Origin: an uncultured Prevotella sp.
GTDB lineage: Bacteria > Bacteroidota > Bacteroidia > Bacteroidales > Bacteroidaceae
NCBI GenBank assembly: GCA_905233555.1
Contig: CAJODF010000006.1
Span: 20,029 to 84,028 of the forward strand
Direction: 5' to 3'
DNA length: 64,000 nucleotides
The notes beneath the pieces are model-generated. The model did no database searches, was not told the origin of the DNA, and worked only from the letters and a program-made list of their open reading frames with translations. Made by a program: the position numbers and the translations under genes. Numbering within the stretch: the stretch's first letter is position 1; every line of letters starts with the position of its first letter. Below are positions 1 to 64,000 of this stretch, one piece after another.

Positions 1-1327
1 TCTCATCATCGATGCCCGTCTCTCGATAATCTTCATCGTGGCGATGGTCATCCTCAGTTTCTCGCTCTACCATATCATCTCACGGGTGGCACGCCTCTTC
101 CAACAAGTCTTCGTGAAGTACGACGACCTGAACCAGAGCGTACAGGAGAACATCCAGGCCATCCGCGTAGTAAAGGCCTTTGTGCGTGAGGACTACGAAA
201 GCAAAAAGTTCAACAAGGCCGCCGAGGGCCTCTATAAATTATATGTACGCGCGGAAAGCCTCATGGCCCTCAACCACCCCATCATGAACCTGGTGGTATA
301 TGGCTGCATCATCGCCCTGTCGTGGTGGGGCGCCCACTTCATCGTCGGCGGCACACTGACCACCGGCGAACTTACCTCCCTCTTCACCTACGTCATGTCG
401 ATCCTCCAGTCACTGATGATGCTCTCCATGATCTTCGTCATGCTTACCCAGAGTGCCGCATCGGCCAAGCGCGTCTGCGAAGTCATTGAGGAAGAGCCCG
501 ACATCGTAAACCCAGAGAACCCCGTCTATGACATCCCCGACGGCAGCGTGACATTCAGCGGCGTCCGCTTCGATTATAACCGTCCGGCGGAAGGACAGCA
601 CAAGCGCTCGGCCCTCTTCAACGTCAGTTTCAACATCAAGAGCGGCGAAACCATTGGCGTCATCGGCGGCACCGGCTCGGGAAAATCCACCCTCATCAGC
701 CTCATCAGCCGCCTTTATGACCCCTCCGAAGGCGAAGTGCTCGTAGGCGGGCGCAACGTCAAGGACTACGACCTTACCGCCCTGCGCTCCGCCGTCAGCG
801 TCGTCCTCCAGAACAACATCCTCTTCAGCGGTTCTATCCTCGACAACCTGCGCTGGGGTAACCCAAAGGCTTCTCTCGACGACTGCCGCCGTGCCTGCCA
901 CTTGGCCTGTGCCGACGAGTTCATCGACCAGATGCCCGAGGGCTACGACACCCTGATTGCCCAAGGCGGTACCAACGTCAGCGGCGGTCAGAAGCAACGC
1001 CTCTGCATTGCCAGAGCCCTGCTGAAACAACCTAAGATACTGGTCCTCGACGACTCCACCTCAGCCTGCGACACGGCCACCGACGCCCAGATCCAACGCG
1101 CCTTCCGAGAAGAACTGCCCGAGATGACCAAACTCATCATCGCCCAACGCATCTCCAGTGTCAGGGACTGCGACCGCATCCTCGTCATGGACAACGGTGT
1201 CGTCACGGGCTTCGACACCCACAAGCACCTGCTGCAGACGAACGCCCTCTATCAGGAAATCAACGCCATCCAGAATGCCGACTGCGGCGACTTTGATGAG
1301 CAGAAAGAGAAAGGAGGTGCCGCATGA
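1..1327 (+). CDS. ABC transporter ATP-binding/permease protein (5' truncated by window edge)
   Basis: Frame is open from the window start. TM region, Walker A GGTGSGKST, signature VSGGQKQR and Walker B ILVLDDS present. Confidence 0.9.
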   Translation, partial: LIIDARLSIIFIVAMVILSFSLYHIISRVARLFQQVFVKYDDLNQSVQENIQAIRVVKAFVREDYESKKFNKAAEGLYKLYVRAESLMALNHPIMNLVVYGCIIALSWWGAHFIVGGTLTTGELTSLFTYVMSILQSLMMLSMIFVMLTQSAASAKRVCEVIEEEPDIVNPENPVYDIPDGSVTFSGVRFDYNRPAEGQHKRSALFNVSFNIKSGETIGVIGGTGSGKSTLISLISRLYDPSEGEVLVGGRNVKDYDLTALRSAVSVVLQNNILFSGSILDNLRWGNPKASLDDCRRACHLACADEFIDQMPEGYDTLIAQGGTNVSGGQKQRLCIARALLKQPKILVLDDSTSACDTATDAQIQRAFREELPEMTKLIIAQRISSVRDCDRILVMDNGVVTGFDTHKHLLQTNALYQEINAIQNADCGDFDEQKEKGGAA

Positions 1328-3141
1328 GACAGCCCAACTTCGGCGGCCCACGCGGCCAACACGGACAAGCCGGATTCCAGAAGGCCAGCAAAGAGCAGCG
1401 CGCCGTCATCTGGCGCCTGACGAAATACGTGCTCGGCAACTACAAGTACAGCATCGTCACCGTGCTGGCCTGCATCGCCATCACCTCCGTCACCACTCTC
1501 GCCTCCACCCTCTTCACCCGTACACTCATCGACGACTATATCACACCGCTGACGCAGACGGCCAACCCCGAATACTCGTCGCTCTGGCAGACACTCCTCA
1601 AACTCGGCGGCATCCTGCTCGTCGGCGTCATCTGCTCCTACCTCTACAACCGTCTGATGATCAACGTTTCGCAAGGCACCATGCTCCGCCTGCGCAAACT
1701 TATCTTCGAACGGATGGAACGCCTGCCTATCAGTTACTTCGACCAGCACGCCCACGGCGAGACTATGTCCGTCTATACCAACGACGTCGATTCCCTGCGG
1801 CAGATGATCTCCACCTCCATCTCGCAAGTCTTCAACTCCGCCATCACCATCGGTGTCACCTTCGCATCGATGATTGTGATGAGCATACCGCTCACCATGG
1901 TCAGCATCGTGATGGCCATCGTCATGATGGTAGTCACCACCAAACTCGGCAAGCGAAGCCGTATCCACTTCCGCACCCAGCAAGAGAGTCTTGCCCGTGT
2001 CAACGGCTTCATCGAGGAAATGATGACAGGACAGAAAGTTGTCAAGGTGTTCTGCCATGAACAACAAGCCATCGACGAGTTTGAACGCATCAACGAACAA
2101 CTGCGCTCCTCGGCCTGCAATGCCAACAGAATTGCCAATATCGTGATGCCCGTCAATGGAAACCTCTCCAACCTCGGCTACGTGCTCATCGCCGTTGTCG
2201 GCGCCACCCTCGCCCTGCATGGCGACGCCATCACCCTCGGAACCGTCGTAGCCTTCCTGACGCTGAACAAAAGTTTCACCCAACCCATCACCCACGTCTC
2301 CCAGCAGATCAACTCCGTGCTCAACGCCACCGTCGGCGCCGAACGCGTATTCCGCCTGATGGACGCCGAACCCGAAGTAGACGAAGGGACCGTAGAACTC
2401 CAAAACCCTGAAGGCGACGTTGACTTCACCGACGTTGACTTCGGCTATACACCCGAGAAACAAGTACTCTTCGACATTGATATCAATACCAACCCCGGAC
2501 AGAAAATTGCCTTCGTAGGCGGCACGGGAGCCGGCAAGACCACCATCATCAATCTCATCAACCGCTTCTACGAAATCCAGAAAGGCCACATTCTTTACGA
2601 CGGCATCCCTATCACCGACATCCGCAAGGACTCCCTGCGCCGCAGCATGAGCATCGTGCTTCAAGAGACCCATCTCTTTACCGCCACCGTGCTCGACAAC
2701 ATCCGCTACGGCCGACTTGGAGCCACCGACGAGGACTGCATCGCCGCCGCCAAACTCGTGGGCGCTGACGACTTCATCCGCCGTCTCGCCAACGGCTACC
2801 AGACCATACTCAACGGCGACGGCGGCAACCTCTCACAAGGCGAACGTCAACTCCTCGCCATCGCCCGTGCTGCCGTGGCTAACCCACCCGTCCTCATCCT
2901 CGACGAAGCCACCTCCAGCATCGATACCCGCACGGAGATGCTCGTCCAGCGCGGTATGGACACCCTGATGCAGGGCCGCACCACCTTCGTCATCGCCCAC
3001 CGCCTCAGCACCATCCGCAATGCCGACCTCATCATCGTCCTCGACCACGGTCGCATCATCGAACAGGGCACCCACGAACAACTCCTCGCCCAACAAGGCA
3101 AGTACCACCAACTCTACACCGGCAACGCCCTAACAGCATAA
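1324..3141 (+). CDS. ABC transporter ATP-binding/permease protein
   Basis: 605 aa; Walker A GGTGAGKTT, LSQGERQ, ILDEATSSID; overlaps the preceding ABC gene by 4 bp. Confidence 0.93.
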   Translation: MRQPNFGGPRGQHGQAGFQKASKEQRAVIWRLTKYVLGNYKYSIVTVLACIAITSVTTLASTLFTRTLIDDYITPLTQTANPEYSSLWQTLLKLGGILLVGVICSYLYNRLMINVSQGTMLRLRKLIFERMERLPISYFDQHAHGETMSVYTNDVDSLRQMISTSISQVFNSAITIGVTFASMIVMSIPLTMVSIVMAIVMMVVTTKLGKRSRIHFRTQQESLARVNGFIEEMMTGQKVVKVFCHEQQAIDEFERINEQLRSSACNANRIANIVMPVNGNLSNLGYVLIAVVGATLALHGDAITLGTVVAFLTLNKSFTQPITHVSQQINSVLNATVGAERVFRLMDAEPEVDEGTVELQNPEGDVDFTDVDFGYTPEKQVLFDIDINTNPGQKIAFVGGTGAGKTTIINLINRFYEIQKGHILYDGIPITDIRKDSLRRSMSIVLQETHLFTATVLDNIRYGRLGATDEDCIAAAKLVGADDFIRRLANGYQTILNGDGGNLSQGERQLLAIARAAVANPPVLILDEATSSIDTRTEMLVQRGMDTLMQGRTTFVIAHRLSTIRNADLIIVLDHGRIIEQGTHEQLLAQQGKYHQLYTGNALTA

Positions 3142-3264
3142 ATCAGAGGCTGGTGAAGTATGCTCAAAGGATAGAGAGAGGAATGAAAAAGTTGTCGAAA
3201 GTCTTGGTGCTTTCGTTTATTATCCTTATCTTTGCATCCAAGAATAACTAAAGGCATGTGTCGT

Positions 3265-4011
3265 ATGAAGAAATGGATTGTTTGTCTGGTTGTGGCATGC
3301 GGATTTGCTCCCGCATCTGCACAGGAGTATGGACTGTTTAACCACGTCGGCATCAATGCCGGCGTAGGATCGGAAGGTATCAGCGTGGGGCTGGCCACGC
3401 CCATCACGGAGTATCTGGAACTGAGTGCCGGAGTGAACATCATGCCGGGCATTAAGATCAAGGACGATGAGAGCATCAACGTCTCGACGCCTATTCCGGG
3501 CTATAGTCTGAAGACACTTAAGATAGAGGGCAACCTGGCACGCACGACCTTCGATGTAAAACTGAGCGTGTATCCCGGCGGCGACTCGTTCCCCATGTAT
3601 CTCGTCGGCGGTTTTTCCTTTGGCGGCGAGAAACTCGGCAAGTTGGAGGGTTTCAGTCCGGAAGTAGCCCAACTGTATCAGGAATTCCCCCAGTATGCCG
3701 GTGTGATCTCTACCCACCTCGATGAGTATGAGTTGCGCTTCGACCGTCAAGGCTACGTCAAGGGAGATGTAAGGGTGAAGAAGTTCCGTCCGTATGTAGG
3801 ATTCGGATTCGGCAGGCAGATTCCCAAGAACAGGATTGGTTTCCGCTTTGAACTCGGCTGTCAGTTTATGGGAAAGATGAAGATCTATCAGGACGATCAG
3901 GAGATCAGTGCCACGCTGAAAGATAAATCCGACGGCGACTTCTCGAAAGTGATTGACAAACTGAAGGTATATCCCGTACTGAGATTGACGCTGACTGGGC
4001 GTATCCTATAA
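3265..4011 (+). CDS. Secreted/outer-membrane-associated hypothetical protein
   Basis: Signal peptide MKKWIVCLVVACGFAPASA; beta-rich body; promoter-like TATCTTTG upstream. Confidence 0.7.
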   Translation: MKKWIVCLVVACGFAPASAQEYGLFNHVGINAGVGSEGISVGLATPITEYLELSAGVNIMPGIKIKDDESINVSTPIPGYSLKTLKIEGNLARTTFDVKLSVYPGGDSFPMYLVGGFSFGGEKLGKLEGFSPEVAQLYQEFPQYAGVISTHLDEYELRFDRQGYVKGDVRVKKFRPYVGFGFGRQIPKNRIGFRFELGCQFMGKMKIYQDDQEISATLKDKSDGDFSKVIDKLKVYPVLRLTLTGRIL

Positions 4012-4012
4012 A

Positions 4013-4044
4013 AATAAAGGCTTGCGGATTCGCAAGCCTTTATT
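4013..4044. terminator. Bidirectional intrinsic terminator
   Basis: aataaaggcttgcg-gatt-cgcaagcctttatt, perfect 14-bp stem between convergent genes. Confidence 0.85.
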
Positions 4045-4049
4045 GGTTG

Positions 4050-4526
4050 TTAGAACTTTGCCATCTTAATGGCGACCACGGCGCACTCATCGCCTTTGTT
4101 GCCATGCTTACCGCCGGCGCGGTCGCGCGCCTGCTGCAAGTCGTTGGTGGTCAGGAGTCCGAATACGACGGGGATGTTGCTAGTGGCATTGAGACGGGCA
4201 ATGCCCTCTGTGACACCCTGACAGATATAGTCGAAGTGAGGTGTCTCGCCACGGATGACGCTACCGAGGATGATGACGGCGTCGTAGCCATCGTTGAGAG
4301 TCATTTGGTGGGCACCATACACGAGTTCGAACGAGCCGGGTACGGTCTTCACGTGGATGTTCTCGGGCAGTGCACCGTGCTTCTCAAGGGTAGAAACACA
4401 GCCATCGAGCAAGGCACCCGTGATTTCGGGATTCCACTCAGCCACCACGATGCCGAATATCATGTTCGAGGCATCAGGGACAGCTGCAAAGTCGTAGTCG
4501 GAGAGGTTATGCAGTGCGGTAGCCAT
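4050..4526 (-). CDS. ribH: 6,7-dimethyl-8-ribityllumazine synthase
   Basis: [44 protein letters not shown] motifs. Confidence 0.95.
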
Positions 4527-5206
4527 TACTCCTTGACGCGCTCAATATACTGGTCAATGGTCTGATACTGCATCGACTGGAAGTAGTCCTTCTTAATCTT
4601 CTCGTACAGTTTCAGAGCGTCAGCCTTCTTACCCTGGCTCTCGAGGATCTCACCGGCCTGGATGAGGAAGGTGGGAGAGAGCGAGTTGTTGTCGGCCATC
4701 TCGGCAGCCTTCTTCAGAGTGCTGACAGCCTTGTCGAGTTGGTTCAGGTGAGCGTAGGCATTGCCTAATGCACCGACGGCTGCGGGAGATACCATCTGGT
4801 CGTCGCTGGCATCATATTTCTCCAAGTAGCGGGCTGCCTCCTGCCACTTGTCGAGTTTAGCGAAGCAGAGTCCGGCATAGAGATTGGCCAGGTTGCCGGC
4901 CTTGGTGCTGCTGTACTCACTGGCGAGAGTGATGAAGCCCTTGAAAGTGGCGCTGTCGCCATTGAGGGCCTTCTGGAACTCGCCTACTGCGAAATAGTCC
5001 TGACCCTTGGCGATAGCCGTGCTGGCCTTTGCCTCCTTCGGGCCGGAGATGTAAGTCTTGTAAAGTACGATACCTGCAATGATGACCACGATGGCGATCA
5101 CGGCAGCGATAATAGCCTTCTTGTATTTCAGGAAGAAGGCCTCACTTTGACTGATGGTCTGCTCTTCCACGACGGGAGCAGCCTGCTGTTTGTTGTTGTT
5201 TGCCAT
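4526..5206 (-). CDS. TM-anchored tetratricopeptide-repeat protein
   Basis: Start trimmed to MANNNKQQ; single N-terminal TM followed by TPR-like helices. Confidence 0.85.
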
Positions 5207-5332
5207 TTTTATTGCTATTTTTTTATTGTTCCAACGGACGCAATCCACCCTTTCGGGCAAATTCGGGTGCAAAGGTACAAAAAAGAAGTGAAAAAAAAAA
5301 GGAAAATGAAAAAAACTTCGTACCTTTGTAGC

Positions 5333-6424
5333 ATGATTCTCGAAAAACTGACGTTGATGAACTACAAGAACATTGCGGAGGCAACGCTGGCGTTGTCGCC
5401 TAAGATGAACTGTTTCATCGGTCAGAACGGGGCCGGCAAGACGAATATCCTCGATGCCATCTACTACCTCTCTTTCTGCCACTCGGCCAACAACCCTATC
5501 GACTCGCAGGTAATCCGCCACGGCGAAGATTTCTTCATCATCGAAGGGAACTACGATGAGGATGTGTGTGTGACAGCGGCGATGAAGCGGGGCCAGAAGA
5601 AGCACATCAAGCGCAACAAGAAGGAATATAAGCGGCTGTCAGAGCATATCGGGCAGATACCCGTGGTCGTAGTGTCGCCATCGGACACCCTACTGATTGA
5701 GAGTGGCAGCGAGGAGCGCCGCCGACTGATGGACATGGTGATTTCGCAATACGATCCCACCTATATCGACGCCCTGAACCGTTACAACAAGGCCCTCCAG
5801 CAGCGTAACACCATGTTGAAAGGCGAGGAGGAGCCCAACGTGGATGTGATTGGCATCTGGGAAGAGCAGATGGCTACGGCCGGCGAACAGATCTATGAGC
5901 GCAGGGATGCCTTCGTCAGGGAGATGGTGCCGATCTTCCAGAGATACTACGAGACAATATCCGGCAACCGCGAACGGGTGTCCATCAACTACATCTCGCA
6001 CTGTCAGCGGGGACCGTTGTTGGAGGTGATCCAGCGCGACCGATTAAAGGACCGCGCCGTAGGCTACTCGCTGCACGGTATTCATCGTGACGATCTGGAG
6101 TTCATGATCGGCGACCACCTGATGAAGCGCGAGGGTAGTCAGGGTCAGAACAAAACTTTTGTCATTTCGCTGAAGTTGGCGCAGTTCGACTTCCTGAAGC
6201 GTACGAACTCGAAGACCACTCCCCTACTCCTGCTGGATGACATCTTTGACAAGTTGGACGCCAGACGCGTGGAGCAGATTGTGAGTCTGGTGGCGGGTGA
6301 GGACTTCGGTCAGATTTTTATTACTGACACCAACCGAGAGCATCTGGACCAGATTCTGTCGGCTTCCTCGCACGACTATAAAATCTTTTATGTAGAAGAC
6401 GGGCATGTTCAGGAGAGAGGTTAA
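5333..6424 (+). CDS. recF: DNA replication/repair protein RecF
   Basis: MILEKLTLMNYKNI, GQNGAGKTNILDAIYYLS, LLLLDDIFDKLD; start follows a TACCTTTG promoter. Confidence 0.95.
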   Translation: MILEKLTLMNYKNIAEATLALSPKMNCFIGQNGAGKTNILDAIYYLSFCHSANNPIDSQVIRHGEDFFIIEGNYDEDVCVTAAMKRGQKKHIKRNKKEYKRLSEHIGQIPVVVVSPSDTLLIESGSEERRRLMDMVISQYDPTYIDALNRYNKALQQRNTMLKGEEEPNVDVIGIWEEQMATAGEQIYERRDAFVREMVPIFQRYYETISGNRERVSINYISHCQRGPLLEVIQRDRLKDRAVGYSLHGIHRDDLEFMIGDHLMKREGSQGQNKTFVISLKLAQFDFLKRTNSKTTPLLLLDDIFDKLDARRVEQIVSLVAGEDFGQIFITDTNREHLDQILSASSHDYKIFYVEDGHVQERG

Positions 6425-6695
6425 GAACATCAAGGAACTGATTCTGAAGAATCTGCGGGAGCAGGGGCTGGAGACGCCTCTGCTGCAGAAACGGCTGATG
6501 GAGGCATGGCCTACGGTGGCGGGAGAGATGATTGCCCGCTATACCGATGGGATAAGCATCCGCAACCAGACACTCTACGTGCACCTGACGAATCCAGCTC
6601 TGAGACAGGACCTCTCAATGCAACGCTCTGACTATGTGAAACGATTGAATGCGTATGTGGGCAGTCAGGTGATTGCCGACATACGATTCCATTAG
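6405..6695 (+). CDS. DUF721 (DciA-like) domain protein
   Basis: AWPTVAGEMIARYTDGISIRNQTLYVHLTNPALRQDLSMQ; overlaps recF 3' end by 20 bp. Confidence 0.85.
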   Translation: MFRREVKNIKELILKNLREQGLETPLLQKRLMEAWPTVAGEMIARYTDGISIRNQTLYVHLTNPALRQDLSMQRSDYVKRLNAYVGSQVIADIRFH

Positions 6696-7219
6696 ATGAC
6701 TTCATCCACGGGGATGTCGTGTTCGTCAGTCGGGACTTCCGCAACCTTCTGGAAATCAAAGCAGACGCCGAACACGGAGGCAGTCCATCTGTATTCGGAG
6801 AGGAAGCGGTCGTAGTAGCCGCGACCGCGACCCAGACGGCGTCTGGCTGCATCGAAGGCGAGGCCAGGCACGAGAATGACGTCGATCTGCGTATGGTCGG
6901 TATAAGTCTCGCCTACCGGTTCCATGATATGGAAGGCCCCTTCGCAGAGGTCATGAATGTCCGTATAGCGGCGCAGTTCCATGGTTTCGCTGTCAATCAC
7001 CTTAGGTAGCAGAACGGTCTTACCTTCGGCCACCAGATCGTCAAGTAATGGACGGATATCCACCTCGTCTGGCAAAGGAAAATAGGCCACGACGGTCTGT
7101 GCATCCTTTACCCGATCTTTCAGGCGGGCGACAATAGGAAGCGACAGTTCTTCCAGTTGTTGCAGGGAGAACTGTCGCTTGATCTGGCGCATCTGCTGCC
7201 TGAGTTCGCTCTTACGCAT
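6692..7219 (-). CDS. 5-formyltetrahydrofolate cyclo-ligase
   Basis: VLVPGLAFDAARRRLGRGRGYYDRFL motif. Confidence 0.93.
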   Translation of the reverse strand: MRKSELRQQMRQIKRQFSLQQLEELSLPIVARLKDRVKDAQTVVAYFPLPDEVDIRPLLDDLVAEGKTVLLPKVIDSETMELRRYTDIHDLCEGAFHIMEPVGETYTDHTQIDVILVPGLAFDAARRRLGRGRGYYDRFLSEYRWTASVFGVCFDFQKVAEVPTDEHDIPVDEVI

Positions 7220-8912
7220 GAGCCACTAAGTTTGCCGTGACATGGGTACCGCGATAGTCGAAGGCTTTTGCCACCTTCTTGGGCTGTCCGGTATTCTCCG
7301 GCTGCGGGAAGGCCTTGCCCTCGTCAAAGAGTCGGAGAGACTGGATGATAGCGGGGTCATCCTGATTAAGATACTCCGTCCAAGCCTGCTCGTCGAGTAT
7401 GTTATAGATGATGCGGCTATTCAGATAACGCTCCAAGAGTTTATGCGACTTCTGTATCATCAGGTTACGACGCTTCAGACCGTTCTTGTCGCCAAAGGTG
7501 GCAAACTTATCCACGATATTCTGTCGCTTCAGGTAGGCCTCCAACTGCTTACCGTCCTTCATCTCCTTGAGTTTCGTACGGTTCTCGTCGGTATATTGAT
7601 AGGCATACTGGACAATAAGTCCACTCATGGATGCTTCCTTATAATACGAGGTCATGCCCAGCGTATCCTCCGGCACGAAGATGTCAGGCGTGATACCGCC
7701 ACCGCCATAGACGACACGTCCGTTACTTGTATGATACTCCGGTCCGGTGTGCTTGATGCTGTCCTGCGAGAAGAATTCGCCGTGCTGATAGCGGCTAAGC
7801 AGGTCTTCCTCGTACTCGCGGTCGGCTCCGGAGGTATAGGGTTTCTGGATGCAGCGGCCCGAAGGACTGTAGTAGCGGGCAATGGTGAGGCGCATCATGG
7901 AGTGGTCGGAGAACTCTATCGGCTGCTGCACCAGGCCCTTGCCAAAGGAGCGACGCCCGATGATGGTTCCTCGGTCGTTGTCCTGAATGGCACCGGCCAG
8001 AATCTCAGAAGCCGAGGCAGAACCTTCATCTATCAGTACCACGAGAGGCAGGGTCTGATAGGAGCCGCGCCCGTCGCTGCGGTATTCCTGACGGGGCGAC
8101 TTACGGCCCTGAGTATAGACAATCAGTTTACCCCTCGACAGAAATTCGTTGGCGATCTGCACGGCCGAGGCGAGATAACCGCCCGTGTTGCTGCGCAGGT
8201 CGATGACCAGATTGGAAAATCCTTGCTGGGAGAGTTTAGCGAGTGCTATCAGCATTTCAGGATAGGTGTTCTCACCGAAGTTCTTGATCTTGATATAGCC
8301 TGTCTCCTCATTAATCATATAGCAGGCCGTCACACTCTTGGTGGGTATTTCACCACGGGTCACAGTCACATGGCGCACCTTTTTCTCACCGTAGCGTATG
8401 ATGCCCAGTTTCACCTTTGTGTCCTTAGGTCCCTTCAGACGGTGCATAGCTTCCTCGTTGGTAACCTTCTTACCGACGAAGACAGAGTCATCGACCTCTA
8501 CGATCTTGTCGCCAGCCACCAGGCCTGCCCGTTCGGCAGGGCCATTACTGATGACATTCTGCACGCGGATGGTGTCCTGACGGATAGTAAACTCGATGCC
8601 TACGCCCGAGAAAGAGCCTTTCAGGTCGTCATTAGCAATCTGCACATCCTTCGCTGCAATGTAGGTGGAGTGCGGGTCTAGTTCTGAGAGGATCTGCGGC
8701 ATGGCCTTCTCCACCAGATCGTTCATATCGACGGTATCCACGTACATATCGTTGACGTAGTGGAGCAGGTTGTTAAGTTTACTGCCGTTGGAATTGATGA
8801 TGCTCAGCCGGTTGCCTGAGAAATGATTGGCATAGAAGGTGCCCACCAGTATGCCGAGTACAACACACAGGGCCATCCAGAGCGGAGCAAAACGGATTGA
8901 CTTATGATTCAT
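7212..8912 (-). CDS. S41 family C-terminal processing peptidase
   Basis: PDZ region plus LIDEGSASASEILAGAIQDN and FGKGLVQ catalytic motifs. Confidence 0.95.
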   Translation of the reverse strand: MNHKSIRFAPLWMALCVVLGILVGTFYANHFSGNRLSIINSNGSKLNNLLHYVNDMYVDTVDMNDLVEKAMPQILSELDPHSTYIAAKDVQIANDDLKGSFSGVGIEFTIRQDTIRVQNVISNGPAERAGLVAGDKIVEVDDSVFVGKKVTNEEAMHRLKGPKDTKVKLGIIRYGEKKVRHVTVTRGEIPTKSVTACYMINEETGYIKIKNFGENTYPEMLIALAKLSQQGFSNLVIDLRSNTGGYLASAVQIANEFLSRGKLIVYTQGRKSPRQEYRSDGRGSYQTLPLVVLIDEGSASASEILAGAIQDNDRGTIIGRRSFGKGLVQQPIEFSDHSMMRLTIARYYSPSGRCIQKPYTSGADREYEEDLLSRYQHGEFFSQDSIKHTGPEYHTSNGRVVYGGGGITPDIFVPEDTLGMTSYYKEASMSGLIVQYAYQYTDENRTKLKEMKDGKQLEAYLKRQNIVDKFATFGDKNGLKRRNLMIQKSHKLLERYLNSRIIYNILDEQAWTEYLNQDDPAIIQSLRLFDEGKAFPQPENTGQPKKVAKAFDYRGTHVTANLVAHA

Positions 8913-8933
8913 ATTACTTCGTTAACTTCTTAA

Positions 8934-9356
8934 TTACTCAACTTCTAAATAAATGACCTCGATGCCGGCACGCTCCAAGAGATCAATGCCGTCGGTGAGG
9001 CGGTATTTCTCGCCATAGACCACCCGTTTGAACCCTGCCTGAATGATGAGTTTGGCACACTCGATACAGGGCGAGGCGGTGATATAGATGGTGGCACCGT
9101 CGCTATTGTTGTTCGAACGGGCCAGTTTGGTGATGGCGTTCGCCTCAGCATGGAGCACGTAAGGCTTAGTCACATTGTTATCGTCTTCGCAGATATTCTC
9201 GAAGCCACTGGGCGTACCGTTATAGCCGTCACTGATGATCATCTTGTCCTTGACCACCAGTGCTCCCACCTGCCGACGCTGGCAGTAGGAATTTTCTGCC
9301 CATATACGCGCCATCCTCAGATAGCGTTCATCCAGTTTTCTTTGTTTTGATTCCAT
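8934..9356 (-). CDS. dCMP/cytidine deaminase family protein
   Basis: HAEANAI and PCIECAKLI zinc motifs. Confidence 0.92.
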   Translation of the reverse strand: MESKQRKLDERYLRMARIWAENSYCQRRQVGALVVKDKMIISDGYNGTPSGFENICEDDNNVTKPYVLHAEANAITKLARSNNNSDGATIYITASPCIECAKLIIQAGFKRVVYGEKYRLTDGIDLLERAGIEVIYLEVE

Positions 9357-11436
9357 TGCGTTTCAATAATGCATCAATTGTGGGCTCACTGCCTTTGAAT
9401 CGTTTATATAAGACCATCGGGTTTTCCGTACCGCCCTTCGAGAGGATGTTGTCACGGAAACGTCGTGCTATCGTCTGGTTGAAGATGCCGTGCTTCTTGA
9501 ATACGGCGAAGGCGTCGGCCTCAAGCACCTCCGCCCATTTGTAACTATAGTAGCCTGCGGCATAGCCACCGGCCATAATATGCGAGAACTGCACGGTCAT
9601 GCAGGTGTCGGGCAACTGCTTTGTCACCATAGCCTTCTGCCAGGCTTTTTTCTCGAAGGGGATAATATCATCGGTGAACTCATCTTTCCTAGTGTAATAG
9701 GCCATGTCGAGCAGACCGAAACTGACCTGTCGCAGACAGGCGTATGCCACATTGTAGTTACGGCTCCTGCGGATGCGGGCAATCAGTTCATCGGGGATGG
9801 GTTCGCCCGTCTGATAGTGGAAGGCGAAGGTGCGGAGGAACTCCTTTTCGATAGCGAAGTTCTCCATGAACTGCGAGGGCAGTTCCACGAAGTCCCACCA
9901 GACACTGGTGCCGCTGAGGCTCTCGAAACGGGTGTTGGCGAACATGCCGTGCAGGGAGTGCCCGAACTCGTGCAGGAAAGTCTCCACCTCGCCCAGTGTC
10001 AACAGGGCCGGCTTCTCTTCCGTAGGCTTAGTGAGGTTCATCACCACACTGACATGAGGTCTGATATTCTTGCAGTTGTCAGGACCGAAGGGCTTCTTCG
10101 TGTCGATGCGCTCCTTCCACTGACTCTGGTATTCCGTCATCCAGGCGCCGCCCTGCTTACCCTTACGGGGATGGAAATCGGCATAAAAGACTGCCAGATA
10201 CTCTCCGTTCTCGTCAAACACCTCGTAGGCCTTCACATCAGGATGATAGACGGGGATGTCCTTGTTCTCCTTGAAAATGATGCCATAGAGGCGGTTGGCC
10301 AGTCCGAACACGCCATCGATGACCTTCGACAATTCGAAATAGGGCCTCAGCATCTCAGCGTCGATATTGTATTTTTGCAACTGGAGTTTGTGTGAATAGA
10401 AACCGAAGTCCCAAGGTTTCAGTTCGAAGTCCCTGCCCTCCGTTTTCTTGGCCAGTTTCTCAATGGCAGCAACCTCTTTGATGGCGGTGGACTTATAGGC
10501 TACAATCAGGTCGTTGAGCAGTTTATAGACATTGCGGACGTTGCCTGCCATACGGTGTTTCAACACGTAATCGGCATAGGTCTTATGTCCCAGCAACTGT
10601 GCCAGTTCACGACGCAGGTTGATAAGTCGCTTGCAGATTTCCAGATTATTCTCCTCGTTGTCGTGGATACACTCCGTATTCTTGGCCATATACATCTGCT
10701 GACGGAGTTCACGCCGGCTGCTGTAGGTCATGAAAGGCGAATATGAGGGGGTATCAAGGGTGAACACCCATCCATCCATTCCCTGTTCCTTCGCAGCGAG
10801 TGCAGCCGCCTCACGGGCTGAATCAGGCAGTCCGTCGAGTTGTGCCTCGTCTGTAATATGGAGGGTAAAGGCCTTGTTCTCCTTCAACAGGTTCTGTGAA
10901 AACTGCAACCCAAGGATAGATGCCTCTTCCGTCAACTGGCGCAGGCGTTCCTTGCCAGCAGCATCCAGGAGTGCACCACTCCGCACAAAACCGTCGTAAC
11001 AGTTGTCGAGCAGCATTTTTTCTTCCGGTGTCAGTTTCCGGTGGTGTCGATGTACATACTTGATACGCTCAAATAACTTCTCGTTGAGCCGGATGTCATT
11101 GGCATGCTTCGTCAGGATGGGACTCATCTTCTGGGCCAAGGCATCCATATCGTCGTTGGTCTCTGCCGACAGCAGATTGAAGAAGATAGTACTGACACGA
11201 CCCAGCAGGTCGTAATAGCCCTCGCCGTCCTTCTCATCATCCACGCTGATAATAGTGTTGTCGAAGGTGGGTTTTGCAGGATTGTTTATAATCTTCTCTA
11301 TCTGTTCGTTGTCACGGCGGATACCCTCCATGAAGGCTTCTTCGTAGTCTTCCAGACGGATACGGTCAAAGGGCGCCGTGTCGTGCGGCGTATTGTATTT
11401 CTCGAAAAAGGGGTTGAGTCTTTTCTCTTCACTCAT
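9328..11436 (-). CDS. M3 family metallopeptidase (peptidyl-dipeptidase Dcp-like)
   Basis: HEFGHSLHG motif, full-length M3 architecture (702 aa). Confidence 0.95.
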   Translation of the reverse strand: MSEEKRLNPFFEKYNTPHDTAPFDRIRLEDYEEAFMEGIRRDNEQIEKIINNPAKPTFDNTIISVDDEKDGEGYYDLLGRVSTIFFNLLSAETNDDMDALAQKMSPILTKHANDIRLNEKLFERIKYVHRHHRKLTPEEKMLLDNCYDGFVRSGALLDAAGKERLRQLTEEASILGLQFSQNLLKENKAFTLHITDEAQLDGLPDSAREAAALAAKEQGMDGWVFTLDTPSYSPFMTYSSRRELRQQMYMAKNTECIHDNEENNLEICKRLINLRRELAQLLGHKTYADYVLKHRMAGNVRNVYKLLNDLIVAYKSTAIKEVAAIEKLAKKTEGRDFELKPWDFGFYSHKLQLQKYNIDAEMLRPYFELSKVIDGVFGLANRLYGIIFKENKDIPVYHPDVKAYEVFDENGEYLAVFYADFHPRKGKQGGAWMTEYQSQWKERIDTKKPFGPDNCKNIRPHVSVVMNLTKPTEEKPALLTLGEVETFLHEFGHSLHGMFANTRFESLSGTSVWWDFVELPSQFMENFAIEKEFLRTFAFHYQTGEPIPDELIARIRRSRNYNVAYACLRQVSFGLLDMAYYTRKDEFTDDIIPFEKKAWQKAMVTKQLPDTCMTVQFSHIMAGGYAAGYYSYKWAEVLEADAFAVFKKHGIFNQTIARRFRDNILSKGGTENPMVLYKRFKGSEPTIDALLKRNGIKTKKTG

Positions 11437-11524
11437 AACATACTTTACTTTTCAGCGTGCAAAAATACAAATAATTTCTGATTCCCAAAAGGTTTTACGC
11501 ATTAAAAAAGTTGAAAGCCGCTCT

Positions 11525-12199
11525 CTACGACATGAGAATACGCTCCAGTAAGGGGATTTCAATACGGCCTCGGTGCAATATGATCAGTCCGTCTGCCTGC
11601 ATCTCGTTCAATACACGACTTACATTCAAACGACTATCGTTCAATTCGCCAGCCAATTGGTTCATCAGGATATGGAACATCTTAGGACCTGCAGGATAGA
11701 CACTGTGTTGGACAAAGAACCTGATCAGCCGTTCACGAAGCGACTGGGGATAATGGCGCCAGTACTGGCGGGCCAGTTTCTGGGTCTGGGTGGCAAAGAT
11801 ATTGAGGAGATTCAGCCGGAACACTAGGAAATCTTCGGAGAGTCGGACCACCTCGTCTTTCCCTATGGTGATGAAGTTGGTATCCGTCTGAGCCAAAATG
11901 GTTTGTGTATAACGCTGCTGGTAGCCGAAGATGGCTTCCGGCTGGAGAATATACGGCGCCTGCATCTGTTCGATGACGGTATAGGAGTGATCGTCGGAAC
12001 GGCTCTCTACGCGAATGGTGCCATTGATCAGGAAATATAGGTGGGTACAGGCGGCACCCTCCTTGACCACAGTCTTTCCCTGCTGTACCTTGACAAAGCC
12101 GAAGCGGGTATGCCCCGCCACTAGTTCGAGGTCATCGCGGCTCATACCCTGAAACAGGGAGAACTGGAGCAGTTTGTCGTATATCTGCAGGGTTGCCAT
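11525..12199 (-). CDS. Crp/Fnr family transcriptional regulator
   Basis: Cyclic-nucleotide-binding-like N-terminus and C-terminal HTH (QLAGELNDSRLNVSRVLNEMQADGLI). Confidence 0.88.
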   Translation of the reverse strand: MATLQIYDKLLQFSLFQGMSRDDLELVAGHTRFGFVKVQQGKTVVKEGAACTHLYFLINGTIRVESRSDDHSYTVIEQMQAPYILQPEAIFGYQQRYTQTILAQTDTNFITIGKDEVVRLSEDFLVFRLNLLNIFATQTQKLARQYWRHYPQSLRERLIRFFVQHSVYPAGPKMFHILMNQLAGELNDSRLNVSRVLNEMQADGLIILHRGRIEIPLLERILMS

Positions 12200-12209
12200 C
12201 GTCTCTCTC

Positions 12210-13226
12210 CTACTCTACAATCTTTTCTTTCAACGAAGGCGAGAACCATACCGCCATCTCTCCGCGTTCGTCGCTGTATATGAAATAAGCCATCAGTTCC
12301 GGATGCCTTTCCAACAATTTCCGGGCCTGATCGATACCCATCACCATAAACGAAGTGGCGTAGGCATCGGCGGTGGTGCAGTCATTGGCCAGCACGGTAG
12401 CTGACAACAGGCTGTGCTGCACAGGATAGCCCGTTTTTGGATCGATTGTATGGGCAAACTTCTTGCCACCTTTATAATAAAATCTGCGATAGTTGCCACT
12501 GGTAGCCATCGCCTTATCGGTCACATTGAGTATTGTCTGTATCTCGCCACTTACCGAGAGGGAGTCGTCGGTAGGCTTTGTCACACCGATCTTCCACGGC
12601 AGGCGCTGGGCATTCACGCCACTGGTCACAATCTCACCACCGATTTCCACCATGAAGTTCTTCACACCGCGATGACGGAGATAGTTGGCGATGACATCAG
12701 TACCATAGCCTTTGGCTATCGCAGAGCAGTCGAGCATCATCCTCGGGTCTTGTTTGTTGATTCTCCCATCCACCAGTGAGACCTTCTTGTAGCCCACTAT
12801 CTGGCGGAGACTATCCACCTGCTGACGAGTAGGTTCAATGCCGTTCTTGAAGCCGAAGCCCCAGGCATTCACCAGCGGGGCCACCGTGATATCGAAGGCG
12901 CCCTCCGTATCCTCAGATACAGCCATTGCCTTTTTGAATACCGTCAGAAACATCTCATCGAGTTTGACTTCTTTGTTTTGGTTGACAGCAGTGATGATAC
13001 TCTGCTCATTGAATGGCGAAAGGGAATGATCTACCTTCTGTAACTCGGCCATAATGCCTTCGTTCAAATCAGAGTCACACTGGTAGGTCAGATTATAAAC
13101 CGTTCCGAAAACCAGACCTGTATTTTTCTGGTAAGGCATGTTCTGCTGCTGACGGATAATCAGCACTGTGCCTATAATCAGAAGCAACAGGAAAGGCAGT
13201 TGCCAGATCAGTTTCTTCTTGTTCAT
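12210..13226 (-). CDS. apbE: FAD:protein FMN transferase
   Basis: ApbE family motifs including CSAIAKGYGTD, EIGGEI and HTIDPKTGYP. Confidence 0.93.
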   Translation of the reverse strand: MNKKKLIWQLPFLLLLIIGTVLIIRQQQNMPYQKNTGLVFGTVYNLTYQCDSDLNEGIMAELQKVDHSLSPFNEQSIITAVNQNKEVKLDEMFLTVFKKAMAVSEDTEGAFDITVAPLVNAWGFGFKNGIEPTRQQVDSLRQIVGYKKVSLVDGRINKQDPRMMLDCSAIAKGYGTDVIANYLRHRGVKNFMVEIGGEIVTSGVNAQRLPWKIGVTKPTDDSLSVSGEIQTILNVTDKAMATSGNYRRFYYKGGKKFAHTIDPKTGYPVQHSLLSATVLANDCTTADAYATSFMVMGIDQARKLLERHPELMAYFIYSDERGEMAVWFSPSLKEKIVE

Positions 13227-13915
13227 ATATCAATTATTACATTGAATGTGCCATCAAGGCGGGTGTCTTCCTCAAGACCATAGCCTGGCACATACCAGGT
13301 ACGTCCCATGATACCGTCCTTATGTGCGATACGACGCTTGTACCTGACGCTCCATCCCAAGTGCAACGGACCGAAAATCTTCGCATCTACACCCAGCACG
13401 GCCTCTAACCAGTGGTAATTGCAAGGCTCATCCTTCACGCCAAAGGGCGTATCCCACTTCCAATACGGATCAACGAGGTCCTTACAGTCAATATCCACCT
13501 TATATGAAGTGAATGCATAGCGCAGACCGCCATATAGGCGATACGGCCCATGCTTATCTCTCAGCAGATTCTTGTCGATACCGATACGGAAGTACGGTGC
13601 CTGCGTCTTATAGGAAATATTCGTCACTTCGTCCGTCTCATGGTTGGCCTTGCCGTAACCGATCTCCACAATCGGAAACCATTCGTCGTGTATGTTCAGC
13701 CGGAACGCCCCCTCATATGCCCCGTGATCGGACAACTGCATCATGGCAACACTCACTAAGTCAAAGGAGACAGCGAAGCCACGGAACGTCGGGATGGAGT
13801 CCTTCTGCAACGAGAAGAACTTCCACTGAGCCGAAGCACCTGCCGCCGACATCAGCAACAGCAGACTAATCGTCGCTCTTCGGAACGAGACGGAAATGGA
13901 TGGTCGTCTGGTCAT
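13223..13915 (-). CDS. DUF6048-like outer-membrane protein
   Basis: Signal peptide and beta-barrel-like sequence; position between apbE and the DUF6452-like gene. Confidence 0.65.
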   Translation of the reverse strand: MTRRPSISVSFRRATISLLLLMSAAGASAQWKFFSLQKDSIPTFRGFAVSFDLVSVAMMQLSDHGAYEGAFRLNIHDEWFPIVEIGYGKANHETDEVTNISYKTQAPYFRIGIDKNLLRDKHGPYRLYGGLRYAFTSYKVDIDCKDLVDPYWKWDTPFGVKDEPCNYHWLEAVLGVDAKIFGPLHLGWSVRYKRRIAHKDGIMGRTWYVPGYGLEEDTRLDGTFNVIIDI

Positions 13916-14345
13916 AAGTTACTGATCTGTTTAGAAGTATAAGTGAGTCCATGGCATGACGGGTATATTGTACATCGGTGATTTCGTGAAAGAATGATGC
14001 ATTACAATCGACGGATTCGAAATGAGGGATATCGTCTTTCTTCATCCAGACCGTGTCAACCACCGTCGTATCCTTGTTCTTAAAGCGGAAAAAGAGCACA
14101 TCTTCTGGATGGGAATAACTGGCAGGAAGACTGAATTCCGACTTGCCAGACAGCCTATTGAGTACCACAATCTCTCCGCTTTTCTGTATGGATATGATTG
14201 TCAGGGAATCGGTGAGCGTCAGAGCCTTCCCCGCCTTATCACGGATCACATACTGCACAGAGATGGTGCTCAGCAACGGACAGTCAATGGTAGAACAAGA
14301 TGCCAGCCATACAACAATGCAGAAAAAGAGCAGCAGTTTTCTCAT
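13866..14345 (-). CDS. DUF6452-like lipoprotein
   Basis: Lipobox LASC; overlaps the downstream DUF6048-like gene. Confidence 0.6.
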   Translation of the reverse strand: MRKLLLFFCIVVWLASCSTIDCPLLSTISVQYVIRDKAGKALTLTDSLTIISIQKSGEIVVLNRLSGKSEFSLPASYSHPEDVLFFRFKNKDTTVVDTVWMKKDDIPHFESVDCNASFFHEITDVQYTRHAMDSLILLNRSVTYDQTTIHFRLVPKSDD

Positions 14346-15298
14346 ATCGTTTCCTCGATTTGGTAGTCATTGCGACCACTCGACGAACGACTCACCAAGT
14401 CGGCCACAAAACCCGTCAGGAACAACTGCGTACCGATGATCATCATCGTCAGGGCGATATAGAAATAGGGAGAATCTGTCACTAAGCGCTGCGGGATATG
14501 GTTATAGAGGCACCAGAGTTTGTCGGCGCCGATGCAGGCCGCTGCAACAAAGCCTACGAAGAACATCAGTGTGCCGAGGAATCCGAACACATGCATCGGC
14601 TTCTTGCCGAAAGTGCTCAGAAACCAGAGCGTCAGCAGGTCGAGGTAGCCGTTCACGAAGCGGTTCAGTCCCATGAACTTCGACGAGCCGTACTTACGGG
14701 CCTGATGCTGTACAACCTTCTCACCGATCTTGTTGAAGCCGGCATTCTTGGCCAGATAGGGAATGTATCGATGCATCTCGCCATAGACCTCAATATTTTT
14801 CACCACTGCCTTGCGATAGGCTTTCAGTCCGCAATTGAAGTCGTGCAGGTTCTTGATGCCGCTCACCTTACGGGCTGTAGCATTGAAGAGTTTCGTGGGC
14901 AGCGTCTTCGACAATGGATCGTAGCGTTTTTGCTTATAGCCACTCACCAAATCGTAGCCCTCTTCTTTGATCATCATATAGAGTCCGGGAATCTCGTCGG
15001 GCGAATCCTGCAGGTCGGCATCCATCGTGATTACCACATCGCCCTGCGCCTGTTCAAAGCCACAGTAAAGTGCAGGACTTTTGCCATAGTTACGACGGAA
15101 CTTGATGCCTTTCACCACATCAGGTTGCTTCTGGTTCAGTTCGTTGATGATCTCCCACGAGCGGTCCGTAGAACCGTCATTGATGAAGATGACCTCATAA
15201 CTAAAGCCATTCTCCTTCATCACCCGCTCTATCCACTCGTAGAGTTCCGGTATCGATTCCTCCTCATTAAACAGAGGTATAACCACTGATATATCCAT
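14342..15298 (-). CDS. Glycosyltransferase family 2 with C-terminal TM helices (DPM1/ArnC-like)
   Basis: SVVIPLFNEEESIPELY, FINDGSTDRS, DADLQDSPDEIP. Confidence 0.92.
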   Translation of the reverse strand: MDISVVIPLFNEEESIPELYEWIERVMKENGFSYEVIFINDGSTDRSWEIINELNQKQPDVVKGIKFRRNYGKSPALYCGFEQAQGDVVITMDADLQDSPDEIPGLYMMIKEEGYDLVSGYKQKRYDPLSKTLPTKLFNATARKVSGIKNLHDFNCGLKAYRKAVVKNIEVYGEMHRYIPYLAKNAGFNKIGEKVVQHQARKYGSSKFMGLNRFVNGYLDLLTLWFLSTFGKKPMHVFGFLGTLMFFVGFVAAACIGADKLWCLYNHIPQRLVTDSPYFYIALTMMIIGTQLFLTGFVADLVSRSSSGRNDYQIEETI

Positions 15299-15328
15299 AT
15301 CTTATTTTACTATTCAATTCTTCACTTT

Positions 15329-15868
15329 TCACTTCTTCACCACGCTGCGCTGCATCACCAGACTGATGGGGATGCCTAAGATAAAGCCCATGCATATGTT
15401 GATGGTCAACATGTTCAATGCATAGTCTATCGGACGGATATTAGCCATCTCATGCAGACTTTCATCGACCATCTGCTGCATACCATACTGCTGTAGCATC
15501 GCCTTTCCCTCCTCAGAGGTGACCATCTTGGAGAACTGACTCAGTAGGAAGCCATTGTCCATGAATGCGAAGTAGAGATACTGCACCACTGCGAAAAGGA
15601 TGCCCCCATAGAAGAATACCAATATTGTATAGGCGTAGCCACGACGGAATGAAATCAGTCCCTCGCGCCCATAGTCACGGAACTTAGCCAGACGCTTACC
15701 TACAAAGAAGGGGACGTAGAACAACAGCAAGACCGCCGCCAACCCTAACATCTGGTTTGACACACCTATTATATAAAATAAGAAGACCACTACCAGGAGC
15801 AGGGCGAGCAGAGCGCCGTCCTGACGGGCGAAAGCCTTCAACTGTATATATTCTGCAGGAGTCATCAT
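15329..15868 (-). CDS. DUF4199-like membrane protein
   Basis: Four predicted TM segments; size and organisation typical of the family. Confidence 0.65.
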   Translation of the reverse strand: MMTPAEYIQLKAFARQDGALLALLLVVVFLFYIIGVSNQMLGLAAVLLLFYVPFFVGKRLAKFRDYGREGLISFRRGYAYTILVFFYGGILFAVVQYLYFAFMDNGFLLSQFSKMVTSEEGKAMLQQYGMQQMVDESLHEMANIRPIDYALNMLTINICMGFILGIPISLVMQRSVVKK

Positions 15869-15957
15869 TTAACACTTAATGCTTATCGGGTGCAAAATTA
15901 CGCAATTTCCCGCACATAACGTGTGCTTTGCCTCAAAAAATCGTTAAAAAAGGGAAA

Positions 15958-15990
15958 CTTTTCACTTTTCACTTTTCACTTTTCACTTTT
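15958..15990. repeat. 7-bp tandem repeat (CTTTTCA)n
   Basis: acttttcacttttcacttttcacttttcactttt upstream of the SRP RNA promoter. Confidence 0.9.
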
Positions 15991-16038
15991 TTATCGTACC
16001 TTTGCACCCGCTTTTGGGCAAATCGCTCTTTTATACAC

Positions 16039-16134
16039 GGGTAAGTCCTGTACGGCCAGCTCCCTTTGAATCCCCCAGGGTGGGAACGCAGCAAGGGTAT
16101 TAGGTTGTAGCGGCGCGATACAGTCAGCTTACCC
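16039..16134 (+). ncRNA. ffs: Bacterial small signal recognition particle RNA
   Basis: Closing stem GGGTAAG/CTTACCC, inner CTGTA/TACAG, and domain IV-like ccctttgaatcccccagggtgggaacgcagcaaggg; TACCTTTG promoter upstream. Confidence 0.88.
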
Positions 16135-16138
16135 ACCC

Positions 16139-16212
16139 GCCTCTTTAGCTCAGTTGGCCAGAGCACGTGATTTGTAATCTCGGGGTCGTTGGTTCGAATC
16201 CGACAAGAGGCT
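16139..16212 (+). tRNA. tRNA-Thr (anticodon TGT)
   Basis: Acceptor GCCTCTT/AAGAGGC, D-arm TAGCTCAGTTGGCCAGAGCA, anticodon loop TTTGTAA, T-arm GTTGGTTCGAATCCGAC. Confidence 0.95.
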
Positions 16213-16220
16213 CTACCGGA

Positions 16221-16246
16221 GGATCGGCGAAAGCCAATCCTTTTTT
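16221..16246 (+). terminator. Intrinsic terminator after SRP RNA/tRNA-Thr
   Basis: ggatcggc-gaaa-gccaatcc followed by TTTTTT. Confidence 0.8.
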
Positions 16247-16249
16247 GGT

Positions 16250-17230
16250 TCAAAATTCAGGATTGGCAATTGCCAATCCTTTTTTTCGTGCTGGCTTGCC
16301 CGTCTCTGTGAGGGGGATTCGATCAACATGAAGATAGACGCGAGGCTGATGGTACTTGGGAAGAATGCACTCACAGACCTGACGCACTTCTTCTATCAGA
16401 CCTTCTGTCAGCAACACGACCACCTCACCAAACTTATCGTCCTGTCGCTTTGTAATCAGATACGGTTCGTACAAATGAGGACGCAACTGCCGTTCCACCT
16501 CCTCTGTCTGGATCTTGATGCCACCAGAACAGATGACATTATCCTTCCGCCCCTTTACCCGGAAAGTGCCATCTGGGTGCAACTCAGCGATATCATTAGT
16601 GACGAGGGTTGTGGCACACACCTCTGGGGCATCTATTACCAGACAGCCATCATCATTCAGACAAACCTTTACGGAAGGGAATGGCGTGTACCACTCAGAG
16701 GCATCTTGGCCGTTCAATCGGCGAAGAGCGATATGGGAAAGTGTTTCTGTCATCCCATAGGTGCTCCAGACGGCATTCGGAAAATCTTTCAATGAATTAG
16801 CGAGACTATCGTCAATAGCCCCGCCTCCGATAATCAGATGTCTGATCTGCATTAACCGTTCCCTCTCTTCAGCCACCTGTAAAGAATTATACATCTGTAA
16901 AGGCACCATCGCCGCAAAAGTAACATCCTGTGCCACCGCTAACGGATGTCCGGACGGCTCGACAGTAATCAATCTCAGTCCCCGTTCAATCGCACGTACC
17001 ACCATCATCTTCCCCGCTATATAGTCAAGCGACATACAGAGCAGGGCGGTGTCATCCTTCTTTAGTCCCAGAAAGTCATTGGTACGACGGGCAGAGGCCA
17101 ACATCCTACGTTTCTCTACCCACATCGGCTTAGGCTCTCCCGTACTACCACTGGTATGCACCAACACCGTTTCTGAAGCGTTATTCCACTCTTCAAGGAA
17201 TGCCTCTAGTGTCATCCTTTTACTTTCCAA
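16250..17230 (-). CDS. menE: o-succinylbenzoate-CoA ligase-like AMP-binding protein
   Basis: VHTSGSTGEPKPMWV, STYGMTETLSHIALR; next to menC and menB. Confidence 0.88.
   Translation of the reverse strand: MESKRMTLEAFLEEWNNASETVLVHTSGSTGEPKPMWVEKRRMLASARRTNDFLGLKKDDTALLCMSLDYIAGKMMVVRAIERGLRLITVEPSGHPLAVAQDVTFAAMVPLQMYNSLQVAEERERLMQIRHLIIGGGAIDDSLANSLKDFPNAVWSTYGMTETLSHIALRRLNGQDASEWYTPFPSVKVCLNDDGCLVIDAPEVCATTLVTNDIAELHPDGTFRVKGRKDNVICSGGIKIQTEEVERQLRPHLYEPYLITKRQDDKFGEVVVLLTEGLIEEVRQVCECILPKYHQPRVYLHVDRIPLTETGKPARKKGLAIANPEF
16259..16286 (+). terminator. Second intrinsic terminator, inside the menE 3' end
   Basis: Perfect 22-bp palindrome aggattggcaattgccaatcct followed by a T-run. Confidence 0.7.
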
Positions 17231-18234
17231 AGTTTATCTCCTCGGATCTCCAAACCCATATCGACATTGTCTGTAAAAAGTTGTCCTGTGCCTAATCCCT
17301 GTGGCATTCGGATATTGTCGCCATAGACCTCTGCGGCGAACTGGGCAATGGCGTTCAGGCCGATATTACTCTCAAGGGCCGAGGTTATCCACGAACCGAT
17401 GCTTTGTTCCCTGGCTACAGAAATCCACTCCCTGCACCCCAACATACCTCCATGTAATGAGGGTTTCAGGATAATGTATCTTGGTTTGATAACATTCAAC
17501 ATGTGGCGCTTCATCTCAGGGTCGTTAATGCCAATCAATTCCTCATCAAGGGCGATAGGCAGGGGCGACTCACGGCAGAGTTCCGCCATATAAGCCCATT
17601 GTCCAGCCTTGATGGGCTGTTCGATACTGTGGATGGCATATTGAGAAAGAAGTTCAAGTTTGTAAAGTGCCTCCTCATATAGGAAGGCCCCGTTGGCATC
17701 CAAGCGCAGTTCCACCTCGTGGAAACCGAACCGTTCCCGGATGCGCTTCACGAGGTCGAGTTCCTGGTCGAAGTCGATAGCCCCTATCTTCAGTTTCACG
17801 CAACGGAAACCCTGTTCCAGTTTTTGTTCCATGCGCTGGAGCATCTCCTCGTAACTCCCCATCCACACCAGTCCGTTGATGGGTATCCCCACTTCGCCTC
17901 GACTAAAGGCTGTATCGAAGAGTCTGTCGCCTCGATTAAGATTCTGTAGAGCCGTTTCAAGACCGAAGAGCATCGAAGGATAGTCTCTTAGTGTCTCGTA
18001 ATCAATCTGTTCCTTCTGACTGAAGTCCGAGCACACCTTATTTAATATACCAGCATATGCCTCATCGCCCATGGCATCACAACTGAGGTCAGGCAAGGGG
18101 GCACACTCTCCCACACCCTCATGCTGACCATCCAACAGATGAATCAGCCAGATCTTCCTGGTGGTATAGACCCCTCGCGACGTACCCGCAGGCTGCTTGA
18201 AGTGGAGCAGGCGCTCCTCTATACGATAGTCCAT
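17212..18234 (-). CDS. menC: o-succinylbenzoate synthase
   Basis: Enolase-superfamily KLKIGAIDFDQE, RLDANGAF, IALDEELIG. Confidence 0.9.
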   Translation of the reverse strand: MDYRIEERLLHFKQPAGTSRGVYTTRKIWLIHLLDGQHEGVGECAPLPDLSCDAMGDEAYAGILNKVCSDFSQKEQIDYETLRDYPSMLFGLETALQNLNRGDRLFDTAFSRGEVGIPINGLVWMGSYEEMLQRMEQKLEQGFRCVKLKIGAIDFDQELDLVKRIRERFGFHEVELRLDANGAFLYEEALYKLELLSQYAIHSIEQPIKAGQWAYMAELCRESPLPIALDEELIGINDPEMKRHMLNVIKPRYIILKPSLHGGMLGCREWISVAREQSIGSWITSALESNIGLNAIAQFAAEVYGDNIRMPQGLGTGQLFTDNVDMGLEIRGDKLWKVKG

Positions 18235-18236
18235 CC

Positions 18237-19094
18237 TTATGGCAATTTGGGATATTTCTTAAAGTCGGGCTTCCGTTTCTCGAGGAAGGCCTTGCCTCCT
18301 TCCTGCGCCTCGTCGAGGAAATAATAGAGCATCGTGCAGTCGCCCGCCAGTTCCTGAATACCAGCCTGTCCGTCGAGTTCGGCATTTAATCCGGCCTTGA
18401 TCATCCGGAGTGCCAACGGCGAACGTTCCATCATTGTCTCAGCCCACACCACACACTCGTCTTCGAGTCTTTCAATAGGTACCACCTTGTTCACCATACC
18501 CATCTGCTCGGCCTCCTTCGCCGTATATTGGCGACAGAGGAACCAAATTTCACGAGCCTTCTTTTGTCCTACGATACGGGCCAGATACGAAGAGCCGAAG
18601 CCTGCATCAAACGAGCCCACCTTGGGTCCCGTCTGTCCAAAGATGGCGTTCTCCGAAGCAATTGTTAGGTCGCAGACCAGATGGAGTACATGTCCACCCC
18701 CGATGGCATAGCCGTTCACCATGGCAATGACGGGTTTTGGCAGACGACGAATCTGCATCTGCACATCGAGCACAGAGAGACGGGGTACACCTTCCTCATC
18801 TACATAACCACCTCGCCCCTTCACATGCATGTCACCGCCCGAACAGAAGGCATGTTTCACATCGGCAAGCGTTTTCCCCTCAGGTATTTCCGACATGGCA
18901 CCAGTCAGTAGCACCACACTGATATCCTGCAACTCGCGACACTGTGCAAAGGCTTGTGACAACTCCCATGTTGTCTTCGGCGTAAAGGCATTGCGGTAGT
19001 GCGGACGGTTGATCGTAATCTTCGCAATCCCATTATACTCCTCGAAGAGAATCTCCTCGAACTCCCTAATCGTCTTCCATTGTCTCTTTTCCAT
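18237..19094 (-). CDS. menB: 1,4-dihydroxy-2-naphthoyl-CoA synthase
   Basis: [56 protein letters not shown]. Confidence 0.95.
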
Positions 19095-19135
19095 AATGCT
19101 TATACCTTATATATTAGGATGCAAAGATACTAAAA

Positions 19136-19163
19136 AGAAGTGATATGTGAGAAGTGAAAAGTG
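19136..19163. repeat. Heptamer-based repeat agaagtg-atatgtg-agaagtg-aaaagtg
   Basis: Read directly; near-identical to a segment inside menD (22824-22847). Confidence 0.85.
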
Positions 19164-19227
19164 AAAAAATTGTTGTCGCCATCTTATTTTTTTCTTAAAT
19201 CTTTACTCTTAATTCTTATTTTCTTCG

Positions 19228-19235
19228 TATCTTTG
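19228..19235 (+). promoter_or_regulatory. Bacteroidetes-type -7 box (TATCTTTG) for uraA
   Basis: Match to TAnnTTTG about 24 bp upstream of the ATG. Confidence 0.7.
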
Positions 19236-19258
19236 CAGGCAGATAAACGAATCAAATT

Positions 19259-20590
19259 ATGAACATCACAGAAAAGGAAGGCATCACTGATGCAAGGCAA
19301 CTGGGCATGCCCAAGTACATCATCTTAGGTATCCAACATTTATTCGCCATGTTCGGGGCTACCATATTGGTGCCCGTATTGACAGGTCTCTCCGTGTCGT
19401 CAACCCTACTATTTGCAGGTATCGGCACACTGGTATTCCACTTTGTGAGCAAACTGCAGGTGCCTGCCTTCCTCGGTTCCTCGTTTGCTTTCTTAGGAGG
19501 CTATTTGTCTGTGAAATCATTGGGCGTTGATCAGGGTATGACCGAGACGCTGGCCTTAGACTACGCCTGTATTGGTGTATTCTGCGCCGGACTGTGCTAT
19601 TTCATAATGGCAGGCCTCATCAAATCGTTCGGATTAGAGAAGATTCTGCATTTCTTTCCGCCGTTGGTCACTGGTCCTATGATTATTGCTATCGGATTGG
19701 TACTCTCGGGCAGTGCTATACAGAACTGCACCACTAACGGACTGCTGGCTATTGTGGCTTTGGTGACAGTCATCACTGCCAGTGTATGGGGTAAGGGTAT
19801 CATCAAGATCATCCCCATTCTGTTGGGCGTACTGGTCAGTTACACGCTGGCCGCCGTATTGGGTGAAGTGGATTTTTCGGCGTTAGGCGAGGCAGCATGG
19901 ATCGGGCTACCTTTCAGCCGTGAGCAGACTGTACTGGCTGTCTTTGATGACATAGACACCACTTTCCTCATCTCTACCATCATCGCTATCCTGCCGATAG
20001 CCATTGCAACCATTATGGAGCACATCGGTGACATGTGTGCCATCTCCTCCACTGTAGGGAAAGACTTTCTGAAGGAGCCTGGTCTGCACCGCACGTTGAT
20101 GGGTGACGGTCTGGCCACCGCATTGGCTTCACTTTTTGGAGCGCCGGCCAATACCACTTACGGCGAGAATACCGGTGTACTGAACCTTACGAAGGTCTTC
20201 GACCCTGCAGTCATCCGTCTGGCCGCCATCTTCGCCATTCTGCTCTCCTTCTGTCCCAAGTTTGCCTGTCTCATCGGCTTGATGCCCGCTGCTACCATCG
20301 GTGGTGTAAGTCTGATTCTCTATGGCATGATTTCTGCCGTTGGTGTGCGTAATCTTGTGGAGGACAGTGTCGACCTAAACTCTTCACGTAATGTCTTTGT
20401 GGCGGCCTCTATCCTGGTCATCGCCATCGGAGTGAAATACGGTGCCGACGATAATGTGAGCATTGGCCCCATCCATTTCTCCGGACTGGCTCTCGCTGCC
20501 CTTGTAGGTGTAACGCTCAACGCCATCCTACCCGGTAAGTTAGGCATGAAGATCAAGAGTGTGCACGGCAAGGACAAACCCCAGCAATGA
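19259..20590 (+). CDS. uraA: Uracil/xanthine permease (NCS2 family)
   Basis: ATILVPVLTGLSVSSTLLFAGIGTL; GAPANTTYGENTGVLNLTKVFDP. Confidence 0.93.
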   Translation: MNITEKEGITDARQLGMPKYIILGIQHLFAMFGATILVPVLTGLSVSSTLLFAGIGTLVFHFVSKLQVPAFLGSSFAFLGGYLSVKSLGVDQGMTETLALDYACIGVFCAGLCYFIMAGLIKSFGLEKILHFFPPLVTGPMIIAIGLVLSGSAIQNCTTNGLLAIVALVTVITASVWGKGIIKIIPILLGVLVSYTLAAVLGEVDFSALGEAAWIGLPFSREQTVLAVFDDIDTTFLISTIIAILPIAIATIMEHIGDMCAISSTVGKDFLKEPGLHRTLMGDGLATALASLFGAPANTTYGENTGVLNLTKVFDPAVIRLAAIFAILLSFCPKFACLIGLMPAATIGGVSLILYGMISAVGVRNLVEDSVDLNSSRNVFVAASILVIAIGVKYGADDNVSIGPIHFSGLALAALVGVTLNAILPGKLGMKIKSVHGKDKPQQ

Positions 20591-20608
20591 AGTTATACCT
20601 GTGAGATT

Positions 20609-22294
20609 ATGTTACAAATCCGCTGTAAGAACAACAATGTGACGAAGAGTTTCCCTGAGGGGACCTCGCTGCTCGACGTGTATCAGGAATTTGCCAACGA
20701 CATCCAGTTGCCTTACCCAGTCGTATCAGCCAGAGTAAATAACACCTCGCAGGGACTGAAGTTCAGACTGTTTCAAAATCGTGACGTAGAGTTTCTGGAT
20801 GCCCGTGAGGGATCAGGCCACCGTGTATATGTGCGCTCATTGAGTTTCCTGCTCTACAAGGCCACGCAGGATGTTTTTCCTGGGTCGAAGTTGTTTATCG
20901 AGCACTCGCTAAGCAGGGGCTATTACTGTAACCTAAAGAAGAAAGGCAATGAGCCGCTGACGGATGACGATGTAGAGCATATCAGGAATCGGATGCAAGA
21001 GATTGTTGATCTCGACATGCCTTTCCGTCGTACGGAGGCCACCAACGAAGAGGCCATTCGCGTGTTCTCGGAACGGGGGTTTTCTGACAAGGTAAAGCTT
21101 TTGGAGACCAGTGGACAGATATACAGCGACTACTACACACTGGGCGACACCGTAGATTATTACTACGGACCGCTGGTACCTAGTGCAGGTTATCTGCAGG
21201 TATGGGGACTGGAACGCTACGAGGACGGACTATTGCTACGGGTACCAGACTGGTATAACCCGCTGAAGGTGGCTGAGAAAATGCCCCAACCCAAGACCTT
21301 CGAAATGTTTGCAGAGAAGACCCGCTGGGACATCATCATGCGTCTCTCGAATGCGGGCGACGTGAACAAGGCCGTTATGCGGGGACATGCCTCAGAACTG
21401 ATACAGGTGTCGGAGGCCCTGCAAGAGAAGAAGATAGTACAGATTGCAGAAGAGATAGACCATCGGTTCCATCGTGAAAAAGATCCAGTAAGACTAGTGC
21501 TCATTACAGGACCGTCGAGTTCAGGTAAGACAACTTTCTGTAAACGACTCTCAATCCAGTTGTTGGCTTGCGGACTGCGACCCGTATCGTTCTCGACAGA
21601 TGACTATTTCGTGAACCGTGTCGATACCCCGAAGTTGCCAAACGGCGACTATGACTTCGATAATATCGAGACTGTAGAATACGCATTGCTCGAAGATCAT
21701 CTGCTAAGATTGATGAATGGTGAACGCGTGGAGATTCCTGAGTATAACTTTGTGACGGGCAAACGGGAGTATAATGGAAAGAAACTGAAGTTAGGCAGCG
21801 ACACGGTACTCATCATCGAGGGTATCCACGCGCTGAACCCATTGCTGACAAAGAAGATTCCAGACAGTCTGAAATACAAGGTTTTTATCTCCGCATTGAC
21901 GAGTATCTCGCTCGACGATCACAACTGGATTCCTACCCGTGACAACCGTCTGCTGCGCCGTATCATCCGCGACTACAATAAAGGGGCCTTTACGGCTCAA
22001 CAGACCATCGCCCAGTGGAAGAATGTTTTAGAGTCTGAAGACCAATGGATATCTCCCTTCCAAGAGACTGCTGACGTGATGTTCAACTCGGCTCTTAACA
22101 TCGAGTTTGCCGTACTGAGACCCCATGCAGAGATTATCCTTGCCTCTGTACCCAAGAACTGTCCAGAATACTCCGATGCCCACCGTCTGCTGAAATTTAT
22201 CCGTTACTTCATCCCCATTAGCGATACAGAGATACCACCCACGTCAATCATGCGTGAGTTCGTAGGAGGCTCAAGTTTCAAATATCCGAGATAA
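20609..22294 (+). CDS. Nucleoside (uridine) kinase with TGS-like N-terminal region
   Basis: LITGPSSSGKTTFCKRLSIQL, SFSTDDYFVNR; N-terminus resembles TGS/ThrRS N2 domains. Confidence 0.88.
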   Translation: MLQIRCKNNNVTKSFPEGTSLLDVYQEFANDIQLPYPVVSARVNNTSQGLKFRLFQNRDVEFLDAREGSGHRVYVRSLSFLLYKATQDVFPGSKLFIEHSLSRGYYCNLKKKGNEPLTDDDVEHIRNRMQEIVDLDMPFRRTEATNEEAIRVFSERGFSDKVKLLETSGQIYSDYYTLGDTVDYYYGPLVPSAGYLQVWGLERYEDGLLLRVPDWYNPLKVAEKMPQPKTFEMFAEKTRWDIIMRLSNAGDVNKAVMRGHASELIQVSEALQEKKIVQIAEEIDHRFHREKDPVRLVLITGPSSSGKTTFCKRLSIQLLACGLRPVSFSTDDYFVNRVDTPKLPNGDYDFDNIETVEYALLEDHLLRLMNGERVEIPEYNFVTGKREYNGKKLKLGSDTVLIIEGIHALNPLLTKKIPDSLKYKVFISALTSISLDDHNWIPTRDNRLLRRIIRDYNKGAFTAQQTIAQWKNVLESEDQWISPFQETADVMFNSALNIEFAVLRPHAEIILASVPKNCPEYSDAHRLLKFIRYFIPISDTEIPPTSIMREFVGGSSFKYPR

Positions 22295-22296
22295 AG

Positions 22297-22322
22297 AAAG
22301 AGGCATCAGTTGGTGCCTCTTT
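22297..22322. terminator. Bidirectional terminator hairpin
   Basis: AAAGAGGCA-loop-TGCCTCTTT between convergent uridine kinase and menD. Confidence 0.7.
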
Positions 22323-23862
22323 CGCGTAGTTTTTGGTAATAGTCGCGGAAAACCCTTTCATCCTCGGCGGAATCGGTGAAGATCTCTAATAGTACGGGAC
22401 GTTCACTTTCTATATATAATAAGGTGTCGATGCCCTGCTGCATTTGTTCCATGTTCTCCGCCTTAAGATAGGTGATGTTGTTCTGTTGGCAAATACCTTC
22501 GGCAGAGGTATGGTGCTCTCCAGCTACAAATTGGTCGCGGGCAGGACTCTTTTCCAAGCCTTTCAGCAAATTAAAAATGCCGCCCTTGCCGTTGTTAAGC
22601 AGCAGGATGCGGAGATTGCCGCGCAGATTCTGGTTCCACAAGGCGTTCTGGTCATAGAAAAAACTCAGGTCGCCAATGACACAGAAGACTGTCTCGTCTG
22701 TAATACAGGAGAAGCCTGCTGCTGTGGAGAGGGAGCCCTCGATACCATTCACGCCCCGATTACAATAGACATAGTGGCGGGCATAGATGTTCGCCAAACG
22801 GATAGCAGTGCTATTCGCATAATGAAAAGTGATATGTGAAAAGTGAAGGGCTTTTGCCTCGAAGTACTTCACCGCTGCCATTTGGGAATAGGCTGGCTCG
22901 TAAGATTCTGCCATCTGTTGCACATCGTCCAATAATCGTTGCCATTTCTCGACAAAAGGATGGGGTTGCTGTTCCAGATTGAAACGGATCATATCGGCCA
23001 CAACCTTAGCATCACCCTGAATGACATGTGTCAGATTCATAAACGTATCATTCACCTCACCCGTTTCATTGACGGACCATGTCTTTTTGGCCTTTCTCAA
23101 AAAATGTTTCAGGCGCTTACTGACGATTGAACCACCTGTATATAGTACGAAGTCAGGAACATAGTCCTCAGTATCCCCCACGAGATAGACGGCTTCGTCA
23201 AGATGAGGATTCATGGGTTGTCCTTCTATCAGCATGGGACGCTTAGCCTGCATGAACATACGGCAGACATGAGTGAGGGTGGTATTAGAGATATCGGCAG
23301 GCCGGAGTTCAATCTTACGCTCCATTGGCAACTGCTCTACAGAGAAATCAAAAAGCGGCTCAGAAATGGGGACATTGATGTGAACAGGAACATTTCTGAC
23401 TATCAAAGCCTCGTTGACAAGGCGATTACAATACCAACGAGATTCTGTATCGTAAGGCTCTGGCAGGGATACCGCCTTTTTCACAAATCGCCCGAGGGCA
23501 TCGGGCTGTGGAAGGGTCTGTCCGTCCAACTGGTCTATCCATGCCTGAGGACGGTCAGCAGAAATCACCACCAAAGGAATATGTTGGTAGTAAGCCTCAG
23601 CAACAGCAGGCGCAAGATTGAGCAAGGCCGTTCCACTGGTAACACAAACGGCTACTGGCTGCTGTAAGCACTGGCTCATACCCAAGGCATAGAAACCTGC
23701 ACTGCGTTCATCCGTCACAGGATAGCACTCAATATCAGGACACTCATTGAAGTTATGCACAATGGGAGAATTTCGACTCCCAGGGCAACAAACGGCATGC
23801 TTCACGCCATGCGCCACCAACAAAGCCGTCAGGATATTTACATTTTCTTTATTGCTATACAT
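22306..23862 (-). CDS. menD: SEPHCHC synthase (2-succinyl-5-enolpyruvyl-6-hydroxy-3-cyclohexene-1-carboxylate synthase)
   Basis: VCCPGSRNSPIVH, VCVTSGTALLNLAPAVAEAYYQ, CNRGVNGIEGSLSTAAGFS. Confidence 0.94.
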   Translation of the reverse strand: MYSNKENVNILTALLVAHGVKHAVCCPGSRNSPIVHNFNECPDIECYPVTDERSAGFYALGMSQCLQQPVAVCVTSGTALLNLAPAVAEAYYQHIPLVVISADRPQAWIDQLDGQTLPQPDALGRFVKKAVSLPEPYDTESRWYCNRLVNEALIVRNVPVHINVPISEPLFDFSVEQLPMERKIELRPADISNTTLTHVCRMFMQAKRPMLIEGQPMNPHLDEAVYLVGDTEDYVPDFVLYTGGSIVSKRLKHFLRKAKKTWSVNETGEVNDTFMNLTHVIQGDAKVVADMIRFNLEQQPHPFVEKWQRLLDDVQQMAESYEPAYSQMAAVKYFEAKALHFSHITFHYANSTAIRLANIYARHYVYCNRGVNGIEGSLSTAAGFSCITDETVFCVIGDLSFFYDQNALWNQNLRGNLRILLLNNGKGGIFNLLKGLEKSPARDQFVAGEHHTSAEGICQQNNITYLKAENMEQMQQGIDTLLYIESERPVLLEIFTDSAEDERVFRDYYQKLRERGTN

Positions 23863-24884
23863 CTTCGCATGGTTTCAAGTTTCGCCTCCGTTTCCTGCCA
23901 TTCCTGTTCCTCAGTACTGTCCTTCAATAGACCTCCTCCAGCATAGAGATGATAATGACTGCCATCGATATTCATACTGCGAAGCGTCACGTAGAGATGG
24001 GTATCGCCCGACGGATCAAGCATCCCCATGAATCCACTATAATAACGACGGGGGGTATGTTCATTCCGGATAATGAATTGAAATGCCTCACGCTTCGGCA
24101 GGCCGCAGACGGCAGGGGTGGGATGAAGCGCATGAAGCAAATCGCCTAGATGCTGACTGTCGGGCAACGAGAAGGCGAAGTCGCTCCGCAGATGGACAAG
24201 GTTGGCAGCGCGCACGGTACGAGGGCCTTCCTCGTGGAAATCACCAGTAAACTGCTCCAGACATTCTGCTATATAGGTGGCGACGATGCGCTGTTCTTGT
24301 ATATCCTTGGTAGGCCAACAGACGGTCTCCCCCTCACCCACAAGTTGATCGCCTGCCAACCTCATCGTCCCAGCCAGGGCGATAGTGCGCCAGTCCGACC
24401 CTCCACCATCCAGCAATATCTCAGGTGTAGCAGTCAACCAGCAACCACTCTTCTCTGTCTCGACTAAAGCGATAAACATTCTGGGATAAAGCGCACAAGC
24501 CCGATGGAAGAGTTGTATCGGGGTGACTGGCACTTCGAATTCTTCATCGACACAACGAGCCAAAACAATCTTACGAAAGACGCCTGCCTCAAGTTGGGCA
24601 TGATAATTGGCGAAATCAATGGTATAGGTCGTTGACGGGGATTGAGGAGTCGACAGAACGGGCAGGCAAGTATTACAATGACCATCTCCAACGCCAATCT
24701 TCTCCACTTTATCTGGACGAATGAGCAAGATAGGCTGTTGCTCTTTCACCTCAAATGGAGCAACAACAAACCCTCGTTTGCCGTTGAGTTCCGAACAAAA
24801 AAGATATTCGGCAGGCTCACCTTCTGTCTGCTGAATCAGCGTCGCATAATCAGCATGCGGCAAACGATAGATGGCATAAGACAT
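23838..24884 (-). CDS. menF: Isochorismate synthase
   Basis: Chorismate-binding motifs IALAGTMR, HPTPAVCGLPKREA, YYSGFMG. Confidence 0.9.
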   Translation of the reverse strand: MSYAIYRLPHADYATLIQQTEGEPAEYLFCSELNGKRGFVVAPFEVKEQQPILLIRPDKVEKIGVGDGHCNTCLPVLSTPQSPSTTYTIDFANYHAQLEAGVFRKIVLARCVDEEFEVPVTPIQLFHRACALYPRMFIALVETEKSGCWLTATPEILLDGGGSDWRTIALAGTMRLAGDQLVGEGETVCWPTKDIQEQRIVATYIAECLEQFTGDFHEEGPRTVRAANLVHLRSDFAFSLPDSQHLGDLLHALHPTPAVCGLPKREAFQFIIRNEHTPRRYYSGFMGMLDPSGDTHLYVTLRSMNIDGSHYHLYAGGGLLKDSTEEQEWQETEAKLETMRRCIAIKKM

Positions 24885-25297
24885 TATTTCTTCTGCTTAA
24901 TAATATAATTGGTAACACGGACATTCGAGATCAAGTCACCCGATGAGTCCTTGATATCAACATTCCAAACATGAAGAGTTGTGCCTTGATGCAACAGATG
25001 GGCATATGCCGTCACAGTATCGCCCTCGGCCACAGCCTTCACATGAGAACCACTCACCTCGATGCCCACACAAGCACATCCCGGACAGAGGGCAGAGGAA
25101 CCAACGCCTGCTACATTCTCTGCCAATGCCAGTGAAGCACCGCCACTCAAGAACCCAAAAGGCTGACGATTACGCTCATCGACCTGCATACGGGCCAAAC
25201 AAGTATCGTCCTCGGGTGTGGAGATAAACTCCATCCCGAGGGCGGTACTCAAATTGGGCTTTGCGTTGATAATCTCGTTGATTCTCTCTACATCCAT
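24884..25297 (-). CDS. Hotdog-fold thioesterase (probable DHNA-CoA thioesterase)
   Basis: FGFLSGGASLALAENVAGVGS; start trimmed to MDVERIN; menaquinone gene context. Confidence 0.85.
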   Translation of the reverse strand: MDVERINEIINAKPNLSTALGMEFISTPEDDTCLARMQVDERNRQPFGFLSGGASLALAENVAGVGSSALCPGCACVGIEVSGSHVKAVAEGDTVTAYAHLLHQGTTLHVWNVDIKDSSGDLISNVRVTNYIIKQKK

Positions 25298-25298
25298 T

Positions 25299-26279
25299 CT
25301 ATTTAAACAATGAATATTCAGGGACCTCCCAAGCCAAGGCACTTGCTCCCAGTGCATCGCGCTCACGATCGTCGAGTTTCGACAACAATAGTTTCACATG
25401 ACCTCGCATATTCGGGAACACATGTGCCTCGAACGAATCATAGGTAGGATCGAGCAGCCAATGTCCTGCATGGGAGATACCGCCCGTCAGGATAATTGCC
25501 TCGGGATTGATGATCGAGGCATAATTGGCCAGTCCAATGCCTAACATATAGCCCGTCTTACGATAGACTTCAATGGCCATCTCATCACCTTTGTCACAGC
25601 ACTCGGAGATAGTTCTTGGCGACAGATGTTCAATATCACGCATCAGCGAAGGCTTATCGCTCTCGGCCATCATCTCACGAGCCGTCAGTACAATACCCTT
25701 GGCGGCAGCATAAGATTCCAGACACCCCTTGTGACCACAGCCACAGTCACGACCGCCATCGACGACACAGGTATGGCCCACTTCGCCAGCGAAGCCCTGA
25801 ACGCCCTTGTGATCACGTCCGTTGCTGAAGAAACAACTGCCTAATCCTGATCCGAGATGTATAACGATGAAGTTCGACATGCCATGCGCACTACCGAACA
25901 CATATTCTCCCAAAGCAGCGATATGTGCATCGTTCGCCAGGCCTACTGCCAGTCCGATTCTGTCACGTACCATAGCTGCCAGAGGGATGACTCCCTTCCA
26001 AGGCAGGTTGGCTGCATTCTCAATACAGCCGGACAAGTTACTGGCACTCGGTGCACTGATACCGATAGAACGGATGGTCTCATAACCTCCATTCTCCTCT
26101 ACCAACATTACGATCTTCTCACTCAGTGCCGTCACGTAATTGTTTACATCAGGATAGTCGAGTGTTGCGAAATGACCCTCGGCAACGACGTTACCTCGCA
26201 CATCAACAATAGCGTAGGTCGTACGCTCCATGCTGATATCGACGCCGACAACTCTTGTTTTGATATTATACTCTTCCAC
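25299..26279 (-). CDS. ROK family protein (sugar kinase/regulator)
   Basis: CGCGHKGCLESYAA zinc motif and GFAGEVGHT; paralogue of the next gene. Confidence 0.9.
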   Translation of the reverse strand: MEEYNIKTRVVGVDISMERTTYAIVDVRGNVVAEGHFATLDYPDVNNYVTALSEKIVMLVEENGGYETIRSIGISAPSASNLSGCIENAANLPWKGVIPLAAMVRDRIGLAVGLANDAHIAALGEYVFGSAHGMSNFIVIHLGSGLGSCFFSNGRDHKGVQGFAGEVGHTCVVDGGRDCGCGHKGCLESYAAAKGIVLTAREMMAESDKPSLMRDIEHLSPRTISECCDKGDEMAIEVYRKTGYMLGIGLANYASIINPEAIILTGGISHAGHWLLDPTYDSFEAHVFPNMRGHVKLLLSKLDDRERDALGASALAWEVPEYSLFK

Positions 26280-26299
26280 TGTAATGTAATAAGATTATG

Positions 26300-27292
26300 T
26301 TACTTAAATAAAGAATACTCCTTGACATCCCAAGCGAGCGCACTGGCACCGAGCACATCACGTTCACCTTCTTTAAGGATGGATACGAGAATACGCGTCG
26401 TGTCCTTGATATTATGGAACACGTGCTTATCGAACGAATCACGCATCGGCTTCAGAAGCCATTTCCCGGCCTGCATCATATCACCCGTCAGGATGATAGC
26501 CTCAGGATTCAGGATGGATGCATAGTTGGCCAATCCGATCCCCAGCATTTCACCAGTACGACGGAACACCTCGATTGCCAGTTCATCACCTTGGTCGCAG
26601 CATTGGGCAATGCCACCGATCGTCAGTTTCGGAAGGTCTCTCAGCAACGAAGGTTTGTTGCTCTCTGACAACAACTCCTCTGCCGTCTTGTAAAGACCAT
26701 TTTCTGCGCAATAAGTTTCCAAACAACCCTTGCGACCACAGCCGCATTCACGTCCGTCAACCTTCACACAAGTATGTCCCACTTCACCGGCAAAACCGTT
26801 AAAGCCCAGATGGGGCTGTCCGTTGGAGAAGAAGCAACTGCCAAGACCGCCATGACTGATAGAAACTACGACAAAGTCCTTCATACCATGAGCACTGCCG
26901 TATGCCTTCTCACCCAATGCAGTAATATGTGCATCATTAGCCAGCGCCACAGCCAGACCCATACAATCCCTCAGCATGGCTGCCAGAGGGATGACGCCCT
27001 TCCAAGGCAGATTAGCGGCATTCTCAATACATCCAGAGATAGAACTTGCACTCGGTGCGCTGATACCGACGGAACGAACGGTCTCAAAGCCACCATTCTC
27101 CTCAACGAGCGTCAGCACTTTCTCTGCCAATGCCTGAACATATTCACTGACATCAGGATAATCCGTCGTGGCGAAATAATCCTGTGCGACAATCTCACCA
27201 CGGATATCAACCACAGCAAATGTAGTTTTCTCCACACGAATATCAATACCCACCACACGGGTCTTAATCATATCTACGGCTTCTGCTTCCAT
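26300..27292 (-). CDS. ROK family protein (sugar kinase/regulator)
   Basis: CGCGRKGCLETYCA, GFAGEVGHT; highly similar along its length to 25299-26279. Confidence 0.9.
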   Translation of the reverse strand: MEAEAVDMIKTRVVGIDIRVEKTTFAVVDIRGEIVAQDYFATTDYPDVSEYVQALAEKVLTLVEENGGFETVRSVGISAPSASSISGCIENAANLPWKGVIPLAAMLRDCMGLAVALANDAHITALGEKAYGSAHGMKDFVVVSISHGGLGSCFFSNGQPHLGFNGFAGEVGHTCVKVDGRECGCGRKGCLETYCAENGLYKTAEELLSESNKPSLLRDLPKLTIGGIAQCCDQGDELAIEVFRRTGEMLGIGLANYASILNPEAIILTGDMMQAGKWLLKPMRDSFDKHVFHNIKDTTRILVSILKEGERDVLGASALAWDVKEYSLFK

Positions 27293-27433
27293 TATATTAT
27301 ATGTATTGCGTCCTATTTATAATTTTGTTGTTTTTTATGTCGCAAATATAAACATTTTTTCCAAACCATGCAAATCTTTGCATCTTTTTTTGCAATTATT
27401 TACTCAAAAGACGTTTTTTTCGGGATTATTTAT

Positions 27434-27441
27434 TATCTTTG
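27434..27441 (+). promoter_or_regulatory. -7 box TATCTTTG for lysS
   Basis: TAnnTTTG match 35 bp upstream of the ATG. Confidence 0.65.
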
Positions 27442-27475
27442 CAGCCACTTAAGCACATATATTCGAATATTTGAC

Positions 27476-29201
27476 ATGAACGTTTTAGAATTAAGCGAAC
27501 AAGAAATCGGCAGACGACAGAGTCTGCAGGAACTGCGCTCGATGGGTATCAATCCCTATCCTGCAGCCGAGTTCCCTACTAATGCATTTAGTACTGAAAT
27601 TAAGGAGAATTTCAAGGATGACGAGGAGCGTGAAGTTGTTATTGCAGGCCGTATGATGAGCCGTCGTGTGATGGGTAAGGCCTCTTTTGCAGAACTTCAG
27701 GATTCCAAGGGCCGTATTCAGGTATACATCACCCGTGATGATATCTGCCTAGGCGAAAACAAGGATTTATATAATAATGTGTTCAAGCGTCTGCTCGATA
27801 TTGGCGACTTTATCGGTGTGAAGGGTAAAGTGTTCCGTACCCAGACTGGTGAGATTTCTGTACATGCCTCTGAGCTCACACTGCTTTCCAAGAGTCTGAA
27901 GCCCCTGCCTATCGTGAAGTATAAGGATGGTGTGGCCTACGATAAGTTTGACGATCCTGAGTTGCGTTATCGCCAACGCTATGTCGATCTGGTAGTTAAC
28001 GAGGGCGTAAAGGATACCTTCCTGAAGCGTGCCACTATCATCCGCACCATGCGTCGAATTCTCGACGAGGCTGGTTATACTGAGGTTGACACACCTATCC
28101 TGCAGAGCATCGCAGGTGGTGCATCAGCCCGCCCATTCATCACCCACTTCAATGCCCTGAACCAGGACATGTACATGCGTATCGCTACAGAGCTTTACCT
28201 GAAGCGCCTCATCGTTGGTGGCTTCGAGGGTGTCTATGAAATGGGTAAGAACTTCCGCAACGAGGGTATGGACAAGACCCATAACCCTGAGTTCACCTGC
28301 ATGGAGCTCTATGTTAGCTATAAGGACCTGCTGTGGGGTATGACCTTCACAGAGCAGATGCTCGAGGAGATCTGCACAGCCGTAAATGGCAAGCCCGAGG
28401 TTGAGATCGATGGCCGTCATCTCGTTCAAAGCTCCATTCCGTCGTTTGCCTATCCTCGATGCCATCAAGGAGAAGACTGGTTTCGACTGCGATGGCAAGA
28501 CCGAGGACGAGATTCGTGCGTTCTGCCTCTCTAATGGTATGGACGTAGACGAGACCATGGGTAAGGGTAAGCTTATCGACGAACTCTTTGGCGAGTTCTG
28601 TGAGGGCACCTTCATCCAGCCAACCTTCATCACCGATTATCCCGTTGAGATGTCGCCTCTTACCAAGATGCACCGTTCTAAGCCCGGACTCACCGAGCGT
28701 TTCGAGCTGATGGTCAATGGTAAGGAGCTGGCTAACGCCTATTCAGAGCTTAACGATCCTATCGATCAGGAGGAGCGATTCATCGAGCAGATGAAACTTG
28801 CTGACAAGGGCGACGACGAGGCTATGATCATCGACCATGACTTCCTGCGTGCCCTCCAGTATGGTATGCCTCCTACGTTTGGTATCGGTATTGGTATCGA
28901 CCGTTTGGTGATGCTGCTCACAGGTAAGTTCGCCATTGGCGAGGTGATGCTGTTCCCACAGATGAAGCCTGAGAAGAAGATTCCTCAGTCGTCAGTAGCC
29001 GAGTGGGCCGAGATTGGTGTACCTGAGGATATCGTTCCAGTACTGCGCAAGGCAGGTTTCAACCTGATTACAAACATCAAGGACGAGAAGCCCCAGGGCC
29101 TGCAGCAGAAGATTGGCGAGATCTTCAAGAAATACAAGCTTGAGCTCCAGAAGCCTTCAGTAGACGAAGTTGCTGTCTGGATCGAGAAGGCGCAAGCCTA
29201 A
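27476..29201 (+). CDS. lysS: Class II lysyl-tRNA synthetase, interrupted by an apparent frameshift at about 28.41-28.43 kb
   Basis: ORF 27368-28534 ends in out-of-family sequence after EVEIDGR; ORF 28386-29201 resumes with [21 protein letters not shown]...[16 protein letters not shown]. Confidence 0.9.
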
Positions 29202-29231
29202 TGGTCAATGTTCAATGGTCAATGTTCAATG
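29201..29231. repeat. 7-bp tandem repeat (GTCAATG/TTCAATG)x4
   Basis: atggtcaatgttcaatggtcaatgttcaatg in the lysS-gpsA spacer. Confidence 0.9.
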
Positions 29232-29235
29232 AACC

Positions 29236-30231
29236 ATGTACGATTGTGGTAAGATAGCAATTATCGGTGGTGGCAGTTGGGCAACAGCAATAGCCAAGAT
29301 TGTGGTAAGTCACACTCACCACATCGGGTGGTATATGCGTCGCGACGACCGTATCGAAGATTTCCGTCGTCTCGGCCACAACCCTGCTTATCTTACCAGT
29401 GTACATTTCAACATCGACGAGATCCAGTTCGAAAGCGACATCAACCGTATCGTACAACAATACGACACTTTGGTATTTGTGACTCCTTCACCCTATCTGA
29501 AGAGTCACCTAAAAAAGTTGAAGACCCGTCTGCGCGACAAATATGTCATCACAGCCATCAAGGGTATCGTGCCTGACGAGAACCTCGTTTGTTCCGAGTA
29601 CTTCCATCAGGTATTTGATGTTCCATATGACAACCTCGCCTGCATCGGTGGTCCCTCGCATGCCGAGGAGGTGGCACTGGAACGTCTCTCCTACCTTACC
29701 GTAGGCTGTGCCGATCGTGAGAAAGCCCAGGCCTTCGCCAATGTGCTCGCAAGCGATTTTATCAAGACCAAGATATCGACAGATGTGATTGGTATCGAAT
29801 ATTCCAGTGTGCTTAAGAATGTTTATGCCATTGCAGCAGGTATCTGCAATGGTCTGAAATATGGTGACAATTTCCAAGCAGTTCTCATGGCGAATGCTGT
29901 ACAGGAGATGAACCGTTTCCTTACTGCTGTCCATCCCATCGAGCGTAATGCTTACGACAGTGTCTATCTAGGCGACCTGTTGGTTACTGGCTACTCTAAT
30001 TTCTCACGTAACCGTACCTTTGGCACCATGATTGGCAAAGGCTATAGCGTCAAGTCTGCCCAGATAGAGATGGAAATGATTGCCGAGGGCTACTTTGGTA
30101 CGAAGTGTATGAAAGAGATTAATCGTCACTGTCACGTCAATATGCCCATCCTTGATGCAGTTTATAATATTCTTTACGAACGCATCGCCCCACAGATTGA
30201 AATCAAGTTACTCACAGACAGCTTTAGATAA
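29236..30231 (+). CDS. gpsA: NAD(P)-dependent glycerol-3-phosphate dehydrogenase
   Basis: IAIIGGGSWATAIAKIV; IGGPSHAEEVALER; VLKNVYAIAAGICNGLKYGDN. Confidence 0.93.
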   Translation: MYDCGKIAIIGGGSWATAIAKIVVSHTHHIGWYMRRDDRIEDFRRLGHNPAYLTSVHFNIDEIQFESDINRIVQQYDTLVFVTPSPYLKSHLKKLKTRLRDKYVITAIKGIVPDENLVCSEYFHQVFDVPYDNLACIGGPSHAEEVALERLSYLTVGCADREKAQAFANVLASDFIKTKISTDVIGIEYSSVLKNVYAIAAGICNGLKYGDNFQAVLMANAVQEMNRFLTAVHPIERNAYDSVYLGDLLVTGYSNFSRNRTFGTMIGKGYSVKSAQIEMEMIAEGYFGTKCMKEINRHCHVNMPILDAVYNILYERIAPQIEIKLLTDSFR

Positions 30232-30240
30232 AGCAAGCCC

Positions 30241-31914
30241 ATGAGGAACGTATTACACCTTATTATAATATTATTAGGCACCCAATGGGGCATACAGGCT
30301 ACTGCCGAAACCAACAGCAAGGGAAATTGTCCCCTTGTCAAGATTGAAGCAGAACGCCTGCCTGACCTGAATATCCCCCGTTATGGCTATAATTTGTTTT
30401 GTCTGAATGGAGAGCCAGTTGTCATCGGTGGTCACACCTCTGGCTTTGTCCTCACACCTACAGCAGAATATTTCAAGGATGGTAAGTGGCATCTGATTCA
30501 AACGGTCTATCCCCATGATGGTGGATTCGCCATTGCCATGAAATCAGGGAAAGTGCTGATTGCTGGAGGTTTCAAGGACAACTTAGGCATCGGACAAAGT
30601 TTCGAAGTAGAGAAATACGACCCCATCACCCATCGTTTTGAGGGCTTTGGCTGTCTCGCACATAAACGGGCATCAGCAGGTGCCGTGGAACTCGACAGCG
30701 GACACGTGCTGATAACAGGCAACTGGTATGCTGACGACGGGATGGAAATATACGACGGACAATCGACATTTACCCACGTCAAGAATGTCAGCCTATCACG
30801 TTACCTGCCTCATGTATTTCGGATTTCAGAGAATGACGCCCTGATACTGGCAGGCTATGACTATCATGGAAAACGTTTTGACACTATACTCATAGACCGT
30901 TTGCATGGAGAGACTTTCAAGGATTCACTCTTTGACACTTGGCATCCCCTGCAATACGATATATCTCTTCAGAGCAACGACAGTTTTGTGGGCGACGAGG
31001 CAAGTGGCATTTATGCCTACCTGATGCCTGTGGAAAACGAAAGTGGACAGATGGCGATTGTCGAGGTGTGCGACACTGTTTTCTCACTTTTGCCCACCAC
31101 ATCTCCTATTCCCATACAAAGCCAGTGGGGAAAAATCATTTACTATTCACCTATTTATACAGACCAGCAACGGCAACGAGGCTATATGGTGGGAAGCGAC
31201 AAGACTGGACGCCAGTATGCACTTTGTATTGACTATGCTAAAAAACCAGCAGAGTTGACTCTCTACCATACCGATGTGTTGACGGATACGACAGCAACAA
31301 CTATCCCCGTCATCACAGACGATGGCAACCTGCTACTAACAGGATTCAAATCTTTTTATCCAAACAGCAACTTCACCCCTTCAGCCTCAGTGTGGCTTTT
31401 ACGTCTAAACGGTAATGATCAGACAGCATCAGCACAGAGCAAAAACGGATGGATATGGACCGGAGTGATTCTGGCAGTTCTAGCCATCTTCTTCATTGGC
31501 TACACATGGAGAAAAAGAAATGGACTACAATCATCCGTAGAGCCAGAAAAGCCGTCCGAAGTTCTGCCTCCTAAAGGCGACGAACAGTTGATGCAGCGCA
31601 TTTGTCTCCTGATGGACGAACAACGACTTTTCCTCCGTCCTGGTCTAAAGGTCTCCGACATTGCTGCAGCACTTGGTACGAACAGCCGTTATGTGTCCGA
31701 CTGCATCAATGTTGTCAAGGGCATCCCATTTGCCCAATTCATTAATGAATACCGTATGGACTATGCCAAGCAATTGATGCGAGAGCAGCCAGACATGAAG
31801 ATATCTGCAGTCGCTACGGAATCAGGTTTCTCCAACGACAAGGCCATGACCCGTTACTTCAAGGAGCACACTGGCATGACGCCCACAGAGTGGAAAGTTA
31901 ACTCCCAATATTAA
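30241..31914 (+). CDS. Membrane-spanning AraC-family regulator with predicted extracytoplasmic kelch-like beta-propeller
   Basis: Signal peptide, kelch-like repeats (VVIGGHTSGF, VLIAGGFKDN, VLITGNWYADDGMEIYD), TM WIWTGVILAVLAIFFIGYTW, C-terminal AraC HTH. Confidence 0.82.
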   Translation: MRNVLHLIIILLGTQWGIQATAETNSKGNCPLVKIEAERLPDLNIPRYGYNLFCLNGEPVVIGGHTSGFVLTPTAEYFKDGKWHLIQTVYPHDGGFAIAMKSGKVLIAGGFKDNLGIGQSFEVEKYDPITHRFEGFGCLAHKRASAGAVELDSGHVLITGNWYADDGMEIYDGQSTFTHVKNVSLSRYLPHVFRISENDALILAGYDYHGKRFDTILIDRLHGETFKDSLFDTWHPLQYDISLQSNDSFVGDEASGIYAYLMPVENESGQMAIVEVCDTVFSLLPTTSPIPIQSQWGKIIYYSPIYTDQQRQRGYMVGSDKTGRQYALCIDYAKKPAELTLYHTDVLTDTTATTIPVITDDGNLLLTGFKSFYPNSNFTPSASVWLLRLNGNDQTASAQSKNGWIWTGVILAVLAIFFIGYTWRKRNGLQSSVEPEKPSEVLPPKGDEQLMQRICLLMDEQRLFLRPGLKVSDIAAALGTNSRYVSDCINVVKGIPFAQFINEYRMDYAKQLMREQPDMKISAVATESGFSNDKAMTRYFKEHTGMTPTEWKVNSQY

Positions 31915-31986
31915 GAAATGACGGACAAATTCCGAATTTGTCTGTCGATTTGTTTTGTTTTCTCCGTTCCATATCATTCTTTTTAT

Positions 31987-31994
31987 TATCTTTG
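31987..31994 (+). promoter_or_regulatory. -7 box TATCTTTG
   Basis: TAnnTTTG match upstream of 32025. Confidence 0.65.
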
Positions 31995-32024
31995 TCGCAT
32001 AATTACTAATCAAAACGCAAAGAT

Positions 32025-32498
32025 ATGAGAAGACTTCAACTCTTATTATTGATGCTGTTAGCATTGCCGATAGGAATGTTAGCAGACGATCTTAACACAC
32101 TCATTGTGAAGACGAAGAACGGAGCCGAGACAGCATTCTTCTTACAAGACAAGCCACAAGTCACTTTCGAAGGCACCAATCTGAAGGTTGTCTCCGAAAA
32201 GGCCACTGCCACGTTTGCTCTCAGCGACGTGCTCCGTTTCGAGTATGCCAAGAAAGACCCTGCTGGCATCAATGAGACTGTTATTGACCCCACGGATGTC
32301 CGTTTTCAGGATGGTGTACTCGTCATCAGTCAACTCAAGGCTGGTGCCTCTGTTTGTATCTATGCCTTAGATGGAAAACTGCTCCGTCAACTCACGGCCC
32401 ATCGCTCAGGCACCTATCGCCTCAGCCTCTCCGAACTGCCTACAGGACTGTATCTCGTCAAGGCTGATAACGTCACCTATAAAATCACGAAGCAATGA
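32025..32498 (+). CDS. Secreted protein with T9SS-type-A-like C-terminal domain
   Basis: Signal peptide; C-terminus VCIYALDGKLLRQL...LPTGLYLVKADNVTYKITKQ. Confidence 0.75.
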   Translation: MRRLQLLLLMLLALPIGMLADDLNTLIVKTKNGAETAFFLQDKPQVTFEGTNLKVVSEKATATFALSDVLRFEYAKKDPAGINETVIDPTDVRFQDGVLVISQLKAGASVCIYALDGKLLRQLTAHRSGTYRLSLSELPTGLYLVKADNVTYKITKQ

Positions 32499-35400
32499 AA
32501 CACTATACCCTATATATATTAGCGGCTGTATTGGGCATGCTCAATATCCAGCCCACAAGCGCCCAGCAGAAGAATGATCAAAATGCACTCTATATCTTCC
32601 GCAATGATGGCGTTTTCAATGCTTTCTTCTATGCTGACATTGACAGGATAGAGTATTCGAAAATTGATACGCTTGGAGTGGAGCAGGATGATTACGTGGT
32701 GCAGGAGGTCTATGCGCTCGACAGTTGTTTCCGCATTCCTGTCTCTGCCATCGATAGTGTGGCTTTCGTCACGCCAAATAATATCGTCAAAGCAGATGTT
32801 GTCTGCCCAGACAAAGCGATGACTGACTACATCATTGCCTCAGACTCCATTTCCTGGTTCCGTCTGTCAGCCTCTGCCCCTCAAGATGTCATTCCAAAAG
32901 TAGGCGATAAACTGCTGATAATAGATCCTGTGGAATATCTGCCGGAAGGCTTCTCGGGAAGAGTGTCTAAGGTCGATATCTCTGATGCTGGCTATACCGT
33001 TGAGACAGACGCTTTGGAACTGGAAGACCTCTTCGACCGTTTTATCGCTAAGGCATCGGCTGGCGAACCAGGCAGTATCGCTGCCAGAAGACGCATCCCT
33101 GGCGTGGAAGAGTTGATTGACTCTCAGTATGAAAGCAAAGAAGAAGTGGAATTGCCGACCCTTTCTGGCTCACTTTCGTTGTCCTCTTTCTCTGGTGATG
33201 CTATCAAAGCATTCAACGACAACTTCACCATTTCACTGGAAGGTTCTGGCTCTCTCAATTACACAATAGAACCTAAATTAAAAGAGTTCAAGGCCTTTCT
33301 GTATGCCGATGTCGCTCAAGGCGTGAAATACTACCAATACATGAAGTTTGAAACAAAATCGACTGTAGATTTGACGTTGTCGGGTACCGTTGGGGCCAAT
33401 CTCGATATCCCCATCAATATTGCCAAAGATGCTGTACAAGCATTAGGTAAATTTATTGTCGAGGAAGGTGGTAGGAAGATAGCAAGAAACCATGGTTTCT
33501 TCTATGCTGACTATGGGTTTGGCATGTTCCTGAACTGTAAAGGTATAGTAAATTCGAAAATTGGTTGCTCAGAAACAGAAACCCATCTGTTCACAATTCA
33601 CTATGATGGTCCCTTTGGCCAAATACCCATTGCTCCAGATTTCCATGTGAGTTATTCTTCAAGAGTCGATGAAGGCGATGTAGAGGCTGACGGCTGGGGG
33701 TACGGACTCACTGCCGCCTTAGGTGCCTATGCAAAGGCTGATGCAAAAGTTCGGTTCCTGGGCCGTACCTGGAAAACAGAGGCCAGGGCTGAGCTAGGCG
33801 TGCGCATACAGGAAAACATCAGCGTGAATCCATCCGAGGTGGCCTCGACCAAGCTGATGGATACGCCTGTACTATATACCAAAACACTTGAAAATGATAA
33901 AGTCTCTCGTGATTTCTACAGTTCTATCAATCTGGCTCTGAAGAAAAATATAACGAAAAATACTTACTATAACCTCATAAATTTTACCCCTGTTGAATTC
34001 AGTATCGGCAAGACCGACCTCTTTACCTCTATACCAGAGGCCAAGAGCATCACATGGGATGTGGACAAGAAGGCTCCTTGGCGAGGCTCGCTGACCGTTC
34101 CTTTCGACGGCACATTGATGTTTGGCAAGAATGTAGGCATCGGTATTTTCGATATTACGGAGGCTGACAAGCCACAGCAGGTTGAAGATTTCTGGTATCC
34201 TGCTGAATATACAAAGACATCCGTCTTCAGCAGGTTAAAAGAGACCTTTGAGGACTTGGAGCCCAGCAAGAACTACAAGGCCTATCCACAAATCAAACTC
34301 TACAACTATCCTCTCCTGGCCAACAAGGACGTCACATTCACCCTCGGAGCACCGATGATGGATATCAAGAACAAGAATATTTACTTTGACAGATATAATG
34401 GCTATAAGGATATAGAGGTGATTACGAACGTCAAGAATACGGAATTTACTGCCGATGCAGACTGGCTCAACAACCCGAAGCCGGGCTGGGTGAATGAAAT
34501 CGGGCAACTGACGGTATATGCTGAAGAATTACCCGACGGCACGAAGATACGCAAGGGAAACGTCATCGGAATCTGTAAAGACAAAGATGGCAAGGAACTG
34601 CTGCGCGACACCATTGTCGTCACACAGTTGGAGCCAATGATTAAGGCGATGCCTGGCGTTATGGAGTTTGACGTAAAGGGAGGTACGCAGAAAGCCACCG
34701 TTGAGACCACGCTCGATGACATACAAGTATGGATCTATGAGGGAGGCAACGCCACGAACTTCTATACGATGACGTATGATGCCAAGGCTCAGACCATCAC
34801 AGTCGTCGTGCCTGAGAATACCACTGGTCAGGAGCGCTCTGGTGTCATCATGCTGAGGGGCAAGAGTCCACTCGGAGAAACCATCGAAGACCATATCTCT
34901 ATCTCACAGGCGGGCGGTGAGGACAATAATCTATACGTCAATTTCACTCCTTCAGGTCTTTTATTCTCGCAAGAAGCAGGGAAAAAACAACTGACATCAA
35001 CTTGCAACTTCGCTTGGTATTATTTTAACAGAGAGCATTCTTGGACAGTTAACGGCGAGGACGACCATCAGTGGTACTCAATGAAAGCCACGCGTTATGA
35101 CGAGACCGGAAAAGATGGTATATACACAGATTGGTGGGAGATTGAGGTGGAAAAGAATGACTGGGGAATTGTCAGGACTGCAACTATCATAGTAACATTG
35201 TCCGACGAAACAGAGACGATGTCAGCAACTGCAACAATTACCATTTCCCAGGATGACGGCAATGAGCCAACTATCAGCATCACCCCTGGCTCTGTCAATT
35301 TCGGAGCTGAGGGAGGCACCCAAGAGTTGAAGGTAACAACCAATCAGCCAAGATTTGGTTTCCGCTTTAGTGACAACAACTGGCTGTCTGGCGAAGCAGT

Positions 35401-36136
35401 GAAAGGAGGCATCATCAAACTGACCGCCGATGCAAACAATACTGGTGCCGATCGTTCAGCAAACATGTATGTCTATGGAGCTGATGGACTTGGCAATCAG
35501 GTTGTGGTGGAAACTGTGCCGATTAATCAATCTGCCTCTGCCCAAATTACGCCAAAGGGTGATTATGATTTCTCTAAATGTAAATACATAACTATTGAGC
35601 TCACCATGAAGGCTCATTACACAGGAGTATGGGATTCTGACAGAAACGATGAGAATATCGTAGTTAAATTCCCTGAGAACTTCTGGACTTCGCCAAGAGT
35701 CTTAGCAGAATCAGAAAAAACAAAAACTACCGTATCCTATAATGGAAGGGGCGCTCACATTGAATGTAGCTTGAGAACTGATTCTACATGGGAGTGGATG
35801 GGCAAAAATCATTTAGAGACGGAATACACAATAGTCATGGATATCGATGATCTCGTAAATGGCAAGATTACTAATCTTTCAGCTAAATGCAATTATTATT
35901 CTAAACAAGTTGCTGATGCGAGCGTGGGTGGAAATGTAGAGGAATGCTGGAGTAGGGAAGAATTGTCCGCATCCAATATTCCTTTACCTGACAAAAGCGG
36001 AAAGGTTGTAGGTAATAAGTCCACAGGTACAACAATCAATAGTTGTACACGAGAACATAAACAAGGCTGGATGAATTATAAGTATTCTAAGCTGCCAAGC
36101 GATGATTATTCGATAACTGTCGAGTTTCATAAATAA
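32495..36136 (+). CDS. Large secreted protein with several BACON-like Ig domains
   Basis: Signal peptide MKHYTLYILAAVLGMLNIQPTSAQ; repeated blocks such as ITPGSVNFGAEGGTQELKVTTNQ; ATGA overlap with upstream gene. Confidence 0.8.
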   Translation: MKHYTLYILAAVLGMLNIQPTSAQQKNDQNALYIFRNDGVFNAFFYADIDRIEYSKIDTLGVEQDDYVVQEVYALDSCFRIPVSAIDSVAFVTPNNIVKADVVCPDKAMTDYIIASDSISWFRLSASAPQDVIPKVGDKLLIIDPVEYLPEGFSGRVSKVDISDAGYTVETDALELEDLFDRFIAKASAGEPGSIAARRRIPGVEELIDSQYESKEEVELPTLSGSLSLSSFSGDAIKAFNDNFTISLEGSGSLNYTIEPKLKEFKAFLYADVAQGVKYYQYMKFETKSTVDLTLSGTVGANLDIPINIAKDAVQALGKFIVEEGGRKIARNHGFFYADYGFGMFLNCKGIVNSKIGCSETETHLFTIHYDGPFGQIPIAPDFHVSYSSRVDEGDVEADGWGYGLTAALGAYAKADAKVRFLGRTWKTEARAELGVRIQENISVNPSEVASTKLMDTPVLYTKTLENDKVSRDFYSSINLALKKNITKNTYYNLINFTPVEFSIGKTDLFTSIPEAKSITWDVDKKAPWRGSLTVPFDGTLMFGKNVGIGIFDITEADKPQQVEDFWYPAEYTKTSVFSRLKETFEDLEPSKNYKAYPQIKLYNYPLLANKDVTFTLGAPMMDIKNKNIYFDRYNGYKDIEVITNVKNTEFTADADWLNNPKPGWVNEIGQLTVYAEELPDGTKIRKGNVIGICKDKDGKELLRDTIVVTQLEPMIKAMPGVMEFDVKGGTQKATVETTLDDIQVWIYEGGNATNFYTMTYDAKAQTITVVVPENTTGQERSGVIMLRGKSPLGETIEDHISISQAGGEDNNLYVNFTPSGLLFSQEAGKKQLTSTCNFAWYYFNREHSWTVNGEDDHQWYSMKATRYDETGKDGIYTDWWEIEVEKNDWGIVRTATIIVTLSDETETMSATATITISQDDGNEPTISITPGSVNFGAEGGTQELKVTTNQPRFGFRFSDNNWLSGEAVKGGIIKLTADANNTGADRSANMYVYGADGLGNQVVVETVPINQSASAQITPKGDYDFSKCKYITIELTMKAHYTGVWDSDRNDENIVVKFPENFWTSPRVLAESEKTKTTVSYNGRGAHIECSLRTDSTWEWMGKNHLETEYTIVMDIDDLVNGKITNLSAKCNYYSKQVADASVGGNVEECWSREELSASNIPLPDKSGKVVGNKSTGTTINSCTREHKQGWMNYKYSKLPSDDYSITVEFHK

Positions 36137-36164
36137 CAAAAGTATCTGAATTTCTTCTCGGACG

Positions 36165-36197
36165 GGGGCGGCAGCAATGTCGCCCCTGATTTTTTTA
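36165..36197 (+). terminator. Intrinsic terminator
   Basis: GGGGCG-loop-CGCCCC followed shortly by TTTTTT. Confidence 0.8.
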
Positions 36198-36237
36198 GAT
36201 TTATCTCCGAAAGTTTGGTGGTTTCGGGAGAAATGAT

Positions 36238-36245
36238 TATCTTTG
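36238..36245 (+). promoter_or_regulatory. -7 box TATCTTTG for HU-like gene
   Basis: TAnnTTTG match immediately before the 21-bp repeat array. Confidence 0.7.
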
Positions 36246-36250
36246 CAGTT

Positions 36251-36355
36251 GAAAATTATGTTCAAGGGCGATGAACTTAAATTCAAAGTCGAAGAACATA
36301 TATTCAAAGGCGCTGAACATAAGTTCAAGACCGCTAAACGTAAACTACAAAGGAT
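36251..36355. repeat. Degenerate tandem array, 5 x 21 bp, core TGAACNTAANTTCA
   Basis: Units 36251-36271, 36272-36292, 36293-36313, 36314-36334, 36335-36355 align in register without gaps. Confidence 0.85.
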
Positions 36356-36420
36356 ATCAGAAACAAATACAACAAGGATTCAAAGAAAATACAATACGAA
36401 CCAATAAAAAACGGACGACT

Positions 36421-37080
36421 ATGCCAAAATACATCCTCAAAGAACTGCCGGAGGAGATGACTGACGGCAAGAAGCGAATCTATCCGAAGATAGAGAACTA
36501 TATGATGCACAGTTACGACGAAGTGCTGAAACACATGCAGGACTATGGTCCCTTCAAGGAAGGTACGATACGGGGTGTGTTCGACACCTTTGTCGAGACC
36601 ATGAAAGCCTGGATGCCAATGGGACACCCGTTGAAGATAGACGGACTCGGCGTGTTCACGCTCTCATTGGGGTTCGACGAAAGTTATCCCTCGGAGAGAG
36701 CCGAACAGGCAGAAGCCTCAGCAGCCGATACAGAAAGCGGAAAGGAACCCAAATCGAAATATCGCCATGTGTGCATCAAAGGGATCAACTTCAAGCCTGA
36801 TGCCGCCCTCATCAGCAAGATGAATCGCGAGAGCACGTTTGAGCGCTCTGAGCCAGACATCAGGAAAGCGAGGAAATCTGGATACAGCCTTGAGCAGCGC
36901 ATCGCCATCGCCCACGACATCATCAGCCGTAACGGGTTCATGACCCTTTCCGACTATGCCATCGCTACTGGTCAAAGCCGTACAGCAGCATCGATCGACC
37001 TGAAGGATTTGACCTCAGACCCCAACTCGGGCATCACCACACGAGGCAGTCACTCACACAAGGTGTGGATCAAATTGTGA
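36421..37080 (+). CDS. HU/HIG-type DNA-binding protein with C-terminal HTH-like extension
   Basis: HU-like fold segment (TIRGVFDTFVETMKAWMPMGHPLKIDGLGVFTLSL); start trimmed to MPKYIL. Confidence 0.8.
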   Translation: MPKYILKELPEEMTDGKKRIYPKIENYMMHSYDEVLKHMQDYGPFKEGTIRGVFDTFVETMKAWMPMGHPLKIDGLGVFTLSLGFDESYPSERAEQAEASAADTESGKEPKSKYRHVCIKGINFKPDAALISKMNRESTFERSEPDIRKARKSGYSLEQRIAIAHDIISRNGFMTLSDYAIATGQSRTAASIDLKDLTSDPNSGITTRGSHSHKVWIKL

Positions 37081-37129
37081 AGTTTCTGTAAAAGTAGCGA
37101 AAAGATTCGTTGATTTCAAATATAAGTTG

Positions 37130-37137
37130 TATCTTTG
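37130..37137 (+). promoter_or_regulatory. -7 box TATCTTTG for pgi
   Basis: TAnnTTTG match 49 bp before the ATG. Confidence 0.65.
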
Positions 37138-37185
37138 CAGAATGTTATTAGACAGATGAACAAAAGAACATTAATATAACAAAGT

Positions 37186-38541
37186 ATGAGTAACATTAAA
37201 TTAGACATCACAAAGGCTGCCTGCTTCCTTAAGGCAGGCGCAGTAGAGGCTTTCGAGCCGAAAGTAAAGGCTGCACAGAAGGCACTTGAAGAGGGCACTT
37301 GTCCAGGTAACGATTTCTTGGGTTGGCTGCATCTGCCCAGCAGCATCACGCCTGCATTTATCGACGAACTGCAGGCTTGTGCCAACACGCTCCGTGCGAA
37401 CTGCGAGGCTATCGTCGTCGCAGGTATCGGTGGTTCTTACCTCGGAGCCCGTGCCGTCATCGAAGCGCTGAGCAATTCATTTGCCTGGCTGGTTGGCGAC
37501 AAGAAGAATCCCACGATTCTCTTCGCAGGCAACAACATCGGTGAGGACTACCTCTTCGAACTGACAGAGTATCTGAAGGACAAGAAATTCGGTGTGATCA
37601 ATATCTCCAAAAGCGGAACAACCACTGAGACAGCCCTTACCTTCCGTCTGCTGAAGAAGCAGTGCGAGGCCCAGCGTGGCAAGGAAGAGGCCAAGAAGGT
37701 TATCGTAGCCATTACCGATGCCAAGCGTGGTGCTGCCCGTACTTGTGCTGACAAGGAGGGTTACAAGAGTTTTATCATCCCCGACAATGTGGGTGGACGC
37801 TTCTCTGTGCTGACACCAGTTGGTCTGCTGCCTATCGCCTGCGCAGGTTTCGACATTAAGGAACTCGTTGGAGGTGCCCAGGATATGGAAAAGGCTTGCG
37901 CTCCCAGCGTGCCTTTCGCAGAGAACCCCGCTGCCCAGTATGCAGCCGTTCGCAACGGGCTCTATCAGAGTGGCAAGAAGATTGAGATTATGGTGAACTT
38001 CCAGCCCAAGCTGCATTTTATGAGCGAGTGGTGGAAGCAACTCTACGGAGAAAGTGAGGGTAAGGACAATAAGGGTATCTTCCCTGCAAGTGTTGACTTC
38101 ACCACCGACCTGCACTCTATGGGACAGTGGATCCAGGAAGGCGAGCGCACCATCTTCGAGACGGTAATCAGCGTTGAGGAGCCTGAGAAGAAATTGCTCT
38201 TCCCCAGCGACGAGGAGAATCTCGACGGACTGAACTTCCTCGCTGGCAAGCGTGTGGATGAGGTGAACAAGATGGCAGAACTTGGCACAAAACTGGCTCA
38301 CGTGGATGGTGGCGTACCTAACATCCGCATCTCAATGCCTCGTCTCTCTGAGCGCTATCTGGGGCAACTCATCTACTTCTTCGAGATTGGCTGTGGCATC
38401 AGTGGTAACGTACTGGGCGTGAACCCATTCAACCAGCCTGGTGTAGAGGCCTACAAGAAGAACATGTTCGCCCTGCTCGACAAACCAGGCTACGAGGCAG
38501 AAAGCAAAGCCATCAAAGAGCGCCTCGCAAAAGAAGCATAA
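37186..38541 (+). CDS. pgi: Glucose-6-phosphate isomerase
   Basis: [46 protein letters not shown]. Confidence 0.95.
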
Positions 38542-39266
38542 TGTATCAACTCGCAATCAGAAAATACTTAGAAAGACACGGCTTTGAGGCACTGCGCCCC
38601 AAAGCCGTGCTCTTTGATATGGACGGCGTGCTTTACGATTCGATGCCCAATCACGCCATCGCCTGGCAACAGTCAATGGCACAATTCGGCATCCAGATGA
38701 CAGCCGATGACGCTTATGCCACTGAGGGAGCACGTGGGGTGGATACCATCCGACAGATGGTAAAGCGCCAACAGGGACGTGATATCGACGAGGCCGAAGC
38801 CCAGCGTATGTACGATGTCAAAAGCCATATCTTCCACTCCCTGCCGGAAGCCCCCATCATGCCAGGCATCCTCGACCTGATGCGACAGATACAGGCTGAT
38901 GGCATCCAGATAGGTGTAGTGACTGGCAGCGGACAGCGCCCACTGATCCAACGGATCCTCAGCGACTTCAAAGCCTTTGTCGATGAAGCCCATATTACGA
39001 CTGCATACGATGTAAAACACGGAAAGCCCAACCCGGATCCCTATCTCGTAGGTCTGAAGAAAGCAGGAAAACTAAAGCCCTACGAAGCCATCGTCGTGGA
39101 GAATGCGCCATTAGGCGTGCGAGCAGGTGTGGCAGCAAAGATTTTTACCGTTGCCGTAAATACTGGTCCACTGCCCGCCCAGATACTTCTCGACGCCAAT
39201 GCTGACCTGTTATTCCCCAAGATGACAGATTTCAGCGACAACTGGCACAACCTTTTCCCGTTGTAA
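38541..39266 (+). CDS. HAD family hydrolase (beta-phosphoglucomutase-like)
   Basis: AVLFDMDGVLYDSMPNH; VVTGSGQRPLIQRI; HGKPNPDPYL. Confidence 0.93.
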   Translation: MYQLAIRKYLERHGFEALRPKAVLFDMDGVLYDSMPNHAIAWQQSMAQFGIQMTADDAYATEGARGVDTIRQMVKRQQGRDIDEAEAQRMYDVKSHIFHSLPEAPIMPGILDLMRQIQADGIQIGVVTGSGQRPLIQRILSDFKAFVDEAHITTAYDVKHGKPNPDPYLVGLKKAGKLKPYEAIVVENAPLGVRAGVAAKIFTVAVNTGPLPAQILLDANADLLFPKMTDFSDNWHNLFPL

Positions 39267-39267
39267 C

Positions 39268-40347
39268 CTATTTGTTCTTGACGATATATTTCTGATAGTA
39301 GGAAATAAGAAGTGTGGTCATCGGCAAGGCGATAATCATACCAAGAATACCCATCAACGAGCCCCAGATGGAGAGCGACAACAGGATAATGGCCGAATTG
39401 AGGCCTGTCACATGACCCATGATCTTCGGGGTCAGGATAGCATCCTGAATCGCTTGAACCACAGCAAATACTATCACTGCCATCAACATGATCATCCAGA
39501 AATTCTGACCTGTCTCGGCTGCCTTGACAATGGCCAACAGGATGGTGGGCACAAAACCGATGAGTTGGAGATAAGGCACCATGTTGAGCAGGCCGATAAA
39601 CAAGCCCAAACCCACAGCCATCGGAAAGTCGATAATGAGGAAACCAATACTGAAAAGGATACCCACACAGAATGCCACCATAGCCTGACCACGGAAATAT
39701 TTGTTCATACTATCCCCCACATCATGAACCAACTGGGTGGCAAAGGGACGATAACGCTCTGGCAACAGGCGAGGCCAACCAGTAGTGAGGCGTTCGTAGT
39801 CTAATAATATTAATAAGGTATAGAGGATAACCATAGATATCGTGAAGAGACTGGACACAATACTTATGGACTGGGTGATGACATCCCAGAGTTTCGGAAC
39901 AGTAGCCTTCACGCCATCGAGGAATCCATCCTGAGTGACGATGCCCTTGATATCTTCTACAGTGAGGTGTTCGCGAATAAAGTCCTCAATCGTATCAGGG
40001 ATATTATTCATAAGTTGCGACTGCGATAGATAGGCCACCAGCAAATCCTTCACTCGCGTCGTCTCTTCCACTATCGGGGGAAATATCAGCAAGAAGATGC
40101 CCGTGAGCACGAGTCCCACCACAAGGAAGGAACAAATGATGCCAAGAAATCGGTACTTCATCTTACAACGGTACTGGAAGAACTTTACCAACGGGAACAG
40201 TAGGTAGGCAATCAACCACGCCAGGAAAAACGGCACCAGCACGCCACTCAAACGGTTGAGTAGCATGACGATACCCGTTATTACTATCGCCCAAAGAAGT
40301 CCTCGAACGACGTTGTCAAATGTAAATTTCGTACGCCCTTCCATCAT
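39268..40347 (-). CDS. AI-2E family transporter (PerM-like)
   Basis: Multiple TMs; GLGLFIGLLNMVPYLQLIGFVP motif. Confidence 0.88.
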   Translation of the reverse strand: MMEGRTKFTFDNVVRGLLWAIVITGIVMLLNRLSGVLVPFFLAWLIAYLLFPLVKFFQYRCKMKYRFLGIICSFLVVGLVLTGIFLLIFPPIVEETTRVKDLLVAYLSQSQLMNNIPDTIEDFIREHLTVEDIKGIVTQDGFLDGVKATVPKLWDVITQSISIVSSLFTISMVILYTLLILLDYERLTTGWPRLLPERYRPFATQLVHDVGDSMNKYFRGQAMVAFCVGILFSIGFLIIDFPMAVGLGLFIGLLNMVPYLQLIGFVPTILLAIVKAAETGQNFWMIMLMAVIVFAVVQAIQDAILTPKIMGHVTGLNSAIILLSLSIWGSLMGILGMIIALPMTTLLISYYQKYIVKNK

Positions 40348-40919
40348 ATGTCCTCTTCTTCATTAGCATTGACACTGGGAGTATTGCCGTCGCCATAAGT
40401 ATCCAGATCGGTATCCCGACGTATGCCTACCTCTCCCAGACTGCTAACCGACACCACCATCGGTATATACTCATCAGTCTGTGGATGACAGACACTGGCG
40501 GCAAAGAAAAGGTTGGTACCCTCCACCTTGTCATAAACCAGTCCTTCAAGAATACCAGTCTGGCGATAGTCGTTGTCAAGACAGGCATCAAAAGCAGCCT
40601 TCGTAAAGACGCGGCTAAAGAAGACAGACCCGTCGGCACGCAGGATACGAAGAGAGATGCGGTTATCGACAAATTTTTGTCCCGTCTCATCCTTTACCAT
40701 CTTAAGACTGTCGTCCGGCACACGACGAATCTCCACCTGATAGTTCTTGTCGAGCCACTTGATGTCCGTGGTCTGGTTATATTCCTGCATCTTGATAGGC
40801 GCCTGCAATTTCGGCTGCTCAGCCTTGGGAGCGATGATGTCATCGCTCTTTTTCTTCTGACCACAACTCATCACCATCATGGCAACAACTACCAACCACA
40901 ATATCTGAATCTTTCTCAT
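40344..40919 (-). CDS. DUF4738-like lipoprotein
   Basis: Start trimmed to MRKIQILWLVVVAMMVMSCGQ (lipobox). Confidence 0.65.
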   Translation of the reverse strand: MRKIQILWLVVVAMMVMSCGQKKKSDDIIAPKAEQPKLQAPIKMQEYNQTTDIKWLDKNYQVEIRRVPDDSLKMVKDETGQKFVDNRISLRILRADGSVFFSRVFTKAAFDACLDNDYRQTGILEGLVYDKVEGTNLFFAASVCHPQTDEYIPMVVSVSSLGEVGIRRDTDLDTYGDGNTPSVNANEEEDI

Positions 40920-41002
40920 AATCTTAATGTAATGGTTTCGAGGACAAAGGTACGAAAAAAAGTGAAAACATAACAACGAAAAGAGAAAAAATCAGCATCT
41001 GA

Positions 41003-41036
41003 CACAAAAAAAGTCTGCTTTTCACAAGCAGACTTT
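41003..41036 (-). terminator. Intrinsic terminator on the minus strand, in a divergent intergenic region
   Basis: AAAGTCTGCTT-gtgaa-AAGCAGACTTT followed by TTTT on the minus strand. Confidence 0.75.
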
Positions 41037-41234
41037 CTAATTTTGTTATCTGAAACCTAAATCTTAATACCTAAACGTATATTACTAACCAATTGAAAGG
41101 ACAGGCTCGCTTGCCATTTACATCCTTTTGACGTACAGATAGACAGAAAGTTTATTGCTCCTGCAAAATAATTTGTGTTTTTTAAGGCAATTCGACATAT
41201 TTTTACTACCTTTGCCCGTAAATTTAGCAATCAG

Positions 41235-41897
41235 ATGAAAAAGAGCAGTCTTTTTTTCGCATTGGTTTGTATGCTGTTCTGTGCCTGCAATGAGGGGAAA
41301 GAGCAAACGGCAGAACAAACTGGCTATCAGAGCATCGACACTGTGCCGATGCTGGTGATGCAAGTACAGAAATGCTCGAAACTCTACACCTCAGAATTCA
41401 AGGTACATAAGATTGTGACCCACGACGACGTGGTGCGCCTGAGGGGGTCAGTCATGCGTCAGGACTACAACATCAAGATTCCCCTCGGCGATCGTAAGAT
41501 TGCCATCCCGATGGACGCCACCCTGAAGGCCTACATCGACTTCAGCCAGTTTTCTGACAAGAATATCGAGCGACAGGGCGACAAGATTACCGTCCTACTG
41601 CCCGACCCTAAGGTGACGATGACTAGTTCCAAGATCGACCAGAAGAACGTACGTCATTATGTGGCTTTTGCCCGTGCCAACTTCAGTGATGCTGAGATGA
41701 CAGACTATGAACAGCAAGGGCGTGCCGCTATCATCCAGAGCATCCCTGATCTGGGAATCATCGACATCGCAAAGGAGAATGCCGCCAGGGTACTCGTTCC
41801 CATGCTCACCCAATTGGGATATCGGGAGGAGAACATCACCATCGCCTTCCGTAAGGAGTTTAACCAGAACAACATCATGAGACTATTAGAACAATGA
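41235..41897 (+). CDS. DUF4230-like lipoprotein
   Basis: Lipobox LFCAC; similar in organisation to the adjacent gene. Confidence 0.75.
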   Translation: MKKSSLFFALVCMLFCACNEGKEQTAEQTGYQSIDTVPMLVMQVQKCSKLYTSEFKVHKIVTHDDVVRLRGSVMRQDYNIKIPLGDRKIAIPMDATLKAYIDFSQFSDKNIERQGDKITVLLPDPKVTMTSSKIDQKNVRHYVAFARANFSDAEMTDYEQQGRAAIIQSIPDLGIIDIAKENAARVLVPMLTQLGYREENITIAFRKEFNQNNIMRLLEQ

Positions 41898-42487
41898 GAA
41901 AAAATACAGCAAAAATGCCCGACCTTGTCAAGATACTGGCGCTCATTGCCTTTATCCTCGTGTTTGTATGGCTGGCGTTCTTCAAGAAAGACAATAGCGT
42001 AGAACTCGGAGTCGATAACCAGATCGACGTCACTCCGACACAGATAGAGAGCATCAAGGAGATAGGTGAATGGGAATTTCTCAGCATCAGCAACGAAGAA
42101 CTGGTCGATACCATTCGCAAGGGTCTCTTCAGCGACGACCATCTGGTACGCATCTATTACGGTACCCTGCGACTGGGCATCAATATGCATCAGGTAAAGC
42201 CCCGCTGGCTCACCGTACAAGGCGACACCGTCACCGCCGTCCTGCCAAAGGTAGGATTGCTCGACAAGGACTTCATCGACGAGGCCCGTACGAAATCCTT
42301 CTACGAGAGTGGCAGATGGCAGGCAAAGGACAGAGAGGCCCTGTACAAGAAAGCCTACCGCCAGATGCTGAATCGCTGCCTCACCCCAGCCAACCTGCAG
42401 ACGGCACAGGAAAATGCCGAAGCGCAATTCCGCAAGATGATGCTCTCAATGGGCTACAAGAACGTACAGATATCATTCGAACAATAA
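41894..42487 (+). CDS. DUF4230-like membrane-anchored protein
   Basis: N-terminal TM; overlaps the previous gene by 4 bp. Confidence 0.75.
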   Translation: MRKNTAKMPDLVKILALIAFILVFVWLAFFKKDNSVELGVDNQIDVTPTQIESIKEIGEWEFLSISNEELVDTIRKGLFSDDHLVRIYYGTLRLGINMHQVKPRWLTVQGDTVTAVLPKVGLLDKDFIDEARTKSFYESGRWQAKDREALYKKAYRQMLNRCLTPANLQTAQENAEAQFRKMMLSMGYKNVQISFEQ

Positions 42488-42499
42488 TAAAGCACAAAG

Positions 42500-43855
42500 A
42501 TGGAAGGACTTAATGAATTCTTTACCGAACTGAGCGGTCTGCTGTGGGGCTGGCCGATGATCATATTACTATTAGGGACACATATATATCTGACCATTAT
42601 CCTGCGCTTCCCGCAACGGAAGATTTTCACTGCTATCCGACTTTCCGTCAGGCGCGACGCCAGTGCTTCAGGCGACGTGTCGCAATTCGGCTCTTTAGCC
42701 ACAGCCTTAGCGGCTACCATCGGCACAGGTAATATCATCGGTGTGGCAACCGCCATCGCACTGGGTGGCCCAGGCGCCGTGCTCTGGTGCTGGCTGACGG
42801 GCGTGTTCGGCATCGCTACGAAATATGCCGAGGGACTATTGGCCATCAAGTACAGGGTACAGACCCAAAGTGGCAAGATGATCGGCGGTCCGATGTATGC
42901 CTTAGAGCGTGGCCTTGGCTGGAAATGGCTGGCCATACTCTTCGCCATCTTCACGGCCTGCGCCTCTTTTGGTATCGGAAACACCGTACAGGCCAATGCC
43001 ATCGCCACACTGGCAAATGAGACCTACGAGATTTCTCCATACCTGACTGGCAGTTTCGTCTGTTTACTCACGGGTGCCGTCGTTCTGGGTGGTGTAAAGA
43101 GCATCGCCCGTGTCTGTAGCATGCTCGTACCATTTATGGCTTTCTTCTATGTCATCGGCTGCTTATACATTTTAGGAATGAATATTCATTACGTGTGGCC
43201 TGCTGTCAAATTGATCGTGGAGTCAGCCTTCAACCCACAGGCTGCCGGCGGCGGCTTTATAGGAACCACTGTGATGATGGTGGCCCGCTATGGTATTGCC
43301 CGTGGACTCTTCTCCAACGAGTCAGGTCTCGGTTCGGCCCCCATTGTGGCAGCCGCTGCGCAGACGCGCAACCCCGTACGCCAAGCCCTCGTCTCGTCGA
43401 GTGGCACCTTCTGGGATACTGTCATCATCTGTGCCCTGACAGGACTGGTTATCGTCAGCAGCATCATTGCCTATCCCGAAATCGGCTACGATAACGGCGC
43501 TACCCTCACCAAAGCCGCCTTCGCGAAAATCCCAGTCATAGGCACTCCGCTGCTCACTTTCGGCTTGTTCACCTTCGCCTTCTCCACCATCCTCGGGTGG
43601 TGCTACTATGGCGAAAAAGCGGTGGAGTATCTGAAGGGGAAACGATGGGTTATCGCTTATCGTGTCATCTATATTGCTGCCGCCTTCATCGGCAGTATCA
43701 TGAACCTTTCCATCGTCTGGCATTTCGCCGACTGCATGAACGCACTGATGGCTTTACCCAACCTGATTTCCCTGCTCTTCCTGAGCGGTATCGTCGTCAA
43801 CGAAACGAGGAAATATCTATGGCACAATCGTCTGGATGCTGTCGATAACACATAA
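42500..43855 (+). CDS. Alanine/glycine:cation symporter (AGCS family)
   Basis: FGSLATALAATIGTGNIIGVATAIALGGPGAVLWCW; GLFSNESGLGSAPIVAAAAQT. Confidence 0.93.
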   Translation: MEGLNEFFTELSGLLWGWPMIILLLGTHIYLTIILRFPQRKIFTAIRLSVRRDASASGDVSQFGSLATALAATIGTGNIIGVATAIALGGPGAVLWCWLTGVFGIATKYAEGLLAIKYRVQTQSGKMIGGPMYALERGLGWKWLAILFAIFTACASFGIGNTVQANAIATLANETYEISPYLTGSFVCLLTGAVVLGGVKSIARVCSMLVPFMAFFYVIGCLYILGMNIHYVWPAVKLIVESAFNPQAAGGGFIGTTVMMVARYGIARGLFSNESGLGSAPIVAAAAQTRNPVRQALVSSSGTFWDTVIICALTGLVIVSSIIAYPEIGYDNGATLTKAAFAKIPVIGTPLLTFGLFTFAFSTILGWCYYGEKAVEYLKGKRWVIAYRVIYIAAAFIGSIMNLSIVWHFADCMNALMALPNLISLLFLSGIVVNETRKYLWHNRLDAVDNT

Positions 43856-43904
43856 AAAAACAAAAAATATCGGCCTATTATTTGGAACTTTGCCAATTTT
43901 CCTC

Positions 43905-43912
43905 TATCTTTG
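43905..43912 (+). promoter_or_regulatory. -7 box TATCTTTG for the sensor kinase
   Basis: TAnnTTTG match 28 bp before the ATG. Confidence 0.65.
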
Positions 43913-43939
43913 CAAAAGAATAACAACGACCTATCAATC

Positions 43940-45703
43940 ATGAATATAAGACATCTGATCCTTCTGGCAATTATTGCGCTTCTTGGCACTGGCAGTGTCA
44001 AAGCCAATGATGATTACAAAAACGACAAGCGATACCTCGAACTGCGCGACGCCATGCATCATGCTTTCAATGATGCCGACAGCGCCCGTTTCTACCCCGC
44101 CGTCAAGAATCTCGAAAACTATCTTCTGGAAAAGAACGACCTGCACGCTTACTATACCCAACGGTGTAATGAGATCATCTTCTTGATGAACCAGCAGAAG
44201 ATATTCGAAGCCTATACCCTCGGACGACAACTCTCCACCGAACTGCGCGAGAAGAAAATCGACAAGGAAATGTATATGGCTTACAATATCCTTGGACATA
44301 TCAACCGCTACTGCGGCAACAAGGCCGCTGCGAGGCGTATTTTCCGCAAAGTCATCGATATGATGGAGGAGGCAGGCTATTACGAGAACATGCCCCCGAT
44401 CTACATGAACCTCGTAAACGTGGAGATTGAGGAAAACCCCGATGAAGCCATGCGCCTGCTCGACAAGGCTCTGGAGATCGCCCAGAAATACTCGCCAGAA
44501 CGCATGTTCGACATCGAGACCAGAAAATACCTCACCTACTTCACCAAAGGTGACATCAAGAAGTTCCAGGAATGTTATGAACTCTACCGCAAGGGTGTGG
44601 CTGAAGGCAAGTCGTCCGTCCACGGCCGCAGTATGGAGGTCTATTATCTGGCCAGCCTCGGCAAAACCGAAGAAGCCATCGCCCTCGCCAAGGAAGAACT
44701 GGGTGACGAGGGAGGCGATGCCATCGCGGAAATATTGCAGAGAGCCGGACGATGGGAGGAAGCCTACAAGGCACTCAAAGAGGCGACAAACGCCAAAGAC
44801 TCAGTCAACAACGTGGTGCTGATTAACAGTATGCGAAGCATTAGCGACCAATTGAGGCTGGAAGAGATGGAGAAACAGACCGCCCGCAACCGCCTCATCG
44901 GTATGGGTATCGGTCTGCTGCTTTTGGCACTGCTCGTGGGAGCCCTCTCCTATATTGTACTCAACCGTCGTAAACATCTGAAGGAACTGAAGATCGCCTA
45001 CGATCACGCCTTGGAGTCGGACCGCATGAAAACAGCCTTCATCCAGAACGTGAGCCATGAGGTGCGCACCCCGCTGAATATCATCAGCGGCTTTTCGCAG
45101 ATTATCGCCATGCCTGAACTCACCAGTAATACCGAGGAGCGTCAGCACATGGCCTTGATGATGCAGAAGAACTGTCACCAAATCACATCGCTCATCGACG
45201 AGATGCTAGAACTCTCGTTCAGTGAATCGACGGAGGATGCAGTCAAAGAAGACCATGTGGAAATCAACGATATGCTTCGCGACATGCTGCAGGAAAACCA
45301 GCCACTTGTCAATGCCGGCACGAAACTGGAGTTCAACACCACCATCAGCGACGACTTCGTGTTGACCACGAACCTGACGATGCTCCGGCGCGCTATTGCC
45401 ACCCTGATCGACAATGCTATCAAGAATACCACCAAGGGTACCATCACAATGAAAGTATCCGCCCTAGGCAGTACCCAACTTGTGTTGGCGGTGGAAGACT
45501 CCGGTCCGGGCATCCCCGAAGAAGAGGCGGAGCATATCTTCGAGCGATTTGTTAAACTCGACGACTTCAAGGAGGGTCTCGGTCTCGGACTGCCCTTGTG
45601 CCGCACGCTCATCAAGCGACTGGGCGGCAATGTACTGCTCGACCAGACCTTCAAAGGCCCTGGTGCCCGTTTCATCATAACCCTGCCGATAGAAACAACA
45701 TAA
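43940..45703 (+). CDS. Sensor histidine kinase with TPR-like N-terminal sensor region
   Basis: H-box FIQNVSHEVRTPLNIISGFSQ; HATPase motifs DSGPGIPEEEAEHIFERF, GLGLGLPLC. Confidence 0.9.
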   Translation: MNIRHLILLAIIALLGTGSVKANDDYKNDKRYLELRDAMHHAFNDADSARFYPAVKNLENYLLEKNDLHAYYTQRCNEIIFLMNQQKIFEAYTLGRQLSTELREKKIDKEMYMAYNILGHINRYCGNKAAARRIFRKVIDMMEEAGYYENMPPIYMNLVNVEIEENPDEAMRLLDKALEIAQKYSPERMFDIETRKYLTYFTKGDIKKFQECYELYRKGVAEGKSSVHGRSMEVYYLASLGKTEEAIALAKEELGDEGGDAIAEILQRAGRWEEAYKALKEATNAKDSVNNVVLINSMRSISDQLRLEEMEKQTARNRLIGMGIGLLLLALLVGALSYIVLNRRKHLKELKIAYDHALESDRMKTAFIQNVSHEVRTPLNIISGFSQIIAMPELTSNTEERQHMALMMQKNCHQITSLIDEMLELSFSESTEDAVKEDHVEINDMLRDMLQENQPLVNAGTKLEFNTTISDDFVLTTNLTMLRRAIATLIDNAIKNTTKGTITMKVSALGSTQLVLAVEDSGPGIPEEEAEHIFERFVKLDDFKEGLGLGLPLCRTLIKRLGGNVLLDQTFKGPGARFIITLPIETT

Positions 45704-45709
45704 TTATAT

Positions 45710-46444
45710 ATGAAGAAAAGCATTTTTACCATTTTGCTCGGCTGCCTAACAGCCGCCAGTTGCAATGCCGCCCAGAAGGTGGATGAGTTCACCACCAAGA
45801 ACGGCAAGAAAGTCACCATCACATGCATCAAGCACGCCAGTATCGAAATCAACTACGACGGCACGGAGATCCAGATCGACCCTGTGGGCGCCGGCGTCAC
45901 ACCAGTCACCGACTACGCCCAGTTCCCCAAGGCCAACATCATCCTCATCACCCATGAGCACAAGGACCACTTCGAGCGCGAGGCCATCGCCTGCATCCGC
46001 ACGCCGGCCACAACGGTCTATTCCAATACGGCCGTCTATAACATGTTCCGCAACAGCCTCCCGCTGAAGAACGGCGACAGCATCACCTATCGTCAGGATA
46101 TCACCATCAAGGCCGTACCTGCCTATAACTACAGCGAGGGCCGCACTCAGTTCCATCCGAAGGGACGCGACAACGGTTATATCCTCAGCCTCGACGGACT
46201 GCGCATCTACATCGCCGGCGACACAGAGGACATCCCCGAGATGGCCGACCTGAAGGATATCGACATCGCCTTCCTGCCTTGCAACCAGCCCTACACGATG
46301 ACTGTCGATCAACTGGTGAAGGCCGCACGGACCATCTCTCCCAAGGTACTCTTCCCCTATCACTACAGCCAGACGCCCATCTCCCAGGCCGTTATGAAAC
46401 TTGCCGGCAGCGGCATCGACATCCGCATCCGCGACTACCAATAA
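45710..46444 (+). CDS. MBL-fold metal-dependent hydrolase (UlaG-like), exported
   Basis: Signal peptide; ITHEHKDHFER; FPYHYSQTP. Confidence 0.88.
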   Translation: MKKSIFTILLGCLTAASCNAAQKVDEFTTKNGKKVTITCIKHASIEINYDGTEIQIDPVGAGVTPVTDYAQFPKANIILITHEHKDHFEREAIACIRTPATTVYSNTAVYNMFRNSLPLKNGDSITYRQDITIKAVPAYNYSEGRTQFHPKGRDNGYILSLDGLRIYIAGDTEDIPEMADLKDIDIAFLPCNQPYTMTVDQLVKAARTISPKVLFPYHYSQTPISQAVMKLAGSGIDIRIRDYQ

Positions 46445-46450
46445 AAAGTT

Positions 46451-48520
46451 TTATTGCTTAAACCTGACTTTCAGGCCTATTACCAACATGCGCCCAGGAG
46501 TGTAGAGGGCATACCTGCGGTTACTGGAATCAATACGACGATCCAAACGGTCGAATAAGTTTTCTATGCCAATGCTAGGCTCAATGACGGCCCACTTGAC
46601 GGTATTGAATGTGTGGATAGTGTTAAGGTTCCAAAGCCCGAACCCTGGAGCATTCTCGTAACTGGTGTAATAGGTCTTCGACTGTAATTTGCCGTTTAGA
46701 TTGACATTAAGTGCATAATTGCCCCACGAATGATGCCAGTCTGCAATGATGGTGGCGGCATTACGGATACTACGTTCCATGATAGTCCAATCTGTACCGC
46801 TTTTGGTGCGGGCATAAGTGTAGACGTAATTGGCAGAGAGGTTGAAGCCTTGGAAGAGGTTGGTCGAGACATTGAGTTGAAACCCCTTCACATCACCACG
46901 ATCACTATTCTGATAGAGCGAATAGCGTTCCAGTTTTGCGGCTTGGTCGTCGGTCATCTCAGGGAATTCCTGTCGCAAACGGGCCAACGACACTTCATCG
47001 ACATCAATGTCCTGACGTACCACCATATTGTTGATACGATTAAGGAATCCTGTCAGACTGATGGCTACCACATTGTTACGGTATTCGGCATTGAGCGACA
47101 GGTAATGACTGCGTTCGGCCCTCAGGTCACGGTTGCCGAAGATTATTTGTGCCTTGCCTCGGTTGACGCTGAAATAGCGGTAATAGATCTCGTCGAGTCC
47201 TGGGGCACGGAATCCTGCCGAATAGGTGGCACGGAAACGGAAATCGCCTGGTGCAGCCATCAATACGACCTTGGGTGTCAACTGGCTGCCAAAAGTTTCG
47301 TGATTGGTATAACGCAATCCGAGGGTTGCCGTCAGAATTTGCAGGAATCGTTGTTCGTGTTGGGCGTAAGCCGCCAATGTCCAAGCATGTTGGTTGATGT
47401 TGCCAGAGGTGGCTTCCAGCCAGTCCTTGCGCCAGTCAGCACCCAAGATGGTAGTACTGCCCTCCATGAGTCCGAGGATGGTCTTCAACTCGCCTTCCAT
47501 CGTACGTTGTTTCTTCGACTGCACATAGTCGCCTATAGCATAGGTCTTTGTCTCCACGTCGTACTCCTTGCCATAACGGAAGCGATCGACAGTAAAATTT
47601 GCCTGTAATGAATTCTTGGACGTAAATTTGTAGATGCTACCCAGATTCCAACGGAAACCTTTATAACGCATCTCATAGTCTGTACCGCCAGTGATGTCAG
47701 CACGCGTATCTGGACGGTCGGTGATCTTGTATGAATAGTCTAAGCCCGCATTCAGAGCCAAATGCTGATTGGGACTGTAGGTGAATTTCTGTCCGATGAT
47801 GTTGGAGCGATAGCCCGTAAACAACGGCGCAATCGTCTGTTGGGTCTCTGTGTCAGAACCCTTGATATATTCCAGATTGTTATTCTGATAACTATCGGCT
47901 CGGTCGTGGGTAAACGATGTATAGGAGCCGAAGCCATTCTTGTAGATATCAAGGTTGACGGACTCGGTGAGTTGTCCTTTCCCTGATACCCTTGTGTCGC
48001 TGGTTACGCTCACCAATTGTTGTGTGGGTTGATCCGTAATGATGTTGATAACACCTCCGATGGCATCCGAGCCATAGAGCGACGAGGCAGCGCCATCCAG
48101 TATCTCGATACGCTTGATGCGCGACATATTGATACGCGACAAATCGACGTTGTTGGAGATGTCGCCAGAAAGTTTCTGTCCGTTGATAAGAATGAGGATA
48201 TATTTGTTGCCCAGGCCATTCAGACGGAGGAAGGTTCCCATGGAGTTGGGAGCCATCGACACCTGCGGTAACATACGTGTCAGGGCGTCGCCGAAATTGG
48301 TGATACCCTGTTCGCGGATTTCCTGTGCAGAGAGCACATGGACGGGTGTGGCCGTACTCTTCAGGCGCTGGTGATGACCAGAACCCGTTACGACTACGGG
48401 GTTGAGATTATAGGTGCGATCCGTCAACGACGAATCATTTTTTTCCATTTTATGGATTTGGGGAAAAGCGGCACTCCCCGAAAGGAGTGCCACTATGAGC
48501 ATCAATAGTTTCTTTTGCAT
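46451..48520 (-). CDS. TonB-dependent receptor
   Basis: Plug domain (RIEILDGAASSLYGSDAIGGVINIITD) and C-terminal beta strand LVIGLKVRFKQ. Confidence 0.93.
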   Translation of the reverse strand: MQKKLLMLIVALLSGSAAFPQIHKMEKNDSSLTDRTYNLNPVVVTGSGHHQRLKSTATPVHVLSAQEIREQGITNFGDALTRMLPQVSMAPNSMGTFLRLNGLGNKYILILINGQKLSGDISNNVDLSRINMSRIKRIEILDGAASSLYGSDAIGGVINIITDQPTQQLVSVTSDTRVSGKGQLTESVNLDIYKNGFGSYTSFTHDRADSYQNNNLEYIKGSDTETQQTIAPLFTGYRSNIIGQKFTYSPNQHLALNAGLDYSYKITDRPDTRADITGGTDYEMRYKGFRWNLGSIYKFTSKNSLQANFTVDRFRYGKEYDVETKTYAIGDYVQSKKQRTMEGELKTILGLMEGSTTILGADWRKDWLEATSGNINQHAWTLAAYAQHEQRFLQILTATLGLRYTNHETFGSQLTPKVVLMAAPGDFRFRATYSAGFRAPGLDEIYYRYFSVNRGKAQIIFGNRDLRAERSHYLSLNAEYRNNVVAISLTGFLNRINNMVVRQDIDVDEVSLARLRQEFPEMTDDQAAKLERYSLYQNSDRGDVKGFQLNVSTNLFQGFNLSANYVYTYARTKSGTDWTIMERSIRNAATIIADWHHSWGNYALNVNLNGKLQSKTYYTSYENAPGFGLWNLNTIHTFNTVKWAVIEPSIGIENLFDRLDRRIDSSNRRYALYTPGRMLVIGLKVRFKQ

Positions 48521-48529
48521 CGAGAGAGA

Positions 48530-49696
48530 TTATTCTTCCGGATTCTTTGAATGGTAATAGTCCAGAGGCTCGCCATCAATGGCGTATCTCGTATGTTCCA
48601 TCCACACCTCACGGATGGTGGGCAGTTCGAGCAGACCTTTGTGGATGACATTCTCCTCAGGGCAGTCGTAGCCGAGGTGACGGAAGTACATCTTCCAAGA
48701 GGTATCCTCTACCTCACCCTCCTCGTTGGGAGTGAAACCTACGCCTTCTTCCCAGTTGTCATCATCGTCACCACCCATGTCGTTATGACCGTGGTCACCG
48801 TCGATAGACATCAGCGGGTGCAGGAATATCTTACCACTGGTGATACCTGCGGCTGTCATGCGGGCCCAAACGTGGGTCTTGAAGTTCTCCATCATATCCA
48901 CTGTACCTACGAAATAGTTGGGGCTGTACTGCTGTAAGGCTGCTTCGAGTTGAGTGTAACGCACATTAGCCTTATAGGTGTCGTACTCGTCGGGGTTACC
49001 ATGACCCATAAAGGCAACAACACCTTGAGCGGCCTGGCTCTTATAGAGTTCGTTGAGTTGCTTGGCTACTTCATTGACATCCACCTCAGCATCCTGCAGC
49101 AGGGGCACACCAAGTCTCAGTTCCACACCAGCCAAATAGTCGTCGTCGAGGTCGCCGTTGGCATTGTTGGCGAAGTCCTTGATGTAGTTAATCACACGGG
49201 TATATTCCTCACCCGGGATCACCTGCAGCGACTGAACTACGATTTCATTGTATCGAACCTTCTTGTCAGCAAATGCATTGAGCCAGAAAAGAGGAGCGTA
49301 ATAGAAACGGGGCTCTGTGTTCTCACCGGCAGCAGCACGGTTGATACAGATAGCCGACGAATAACTCAGGAAAATGTCGTAGCTTGGGAAAGCCTTCTTA
49401 TAGGCATCGACGGTGGCGTCGAAAGCATCATATGCCTGCTCCCATGTCGAACCGAAAGCCACGAGCAGGATCACCTTGTCGTGCTTCTTGTTGTCCTTTA
49501 CCGTCTGGGTAACGATCGTCTGATAGCGCGACCAGTTGTTGTCTTCTTTCACGGTGTCGGTCTGAATCACTTTAATCGTGTCATTCTTGATGACCTCCAC
49601 GATTTTCTCCACTTCCTTTTCTTTTTCACAGGAAGTAATACCAGCGGTGAGGCAAACGGCTACGAATGCCAATACCAAATACTTAATTTTCTTCAT
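48530..49696 (-). CDS. CbiK-like sirohydrochlorin cobaltochelatase-family lipoprotein
   Basis: Lipobox LTAGITSC; ILLVAFGSTWEQAYDAFDAT; VAFMGHGNPDEYDTY; between two TonB receptors under a B12 riboswitch. Confidence 0.85.
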   Translation of the reverse strand: MKKIKYLVLAFVAVCLTAGITSCEKEKEVEKIVEVIKNDTIKVIQTDTVKEDNNWSRYQTIVTQTVKDNKKHDKVILLVAFGSTWEQAYDAFDATVDAYKKAFPSYDIFLSYSSAICINRAAAGENTEPRFYYAPLFWLNAFADKKVRYNEIVVQSLQVIPGEEYTRVINYIKDFANNANGDLDDDYLAGVELRLGVPLLQDAEVDVNEVAKQLNELYKSQAAQGVVAFMGHGNPDEYDTYKANVRYTQLEAALQQYSPNYFVGTVDMMENFKTHVWARMTAAGITSGKIFLHPLMSIDGDHGHNDMGGDDDDNWEEGVGFTPNEEGEVEDTSWKMYFRHLGYDCPEENVIHKGLLELPTIREVWMEHTRYAIDGEPLDYYHSKNPEE

Positions 49697-51836
49697 TGTT
49701 ACTTGTTTTAGAGTTAAACTTATCGTTACTTGAAAATTTGAGTTTCTTACCTTGTGCGAAACGGACGGTCAGCGTACCATAGATGGTACGTCCAGGAGTC
49801 GTCGTTCCGAGGTGCAGACCGTGATAGGCACGATCCACATAGTCGAAGATATTGTCGATGCCCGCCTCCACACGGAAGAGCCACTTCTTGCTAACGGGGA
49901 ATTCGTGGTTGGTGGAGATTCGCCAGATCTGGTAGCCCTTGCCATCGCCATCGATCTGATAGTAGCGTTTACTCGACATACGGCCATAGAGTCCGATTCC
50001 CATATTATATTTCTCTGAGAAAGCGTGATTCCAGGTGGCATACCAACTGGCCTTGTGATGGGCCGTACCGTCGATGATGACATCCACCAATCGATCGTGG
50101 GTCGTATCGTATTGTTTAGCATCGGTATCGAGATAACTATAACTACCGCCCAGCATCCAGTCGCGATTGAGACGATAGCGCACAGATACATCGACACCCT
50201 TGGTCTTGGCCGATTCCAGATTCTGGTACTGACGTGTCTTCCTGGGATCGTAGGTCACAATATACTCTGCCGGCGCCTGCGTATTGGGGATGGTCACGAG
50301 GGTAATCATGTTATCTACGTTATTCAGATAGCCCGTCACCGTCAGGTTCAGTCCTTGCCAGTTGTACTCTCCGCTCACGGCATAATAGTTGGAGGTCTGT
50401 GGGGTCAGGTTCTCATTACCTATATATAAATAGGTGCCGTTCATATACTTCACATAGCGATAATGCTGTTCCTTGGGCGTAGGAGTCTTGAAGCCCTGAC
50501 TCCAGGTGACTCTCAGACGGAAGTCGTTGCCGAGGGAGAGCATACCAGACACCTTCGGCGTCAGACGGAAACCAAACTGCTCGTTATGATTCAGTCGTAA
50601 ACCAGCGGTAATGTTGGCAGAGAGTTTGGGATTGAAGACATAACTGAACTCATCTTGCACATATGCGGCCTCTGTGTTATCCCTCGCCACACCGCCATCC
50701 ACGCGCATCGGAGCCTCCAAATAGTCGTAACGCCACTCCAACCCGCCACTAAGACGGTTGTTGTAGGGCAACGAGAAGATGCCTTTCAGATGGGCCATCG
50801 TACGACGCTGGTCACTCTGCAGTACCTCGTCGTCACGGAAATAGGGATAATAGGTCGTGAAGTTACCCTGCTGGTCCAATCCGTCACCCATCGCCCATTC
50901 TGCAGTATAATAATAGTAGTACGCATGACGATCCCAGTTCACGTCAAGCGTCAACTGGTCTGTCTTGTTCCATTTCCAGATACCGCCTGTTGCCAGACTC
51001 TGATTCCGATATTCTAAATCATAGAATTTCATATCAGCCGGATATTTGCCACTCGGACGGTAGATGCGCTTCCAATAGGTGCTGCCCTCAGCATAGAGTT
51101 CGAGACCTTTCACGGGCTCGTAGGTCAAGCGCTCAGAGACCTGCCAGTTGGTATAGCGATTCACCGTCATATTGCGTGAGTCTTCTATCAGGAACTCCGT
51201 CTGACGAGGATCCTCCATTGCCGTATTCTGCCAGCCATCGGAGTGCTGGAGTTGGAAATTCGTATAACTCTTTACCTTACCTATCGCAATACCCAGACCA
51301 TTATGCTGACGCAGGTCACCATAACTAGCGCCACGGGTACTATTTTCTATAAGCAACCCCTCGTTGTGTTTCTTCGTGATAATATTTACCACACCAGCGA
51401 TGGCATCCGAGCCATAGAGCGCACTCGACGCACCTTTCACGATCTCAATCTTCTCGATATTCTGGGGATCGATGAGCGACAAGTCGTTCTGACCTCCCAC
51501 ATCGCCATGAATACGCTTGCCGTCAATCAGCACCAGGATATAATTGTTGCCAAGACCGTTCAATTGCATCTGCGAACCCATATCATCCTCGCTAAAAGCA
51601 AATGAAGCCGTCAGACCAGAGAGGATATCCTCGATGCTACGACCACCATAGTTTTTCAGCATCTTAGCCGTAATCACCTCAGTCTGCACAGGCGCATCCT
51701 TCAGCAGGTGCTGTGTACCAGTACCCGTCACCACAACTTCTTGTAGGCTGTCCGTGCGCCAAATATCAGTCTGGGCCCATGAGCCGACAGCCAACAGCCA
51801 AAGGCAAATAGCCAGTTTCTGTCTTCTCTTCATCAT
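49683..51836 (-). CDS. btuB: TonB-dependent receptor, probable corrinoid transporter (BtuB-like)
   Basis: Plug motif KIEIVKGASSALYGSDAIAGVVNIITKK; first gene after the cobalamin riboswitch. Confidence 0.88.
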   Translation of the reverse strand: MMKRRQKLAICLWLLAVGSWAQTDIWRTDSLQEVVVTGTGTQHLLKDAPVQTEVITAKMLKNYGGRSIEDILSGLTASFAFSEDDMGSQMQLNGLGNNYILVLIDGKRIHGDVGGQNDLSLIDPQNIEKIEIVKGASSALYGSDAIAGVVNIITKKHNEGLLIENSTRGASYGDLRQHNGLGIAIGKVKSYTNFQLQHSDGWQNTAMEDPRQTEFLIEDSRNMTVNRYTNWQVSERLTYEPVKGLELYAEGSTYWKRIYRPSGKYPADMKFYDLEYRNQSLATGGIWKWNKTDQLTLDVNWDRHAYYYYYTAEWAMGDGLDQQGNFTTYYPYFRDDEVLQSDQRRTMAHLKGIFSLPYNNRLSGGLEWRYDYLEAPMRVDGGVARDNTEAAYVQDEFSYVFNPKLSANITAGLRLNHNEQFGFRLTPKVSGMLSLGNDFRLRVTWSQGFKTPTPKEQHYRYVKYMNGTYLYIGNENLTPQTSNYYAVSGEYNWQGLNLTVTGYLNNVDNMITLVTIPNTQAPAEYIVTYDPRKTRQYQNLESAKTKGVDVSVRYRLNRDWMLGGSYSYLDTDAKQYDTTHDRLVDVIIDGTAHHKASWYATWNHAFSEKYNMGIGLYGRMSSKRYYQIDGDGKGYQIWRISTNHEFPVSKKWLFRVEAGIDNIFDYVDRAYHGLHLGTTTPGRTIYGTLTVRFAQGKKLKFSSNDKFNSKTSNNEEN

Positions 51837-51907
51837 TGTTTGATTTTCCAGCACCGTATATTCCTGTACGGGCATCTTTTTTGCAGAGCACACTCTATTC
51901 TGCTCTC

Positions 51908-52078
51908 GCCTACGGCAGGTCTTCTGACTTTCCTCAGTCTGCTCTACCTTCCCAACAACTTGTCAGTGGTGTTATACAAGCAGACCTCTCAAAGGAGGAT
52001 TACAGCTGCAGGTACAGTTCCGGACTCTCACCGGATTCCCTTACATCAGGCGGCTACAGCCACCAGATTGCCATTATA
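51908..52078 (-). ncRNA. Cobalamin riboswitch
   Basis: Minus strand: AAGGGAATCCGGTGAGAGTCCGGAACTGTACCTGCAGCTGT...GGAAGGTAGAGCAGACTGAGGAAAGTCAGAAGACCTGCC; CAAAGATA (-7 box on the minus strand) at 52085-52092. Confidence 0.95.
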
Positions 52079-52160
52079 TGGGTGCAAAGATACAACTTTT
52101 TTCAATACGTTATGCATATTTCACGGATTTTTTTTAATTTTGCAGCAGAAAGAAGAGAAG

Positions 52161-52820
52161 ATGACGACGAAAAAGGCTTTTCTGATAGCAGCACCCACCA
52201 GCGGCTCTGGCAAGACGACGATTGCCAGAGGACTGATGGCGTTGCTCACGAAACAAGGATACAAGGTGCAGCCATTCAAGTGCGGACCAGACTATATCGA
52301 CACCAAGTTCCACGAGGCCGTAACAGGGCGTCCCAGCATCAATCTCGACACCTTTATGGCTACGCCAGAACATGTCCAGGACCTCTTTGCCCACTATGGC
52401 GCTGACGCTGATGTCTGTGTGGTAGAGGGAATGATGGGACTGTTCGACGGCTACGACCGAGAGAAAGGCTCTTCGTACGAGATAGCACGAATATTGGATA
52501 TCCCTGTCATCTTAGTGGTCGATGCCAAGTCGGCAGCCTATTCGATGGCAGCCCTGCTCTCTGGGTTTATCCATTTCAGGGAGGACATCCGCTTCGCGGG
52601 CGTTATATATAATAAGGTGGGATCGCAGAAGCATTTTGCGATGCTGCAACAAGTATGTGATGACTTGGGCGTTGAATGCTTCGGCTATTTACCCAAGTCA
52701 CCTGACCTCGAACAAGGCTCACGATATCTGGGCCTTGACTTCTCGGAAGAAACAAGGCATAAAGAGCTGATAAAACTATTGGAGGAACATGTAAGATGGC
52801 AGAGAATGTTAGCGCTCTGA
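52161..52820 (+). CDS. cobB: Cobyrinate a,c-diamide synthase, N-terminal ATP-binding half
   Basis: AAPTSGSGKTTIARGLM, FKCGPDYIDTKFHEAVTGRPSINLD, VEGMMGLFDGY; ends where the C-terminal half starts in another frame. Confidence 0.9.
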   Translation: MTTKKAFLIAAPTSGSGKTTIARGLMALLTKQGYKVQPFKCGPDYIDTKFHEAVTGRPSINLDTFMATPEHVQDLFAHYGADADVCVVEGMMGLFDGYDREKGSSYEIARILDIPVILVVDAKSAAYSMAALLSGFIHFREDIRFAGVIYNKVGSQKHFAMLQQVCDDLGVECFGYLPKSPDLEQGSRYLGLDFSEETRHKELIKLLEEHVRWQRMLAL

Positions 52821-53353
52821 TAGCACGTAATAAGGAGTCGTTTTCTTTTCTTTATCAGGAGACGATAGACAGTTTTGCTCAGGTATGTTTCTTCGACCCA
52901 GAGACGGAGGTGCCGTCGTTTGAGGGCATCGACCTGCTCTACTTGCCTGGCGGCTATCCAGAGAAACATTTGGAGGCGTTGGTAAAGAATGAGGCTTGTC
53001 GCAAGGCCATCAAGGACTATGCCGAACAAGGGGGCAGGGTCGTGGCAGAATGCGGAGGTATGATGTATCTCTGCCAAAGCATCGTGACAGACGAGGGGGA
53101 ATATCCCATGTGTGGCGTGCTACCCTATCAAATTTCTGCGCGCAAGGCAGAGCGCAAACTCTCGCTGGGCTATCGGCAATTTGTACTCGACGGCAAGACG
53201 TATCGAGGTCATGAGTTCCACTATACGCAGTTTATAGGCGAGACACCACAGAGCATCGTCCAAGTCTATAATGCCAAAGGCGAGCCTGTCCCCACGCCCG
53301 TATTCAAATATAAGAATGTCTTAGCCAGTTACACCCACCTCTATCAGATATGA
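52796..53353 (+). CDS. cobB: Cobyrinate a,c-diamide synthase, C-terminal glutamine amidotransferase half
   Basis: ARNKESFSFLYQE, LYLPGGYPEKH, VAECGGMMYL, LGYRQF; overlaps the N-terminal half by 25 bp, different frame. Confidence 0.88.
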   Translation: MAENVSALIARNKESFSFLYQETIDSFAQVCFFDPETEVPSFEGIDLLYLPGGYPEKHLEALVKNEACRKAIKDYAEQGGRVVAECGGMMYLCQSIVTDEGEYPMCGVLPYQISARKAERKLSLGYRQFVLDGKTYRGHEFHYTQFIGETPQSIVQVYNAKGEPVPTPVFKYKNVLASYTHLYQI

Positions 53354-54861
53354 AACCACTCCATCCCATTATGTTTGCTGGTACAGGCAGTGATGTTGGC
53401 AAAAGCATCGTAGCTGCTGCTTTCTGTCGTATCTTCAAGCAAGACGGCTATCAGCCTGCACCTTTCAAGGCACAGAACATGGCACTGAACTCATACGCCA
53501 CACCTGAGGGATTGGAGATCGGACGGGCTCAGGCTGTACAGGCCGAAGCGGCAGGCATCCCCTGTCATACAGACATGAACCCCCTGCTGCTAAAACCCCA
53601 AAGCGACCATACCTCGCAGGTTATCCTGAACGGCAAGCCCATCGGCAACAAGGATGCGTATGATTATTGGAGGCAGCATTCCTCCCCTAAGTTAGGGGAG
53701 GTCAGGAGGGGTCTGAACGAGCATATTGATTACCGCAAGGAAGTCTGCGAGGCCTTTGACCGTCTGGCAGCCCGCTATAACCCCATTGTAATGGAGGGTG
53801 CTGGCAGTATCGCAGAAATCAATCTGAAAGACCGCGACTTGGTGAATATGTCGATGGCCCGTCATGCGAAGGCTGATGTCATCTTGGTGGGCGACATCGA
53901 CAGAGGGGGTGTGTTTGCTTCCGTCTATGGGAGCATCGCCCTGCAAAGTCCAGAGGACAGAAAACTCATCAAGGGTATCATCATCAATAAGTTTCGTGGC
54001 GACATGCGCCTCTTCGAAGAAGGCCGACGGATGCTGGAAGACATCTGTGGCGTTCCCGTCCTTGGGGTGATACCTTATTATAATCATATACACATCGAGG
54101 AAGAAGACTCTGTGGCTTTGGCGCAGAAGTCGTTCGCGATGCAGCAGGGCAAGGTGAATGTGGCTGTCGTGATGTTGCAGCACCTTTCCAACTATACCGA
54201 CTTCGACGCGCTTGAACAAGACCCTCGCATCCATCTGTTCTACACCAACAATGTGGATGATATCCGTCAGGCAGACATCATCATCCTACCAGGCACCAAA
54301 TCCACACTCCACGATCTGTACGAACTGCGTCGCAACGGCTGTGCACAGGCCATCATCCGGGCCCATCGCAATGGGGCATCTGTGTTGGGCATTTGTGGCG
54401 GTTACCAGTTGATGGGTGTCGAGGTGTGCGACCCCAATCATGTAGAGGGCGATATCGACCGTCTGCCTGGTCTCGGACTGCTGCCTGTCACCACTACGAT
54501 GAGTGGCGAGAAACGGACTGTTCAGGTGGAATGCGAATATGGCAAAGGCTACGAGATACACATGGGCGAGACTCATCCCTTCGGTGAGGCAAAGGCCTCT
54601 CCATTACTGCACCTCAGCGACGGACGAGAGGACGGATACATCGTTGACAACAAATGTATGGGCACATACGTTCACGGCATTCTCGACAATGCGGCTTTTG
54701 TGGATTGCCTCTTGCAACCGTTCGCAGAGAAACTGAGCCAGACGGAAGCCTCTTTCGACTATGCCGCCTTCAAGGAAACACAATACGACAAGTTGGCTGA
54801 CCACGTGCGCCAACATGTCGATATGGAACGAATCTATCAGATATTAAGAGGTGATGACTAA
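53350..54861 (+). CDS. cobQ: Cobyric acid synthase
   Basis: MFAGTGSDVGKSIVAAAFCR, KAQNMALNSYAT, MEGAGSIAEINL, GICGGYQLMG. Confidence 0.95.
   Translation: MKPLHPIMFAGTGSDVGKSIVAAAFCRIFKQDGYQPAPFKAQNMALNSYATPEGLEIGRAQAVQAEAAGIPCHTDMNPLLLKPQSDHTSQVILNGKPIGNKDAYDYWRQHSSPKLGEVRRGLNEHIDYRKEVCEAFDRLAARYNPIVMEGAGSIAEINLKDRDLVNMSMARHAKADVILVGDIDRGGVFASVYGSIALQSPEDRKLIKGIIINKFRGDMRLFEEGRRMLEDICGVPVLGVIPYYNHIHIEEEDSVALAQKSFAMQQGKVNVAVVMLQHLSNYTDFDALEQDPRIHLFYTNNVDDIRQADIIILPGTKSTLHDLYELRRNGCAQAIIRAHRNGASVLGICGGYQLMGVEVCDPNHVEGDIDRLPGLGLLPVTTTMSGEKRTVQVECEYGKGYEIHMGETHPFGEAKASPLLHLSDGREDGYIVDNKCMGTYVHGILDNAAFVDCLLQPFAEKLSQTEASFDYAAFKETQYDKLADHVRQHVDMERIYQILRGDD
53681..53711. repeat. Palindromic repeat inside cobQ
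   Basis: cctcccctaa-g-ttaggggagg (perfect 10-bp arms) followed by tcaggagggg. Confidence 0.85.
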
Positions 54862-55804
54862 CGTGTTATCCTTACTGATTGGTTGGTTGCTCGACCTCGT
54901 CTTTGGCGACCCTTCCAGACTACCCCACCCGATTGTGTGGTTTGGTAAGGCAATCGCTTTCTGCGAGCATCGACTCAACAGAGGGAATCATCGTAAGTTG
55001 AAGGGAGCCCTAACGGCTGTATTCCTCATCGCAGCGACTTTTGCTCTCACATGGTTCCTGCGTTACATTTTAAACTCGTTGCTTCCATTTTGCGGCATCA
55101 ACCTTTTCACTTGCATCTTCGATGCCCTCATTATCTTCTATTGCCTCGCAGGAACAACACTAATCCGTGAGGTTCGGGCCGTCTTCCTAGCATTGGATCG
55201 CAGCCTTGAGGAAGGTCGCAAGCAGGTGGCTCGCATCGTTGGGCGCGACACCTCAGAACTCTCAGCCCAGGAAGTAAGGACAGCCGCCCTCGAAACGTTG
55301 GCAGAGAATCTAAGCGATGGTGTGATTGCGCCTCTATTTTGGTTTGCCATCCTTGGTACACCAGGTATGCTGGCCTACAAGATGGTGAACACCCTCGATT
55401 CAATGATAGGCTACAAGACGGAGCGCTATAAGGACTTCGGCTGCTGGGCTGCCCATATCGACGACATCGCTAACTACATCCCCGCCCGCCTGACGGCACT
55501 ACTCATGGTTATGGCTACAGGACGATTAGGACTATTGCGTTTCGTCCATAAGTACGGACGATGCCACGCCTCGCCCAACAGCGGCTATCCAGAAGCCGCC
55601 CTTGCTGGCATCCTCGATTGCCGCTTTGGCGGTCCTCATTACTATTTTGGCCAACTCTTCGACAAACCCTACATCGGCATCAACGATCGTCCCCTCACCA
55701 CCGCCGATATGAAGACCGCCATCCGCATCAACCGCACAGCCGAAATACTGATGGTGATTCTAACTGCCACAGTTTGTCTTTTTCATAGTAACTACCTCTC
55801 CTAA
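54851..55804 (+). CDS. cobD: Adenosylcobinamide-phosphate synthase (CobD/CbiB)
   Basis: LIGWLLDLVFGDPSRLPHPIVWFGK; ENLSDGVIAPLFW; NTLDSMIGYKTERYKDFG. Confidence 0.94.
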   Translation: MMTNVLSLLIGWLLDLVFGDPSRLPHPIVWFGKAIAFCEHRLNRGNHRKLKGALTAVFLIAATFALTWFLRYILNSLLPFCGINLFTCIFDALIIFYCLAGTTLIREVRAVFLALDRSLEEGRKQVARIVGRDTSELSAQEVRTAALETLAENLSDGVIAPLFWFAILGTPGMLAYKMVNTLDSMIGYKTERYKDFGCWAAHIDDIANYIPARLTALLMVMATGRLGLLRFVHKYGRCHASPNSGYPEAALAGILDCRFGGPHYYFGQLFDKPYIGINDRPLTTADMKTAIRINRTAEILMVILTATVCLFHSNYLS

Positions 55805-55807
55805 TTT

Positions 55808-55873
55808 GTTCCCACCGTGGGAATAAAACGTTCCCAGCCTGGGAATATAATGTTCCCACCTTGGGAATAAATA
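55808..55873. repeat. Tandem array A: 3 x 22 bp, unit gTTCCCAnnnTGGGAAtannat
   Basis: Units 55808-55829, 55830-55851, 55852-55873; each contains an inverted repeat. Confidence 0.92.
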
Positions 55874-55886
55874 ACGAGTTAAAGGG

Positions 55887-55952
55887 TTAGGGTTCAGCCC
55901 ACGAAGCCTTAGGGTTCAAGCCTCGAAGCCTTAGGGTTCAGGTCTCAAACAA
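55887..55952. repeat. Tandem array B: 3 x 22 bp, unit ttagggttcannccncgaagcc
   Basis: Units 55887-55908, 55909-55930, 55931-55952. Confidence 0.9.
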
Positions 55953-55982
55953 CTACGCCATTGGAATTCTCCACGTAATAAC

Positions 55983-56129
55983 GCAAGAGTATTTTGAAAT
56001 AAAGAAAGAGTATTTCTAAATAAAGCAAGAGTATTTCTGAATAAGGCAAGAGTATTCTGAAATAAGGCAAGGTTATTGCGCAATAATGGCAGGTTATTGC
56101 ACAATAATGGCAGGTTATTGAAAGCAGAA
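55983..56129. repeat. Tandem array C: 7 x 21 bp
   Basis: Units from 55983, 56004, 56025, 56046, 56067, 56088 and 56109; most contain palindromic cores such as TATTTTGAAATA and TTATTGCGCAATAA. Confidence 0.92.
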
Positions 56130-56599
56130 TTCTTATAGAGGTAAGATAGAAGGAAAGTAGAGGATAAGTAGAAGCAAAATAGATGCGTAATCATAACGAA
56201 AATCTTTCAGACAACCAGTAAAAACACACTTTTTAAGGCAAATAATCACAAAATTAGTAGAGGTAGAACCAGATTATATGATAAAAAAAATATATGCCAA
56301 ATATATGTCATTCAAATAATCTCCACACTTCGTTCAGACTATCCCTAAAGCTCGTTCGAATAGTTTGATAGGAACCAGCAATGACAACAAACAAGATTAT
56401 ACCCACCATTCTTGCCTACCGAGAGTCCAGAGATTCTGGGGCGTTGACTACCGCTACTGGCAAACCACCCGTTCATCACTGCGCGGATGCGTCATCTAGT
56501 GCAAACTTCTGTCACGTCTGTATCTTCCCATAGTCATTTATTATAATAACCCAATATCTTCGAGCCTACTATTCTTTCAATTATCATATAATGAAAGAA

Positions 56600-57292
56600 T
56601 TACAAACGCGTTTTCTTAGATTGTTCACGATTCCTTGCTTTTTCAGATTCCTTTGCAACTGCCTCTGCTTTGTTTTTATTTCTAACCGCTATTATATCTT
56701 CATAAATTAGAACCATAAACCCACTAAAGGATTCCAAATAAACAGCTTTGTTCGAAATATTCCAAAAGACATCAACTTCTTGAGGAACATCAACTTTATA
56801 ACCTCCTTGCGGGGGCCTGTTAGGCTCGCCATATTGTTTCTTTAATTCTGTGATTATGTCTGCTTTCTCTAATGCACCACCAGGAATATAAATACGGAGA
56901 CTCATTAACATTCCGTCATCTTCAATCAAGTCGCCATTTGTATCATACAGCGATAGAAGTGCGTCATATTTCTTGTCACCTATATATAGGTCTAAAGGAT
57001 AGCCCTTTACGATGATATTCCGCGCGAAACCACCCATAGAAAGTGTAAATGTTCTTTTTTCTATTCGTTTTGACAACAAATCACCATTCTTAATTAATTG
57101 TTTAGTAATACTCTTTGTTTTTTGCCCTAAGATATATCCCAAATATATTGTATCTTGACGATTCTTTGGGTCAACAATAGTTCTTGTACTAACAACCTTC
57201 TTTTGCTCCTTCTCAGATGGTTCTGGCGGAGCTACTTTTTTCCCACACGCAACAAATAATAATGTCGCAAAGCAATAAATAGTAATTCTCAT
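56600..57292 (-). CDS. Hypothetical lipoprotein
   Basis: Lipobox LLFVACGKK; 230 aa. Confidence 0.7.
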   Translation of the reverse strand: MRITIYCFATLLFVACGKKVAPPEPSEKEQKKVVSTRTIVDPKNRQDTIYLGYILGQKTKSITKQLIKNGDLLSKRIEKRTFTLSMGGFARNIIVKGYPLDLYIGDKKYDALLSLYDTNGDLIEDDGMLMSLRIYIPGGALEKADIITELKKQYGEPNRPPQGGYKVDVPQEVDVFWNISNKAVYLESFSGFMVLIYEDIIAVRNKNKAEAVAKESEKARNREQSKKTRL

Positions 57293-57307
57293 GATCTATA
57301 TAATCTA

Positions 57308-57874
57308 TTAGTTCATCATTAAATCCTCCTTGGTAAAGATATTTAGAAAGTCGCCATAAGTCGCCATATTATTAATGTATGGTGGCAATGGCTCTCCAAT
57401 CTTTTCAAATTGCTTTCTCAAGTTCTCAACATAAGGAGCTATTGGAGTTCTCAAATTCTTTTCTTCATAAGATACAAGACGATCTTTGCCATTCTCATCT
57501 TTCTCATAACCCTGCAAAGGCAATTTTGAGTATGATTTAATTATTTCGTCCATGAAATTGGTTAGCAATGTCTTCTTTACGTGCTCAATATTACCAAGCA
57601 CAAGATTCTTTCTCAAATTCTTCGCCATTAAATAATATGACTCATCCGTTTTTTCATGAAAGTAATCCTTCTTCAAAGCACGAATATCATTTGTCATACC
57701 CCAAATCTTAAAGAAGAGAATGATTTCCAATATGCCCCATGCGATCATGAGGAATCCCGCGAACGTCACCCATCCCGGCAGTTCTGTACTTGGAGTAGAT
57801 GAATAATCATCATAATAGGCAAAACAGTTTGCAGCACTTATAACTGCTGCTACAAGAAATAATTGTCGTTTCAT
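57308..57874 (-). CDS. Hypothetical membrane protein
   Basis: Signal peptide plus TM WVTFAGFLMIAWGILEIILFF. Confidence 0.7.
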   Translation of the reverse strand: MKRQLFLVAAVISAANCFAYYDDYSSTPSTELPGWVTFAGFLMIAWGILEIILFFKIWGMTNDIRALKKDYFHEKTDESYYLMAKNLRKNLVLGNIEHVKKTLLTNFMDEIIKSYSKLPLQGYEKDENGKDRLVSYEEKNLRTPIAPYVENLRKQFEKIGEPLPPYINNMATYGDFLNIFTKEDLMMN

Positions 57875-57884
57875 AAACTTATAT

Positions 57885-58316
57885 TTATAGATTAATTTTC
57901 TGATAGAATAATCCTACATAGAATAATTGACTTATCTCCGTTACTTCCTTCTCGGTAAGATAAAGATGTCTCATTATAACCAAGAAATAGTCTGCTTGTG
58001 GCATATGGAAGAGAGGTGAATAGTTTGGATGTCGTCCTCCTGTAGCCAGACTCTCCAAGTGTTTAATTATTCGTTCATTCTTAGCATTATCCCCAAAGCC
58101 ACAATATATTTCCGATACGGGATAATCGTCTTGTTTGATAGAGAACATATCAAATACGGCATCCACTCTCTCTATTGTGAATACTTTGCTATTTACATTA
58201 AATTCATAAGCAAAACCTACCTTTTTGAAGACATCAAACGAGGCATTTTTTAAGTCTTCAGTTTCAAAGAACTGATTCCCTTTAGGATGGTAATTAATCT
58301 GAAATCTTATCTGCAT
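57885..58316 (-). CDS. Hypothetical protein (143 aa)
   Basis: Intact ORF, tight co-directional spacing with neighbours. Confidence 0.65.
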   Translation of the reverse strand: MQIRFQINYHPKGNQFFETEDLKNASFDVFKKVGFAYEFNVNSKVFTIERVDAVFDMFSIKQDDYPVSEIYCGFGDNAKNERIIKHLESLATGGRHPNYSPLFHMPQADYFLVIMRHLYLTEKEVTEISQLFYVGLFYQKINL

Positions 58317-58324
58317 ATTAATTG

Positions 58325-59071
58325 TTATGAAAGTAATTTTGCTTTTTGTACACTAAATTCTTCTTCTGTCAATATTCCTTTATCTTTTAGGTCTGCAAGT
58401 TTTGATAATTCCTCGGCAATAGAGCTGATGCTTGTATTTTTAATAAAAGATTTCTTTTCATTTTTATCCACATCATCTATTATAACGCTAACAAGATCTA
58501 CAATTTTATTTGCGTGCTCTAATCCCTGTTTATATTTGAATCCTAGTATTCCATCTGGTTTTATTTCTTCTCCTGCTGCCATTGTCTTACAATCAAAGCA
58601 ATTAATTGAAAGGGTTGGCATTGAAATATCTCTGATTCTCAACTTAACTTGCACTAATGAAACTCTTTTTTTCATGCTTGTATTACCAGATAGTCCTCCA
58701 ACGATAGCACCAGCACCACCTGCTAAAGCACCACCTGCTAATGCACCTCCAATCGTTCGCATAGTTGATTTTGATGCAATGGTAGTATTGTTTTCTATTA
58801 GTTCAACGCTTATAATTTCATCGTATGGTATAAAAGTCTCTTGTTCTTCGTCAAAGTATGCAACTTTTCTGTTGTTTTCATCTATAGCAAATGTATAGAG
58901 ATTATCTACGCCAACGACTTTTATCGTGGCAGAGAAATCGTCTATATCATTTACTCTACTCTCTATCATAATACCTCGGATGTCATCTTCTTCTTTCTTT
59001 TTCTTAGCTTGAATCTCGACAATTATGACAAAAACAATGATTGCAATAACAATAATAACAATTGTTTCCAT
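58325..59071 (-). CDS. Membrane-anchored protein with glycine zipper and C-terminal SHOCT domain
   Basis: N-terminal TM METIVIIVIAIIVFVIIVE; GGALAGGALAGGAGAIVGG; LADLKDKGILTEEEFSVQKAKLL. Start trimmed from 59239. Confidence 0.8.
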   Translation of the reverse strand: METIVIIVIAIIVFVIIVEIQAKKKKEEDDIRGIMIESRVNDIDDFSATIKVVGVDNLYTFAIDENNRKVAYFDEEQETFIPYDEIISVELIENNTTIASKSTMRTIGGALAGGALAGGAGAIVGGLSGNTSMKKRVSLVQVKLRIRDISMPTLSINCFDCKTMAAGEEIKPDGILGFKYKQGLEHANKIVDLVSVIIDDVDKNEKKSFIKNTSISSIAEELSKLADLKDKGILTEEEFSVQKAKLLS

Positions 59072-59090
59072 ATTACTTTGTTCTATGAAT

Positions 59091-59316
59091 AAAAAAAAAC
59101 GTGGACAATCACTTCGTCTACGTTTTCCAGGCATCTCCCAAACGCCTAAGCTACTTTGAACGAGTAATGTGCCCACGCGAACGTGAGCATCCTCTTTACT
59201 CTTGTAGCTTTCTTCAATTTGGGAGATTTCGGAAAACAAGATGGTAAGCGGACACTTTTTCCATATGTCGTATATTCTTTTATCTGTCCATTGGCGTATA
59301 TATTATGTTCAACTTG
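59091..59316 (-). ncRNA. Structured small RNA, 6S-like candidate (possibly Bacteroidales-1 type)
   Basis: Minus strand: TATCTTTG promoter at 59321-59328; nested stems TTTTCC/GGAAAA, ATCTCCCAAA/TTTGGGAGAT, AAGCTAC/GTAGCTT, GAGTAA/TTACTC, tip CACGTTCGCGTG; terminator CGTAGAC..GTCCACG plus T9. Confidence 0.65.
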
Positions 59317-59644
59317 GGGACAAAGATACAATTTTATTTTGAAAAACAATTGTTTTTTGGGAAAAAACATACAAATAAATTAATAACCGCAAGTTTTAGA
59401 TAGAGAAATCCTTCCACCCGCCTGATTATATAACCTTCTGATAATCAAATTTATCCCATTTAGAAATCTTGCCTACACAACAGTTCCTGCCCCCCTCGTG
59501 TCCGCAAGGAAGCTTTATATATAGTACCCCCTATTGATTTCCCAATAAAAATTAAATCCTGAGATGAAATAGCAGCACTTCGGAATTTTATGCGTATATT
59601 TGCCAAACATTTCGTCAGATAAACCAACAAAAACGATAACGATT

Positions 59645-60244
59645 ATGAAAAGAATGTTTTTCTGCCTGATGGCAATGATGGGCGTGCTGACCCTTTCGGC
59701 ACAGAGTGCAATAACGTCGTTTGACGAAGTATTAACCACACGCCGTAGTATCCGCAACTACGATGCCACGAAGAAAATCTCTGAGGCCGAAGTACGCGAA
59801 TTGATGGAGGCTGTACAGGAGGCGCCATCGTGGGCCAACCAACAGCCGACGCATTATTACGTGGCTATCTCGCCTGAGAAACTTGCGGCAGTGCAGGATA
59901 TGGTTGGTGGCAATAAATCGCGCATCAAGGACGCACCTGTTCTTATTGTATCTACCTTCGAACGTGGAAAATCCGGATTCTTCCGTGATAGTCCGGCCAA
60001 TGAGGTAGGCGACGGCTGGGGCGCATACGACAATGGCCTGAGCAACTGCTATCTCGTATTGAAAGCCCGTGCCATGGGGTTCGATACGCTTATCATGGGT
60101 ATGCGTGATGCCGACAAACTGCGTCAACTCTTCGCCATCCCAGAGGGTGAGACCATTATGGCTGTCATCTCACTCGGCTACCGTGCTGGTGAGCCTGTTC
60201 AGCCCCGTCACCGTCCGTTTGACGATATCGTGAAGTTCTTCTAA
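59645..60244 (+). CDS. Nitroreductase family protein with signal peptide
   Basis: MKRMFFCLMAMMGVLTLSAQ; TRRSIRNYDATKKISEAEVRELMEAVQEAPSWANQQP. Confidence 0.88.
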   Translation: MKRMFFCLMAMMGVLTLSAQSAITSFDEVLTTRRSIRNYDATKKISEAEVRELMEAVQEAPSWANQQPTHYYVAISPEKLAAVQDMVGGNKSRIKDAPVLIVSTFERGKSGFFRDSPANEVGDGWGAYDNGLSNCYLVLKARAMGFDTLIMGMRDADKLRQLFAIPEGETIMAVISLGYRAGEPVQPRHRPFDDIVKFF

Positions 60245-60266
60245 GGTTCCTTGCTCGCCATCAGAC

Positions 60267-60380
60267 CTATGCCTTGTGGTTATAGTGTCTGATGAGCAAG
60301 CCGACGCCGACGAAGGCCAGCACGAACTCGAAAACTACAATACAACTGTATATCATAATGGTTGAATTTAATAATCTCAT
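60267..60380 (-). CDS. Putative membrane microprotein downstream of a cobalamin riboswitch
   Basis: MRLLNSTIMIYSCIVVFEFVLAFVGVGLLIRHYNHKA (37 aa; 29 aa from the second ATG); one TM; His-containing C-terminus. Confidence 0.45.
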   Translation of the reverse strand: MRLLNSTIMIYSCIVVFEFVLAFVGVGLLIRHYNHKA

Positions 60381-60527
60381 TAAAAAGGGGAAACGTTGTC
60401 TCACGACAGGTTGCCCCGTTGAACTTATATAATAATACACGTATGCGCAAAAAGCGCTGAACCAATAAAGATAATGCTTGCGCCTCACGCCCTTACATCG
60501 AGGGCCGTTTGGCATTTTAACCGAAAA

Positions 60528-60702
60528 AGGCTGGTCTTCAGACTTTCCTCCACTCCCAAGCGCCTTCTCGAGAATTCTCAATGGCGTTTTTGCTTAGGAG
60601 CCATAATGGAGTTCACTGCTGCGGGACAGTCGGAGATTCTCACTCACATTCCCAATTAATCGCGGCTAAGCGAACCTTTACGGGCGACTCTTTTCAAAAT
60701 CA
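60528..60702 (-). ncRNA. Cobalamin riboswitch
   Basis: Minus strand: GGTTCGCTTAGCCGCG...GGGAATGTGAGTGAGAATCTCCGACTGTCCCGCAGCAGTGA...GGAGTGGAGGAAAGTCTGAAGACCAGCC; TACCTTTG box at 60708-60715. Confidence 0.93.
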
Positions 60703-60765
60703 CGTTGCAAAGGTACAACTTTTTTGTGAAAGTCAATGCGTTTTTCCTATATTTTTACGCAATCG

Positions 60766-61812
60766 TTAGAAATATTTGGTGATCTTCGCATTCTGGAAGT
60801 TGTTCATCTCGTTCATCATGCGAACAGCGGAGTCGATGATGGGGAAAGCACAAAGGGCGCCTGTCCCTTCGCCTAACCGTAATCCTAAATGCAGAAGAGG
60901 CTTAGCTTCAATGATATCGAGCATCATCTTGTGACCACTCTCATCGCCACAATGGGTAAAGATCATATAATCCTGCGAGGCAGGATAAAGTCGGATGGCA
61001 GCCAAAGCACAAGCCGTCATGATGAAGCCGTCTATTAATATAATAAGGTGCCGCTCGGCAGCACGGAGCATGGCCCCAATGGCTGCTATCATCTCGAAGC
61101 CGCCGAAATAAGCCAGAAGGCGGACACAGAGGGACGGTTCTTCTGTGTTCAGAAATCGCTCGACAGCCTTCGAAAGGACCTCGTATTTATGGCGGATGCC
61201 CTCGCTATTGAGGCCTGCACCTGCGCCAATGCAGTCTTTGAGGGGAATATCGCCAAAGAGACTCATCCAGATACTCGATGGCGAGGTGTTGGCAATGCCC
61301 ATCTCGCCAATACTGAGGATGCGGCAACCCTCATTGGCATAGTCGTCAACCAAATCGCAGCCTATTTCGATAGCCTTGTTAAACTCCTCCTCGTTCATGG
61401 CTGGTTCGTAGAGGAAGTTCTTGGTACCTCGGGCTATCTTGCGGTCGATGATACCTGGGACGGATGACAAGTCGTAATCAACGCCCACATCCACAATACG
61501 GAGTTTGAAGCCGTGCTGGCGACAAAACATATTGACACCTCCGCCTCCACGGGTGAAGTTAATCATCTGTTGCCAAGTCACCTCGCGAGGCGATACGCTG
61601 ACACCCTCATGCTCGATACCATGATCGCCCCCTAAAAGCAGATGACAGGGCTGAGTCAAAGAAGGCTCCAGCGTCTGCTGAATCAAACAGACTTGCATCG
61701 CCAGTTCCTCCAAACGACCTAACGAACCTTTGGGCTTGTTCAAGTTGTCGATTTTGGCTTGTATCGCTGCCTGCAACGACTTGTCTGTGGGATGTATATC
61801 GAACGCCCTCAT
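60766..61812 (-). CDS. cobT: Nicotinate-nucleotide--dimethylbenzimidazole phosphoribosyltransferase
   Basis: NKPKGSLGRLEELA, GDHGIEHEGVS, GEMGIANTSPSS; start trimmed to MRAFDIHP. Confidence 0.94.
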   Translation of the reverse strand: MRAFDIHPTDKSLQAAIQAKIDNLNKPKGSLGRLEELAMQVCLIQQTLEPSLTQPCHLLLGGDHGIEHEGVSVSPREVTWQQMINFTRGGGGVNMFCRQHGFKLRIVDVGVDYDLSSVPGIIDRKIARGTKNFLYEPAMNEEEFNKAIEIGCDLVDDYANEGCRILSIGEMGIANTSPSSIWMSLFGDIPLKDCIGAGAGLNSEGIRHKYEVLSKAVERFLNTEEPSLCVRLLAYFGGFEMIAAIGAMLRAAERHLIILIDGFIMTACALAAIRLYPASQDYMIFTHCGDESGHKMMLDIIEAKPLLHLGLRLGEGTGALCAFPIIDSAVRMMNEMNNFQNAKITKYF

Positions 61813-62324
61813 CAACTTTTCACCTTTACTGGTATTCCACTCACCATCAGTATGACCTCGTCTGCCTTGGAGGCTATATACTGGTTCATCCAACCTTGAA
61901 GGTCGGTAAATTGACGCTGAATGGCATTATCGCTGACGCCGCCACTACCAATCTCATTCGTCACAAAGATATAGGTGGCATCCTTCGACGTGAAGGCATC
62001 AAACTCAGCCTTAGCCAATTCCAACGACTTATCGACATTGGAGTCGTTAGTGAAGAAGAAGTTGGTGAGCCAGAGTGTCACACAGTCGATGACCACTACC
62101 CTACCCATCAGATTGTGACGACTCAGATGGATTTCTTCTTCGATATTCGTCCATTGCGATCCACGACGCGCCTGATGTCTGCGAACGCGCTCTCGGAACT
62201 CCTCGTCCCAGACGTGGGCTGTAGCCACATATACTGGATGTTCTGAGAGATTTAATGCCAATTCTTCGGCTTGACGACTCTTGCCAGAACGCTGGCCACC
62301 TGTGATGAGAATGATACGTTTCAT
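61812..62324 (-). CDS. cobU: Adenosylcobinamide kinase / adenosylcobinamide-phosphate guanylyltransferase
   Basis: LITGGQRSGKSRQAEELAL; YVATAHVWDEEFRERVRRHQARR; FVTNEIGSGGV. Confidence 0.95.
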   Translation of the reverse strand: MKRIILITGGQRSGKSRQAEELALNLSEHPVYVATAHVWDEEFRERVRRHQARRGSQWTNIEEEIHLSRHNLMGRVVVIDCVTLWLTNFFFTNDSNVDKSLELAKAEFDAFTSKDATYIFVTNEIGSGGVSDNAIQRQFTDLQGWMNQYIASKADEVILMVSGIPVKVKS

Positions 62325-63118
62325 AGCGGATTCATATAGTTAATGGCACTAACTACCAGATAGACCGTCAATTCCACCAGCAGGCACACCGCTCCACAAC
62401 AATCGCCCGTATAGCCGTGAATCTTTCGCCATATCAGCAGATAGAGCATATAGAATGTAATGGCGGGGATGAAGATAATCACCTGCCAGTCGAGCCCCAT
62501 CATCCAGATAAAAAAGATCATCGCAGGCAGTCCCTGAATGGCCAGACTGACACCTGCCCAAGCATTAAACTTCCGATAGACGGTCTTGGCTTTTGCCTCC
62601 TCCTCGTTTCTGGCATACGGCATCATCAGTATCAGTTGCGAGGTCACCATCTTCGAGAAAGGATCGGCTGCCAGAACCATAAATGCAGCACATTCGGGCG
62701 GTATCGATATGAGCGTAGCCGCCAAAAGCAGTTCATAGAAGATAAGTCCCAGCACCCCATACGTGCCGATACGGGAGTCCTTCATAATGTCGAGGATGCG
62801 CTGACGGTTATTGCCGCCACCTCCGAAACCGTCGAAGAAGTCAGCCAGCCCGTCCTCATGCAGCGCACCAGTAATCAGCAGACGGACAGCAATGGCGAGG
62901 AGCACCGTCACACTATAAGGCAGCACGAGACTACCGAAATAGATGACGAGTCCCATTGCTCCACCTGTGAGCCAGCCAGTCAGGGGCCAGTGCTCCACTA
63001 CCGTCTGGTAGCACGCCTTAGGAGGCTCATGGAGTCGCCAGAAAGGCAATCGTGTAAAGAAGATGAACGCTGCCCAAATCCGGTCGCACCAATGCGTCTG
63101 GTCGATATTTGTCTGCAT
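62321..63118 (-). CDS. cobS: Adenosylcobinamide-GDP ribazoletransferase
   Basis: FFTRLPF; GALHEDGLADFFDGFGGG; start trimmed to MQTNIDQ. Confidence 0.94.
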   Translation of the reverse strand: MQTNIDQTHWCDRIWAAFIFFTRLPFWRLHEPPKACYQTVVEHWPLTGWLTGGAMGLVIYFGSLVLPYSVTVLLAIAVRLLITGALHEDGLADFFDGFGGGGNNRQRILDIMKDSRIGTYGVLGLIFYELLLAATLISIPPECAAFMVLAADPFSKMVTSQLILMMPYARNEEEAKAKTVYRKFNAWAGVSLAIQGLPAMIFFIWMMGLDWQVIIFIPAITFYMLYLLIWRKIHGYTGDCCGAVCLLVELTVYLVVSAINYMNPL

Positions 63119-63194
63119 ATTATTCGAATTTGCTTGCAAAATTACAAAAATATTTTGTACTTTTGCAGACAGAAACAAAATAATAACAAAAGAA

Positions 63195-64000
63195 ATGAAG
63201 AAATTAGTCCTTTTCTTGGCTATTGCGGCATTACTCTGTGCCTGTTCAGGGAAGAACGTCAAGGTCCAAGAAACAAATGCGGCTACGAGCAATTCCATCG
63301 TCACCATCGATGTGAAATACGCCACAGGTTTCAGCGTGCGCGACTCTGTCGATATTCGTCTGGTGGATGTTGGCAAGCATGATCATTTCGCTTTGGTTCA
63401 TTCCGACGACACAGAAGTCCCCAATGGCTACACGAAGGTACGTGTACCTATCAAGAGTACCATCTGTATGACCTCGCTGCAACTCTCGAACTTCACTATT
63501 CTCGATGGCCACGATGTGGTGAAGGGACTCACTGGCACGAAGAACCTCTTCAACAAGGACATTCTGACACGTGTAAAGGATGGTCGCATCGTGAAGATTG
63601 GTATGGAGGGTAATTTCGATACAGAACTGGTGTTGGCTGCCAATCCTGATGTCATCTTCATCTCTCCCTCCAAACGAGGCGGCTACGATGCCATCAAAGA
63701 AACGGGTATCACGTTGGTGCCTCATCTGGGGTATCAGGAACTCAATCCGTTAGGTCAGGCAGAGTGGATTAAGTTCGTGGGCATGTTTATTGGTAAGGAG
63801 CGCGAAGCCAACGAGGTCTTTGCAGGAATCGAAAATAGATATTGTGATTTAAAAGAAAAAGCCAGCAAGGCAGAGACTCATCCGACAGTATTCAGTGGTG
63901 AGATGCACTATGGCAACTGGCACGCCGTGGGTGGCAAGAACTATCTGGCACAGATCTTCCGTGATGCAGGTGCAGAATACGTCATCAATGACGACGAGAC
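63195..64000 (+). CDS. ABC-type corrinoid/iron-complex substrate-binding lipoprotein (BtuF/FepB-like), 3' truncated
   Basis: Lipobox LLCAC; VLAANPDVIFISPSK; open to the window end; divergent from cobS. Confidence 0.85.
   Translation, partial: MKKLVLFLAIAALLCACSGKNVKVQETNAATSNSIVTIDVKYATGFSVRDSVDIRLVDVGKHDHFALVHSDDTEVPNGYTKVRVPIKSTICMTSLQLSNFTILDGHDVVKGLTGTKNLFNKDILTRVKDGRIVKIGMEGNFDTELVLAANPDVIFISPSKRGGYDAIKETGITLVPHLGYQELNPLGQAEWIKFVGMFIGKEREANEVFAGIENRYCDLKEKASKAETHPTVFSGEMHYGNWHAVGGKNYLAQIFRDAGAEYVINDDE

What the first reader, a model, noticed from the sequence alone, without database searches (positions are those of the whole stretch)
55808..56129. Three consecutive families of 21-22 bp tandem repeats, mostly palindromic, in one intergenic region
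Directly after the cobD stop, three arrays lie head to tail: A (3 x 22 bp, TTCCCAnnnTGGGAA), B (3 x 22 bp, TTAGGGTTCA...CGAAGCC) and C (7 x 21 bp, cores TATTTTGAAATA, TATTTCTAAATA, TTATTGCGCAATAA, TTATTGCACAATAA). Sequences differ between families but the period is constant at about two helical turns. Units in A and C keep an inverted repeat while the centre changes. Within C the palindromic core switches from a TATTT..AAATA type to a TTATTG..CAATAA type without losing register, which suggests units are copied and diverge as a set. The 22-bp period of A and B is not a multiple of 3, arguing against a coding role. Candidates: a helically phased protein-binding platform, an RNA of serial hairpins, or a repeat-generating process. 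I do not recognise this as a named system.
Basis: partly seen in the sequence, partly recalled or inferred. Interest (0 to 1): 0.85.

Follow-up and report, generated by a model that had tools for sequence, protein, structure and literature searches.

The report
Mobile element carrying phased palindrome arrays
The repeats after cobD look like the core of a small mobile DNA element of rumen Prevotella that carries runs of 22-letter mirror-image units, whose spacing is fixed while their letters differ between species, and which turns up after genes, inside genes and even in phages.

Summary
In detail: A (22 bp x3), B (22 bp x3) and C (21 bp x7) are present, and no shuffle reproduces them. With a fourth, 11-bp array (D) and matching ends they form one ~475-bp MITE-like element (55792-56268) at the cobD stop. 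Copies with A-type arrays between inverted D-type ends occur in several other Prevotella genomes.

The dyad unit is X6-N3-X6'-N7 (22 bp, usually 2-4 units). X is lineage-specific (TTCCCA, GAAACA, CGGACT, others). Spacing is nearly invariant: 54 of 55 pairs in one genome. Bare arrays also sit in frame inside proteins, above all the CbiA interdomain linker (43 of 138 distinct linkers), and in a phage protein. At orthologous sites arms differ 3%, loops and spacers 28%, flanking codons 16.5%: DNA-level constraint across three reading frames, without the strand asymmetry that RNA hairpins predict.

Arrays are strongly enriched upstream of VapE-like helicase genes (17/29 versus 3%), which are themselves bounded by inverted repeats. 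VapE is a candidate partner; this is not shown. No literature name was found. The nearest known kind is BrickBuilt, a MITE containing a minisatellite.

The parts
55792..56268 (+). Whole MITE-like element (about 475 bp), left end truncated
   Evidence: Inverted ends 55792-55807 / 56251-56266; same layout in L106, L110, L353 and G653:C135
55792..55807 (+). Left tip ACTACCTCTCCTAATT; contains the last cobD codons and the cobD stop
   Evidence: 15 of 16 bases match inversely 56251-56266; the tip TTCTACCTCTACTAAAT is seen at the left end in L110
55808..55871 (.). Array A: 3 x 22 bp, TTCCCA-N3-TGGGAA-N7
   Evidence: family in 31 of 150 genomes of the genus
55887..55949 (.). Array B: about 3 x 22 bp, GAAGCC-N3-GGGTTC-N7, 5 of 6 palindromic pairs
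55977..56120 (.). Array C: about 7 x 21 bp, TATTT-type units changing to TTATTG-N2-CAATAA-N7
   Evidence: same family at two more own-genome loci and in G037 and G082, always at spacing 21
56126..56268 (+). Array D and right terminal region: 11-bp iterons (56135-56186), then a spacer, then tip AATTAGTAGAGGTAG (56251-56266)
   Evidence: Matches both flanks (inverted) of A-type arrays in loci from several genomes; BLAST matches in G563, G020, G653
54851..55804 (+). cobD, the gene whose 3' end abuts the element

Best explanation
The feature is one copy of a non-autonomous, MITE-like mobile element of Prevotella, about 475 bp, lying at the 3' end of cobD so that its left tip overlaps the stop codon. 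Its ends are inverted terminal regions built of 11-bp iterons plus a GTAGAGGTAG tip; the left one is truncated here. Its interior carries phased dyad arrays (A, B, C). Each dyad array is a series of inverted hexamer half-sites about one helical turn apart, most likely bound by a lineage-specific dimeric DNA-binding protein. That would explain why arms are conserved at the DNA level while loops and spacers drift, and why the period does not change. Arrays or whole elements are copied to new sites and tolerated 3' of genes or in protein linkers. Shown by sequence: layout, dispersed copies, inverted ends, DNA-level conservation of arms, location in genes. Inferred: active transposition, the bound protein, and that the VapE-like helicase loci beside many arrays are an autonomous or helper partner.
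For: Same layout, iterons - 21-bp array - TTCCCA array - inverted iterons, in L106 and L110. Window D matches both flanks of A-type arrays, inverted, in loci of several genomes. Inverted repeats around 12 of 77 arrays versus 2 of 181 controls. A 497-bp copy at 90% identity at two loci of G131 and an array plus VapE duplication in G031. About 28 dispersed TTCCCA arrays in G094 at spacing 22. Presence/absence between sister species L011 and L012. Arms 15/504 versus loops and spacers 93/331 versus flanks 185/1120 differences. In-frame arrays in genes and in a phage protein. Arrays upstream of 17/29 VapE-like genes versus 33/1099, with inverted repeats around the gene in 23/25 loci.
Against: No transposition event between strains was seen and no target-site duplication was found. 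The left terminal region is missing in the window apart from 16 bp. Most arrays (65 of 77) have no detectable inverted flanks, so arrays may be independent units that happen to sit in the element. VapE flanks do not match D in sequence, and the array family follows the genome rather than the VapE protein.
Confidence: 0.6

Rival explanations
1. The arrays are chromosomal binding platforms (nucleoid organisation or regulator sites, as proposed for E. coli BIMEs), kept by selection at each site. The flanking 11-bp iterons are incidental or a second binding array.
For: Strong conservation of arms at orthologous sites, half-sites alternating about every 11 bp, and location just behind stop codons in G094.
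Against: Arrays inside protein linkers and in a phage gene, patchy presence between close species, and copies that share flanking DNA.
Confidence: 0.2
2. The transcribed arrays act as serial RNA hairpins (3'-end protection, termination or processing).
For: Palindromes, and positions 1-25 nt after stop codons in many cases.
Against: No excess of G.U over A.C on the sense strand (16 versus 20). Rfam finds nothing here. Many arrays lie inside coding regions. A fixed 22-bp period is not needed for hairpins.
Confidence: 0.1
3. The arrays are neutral minisatellites produced by replication slippage in tolerant DNA.
For: Tandem units; one case of a substitution shared by all three units (L273); some CbiA linkers hold unrelated repeats.
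Against: Arms diverge about ten times less than loops and spacers. Arrays of one family are dispersed through genomes. 76% of unselected 22-bp arrays reach at least 5 of 6 palindromic pairs versus 4.6% of column shuffles.
Confidence: 0.07

Closest known systems
BrickBuilt MITE of Porphyromonas gingivalis (PMC4596501)
   Same: A Bacteroidales MITE holding a ~22-23-bp tandem array between leader and tail regions with inverted-repeat ends; dispersed copies
   Different: BrickBuilt has one 23-nt brick sequence and is always intergenic. Here units are dyads whose hexamer differs between lineages and whose spacing is fixed, ends are made of 11-bp iterons, and arrays also lie in frame in genes
REP / BIME elements and RAYT transposases (PMC3733652)
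   Same: Short palindromes downstream of genes, sometimes inside ORFs, sometimes supplying a stop codon; dispersed
   Different: REPs carry GTAG or CGTC tags and no fixed 22-bp tandem geometry. RAYT-like proteins are absent from array-rich G094 and from the own genome as held, and sit by other inverted repeats elsewhere
Rickettsia palindromic elements (from memory, not tested)
   Same: Palindromic mobile DNA inserted in frame in genes
   Different: RPEs are longer single palindromes without a tandem 22-bp geometry (recalled)
SaPI / SCCmec Rep helicases with iteron origins (PMC7581432)
   Same: The VapE-like protein near arrays matches PF05272 and 7pds 'Similar to D. nodosus vapE', E 9e-10; direct repeats lie beside its gene
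   Different: SaPI iterons lie downstream of rep; here repeats bracket the gene on both sides. Origin function was not tested

Membership tests
MITE (non-autonomous element with terminal inverted repeats) | Terminal inverted repeats | tested here: met
   Full inverted ends in L097, L106, L110, L353, L354, L350, L406, L411, L426; in the window only a 16-bp left tip remains opposite the right end
MITE (non-autonomous element with terminal inverted repeats) | Several dispersed copies without coding capacity | tested here: met
   Copies in G131, G136, G088, G095, G653
MITE (non-autonomous element with terminal inverted repeats) | Target-site duplication and a cognate transposase | tested here: inconclusive
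   No duplication recognised in the L011/L012 comparison; a VapE-like partner is only associated
BrickBuilt | 23-nt bricks of one sequence, always intergenic | tested here: not met
   22/21-bp dyads of several sequences; in-frame copies in genes
BrickBuilt | Tandem array between leader and tail with inverted ends | tested here: met
GTAG/CGTC REP with RAYT | Cognate RAYT in the genome, flanked by the repeat | tested here: not met
   No PF01797 hit in G000 (80% complete) or G094 (99% complete); 19 RAYT-like genes of other genomes are not flanked by these arrays
RNA hairpin element | Strand-specific G.U tolerance in arms | tested here: not met
   16 G.U versus 20 A.C in 43 sense-oriented arrays, p=0.62
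VapE / SaPI-Rep iteron replicon | VapE-like helicase next to direct-repeat iterons | tested here: inconclusive
   True for VapE-like loci, but the window element holds no such gene and origin activity is not testable here

The most novel reading that the evidence does not exclude
A new class of mobile element in which a VapE-like helicase, bounded by inverted repeats built of 11-bp iterons, moves itself and small relatives. The small relatives carry phased hexamer-dyad arrays whose geometry (X6-N3-X6'-N7, about 3 units) is shared while the hexamer is a lineage-specific address read by a co-evolving dimeric protein.
Probability: 0.25. Interest if true: 0.82.

Novelty: new variant of a known kind. 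Interest (0 to 1): 0.62.

Why it matters
It ties a puzzling repeat to a family of small mobile elements in a dominant rumen genus. It also shows palindromic DNA sitting in frame in protein linkers, with arms conserved at the DNA level across all three reading frames. The orthologous cbiA sites form a natural series (empty, TTCCCA, GAAACA, CGGACT and others) on which the change of a DNA address can be followed. The VapE-like loci give a concrete candidate for the missing partner, so mobility of these repeats becomes testable.

Tried and rejected
RAYT (REP transposase) as driver: PF01797 proteins seemed enriched in TTCCCA genomes, but G000 and G094 have none, and 19 RAYT-like genes have different inverted repeats (GGGGACAGGTT type) nearby. 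RNA hairpins: an early impression of sense-strand G.U wobbles vanished in the larger set (the reversed-sequence control printed there is invalid, because a reversed palindrome is still a palindrome). VapE protein as determinant of the hexamer: rejected, since an 86%-identical VapE has another array family nearby. Literature on such arrays in Prevotella or on DUF3874: nothing found in the held library. The GTCCG pattern was mis-spaced by me and was repeated correctly. The genome-level association with VapE (19 of 31 TTCCCA-positive versus 10 of 119 negative genomes, counted by hand) may partly be shared ancestry. Several tests were tried one after another on the same loci, and p-values are not corrected for that or for relatedness.

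Full report
WHAT WAS CLAIMED AND WHETHER IT IS THERE. The window lies in contig C6 of a 2.57-Mb, 110-contig assembly whose nearest named relatives are Prevotella. Arrays A, B and C are real. None of 1000 dinucleotide shuffles of the region exceeds a score of 12, against 25, 26 and 73 observed. Two things were missed. B is also a dyad (GAAGCC-TTA-GGGTTC). A fourth array of 11-bp units (such as TAGAGGATAAG, 56135-56186) follows C.

A GENERAL ARCHITECTURE. In 80 loci around cobD from other Prevotella-type genomes, tandem repeats peak sharply at period 22: 25 arrays, against 1 and 2 at periods 20 and 23; period 21 has 17, many of them 7-bp repeats. A search of 1.70 Mb for the exact hexamer pattern X..X'..X..X' gave 68 hits at period 22 and 15 at the next best period. 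Loop 3 and loop 7 dominate, so the unit is X6-N3-X6'-N7. Of 33 22-bp arrays in DNA not chosen by these patterns, 76% reach at least 5 of 6 palindromic pairs, against 4.6% of within-unit column shuffles. Families share the geometry and differ in the hexamer. TTCCCA occurs in 31 of 150 genomes of the genus, nearly always at spacing 22, with 54 of 55 pairs in G094. GTCCG-N7-CGGAC occurs in 10 of 17 genomes and GAAACA in 5 of 150. The 21-bp family TTATTG-N2-CAATAA occurs in the own genome, G037 and G082. The reversed-pattern control was zero in the paired searches. The TTCCCA pair was absent from all genomes outside the genus in a 396-genome phylum sample, which held only two genomes of this genus.

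WHERE ARRAYS SIT. In G094 many lie within 25 nt behind stop codons. In many species an array lies in frame inside genes: the CbiA interdomain linker, an ABC-F-like ATPase, glycosidase-like proteins, an acyltransferase-like protein, an RNA methyltransferase-like protein (names by eye from sequence), and an 84-aa protein of four related integrase-bearing viral contigs. Of 138 distinct CbiA linkers, 43 carry a 22-bp array, 27 of them with the same linker length. Three units make 66 bp, so the frame is kept and each unit is read in a different frame. Sister species L011 and L012 differ by presence of the array.

WHAT IS CONSERVED. In orthologous cbiA arrays (14 pairs in five groups) arms differ at 15 of 504 positions, loops and spacers at 93 of 331, and flanking codons at 185 of 1120 (p = 3e-26 and 2e-17; pairs within a group are not independent). 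Because the three units use three reading frames, protein-level selection cannot easily explain this. Constraint, or repeated copying, acts on the DNA. Mismatches in arms show no sense-strand bias (16 G.U, 20 A.C), so an RNA-hairpin role is not supported.

THE LARGER ELEMENT. Twelve of 77 arrays lie between inverted repeats, against 2 of 181 control positions. L106 and L110 show the full layout: CCTCTACTAAA-type iterons every 11 bp, a 21-bp array, a TTCCCA array, then inverted TAGAGGATAAG-type iterons. The window has A, B, C and the right-hand iterons. A 16-bp inverted match of its outer ends, ACTACCTCTCCTAATT at the cobD stop and its counterpart at 56251-56266, fits the tips seen in L110 and L353. 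Window region D matches the flanks of TTCCCA arrays, on both sides and inverted, in loci of several other genomes. G653:C135 shows D', A, D within 418 bp. G131 holds a 497-bp copy at 90% identity at two loci, and G031 holds a duplicated array plus part of a VapE gene. I therefore read the window feature as a MITE-like copy with a truncated left end. Active transposition is inferred.

A CANDIDATE PARTNER. Clustering the neighbours of arrays pointed to a ~410-aa VapE-like protein (PF05272 and DUF3874; PDB 7pds, E 9e-10). Within 600 bp upstream, 17 of 29 such genes have a 21/22-bp array, against 33 of 1099 other genes and 7 of 115 genes with long upstream gaps. In 23 of 25 loci inverted repeats bracket the gene, often made of ~11-bp direct repeats (by eye). 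SaPI-type Rep helicases use iterons next to their gene (PMC7581432). However, VapE flanks do not match D in sequence, and the hexamer follows the genome rather than the VapE protein. Partnership is therefore a hypothesis.

KNOWN KINDS. BrickBuilt (PMC4596501) is the nearest: a minisatellite inside a MITE with inverted ends, but with one brick sequence and always intergenic. REPs (PMC3733652) share location and palindromy but not the geometry, and RAYT-like proteins were not found in array-bearing genomes G000 and G094. I place the finding as a new variant of a known kind.

Noticed in passing
window 52161-52820 and 52796-53353: cbiA is split into two overlapping ORFs in different frames; the same split recurs in at least 20 other relatives, whereas array-bearing or linker-bearing relatives have one fused ORF.
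   Followed up: partly
L359-L388; L339:1439-2647 (own genome): VapE-like genes of about 400-440 aa are bracketed by inverted repeats in 23 of 25 loci and look like single-gene mobile elements in differing contexts.
   Followed up: partly
window 36253-36343: Another 21-bp array with dyads (TTCA..TGAA), in the leader or start of an ORF (36271-37080) that looks by eye like an HU-type DNA-binding protein.
   Followed up: no
L142, L148, L150 (own genome): Direct 11-bp tandem arrays (e.g. GATTGGATGAA) at several own-genome loci; possibly solitary ends of related elements.
   Followed up: no
L204-L223: RAYT-like transposase genes lie next to other inverted repeats (GGGGACAGGTT..AACCTGTCCCC, GGGACGGTTC) in several genomes.
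   Followed up: partly
L224, L225, L227, L228: Four related viral contigs carry the TTCCCA array in frame in an 84-aa putative membrane protein.
   Followed up: partly
window 51897-52090 and 60512-60694 (minus strand): Two cobalamin riboswitches flank the cobalamin genes.
   Followed up: no
L018, L026, L058, L060, L064 and others: A separate class of 7-bp tandem repeats (periods 7, 14, 21) is common in relatives and inflates the period-21 peak.
   Followed up: no
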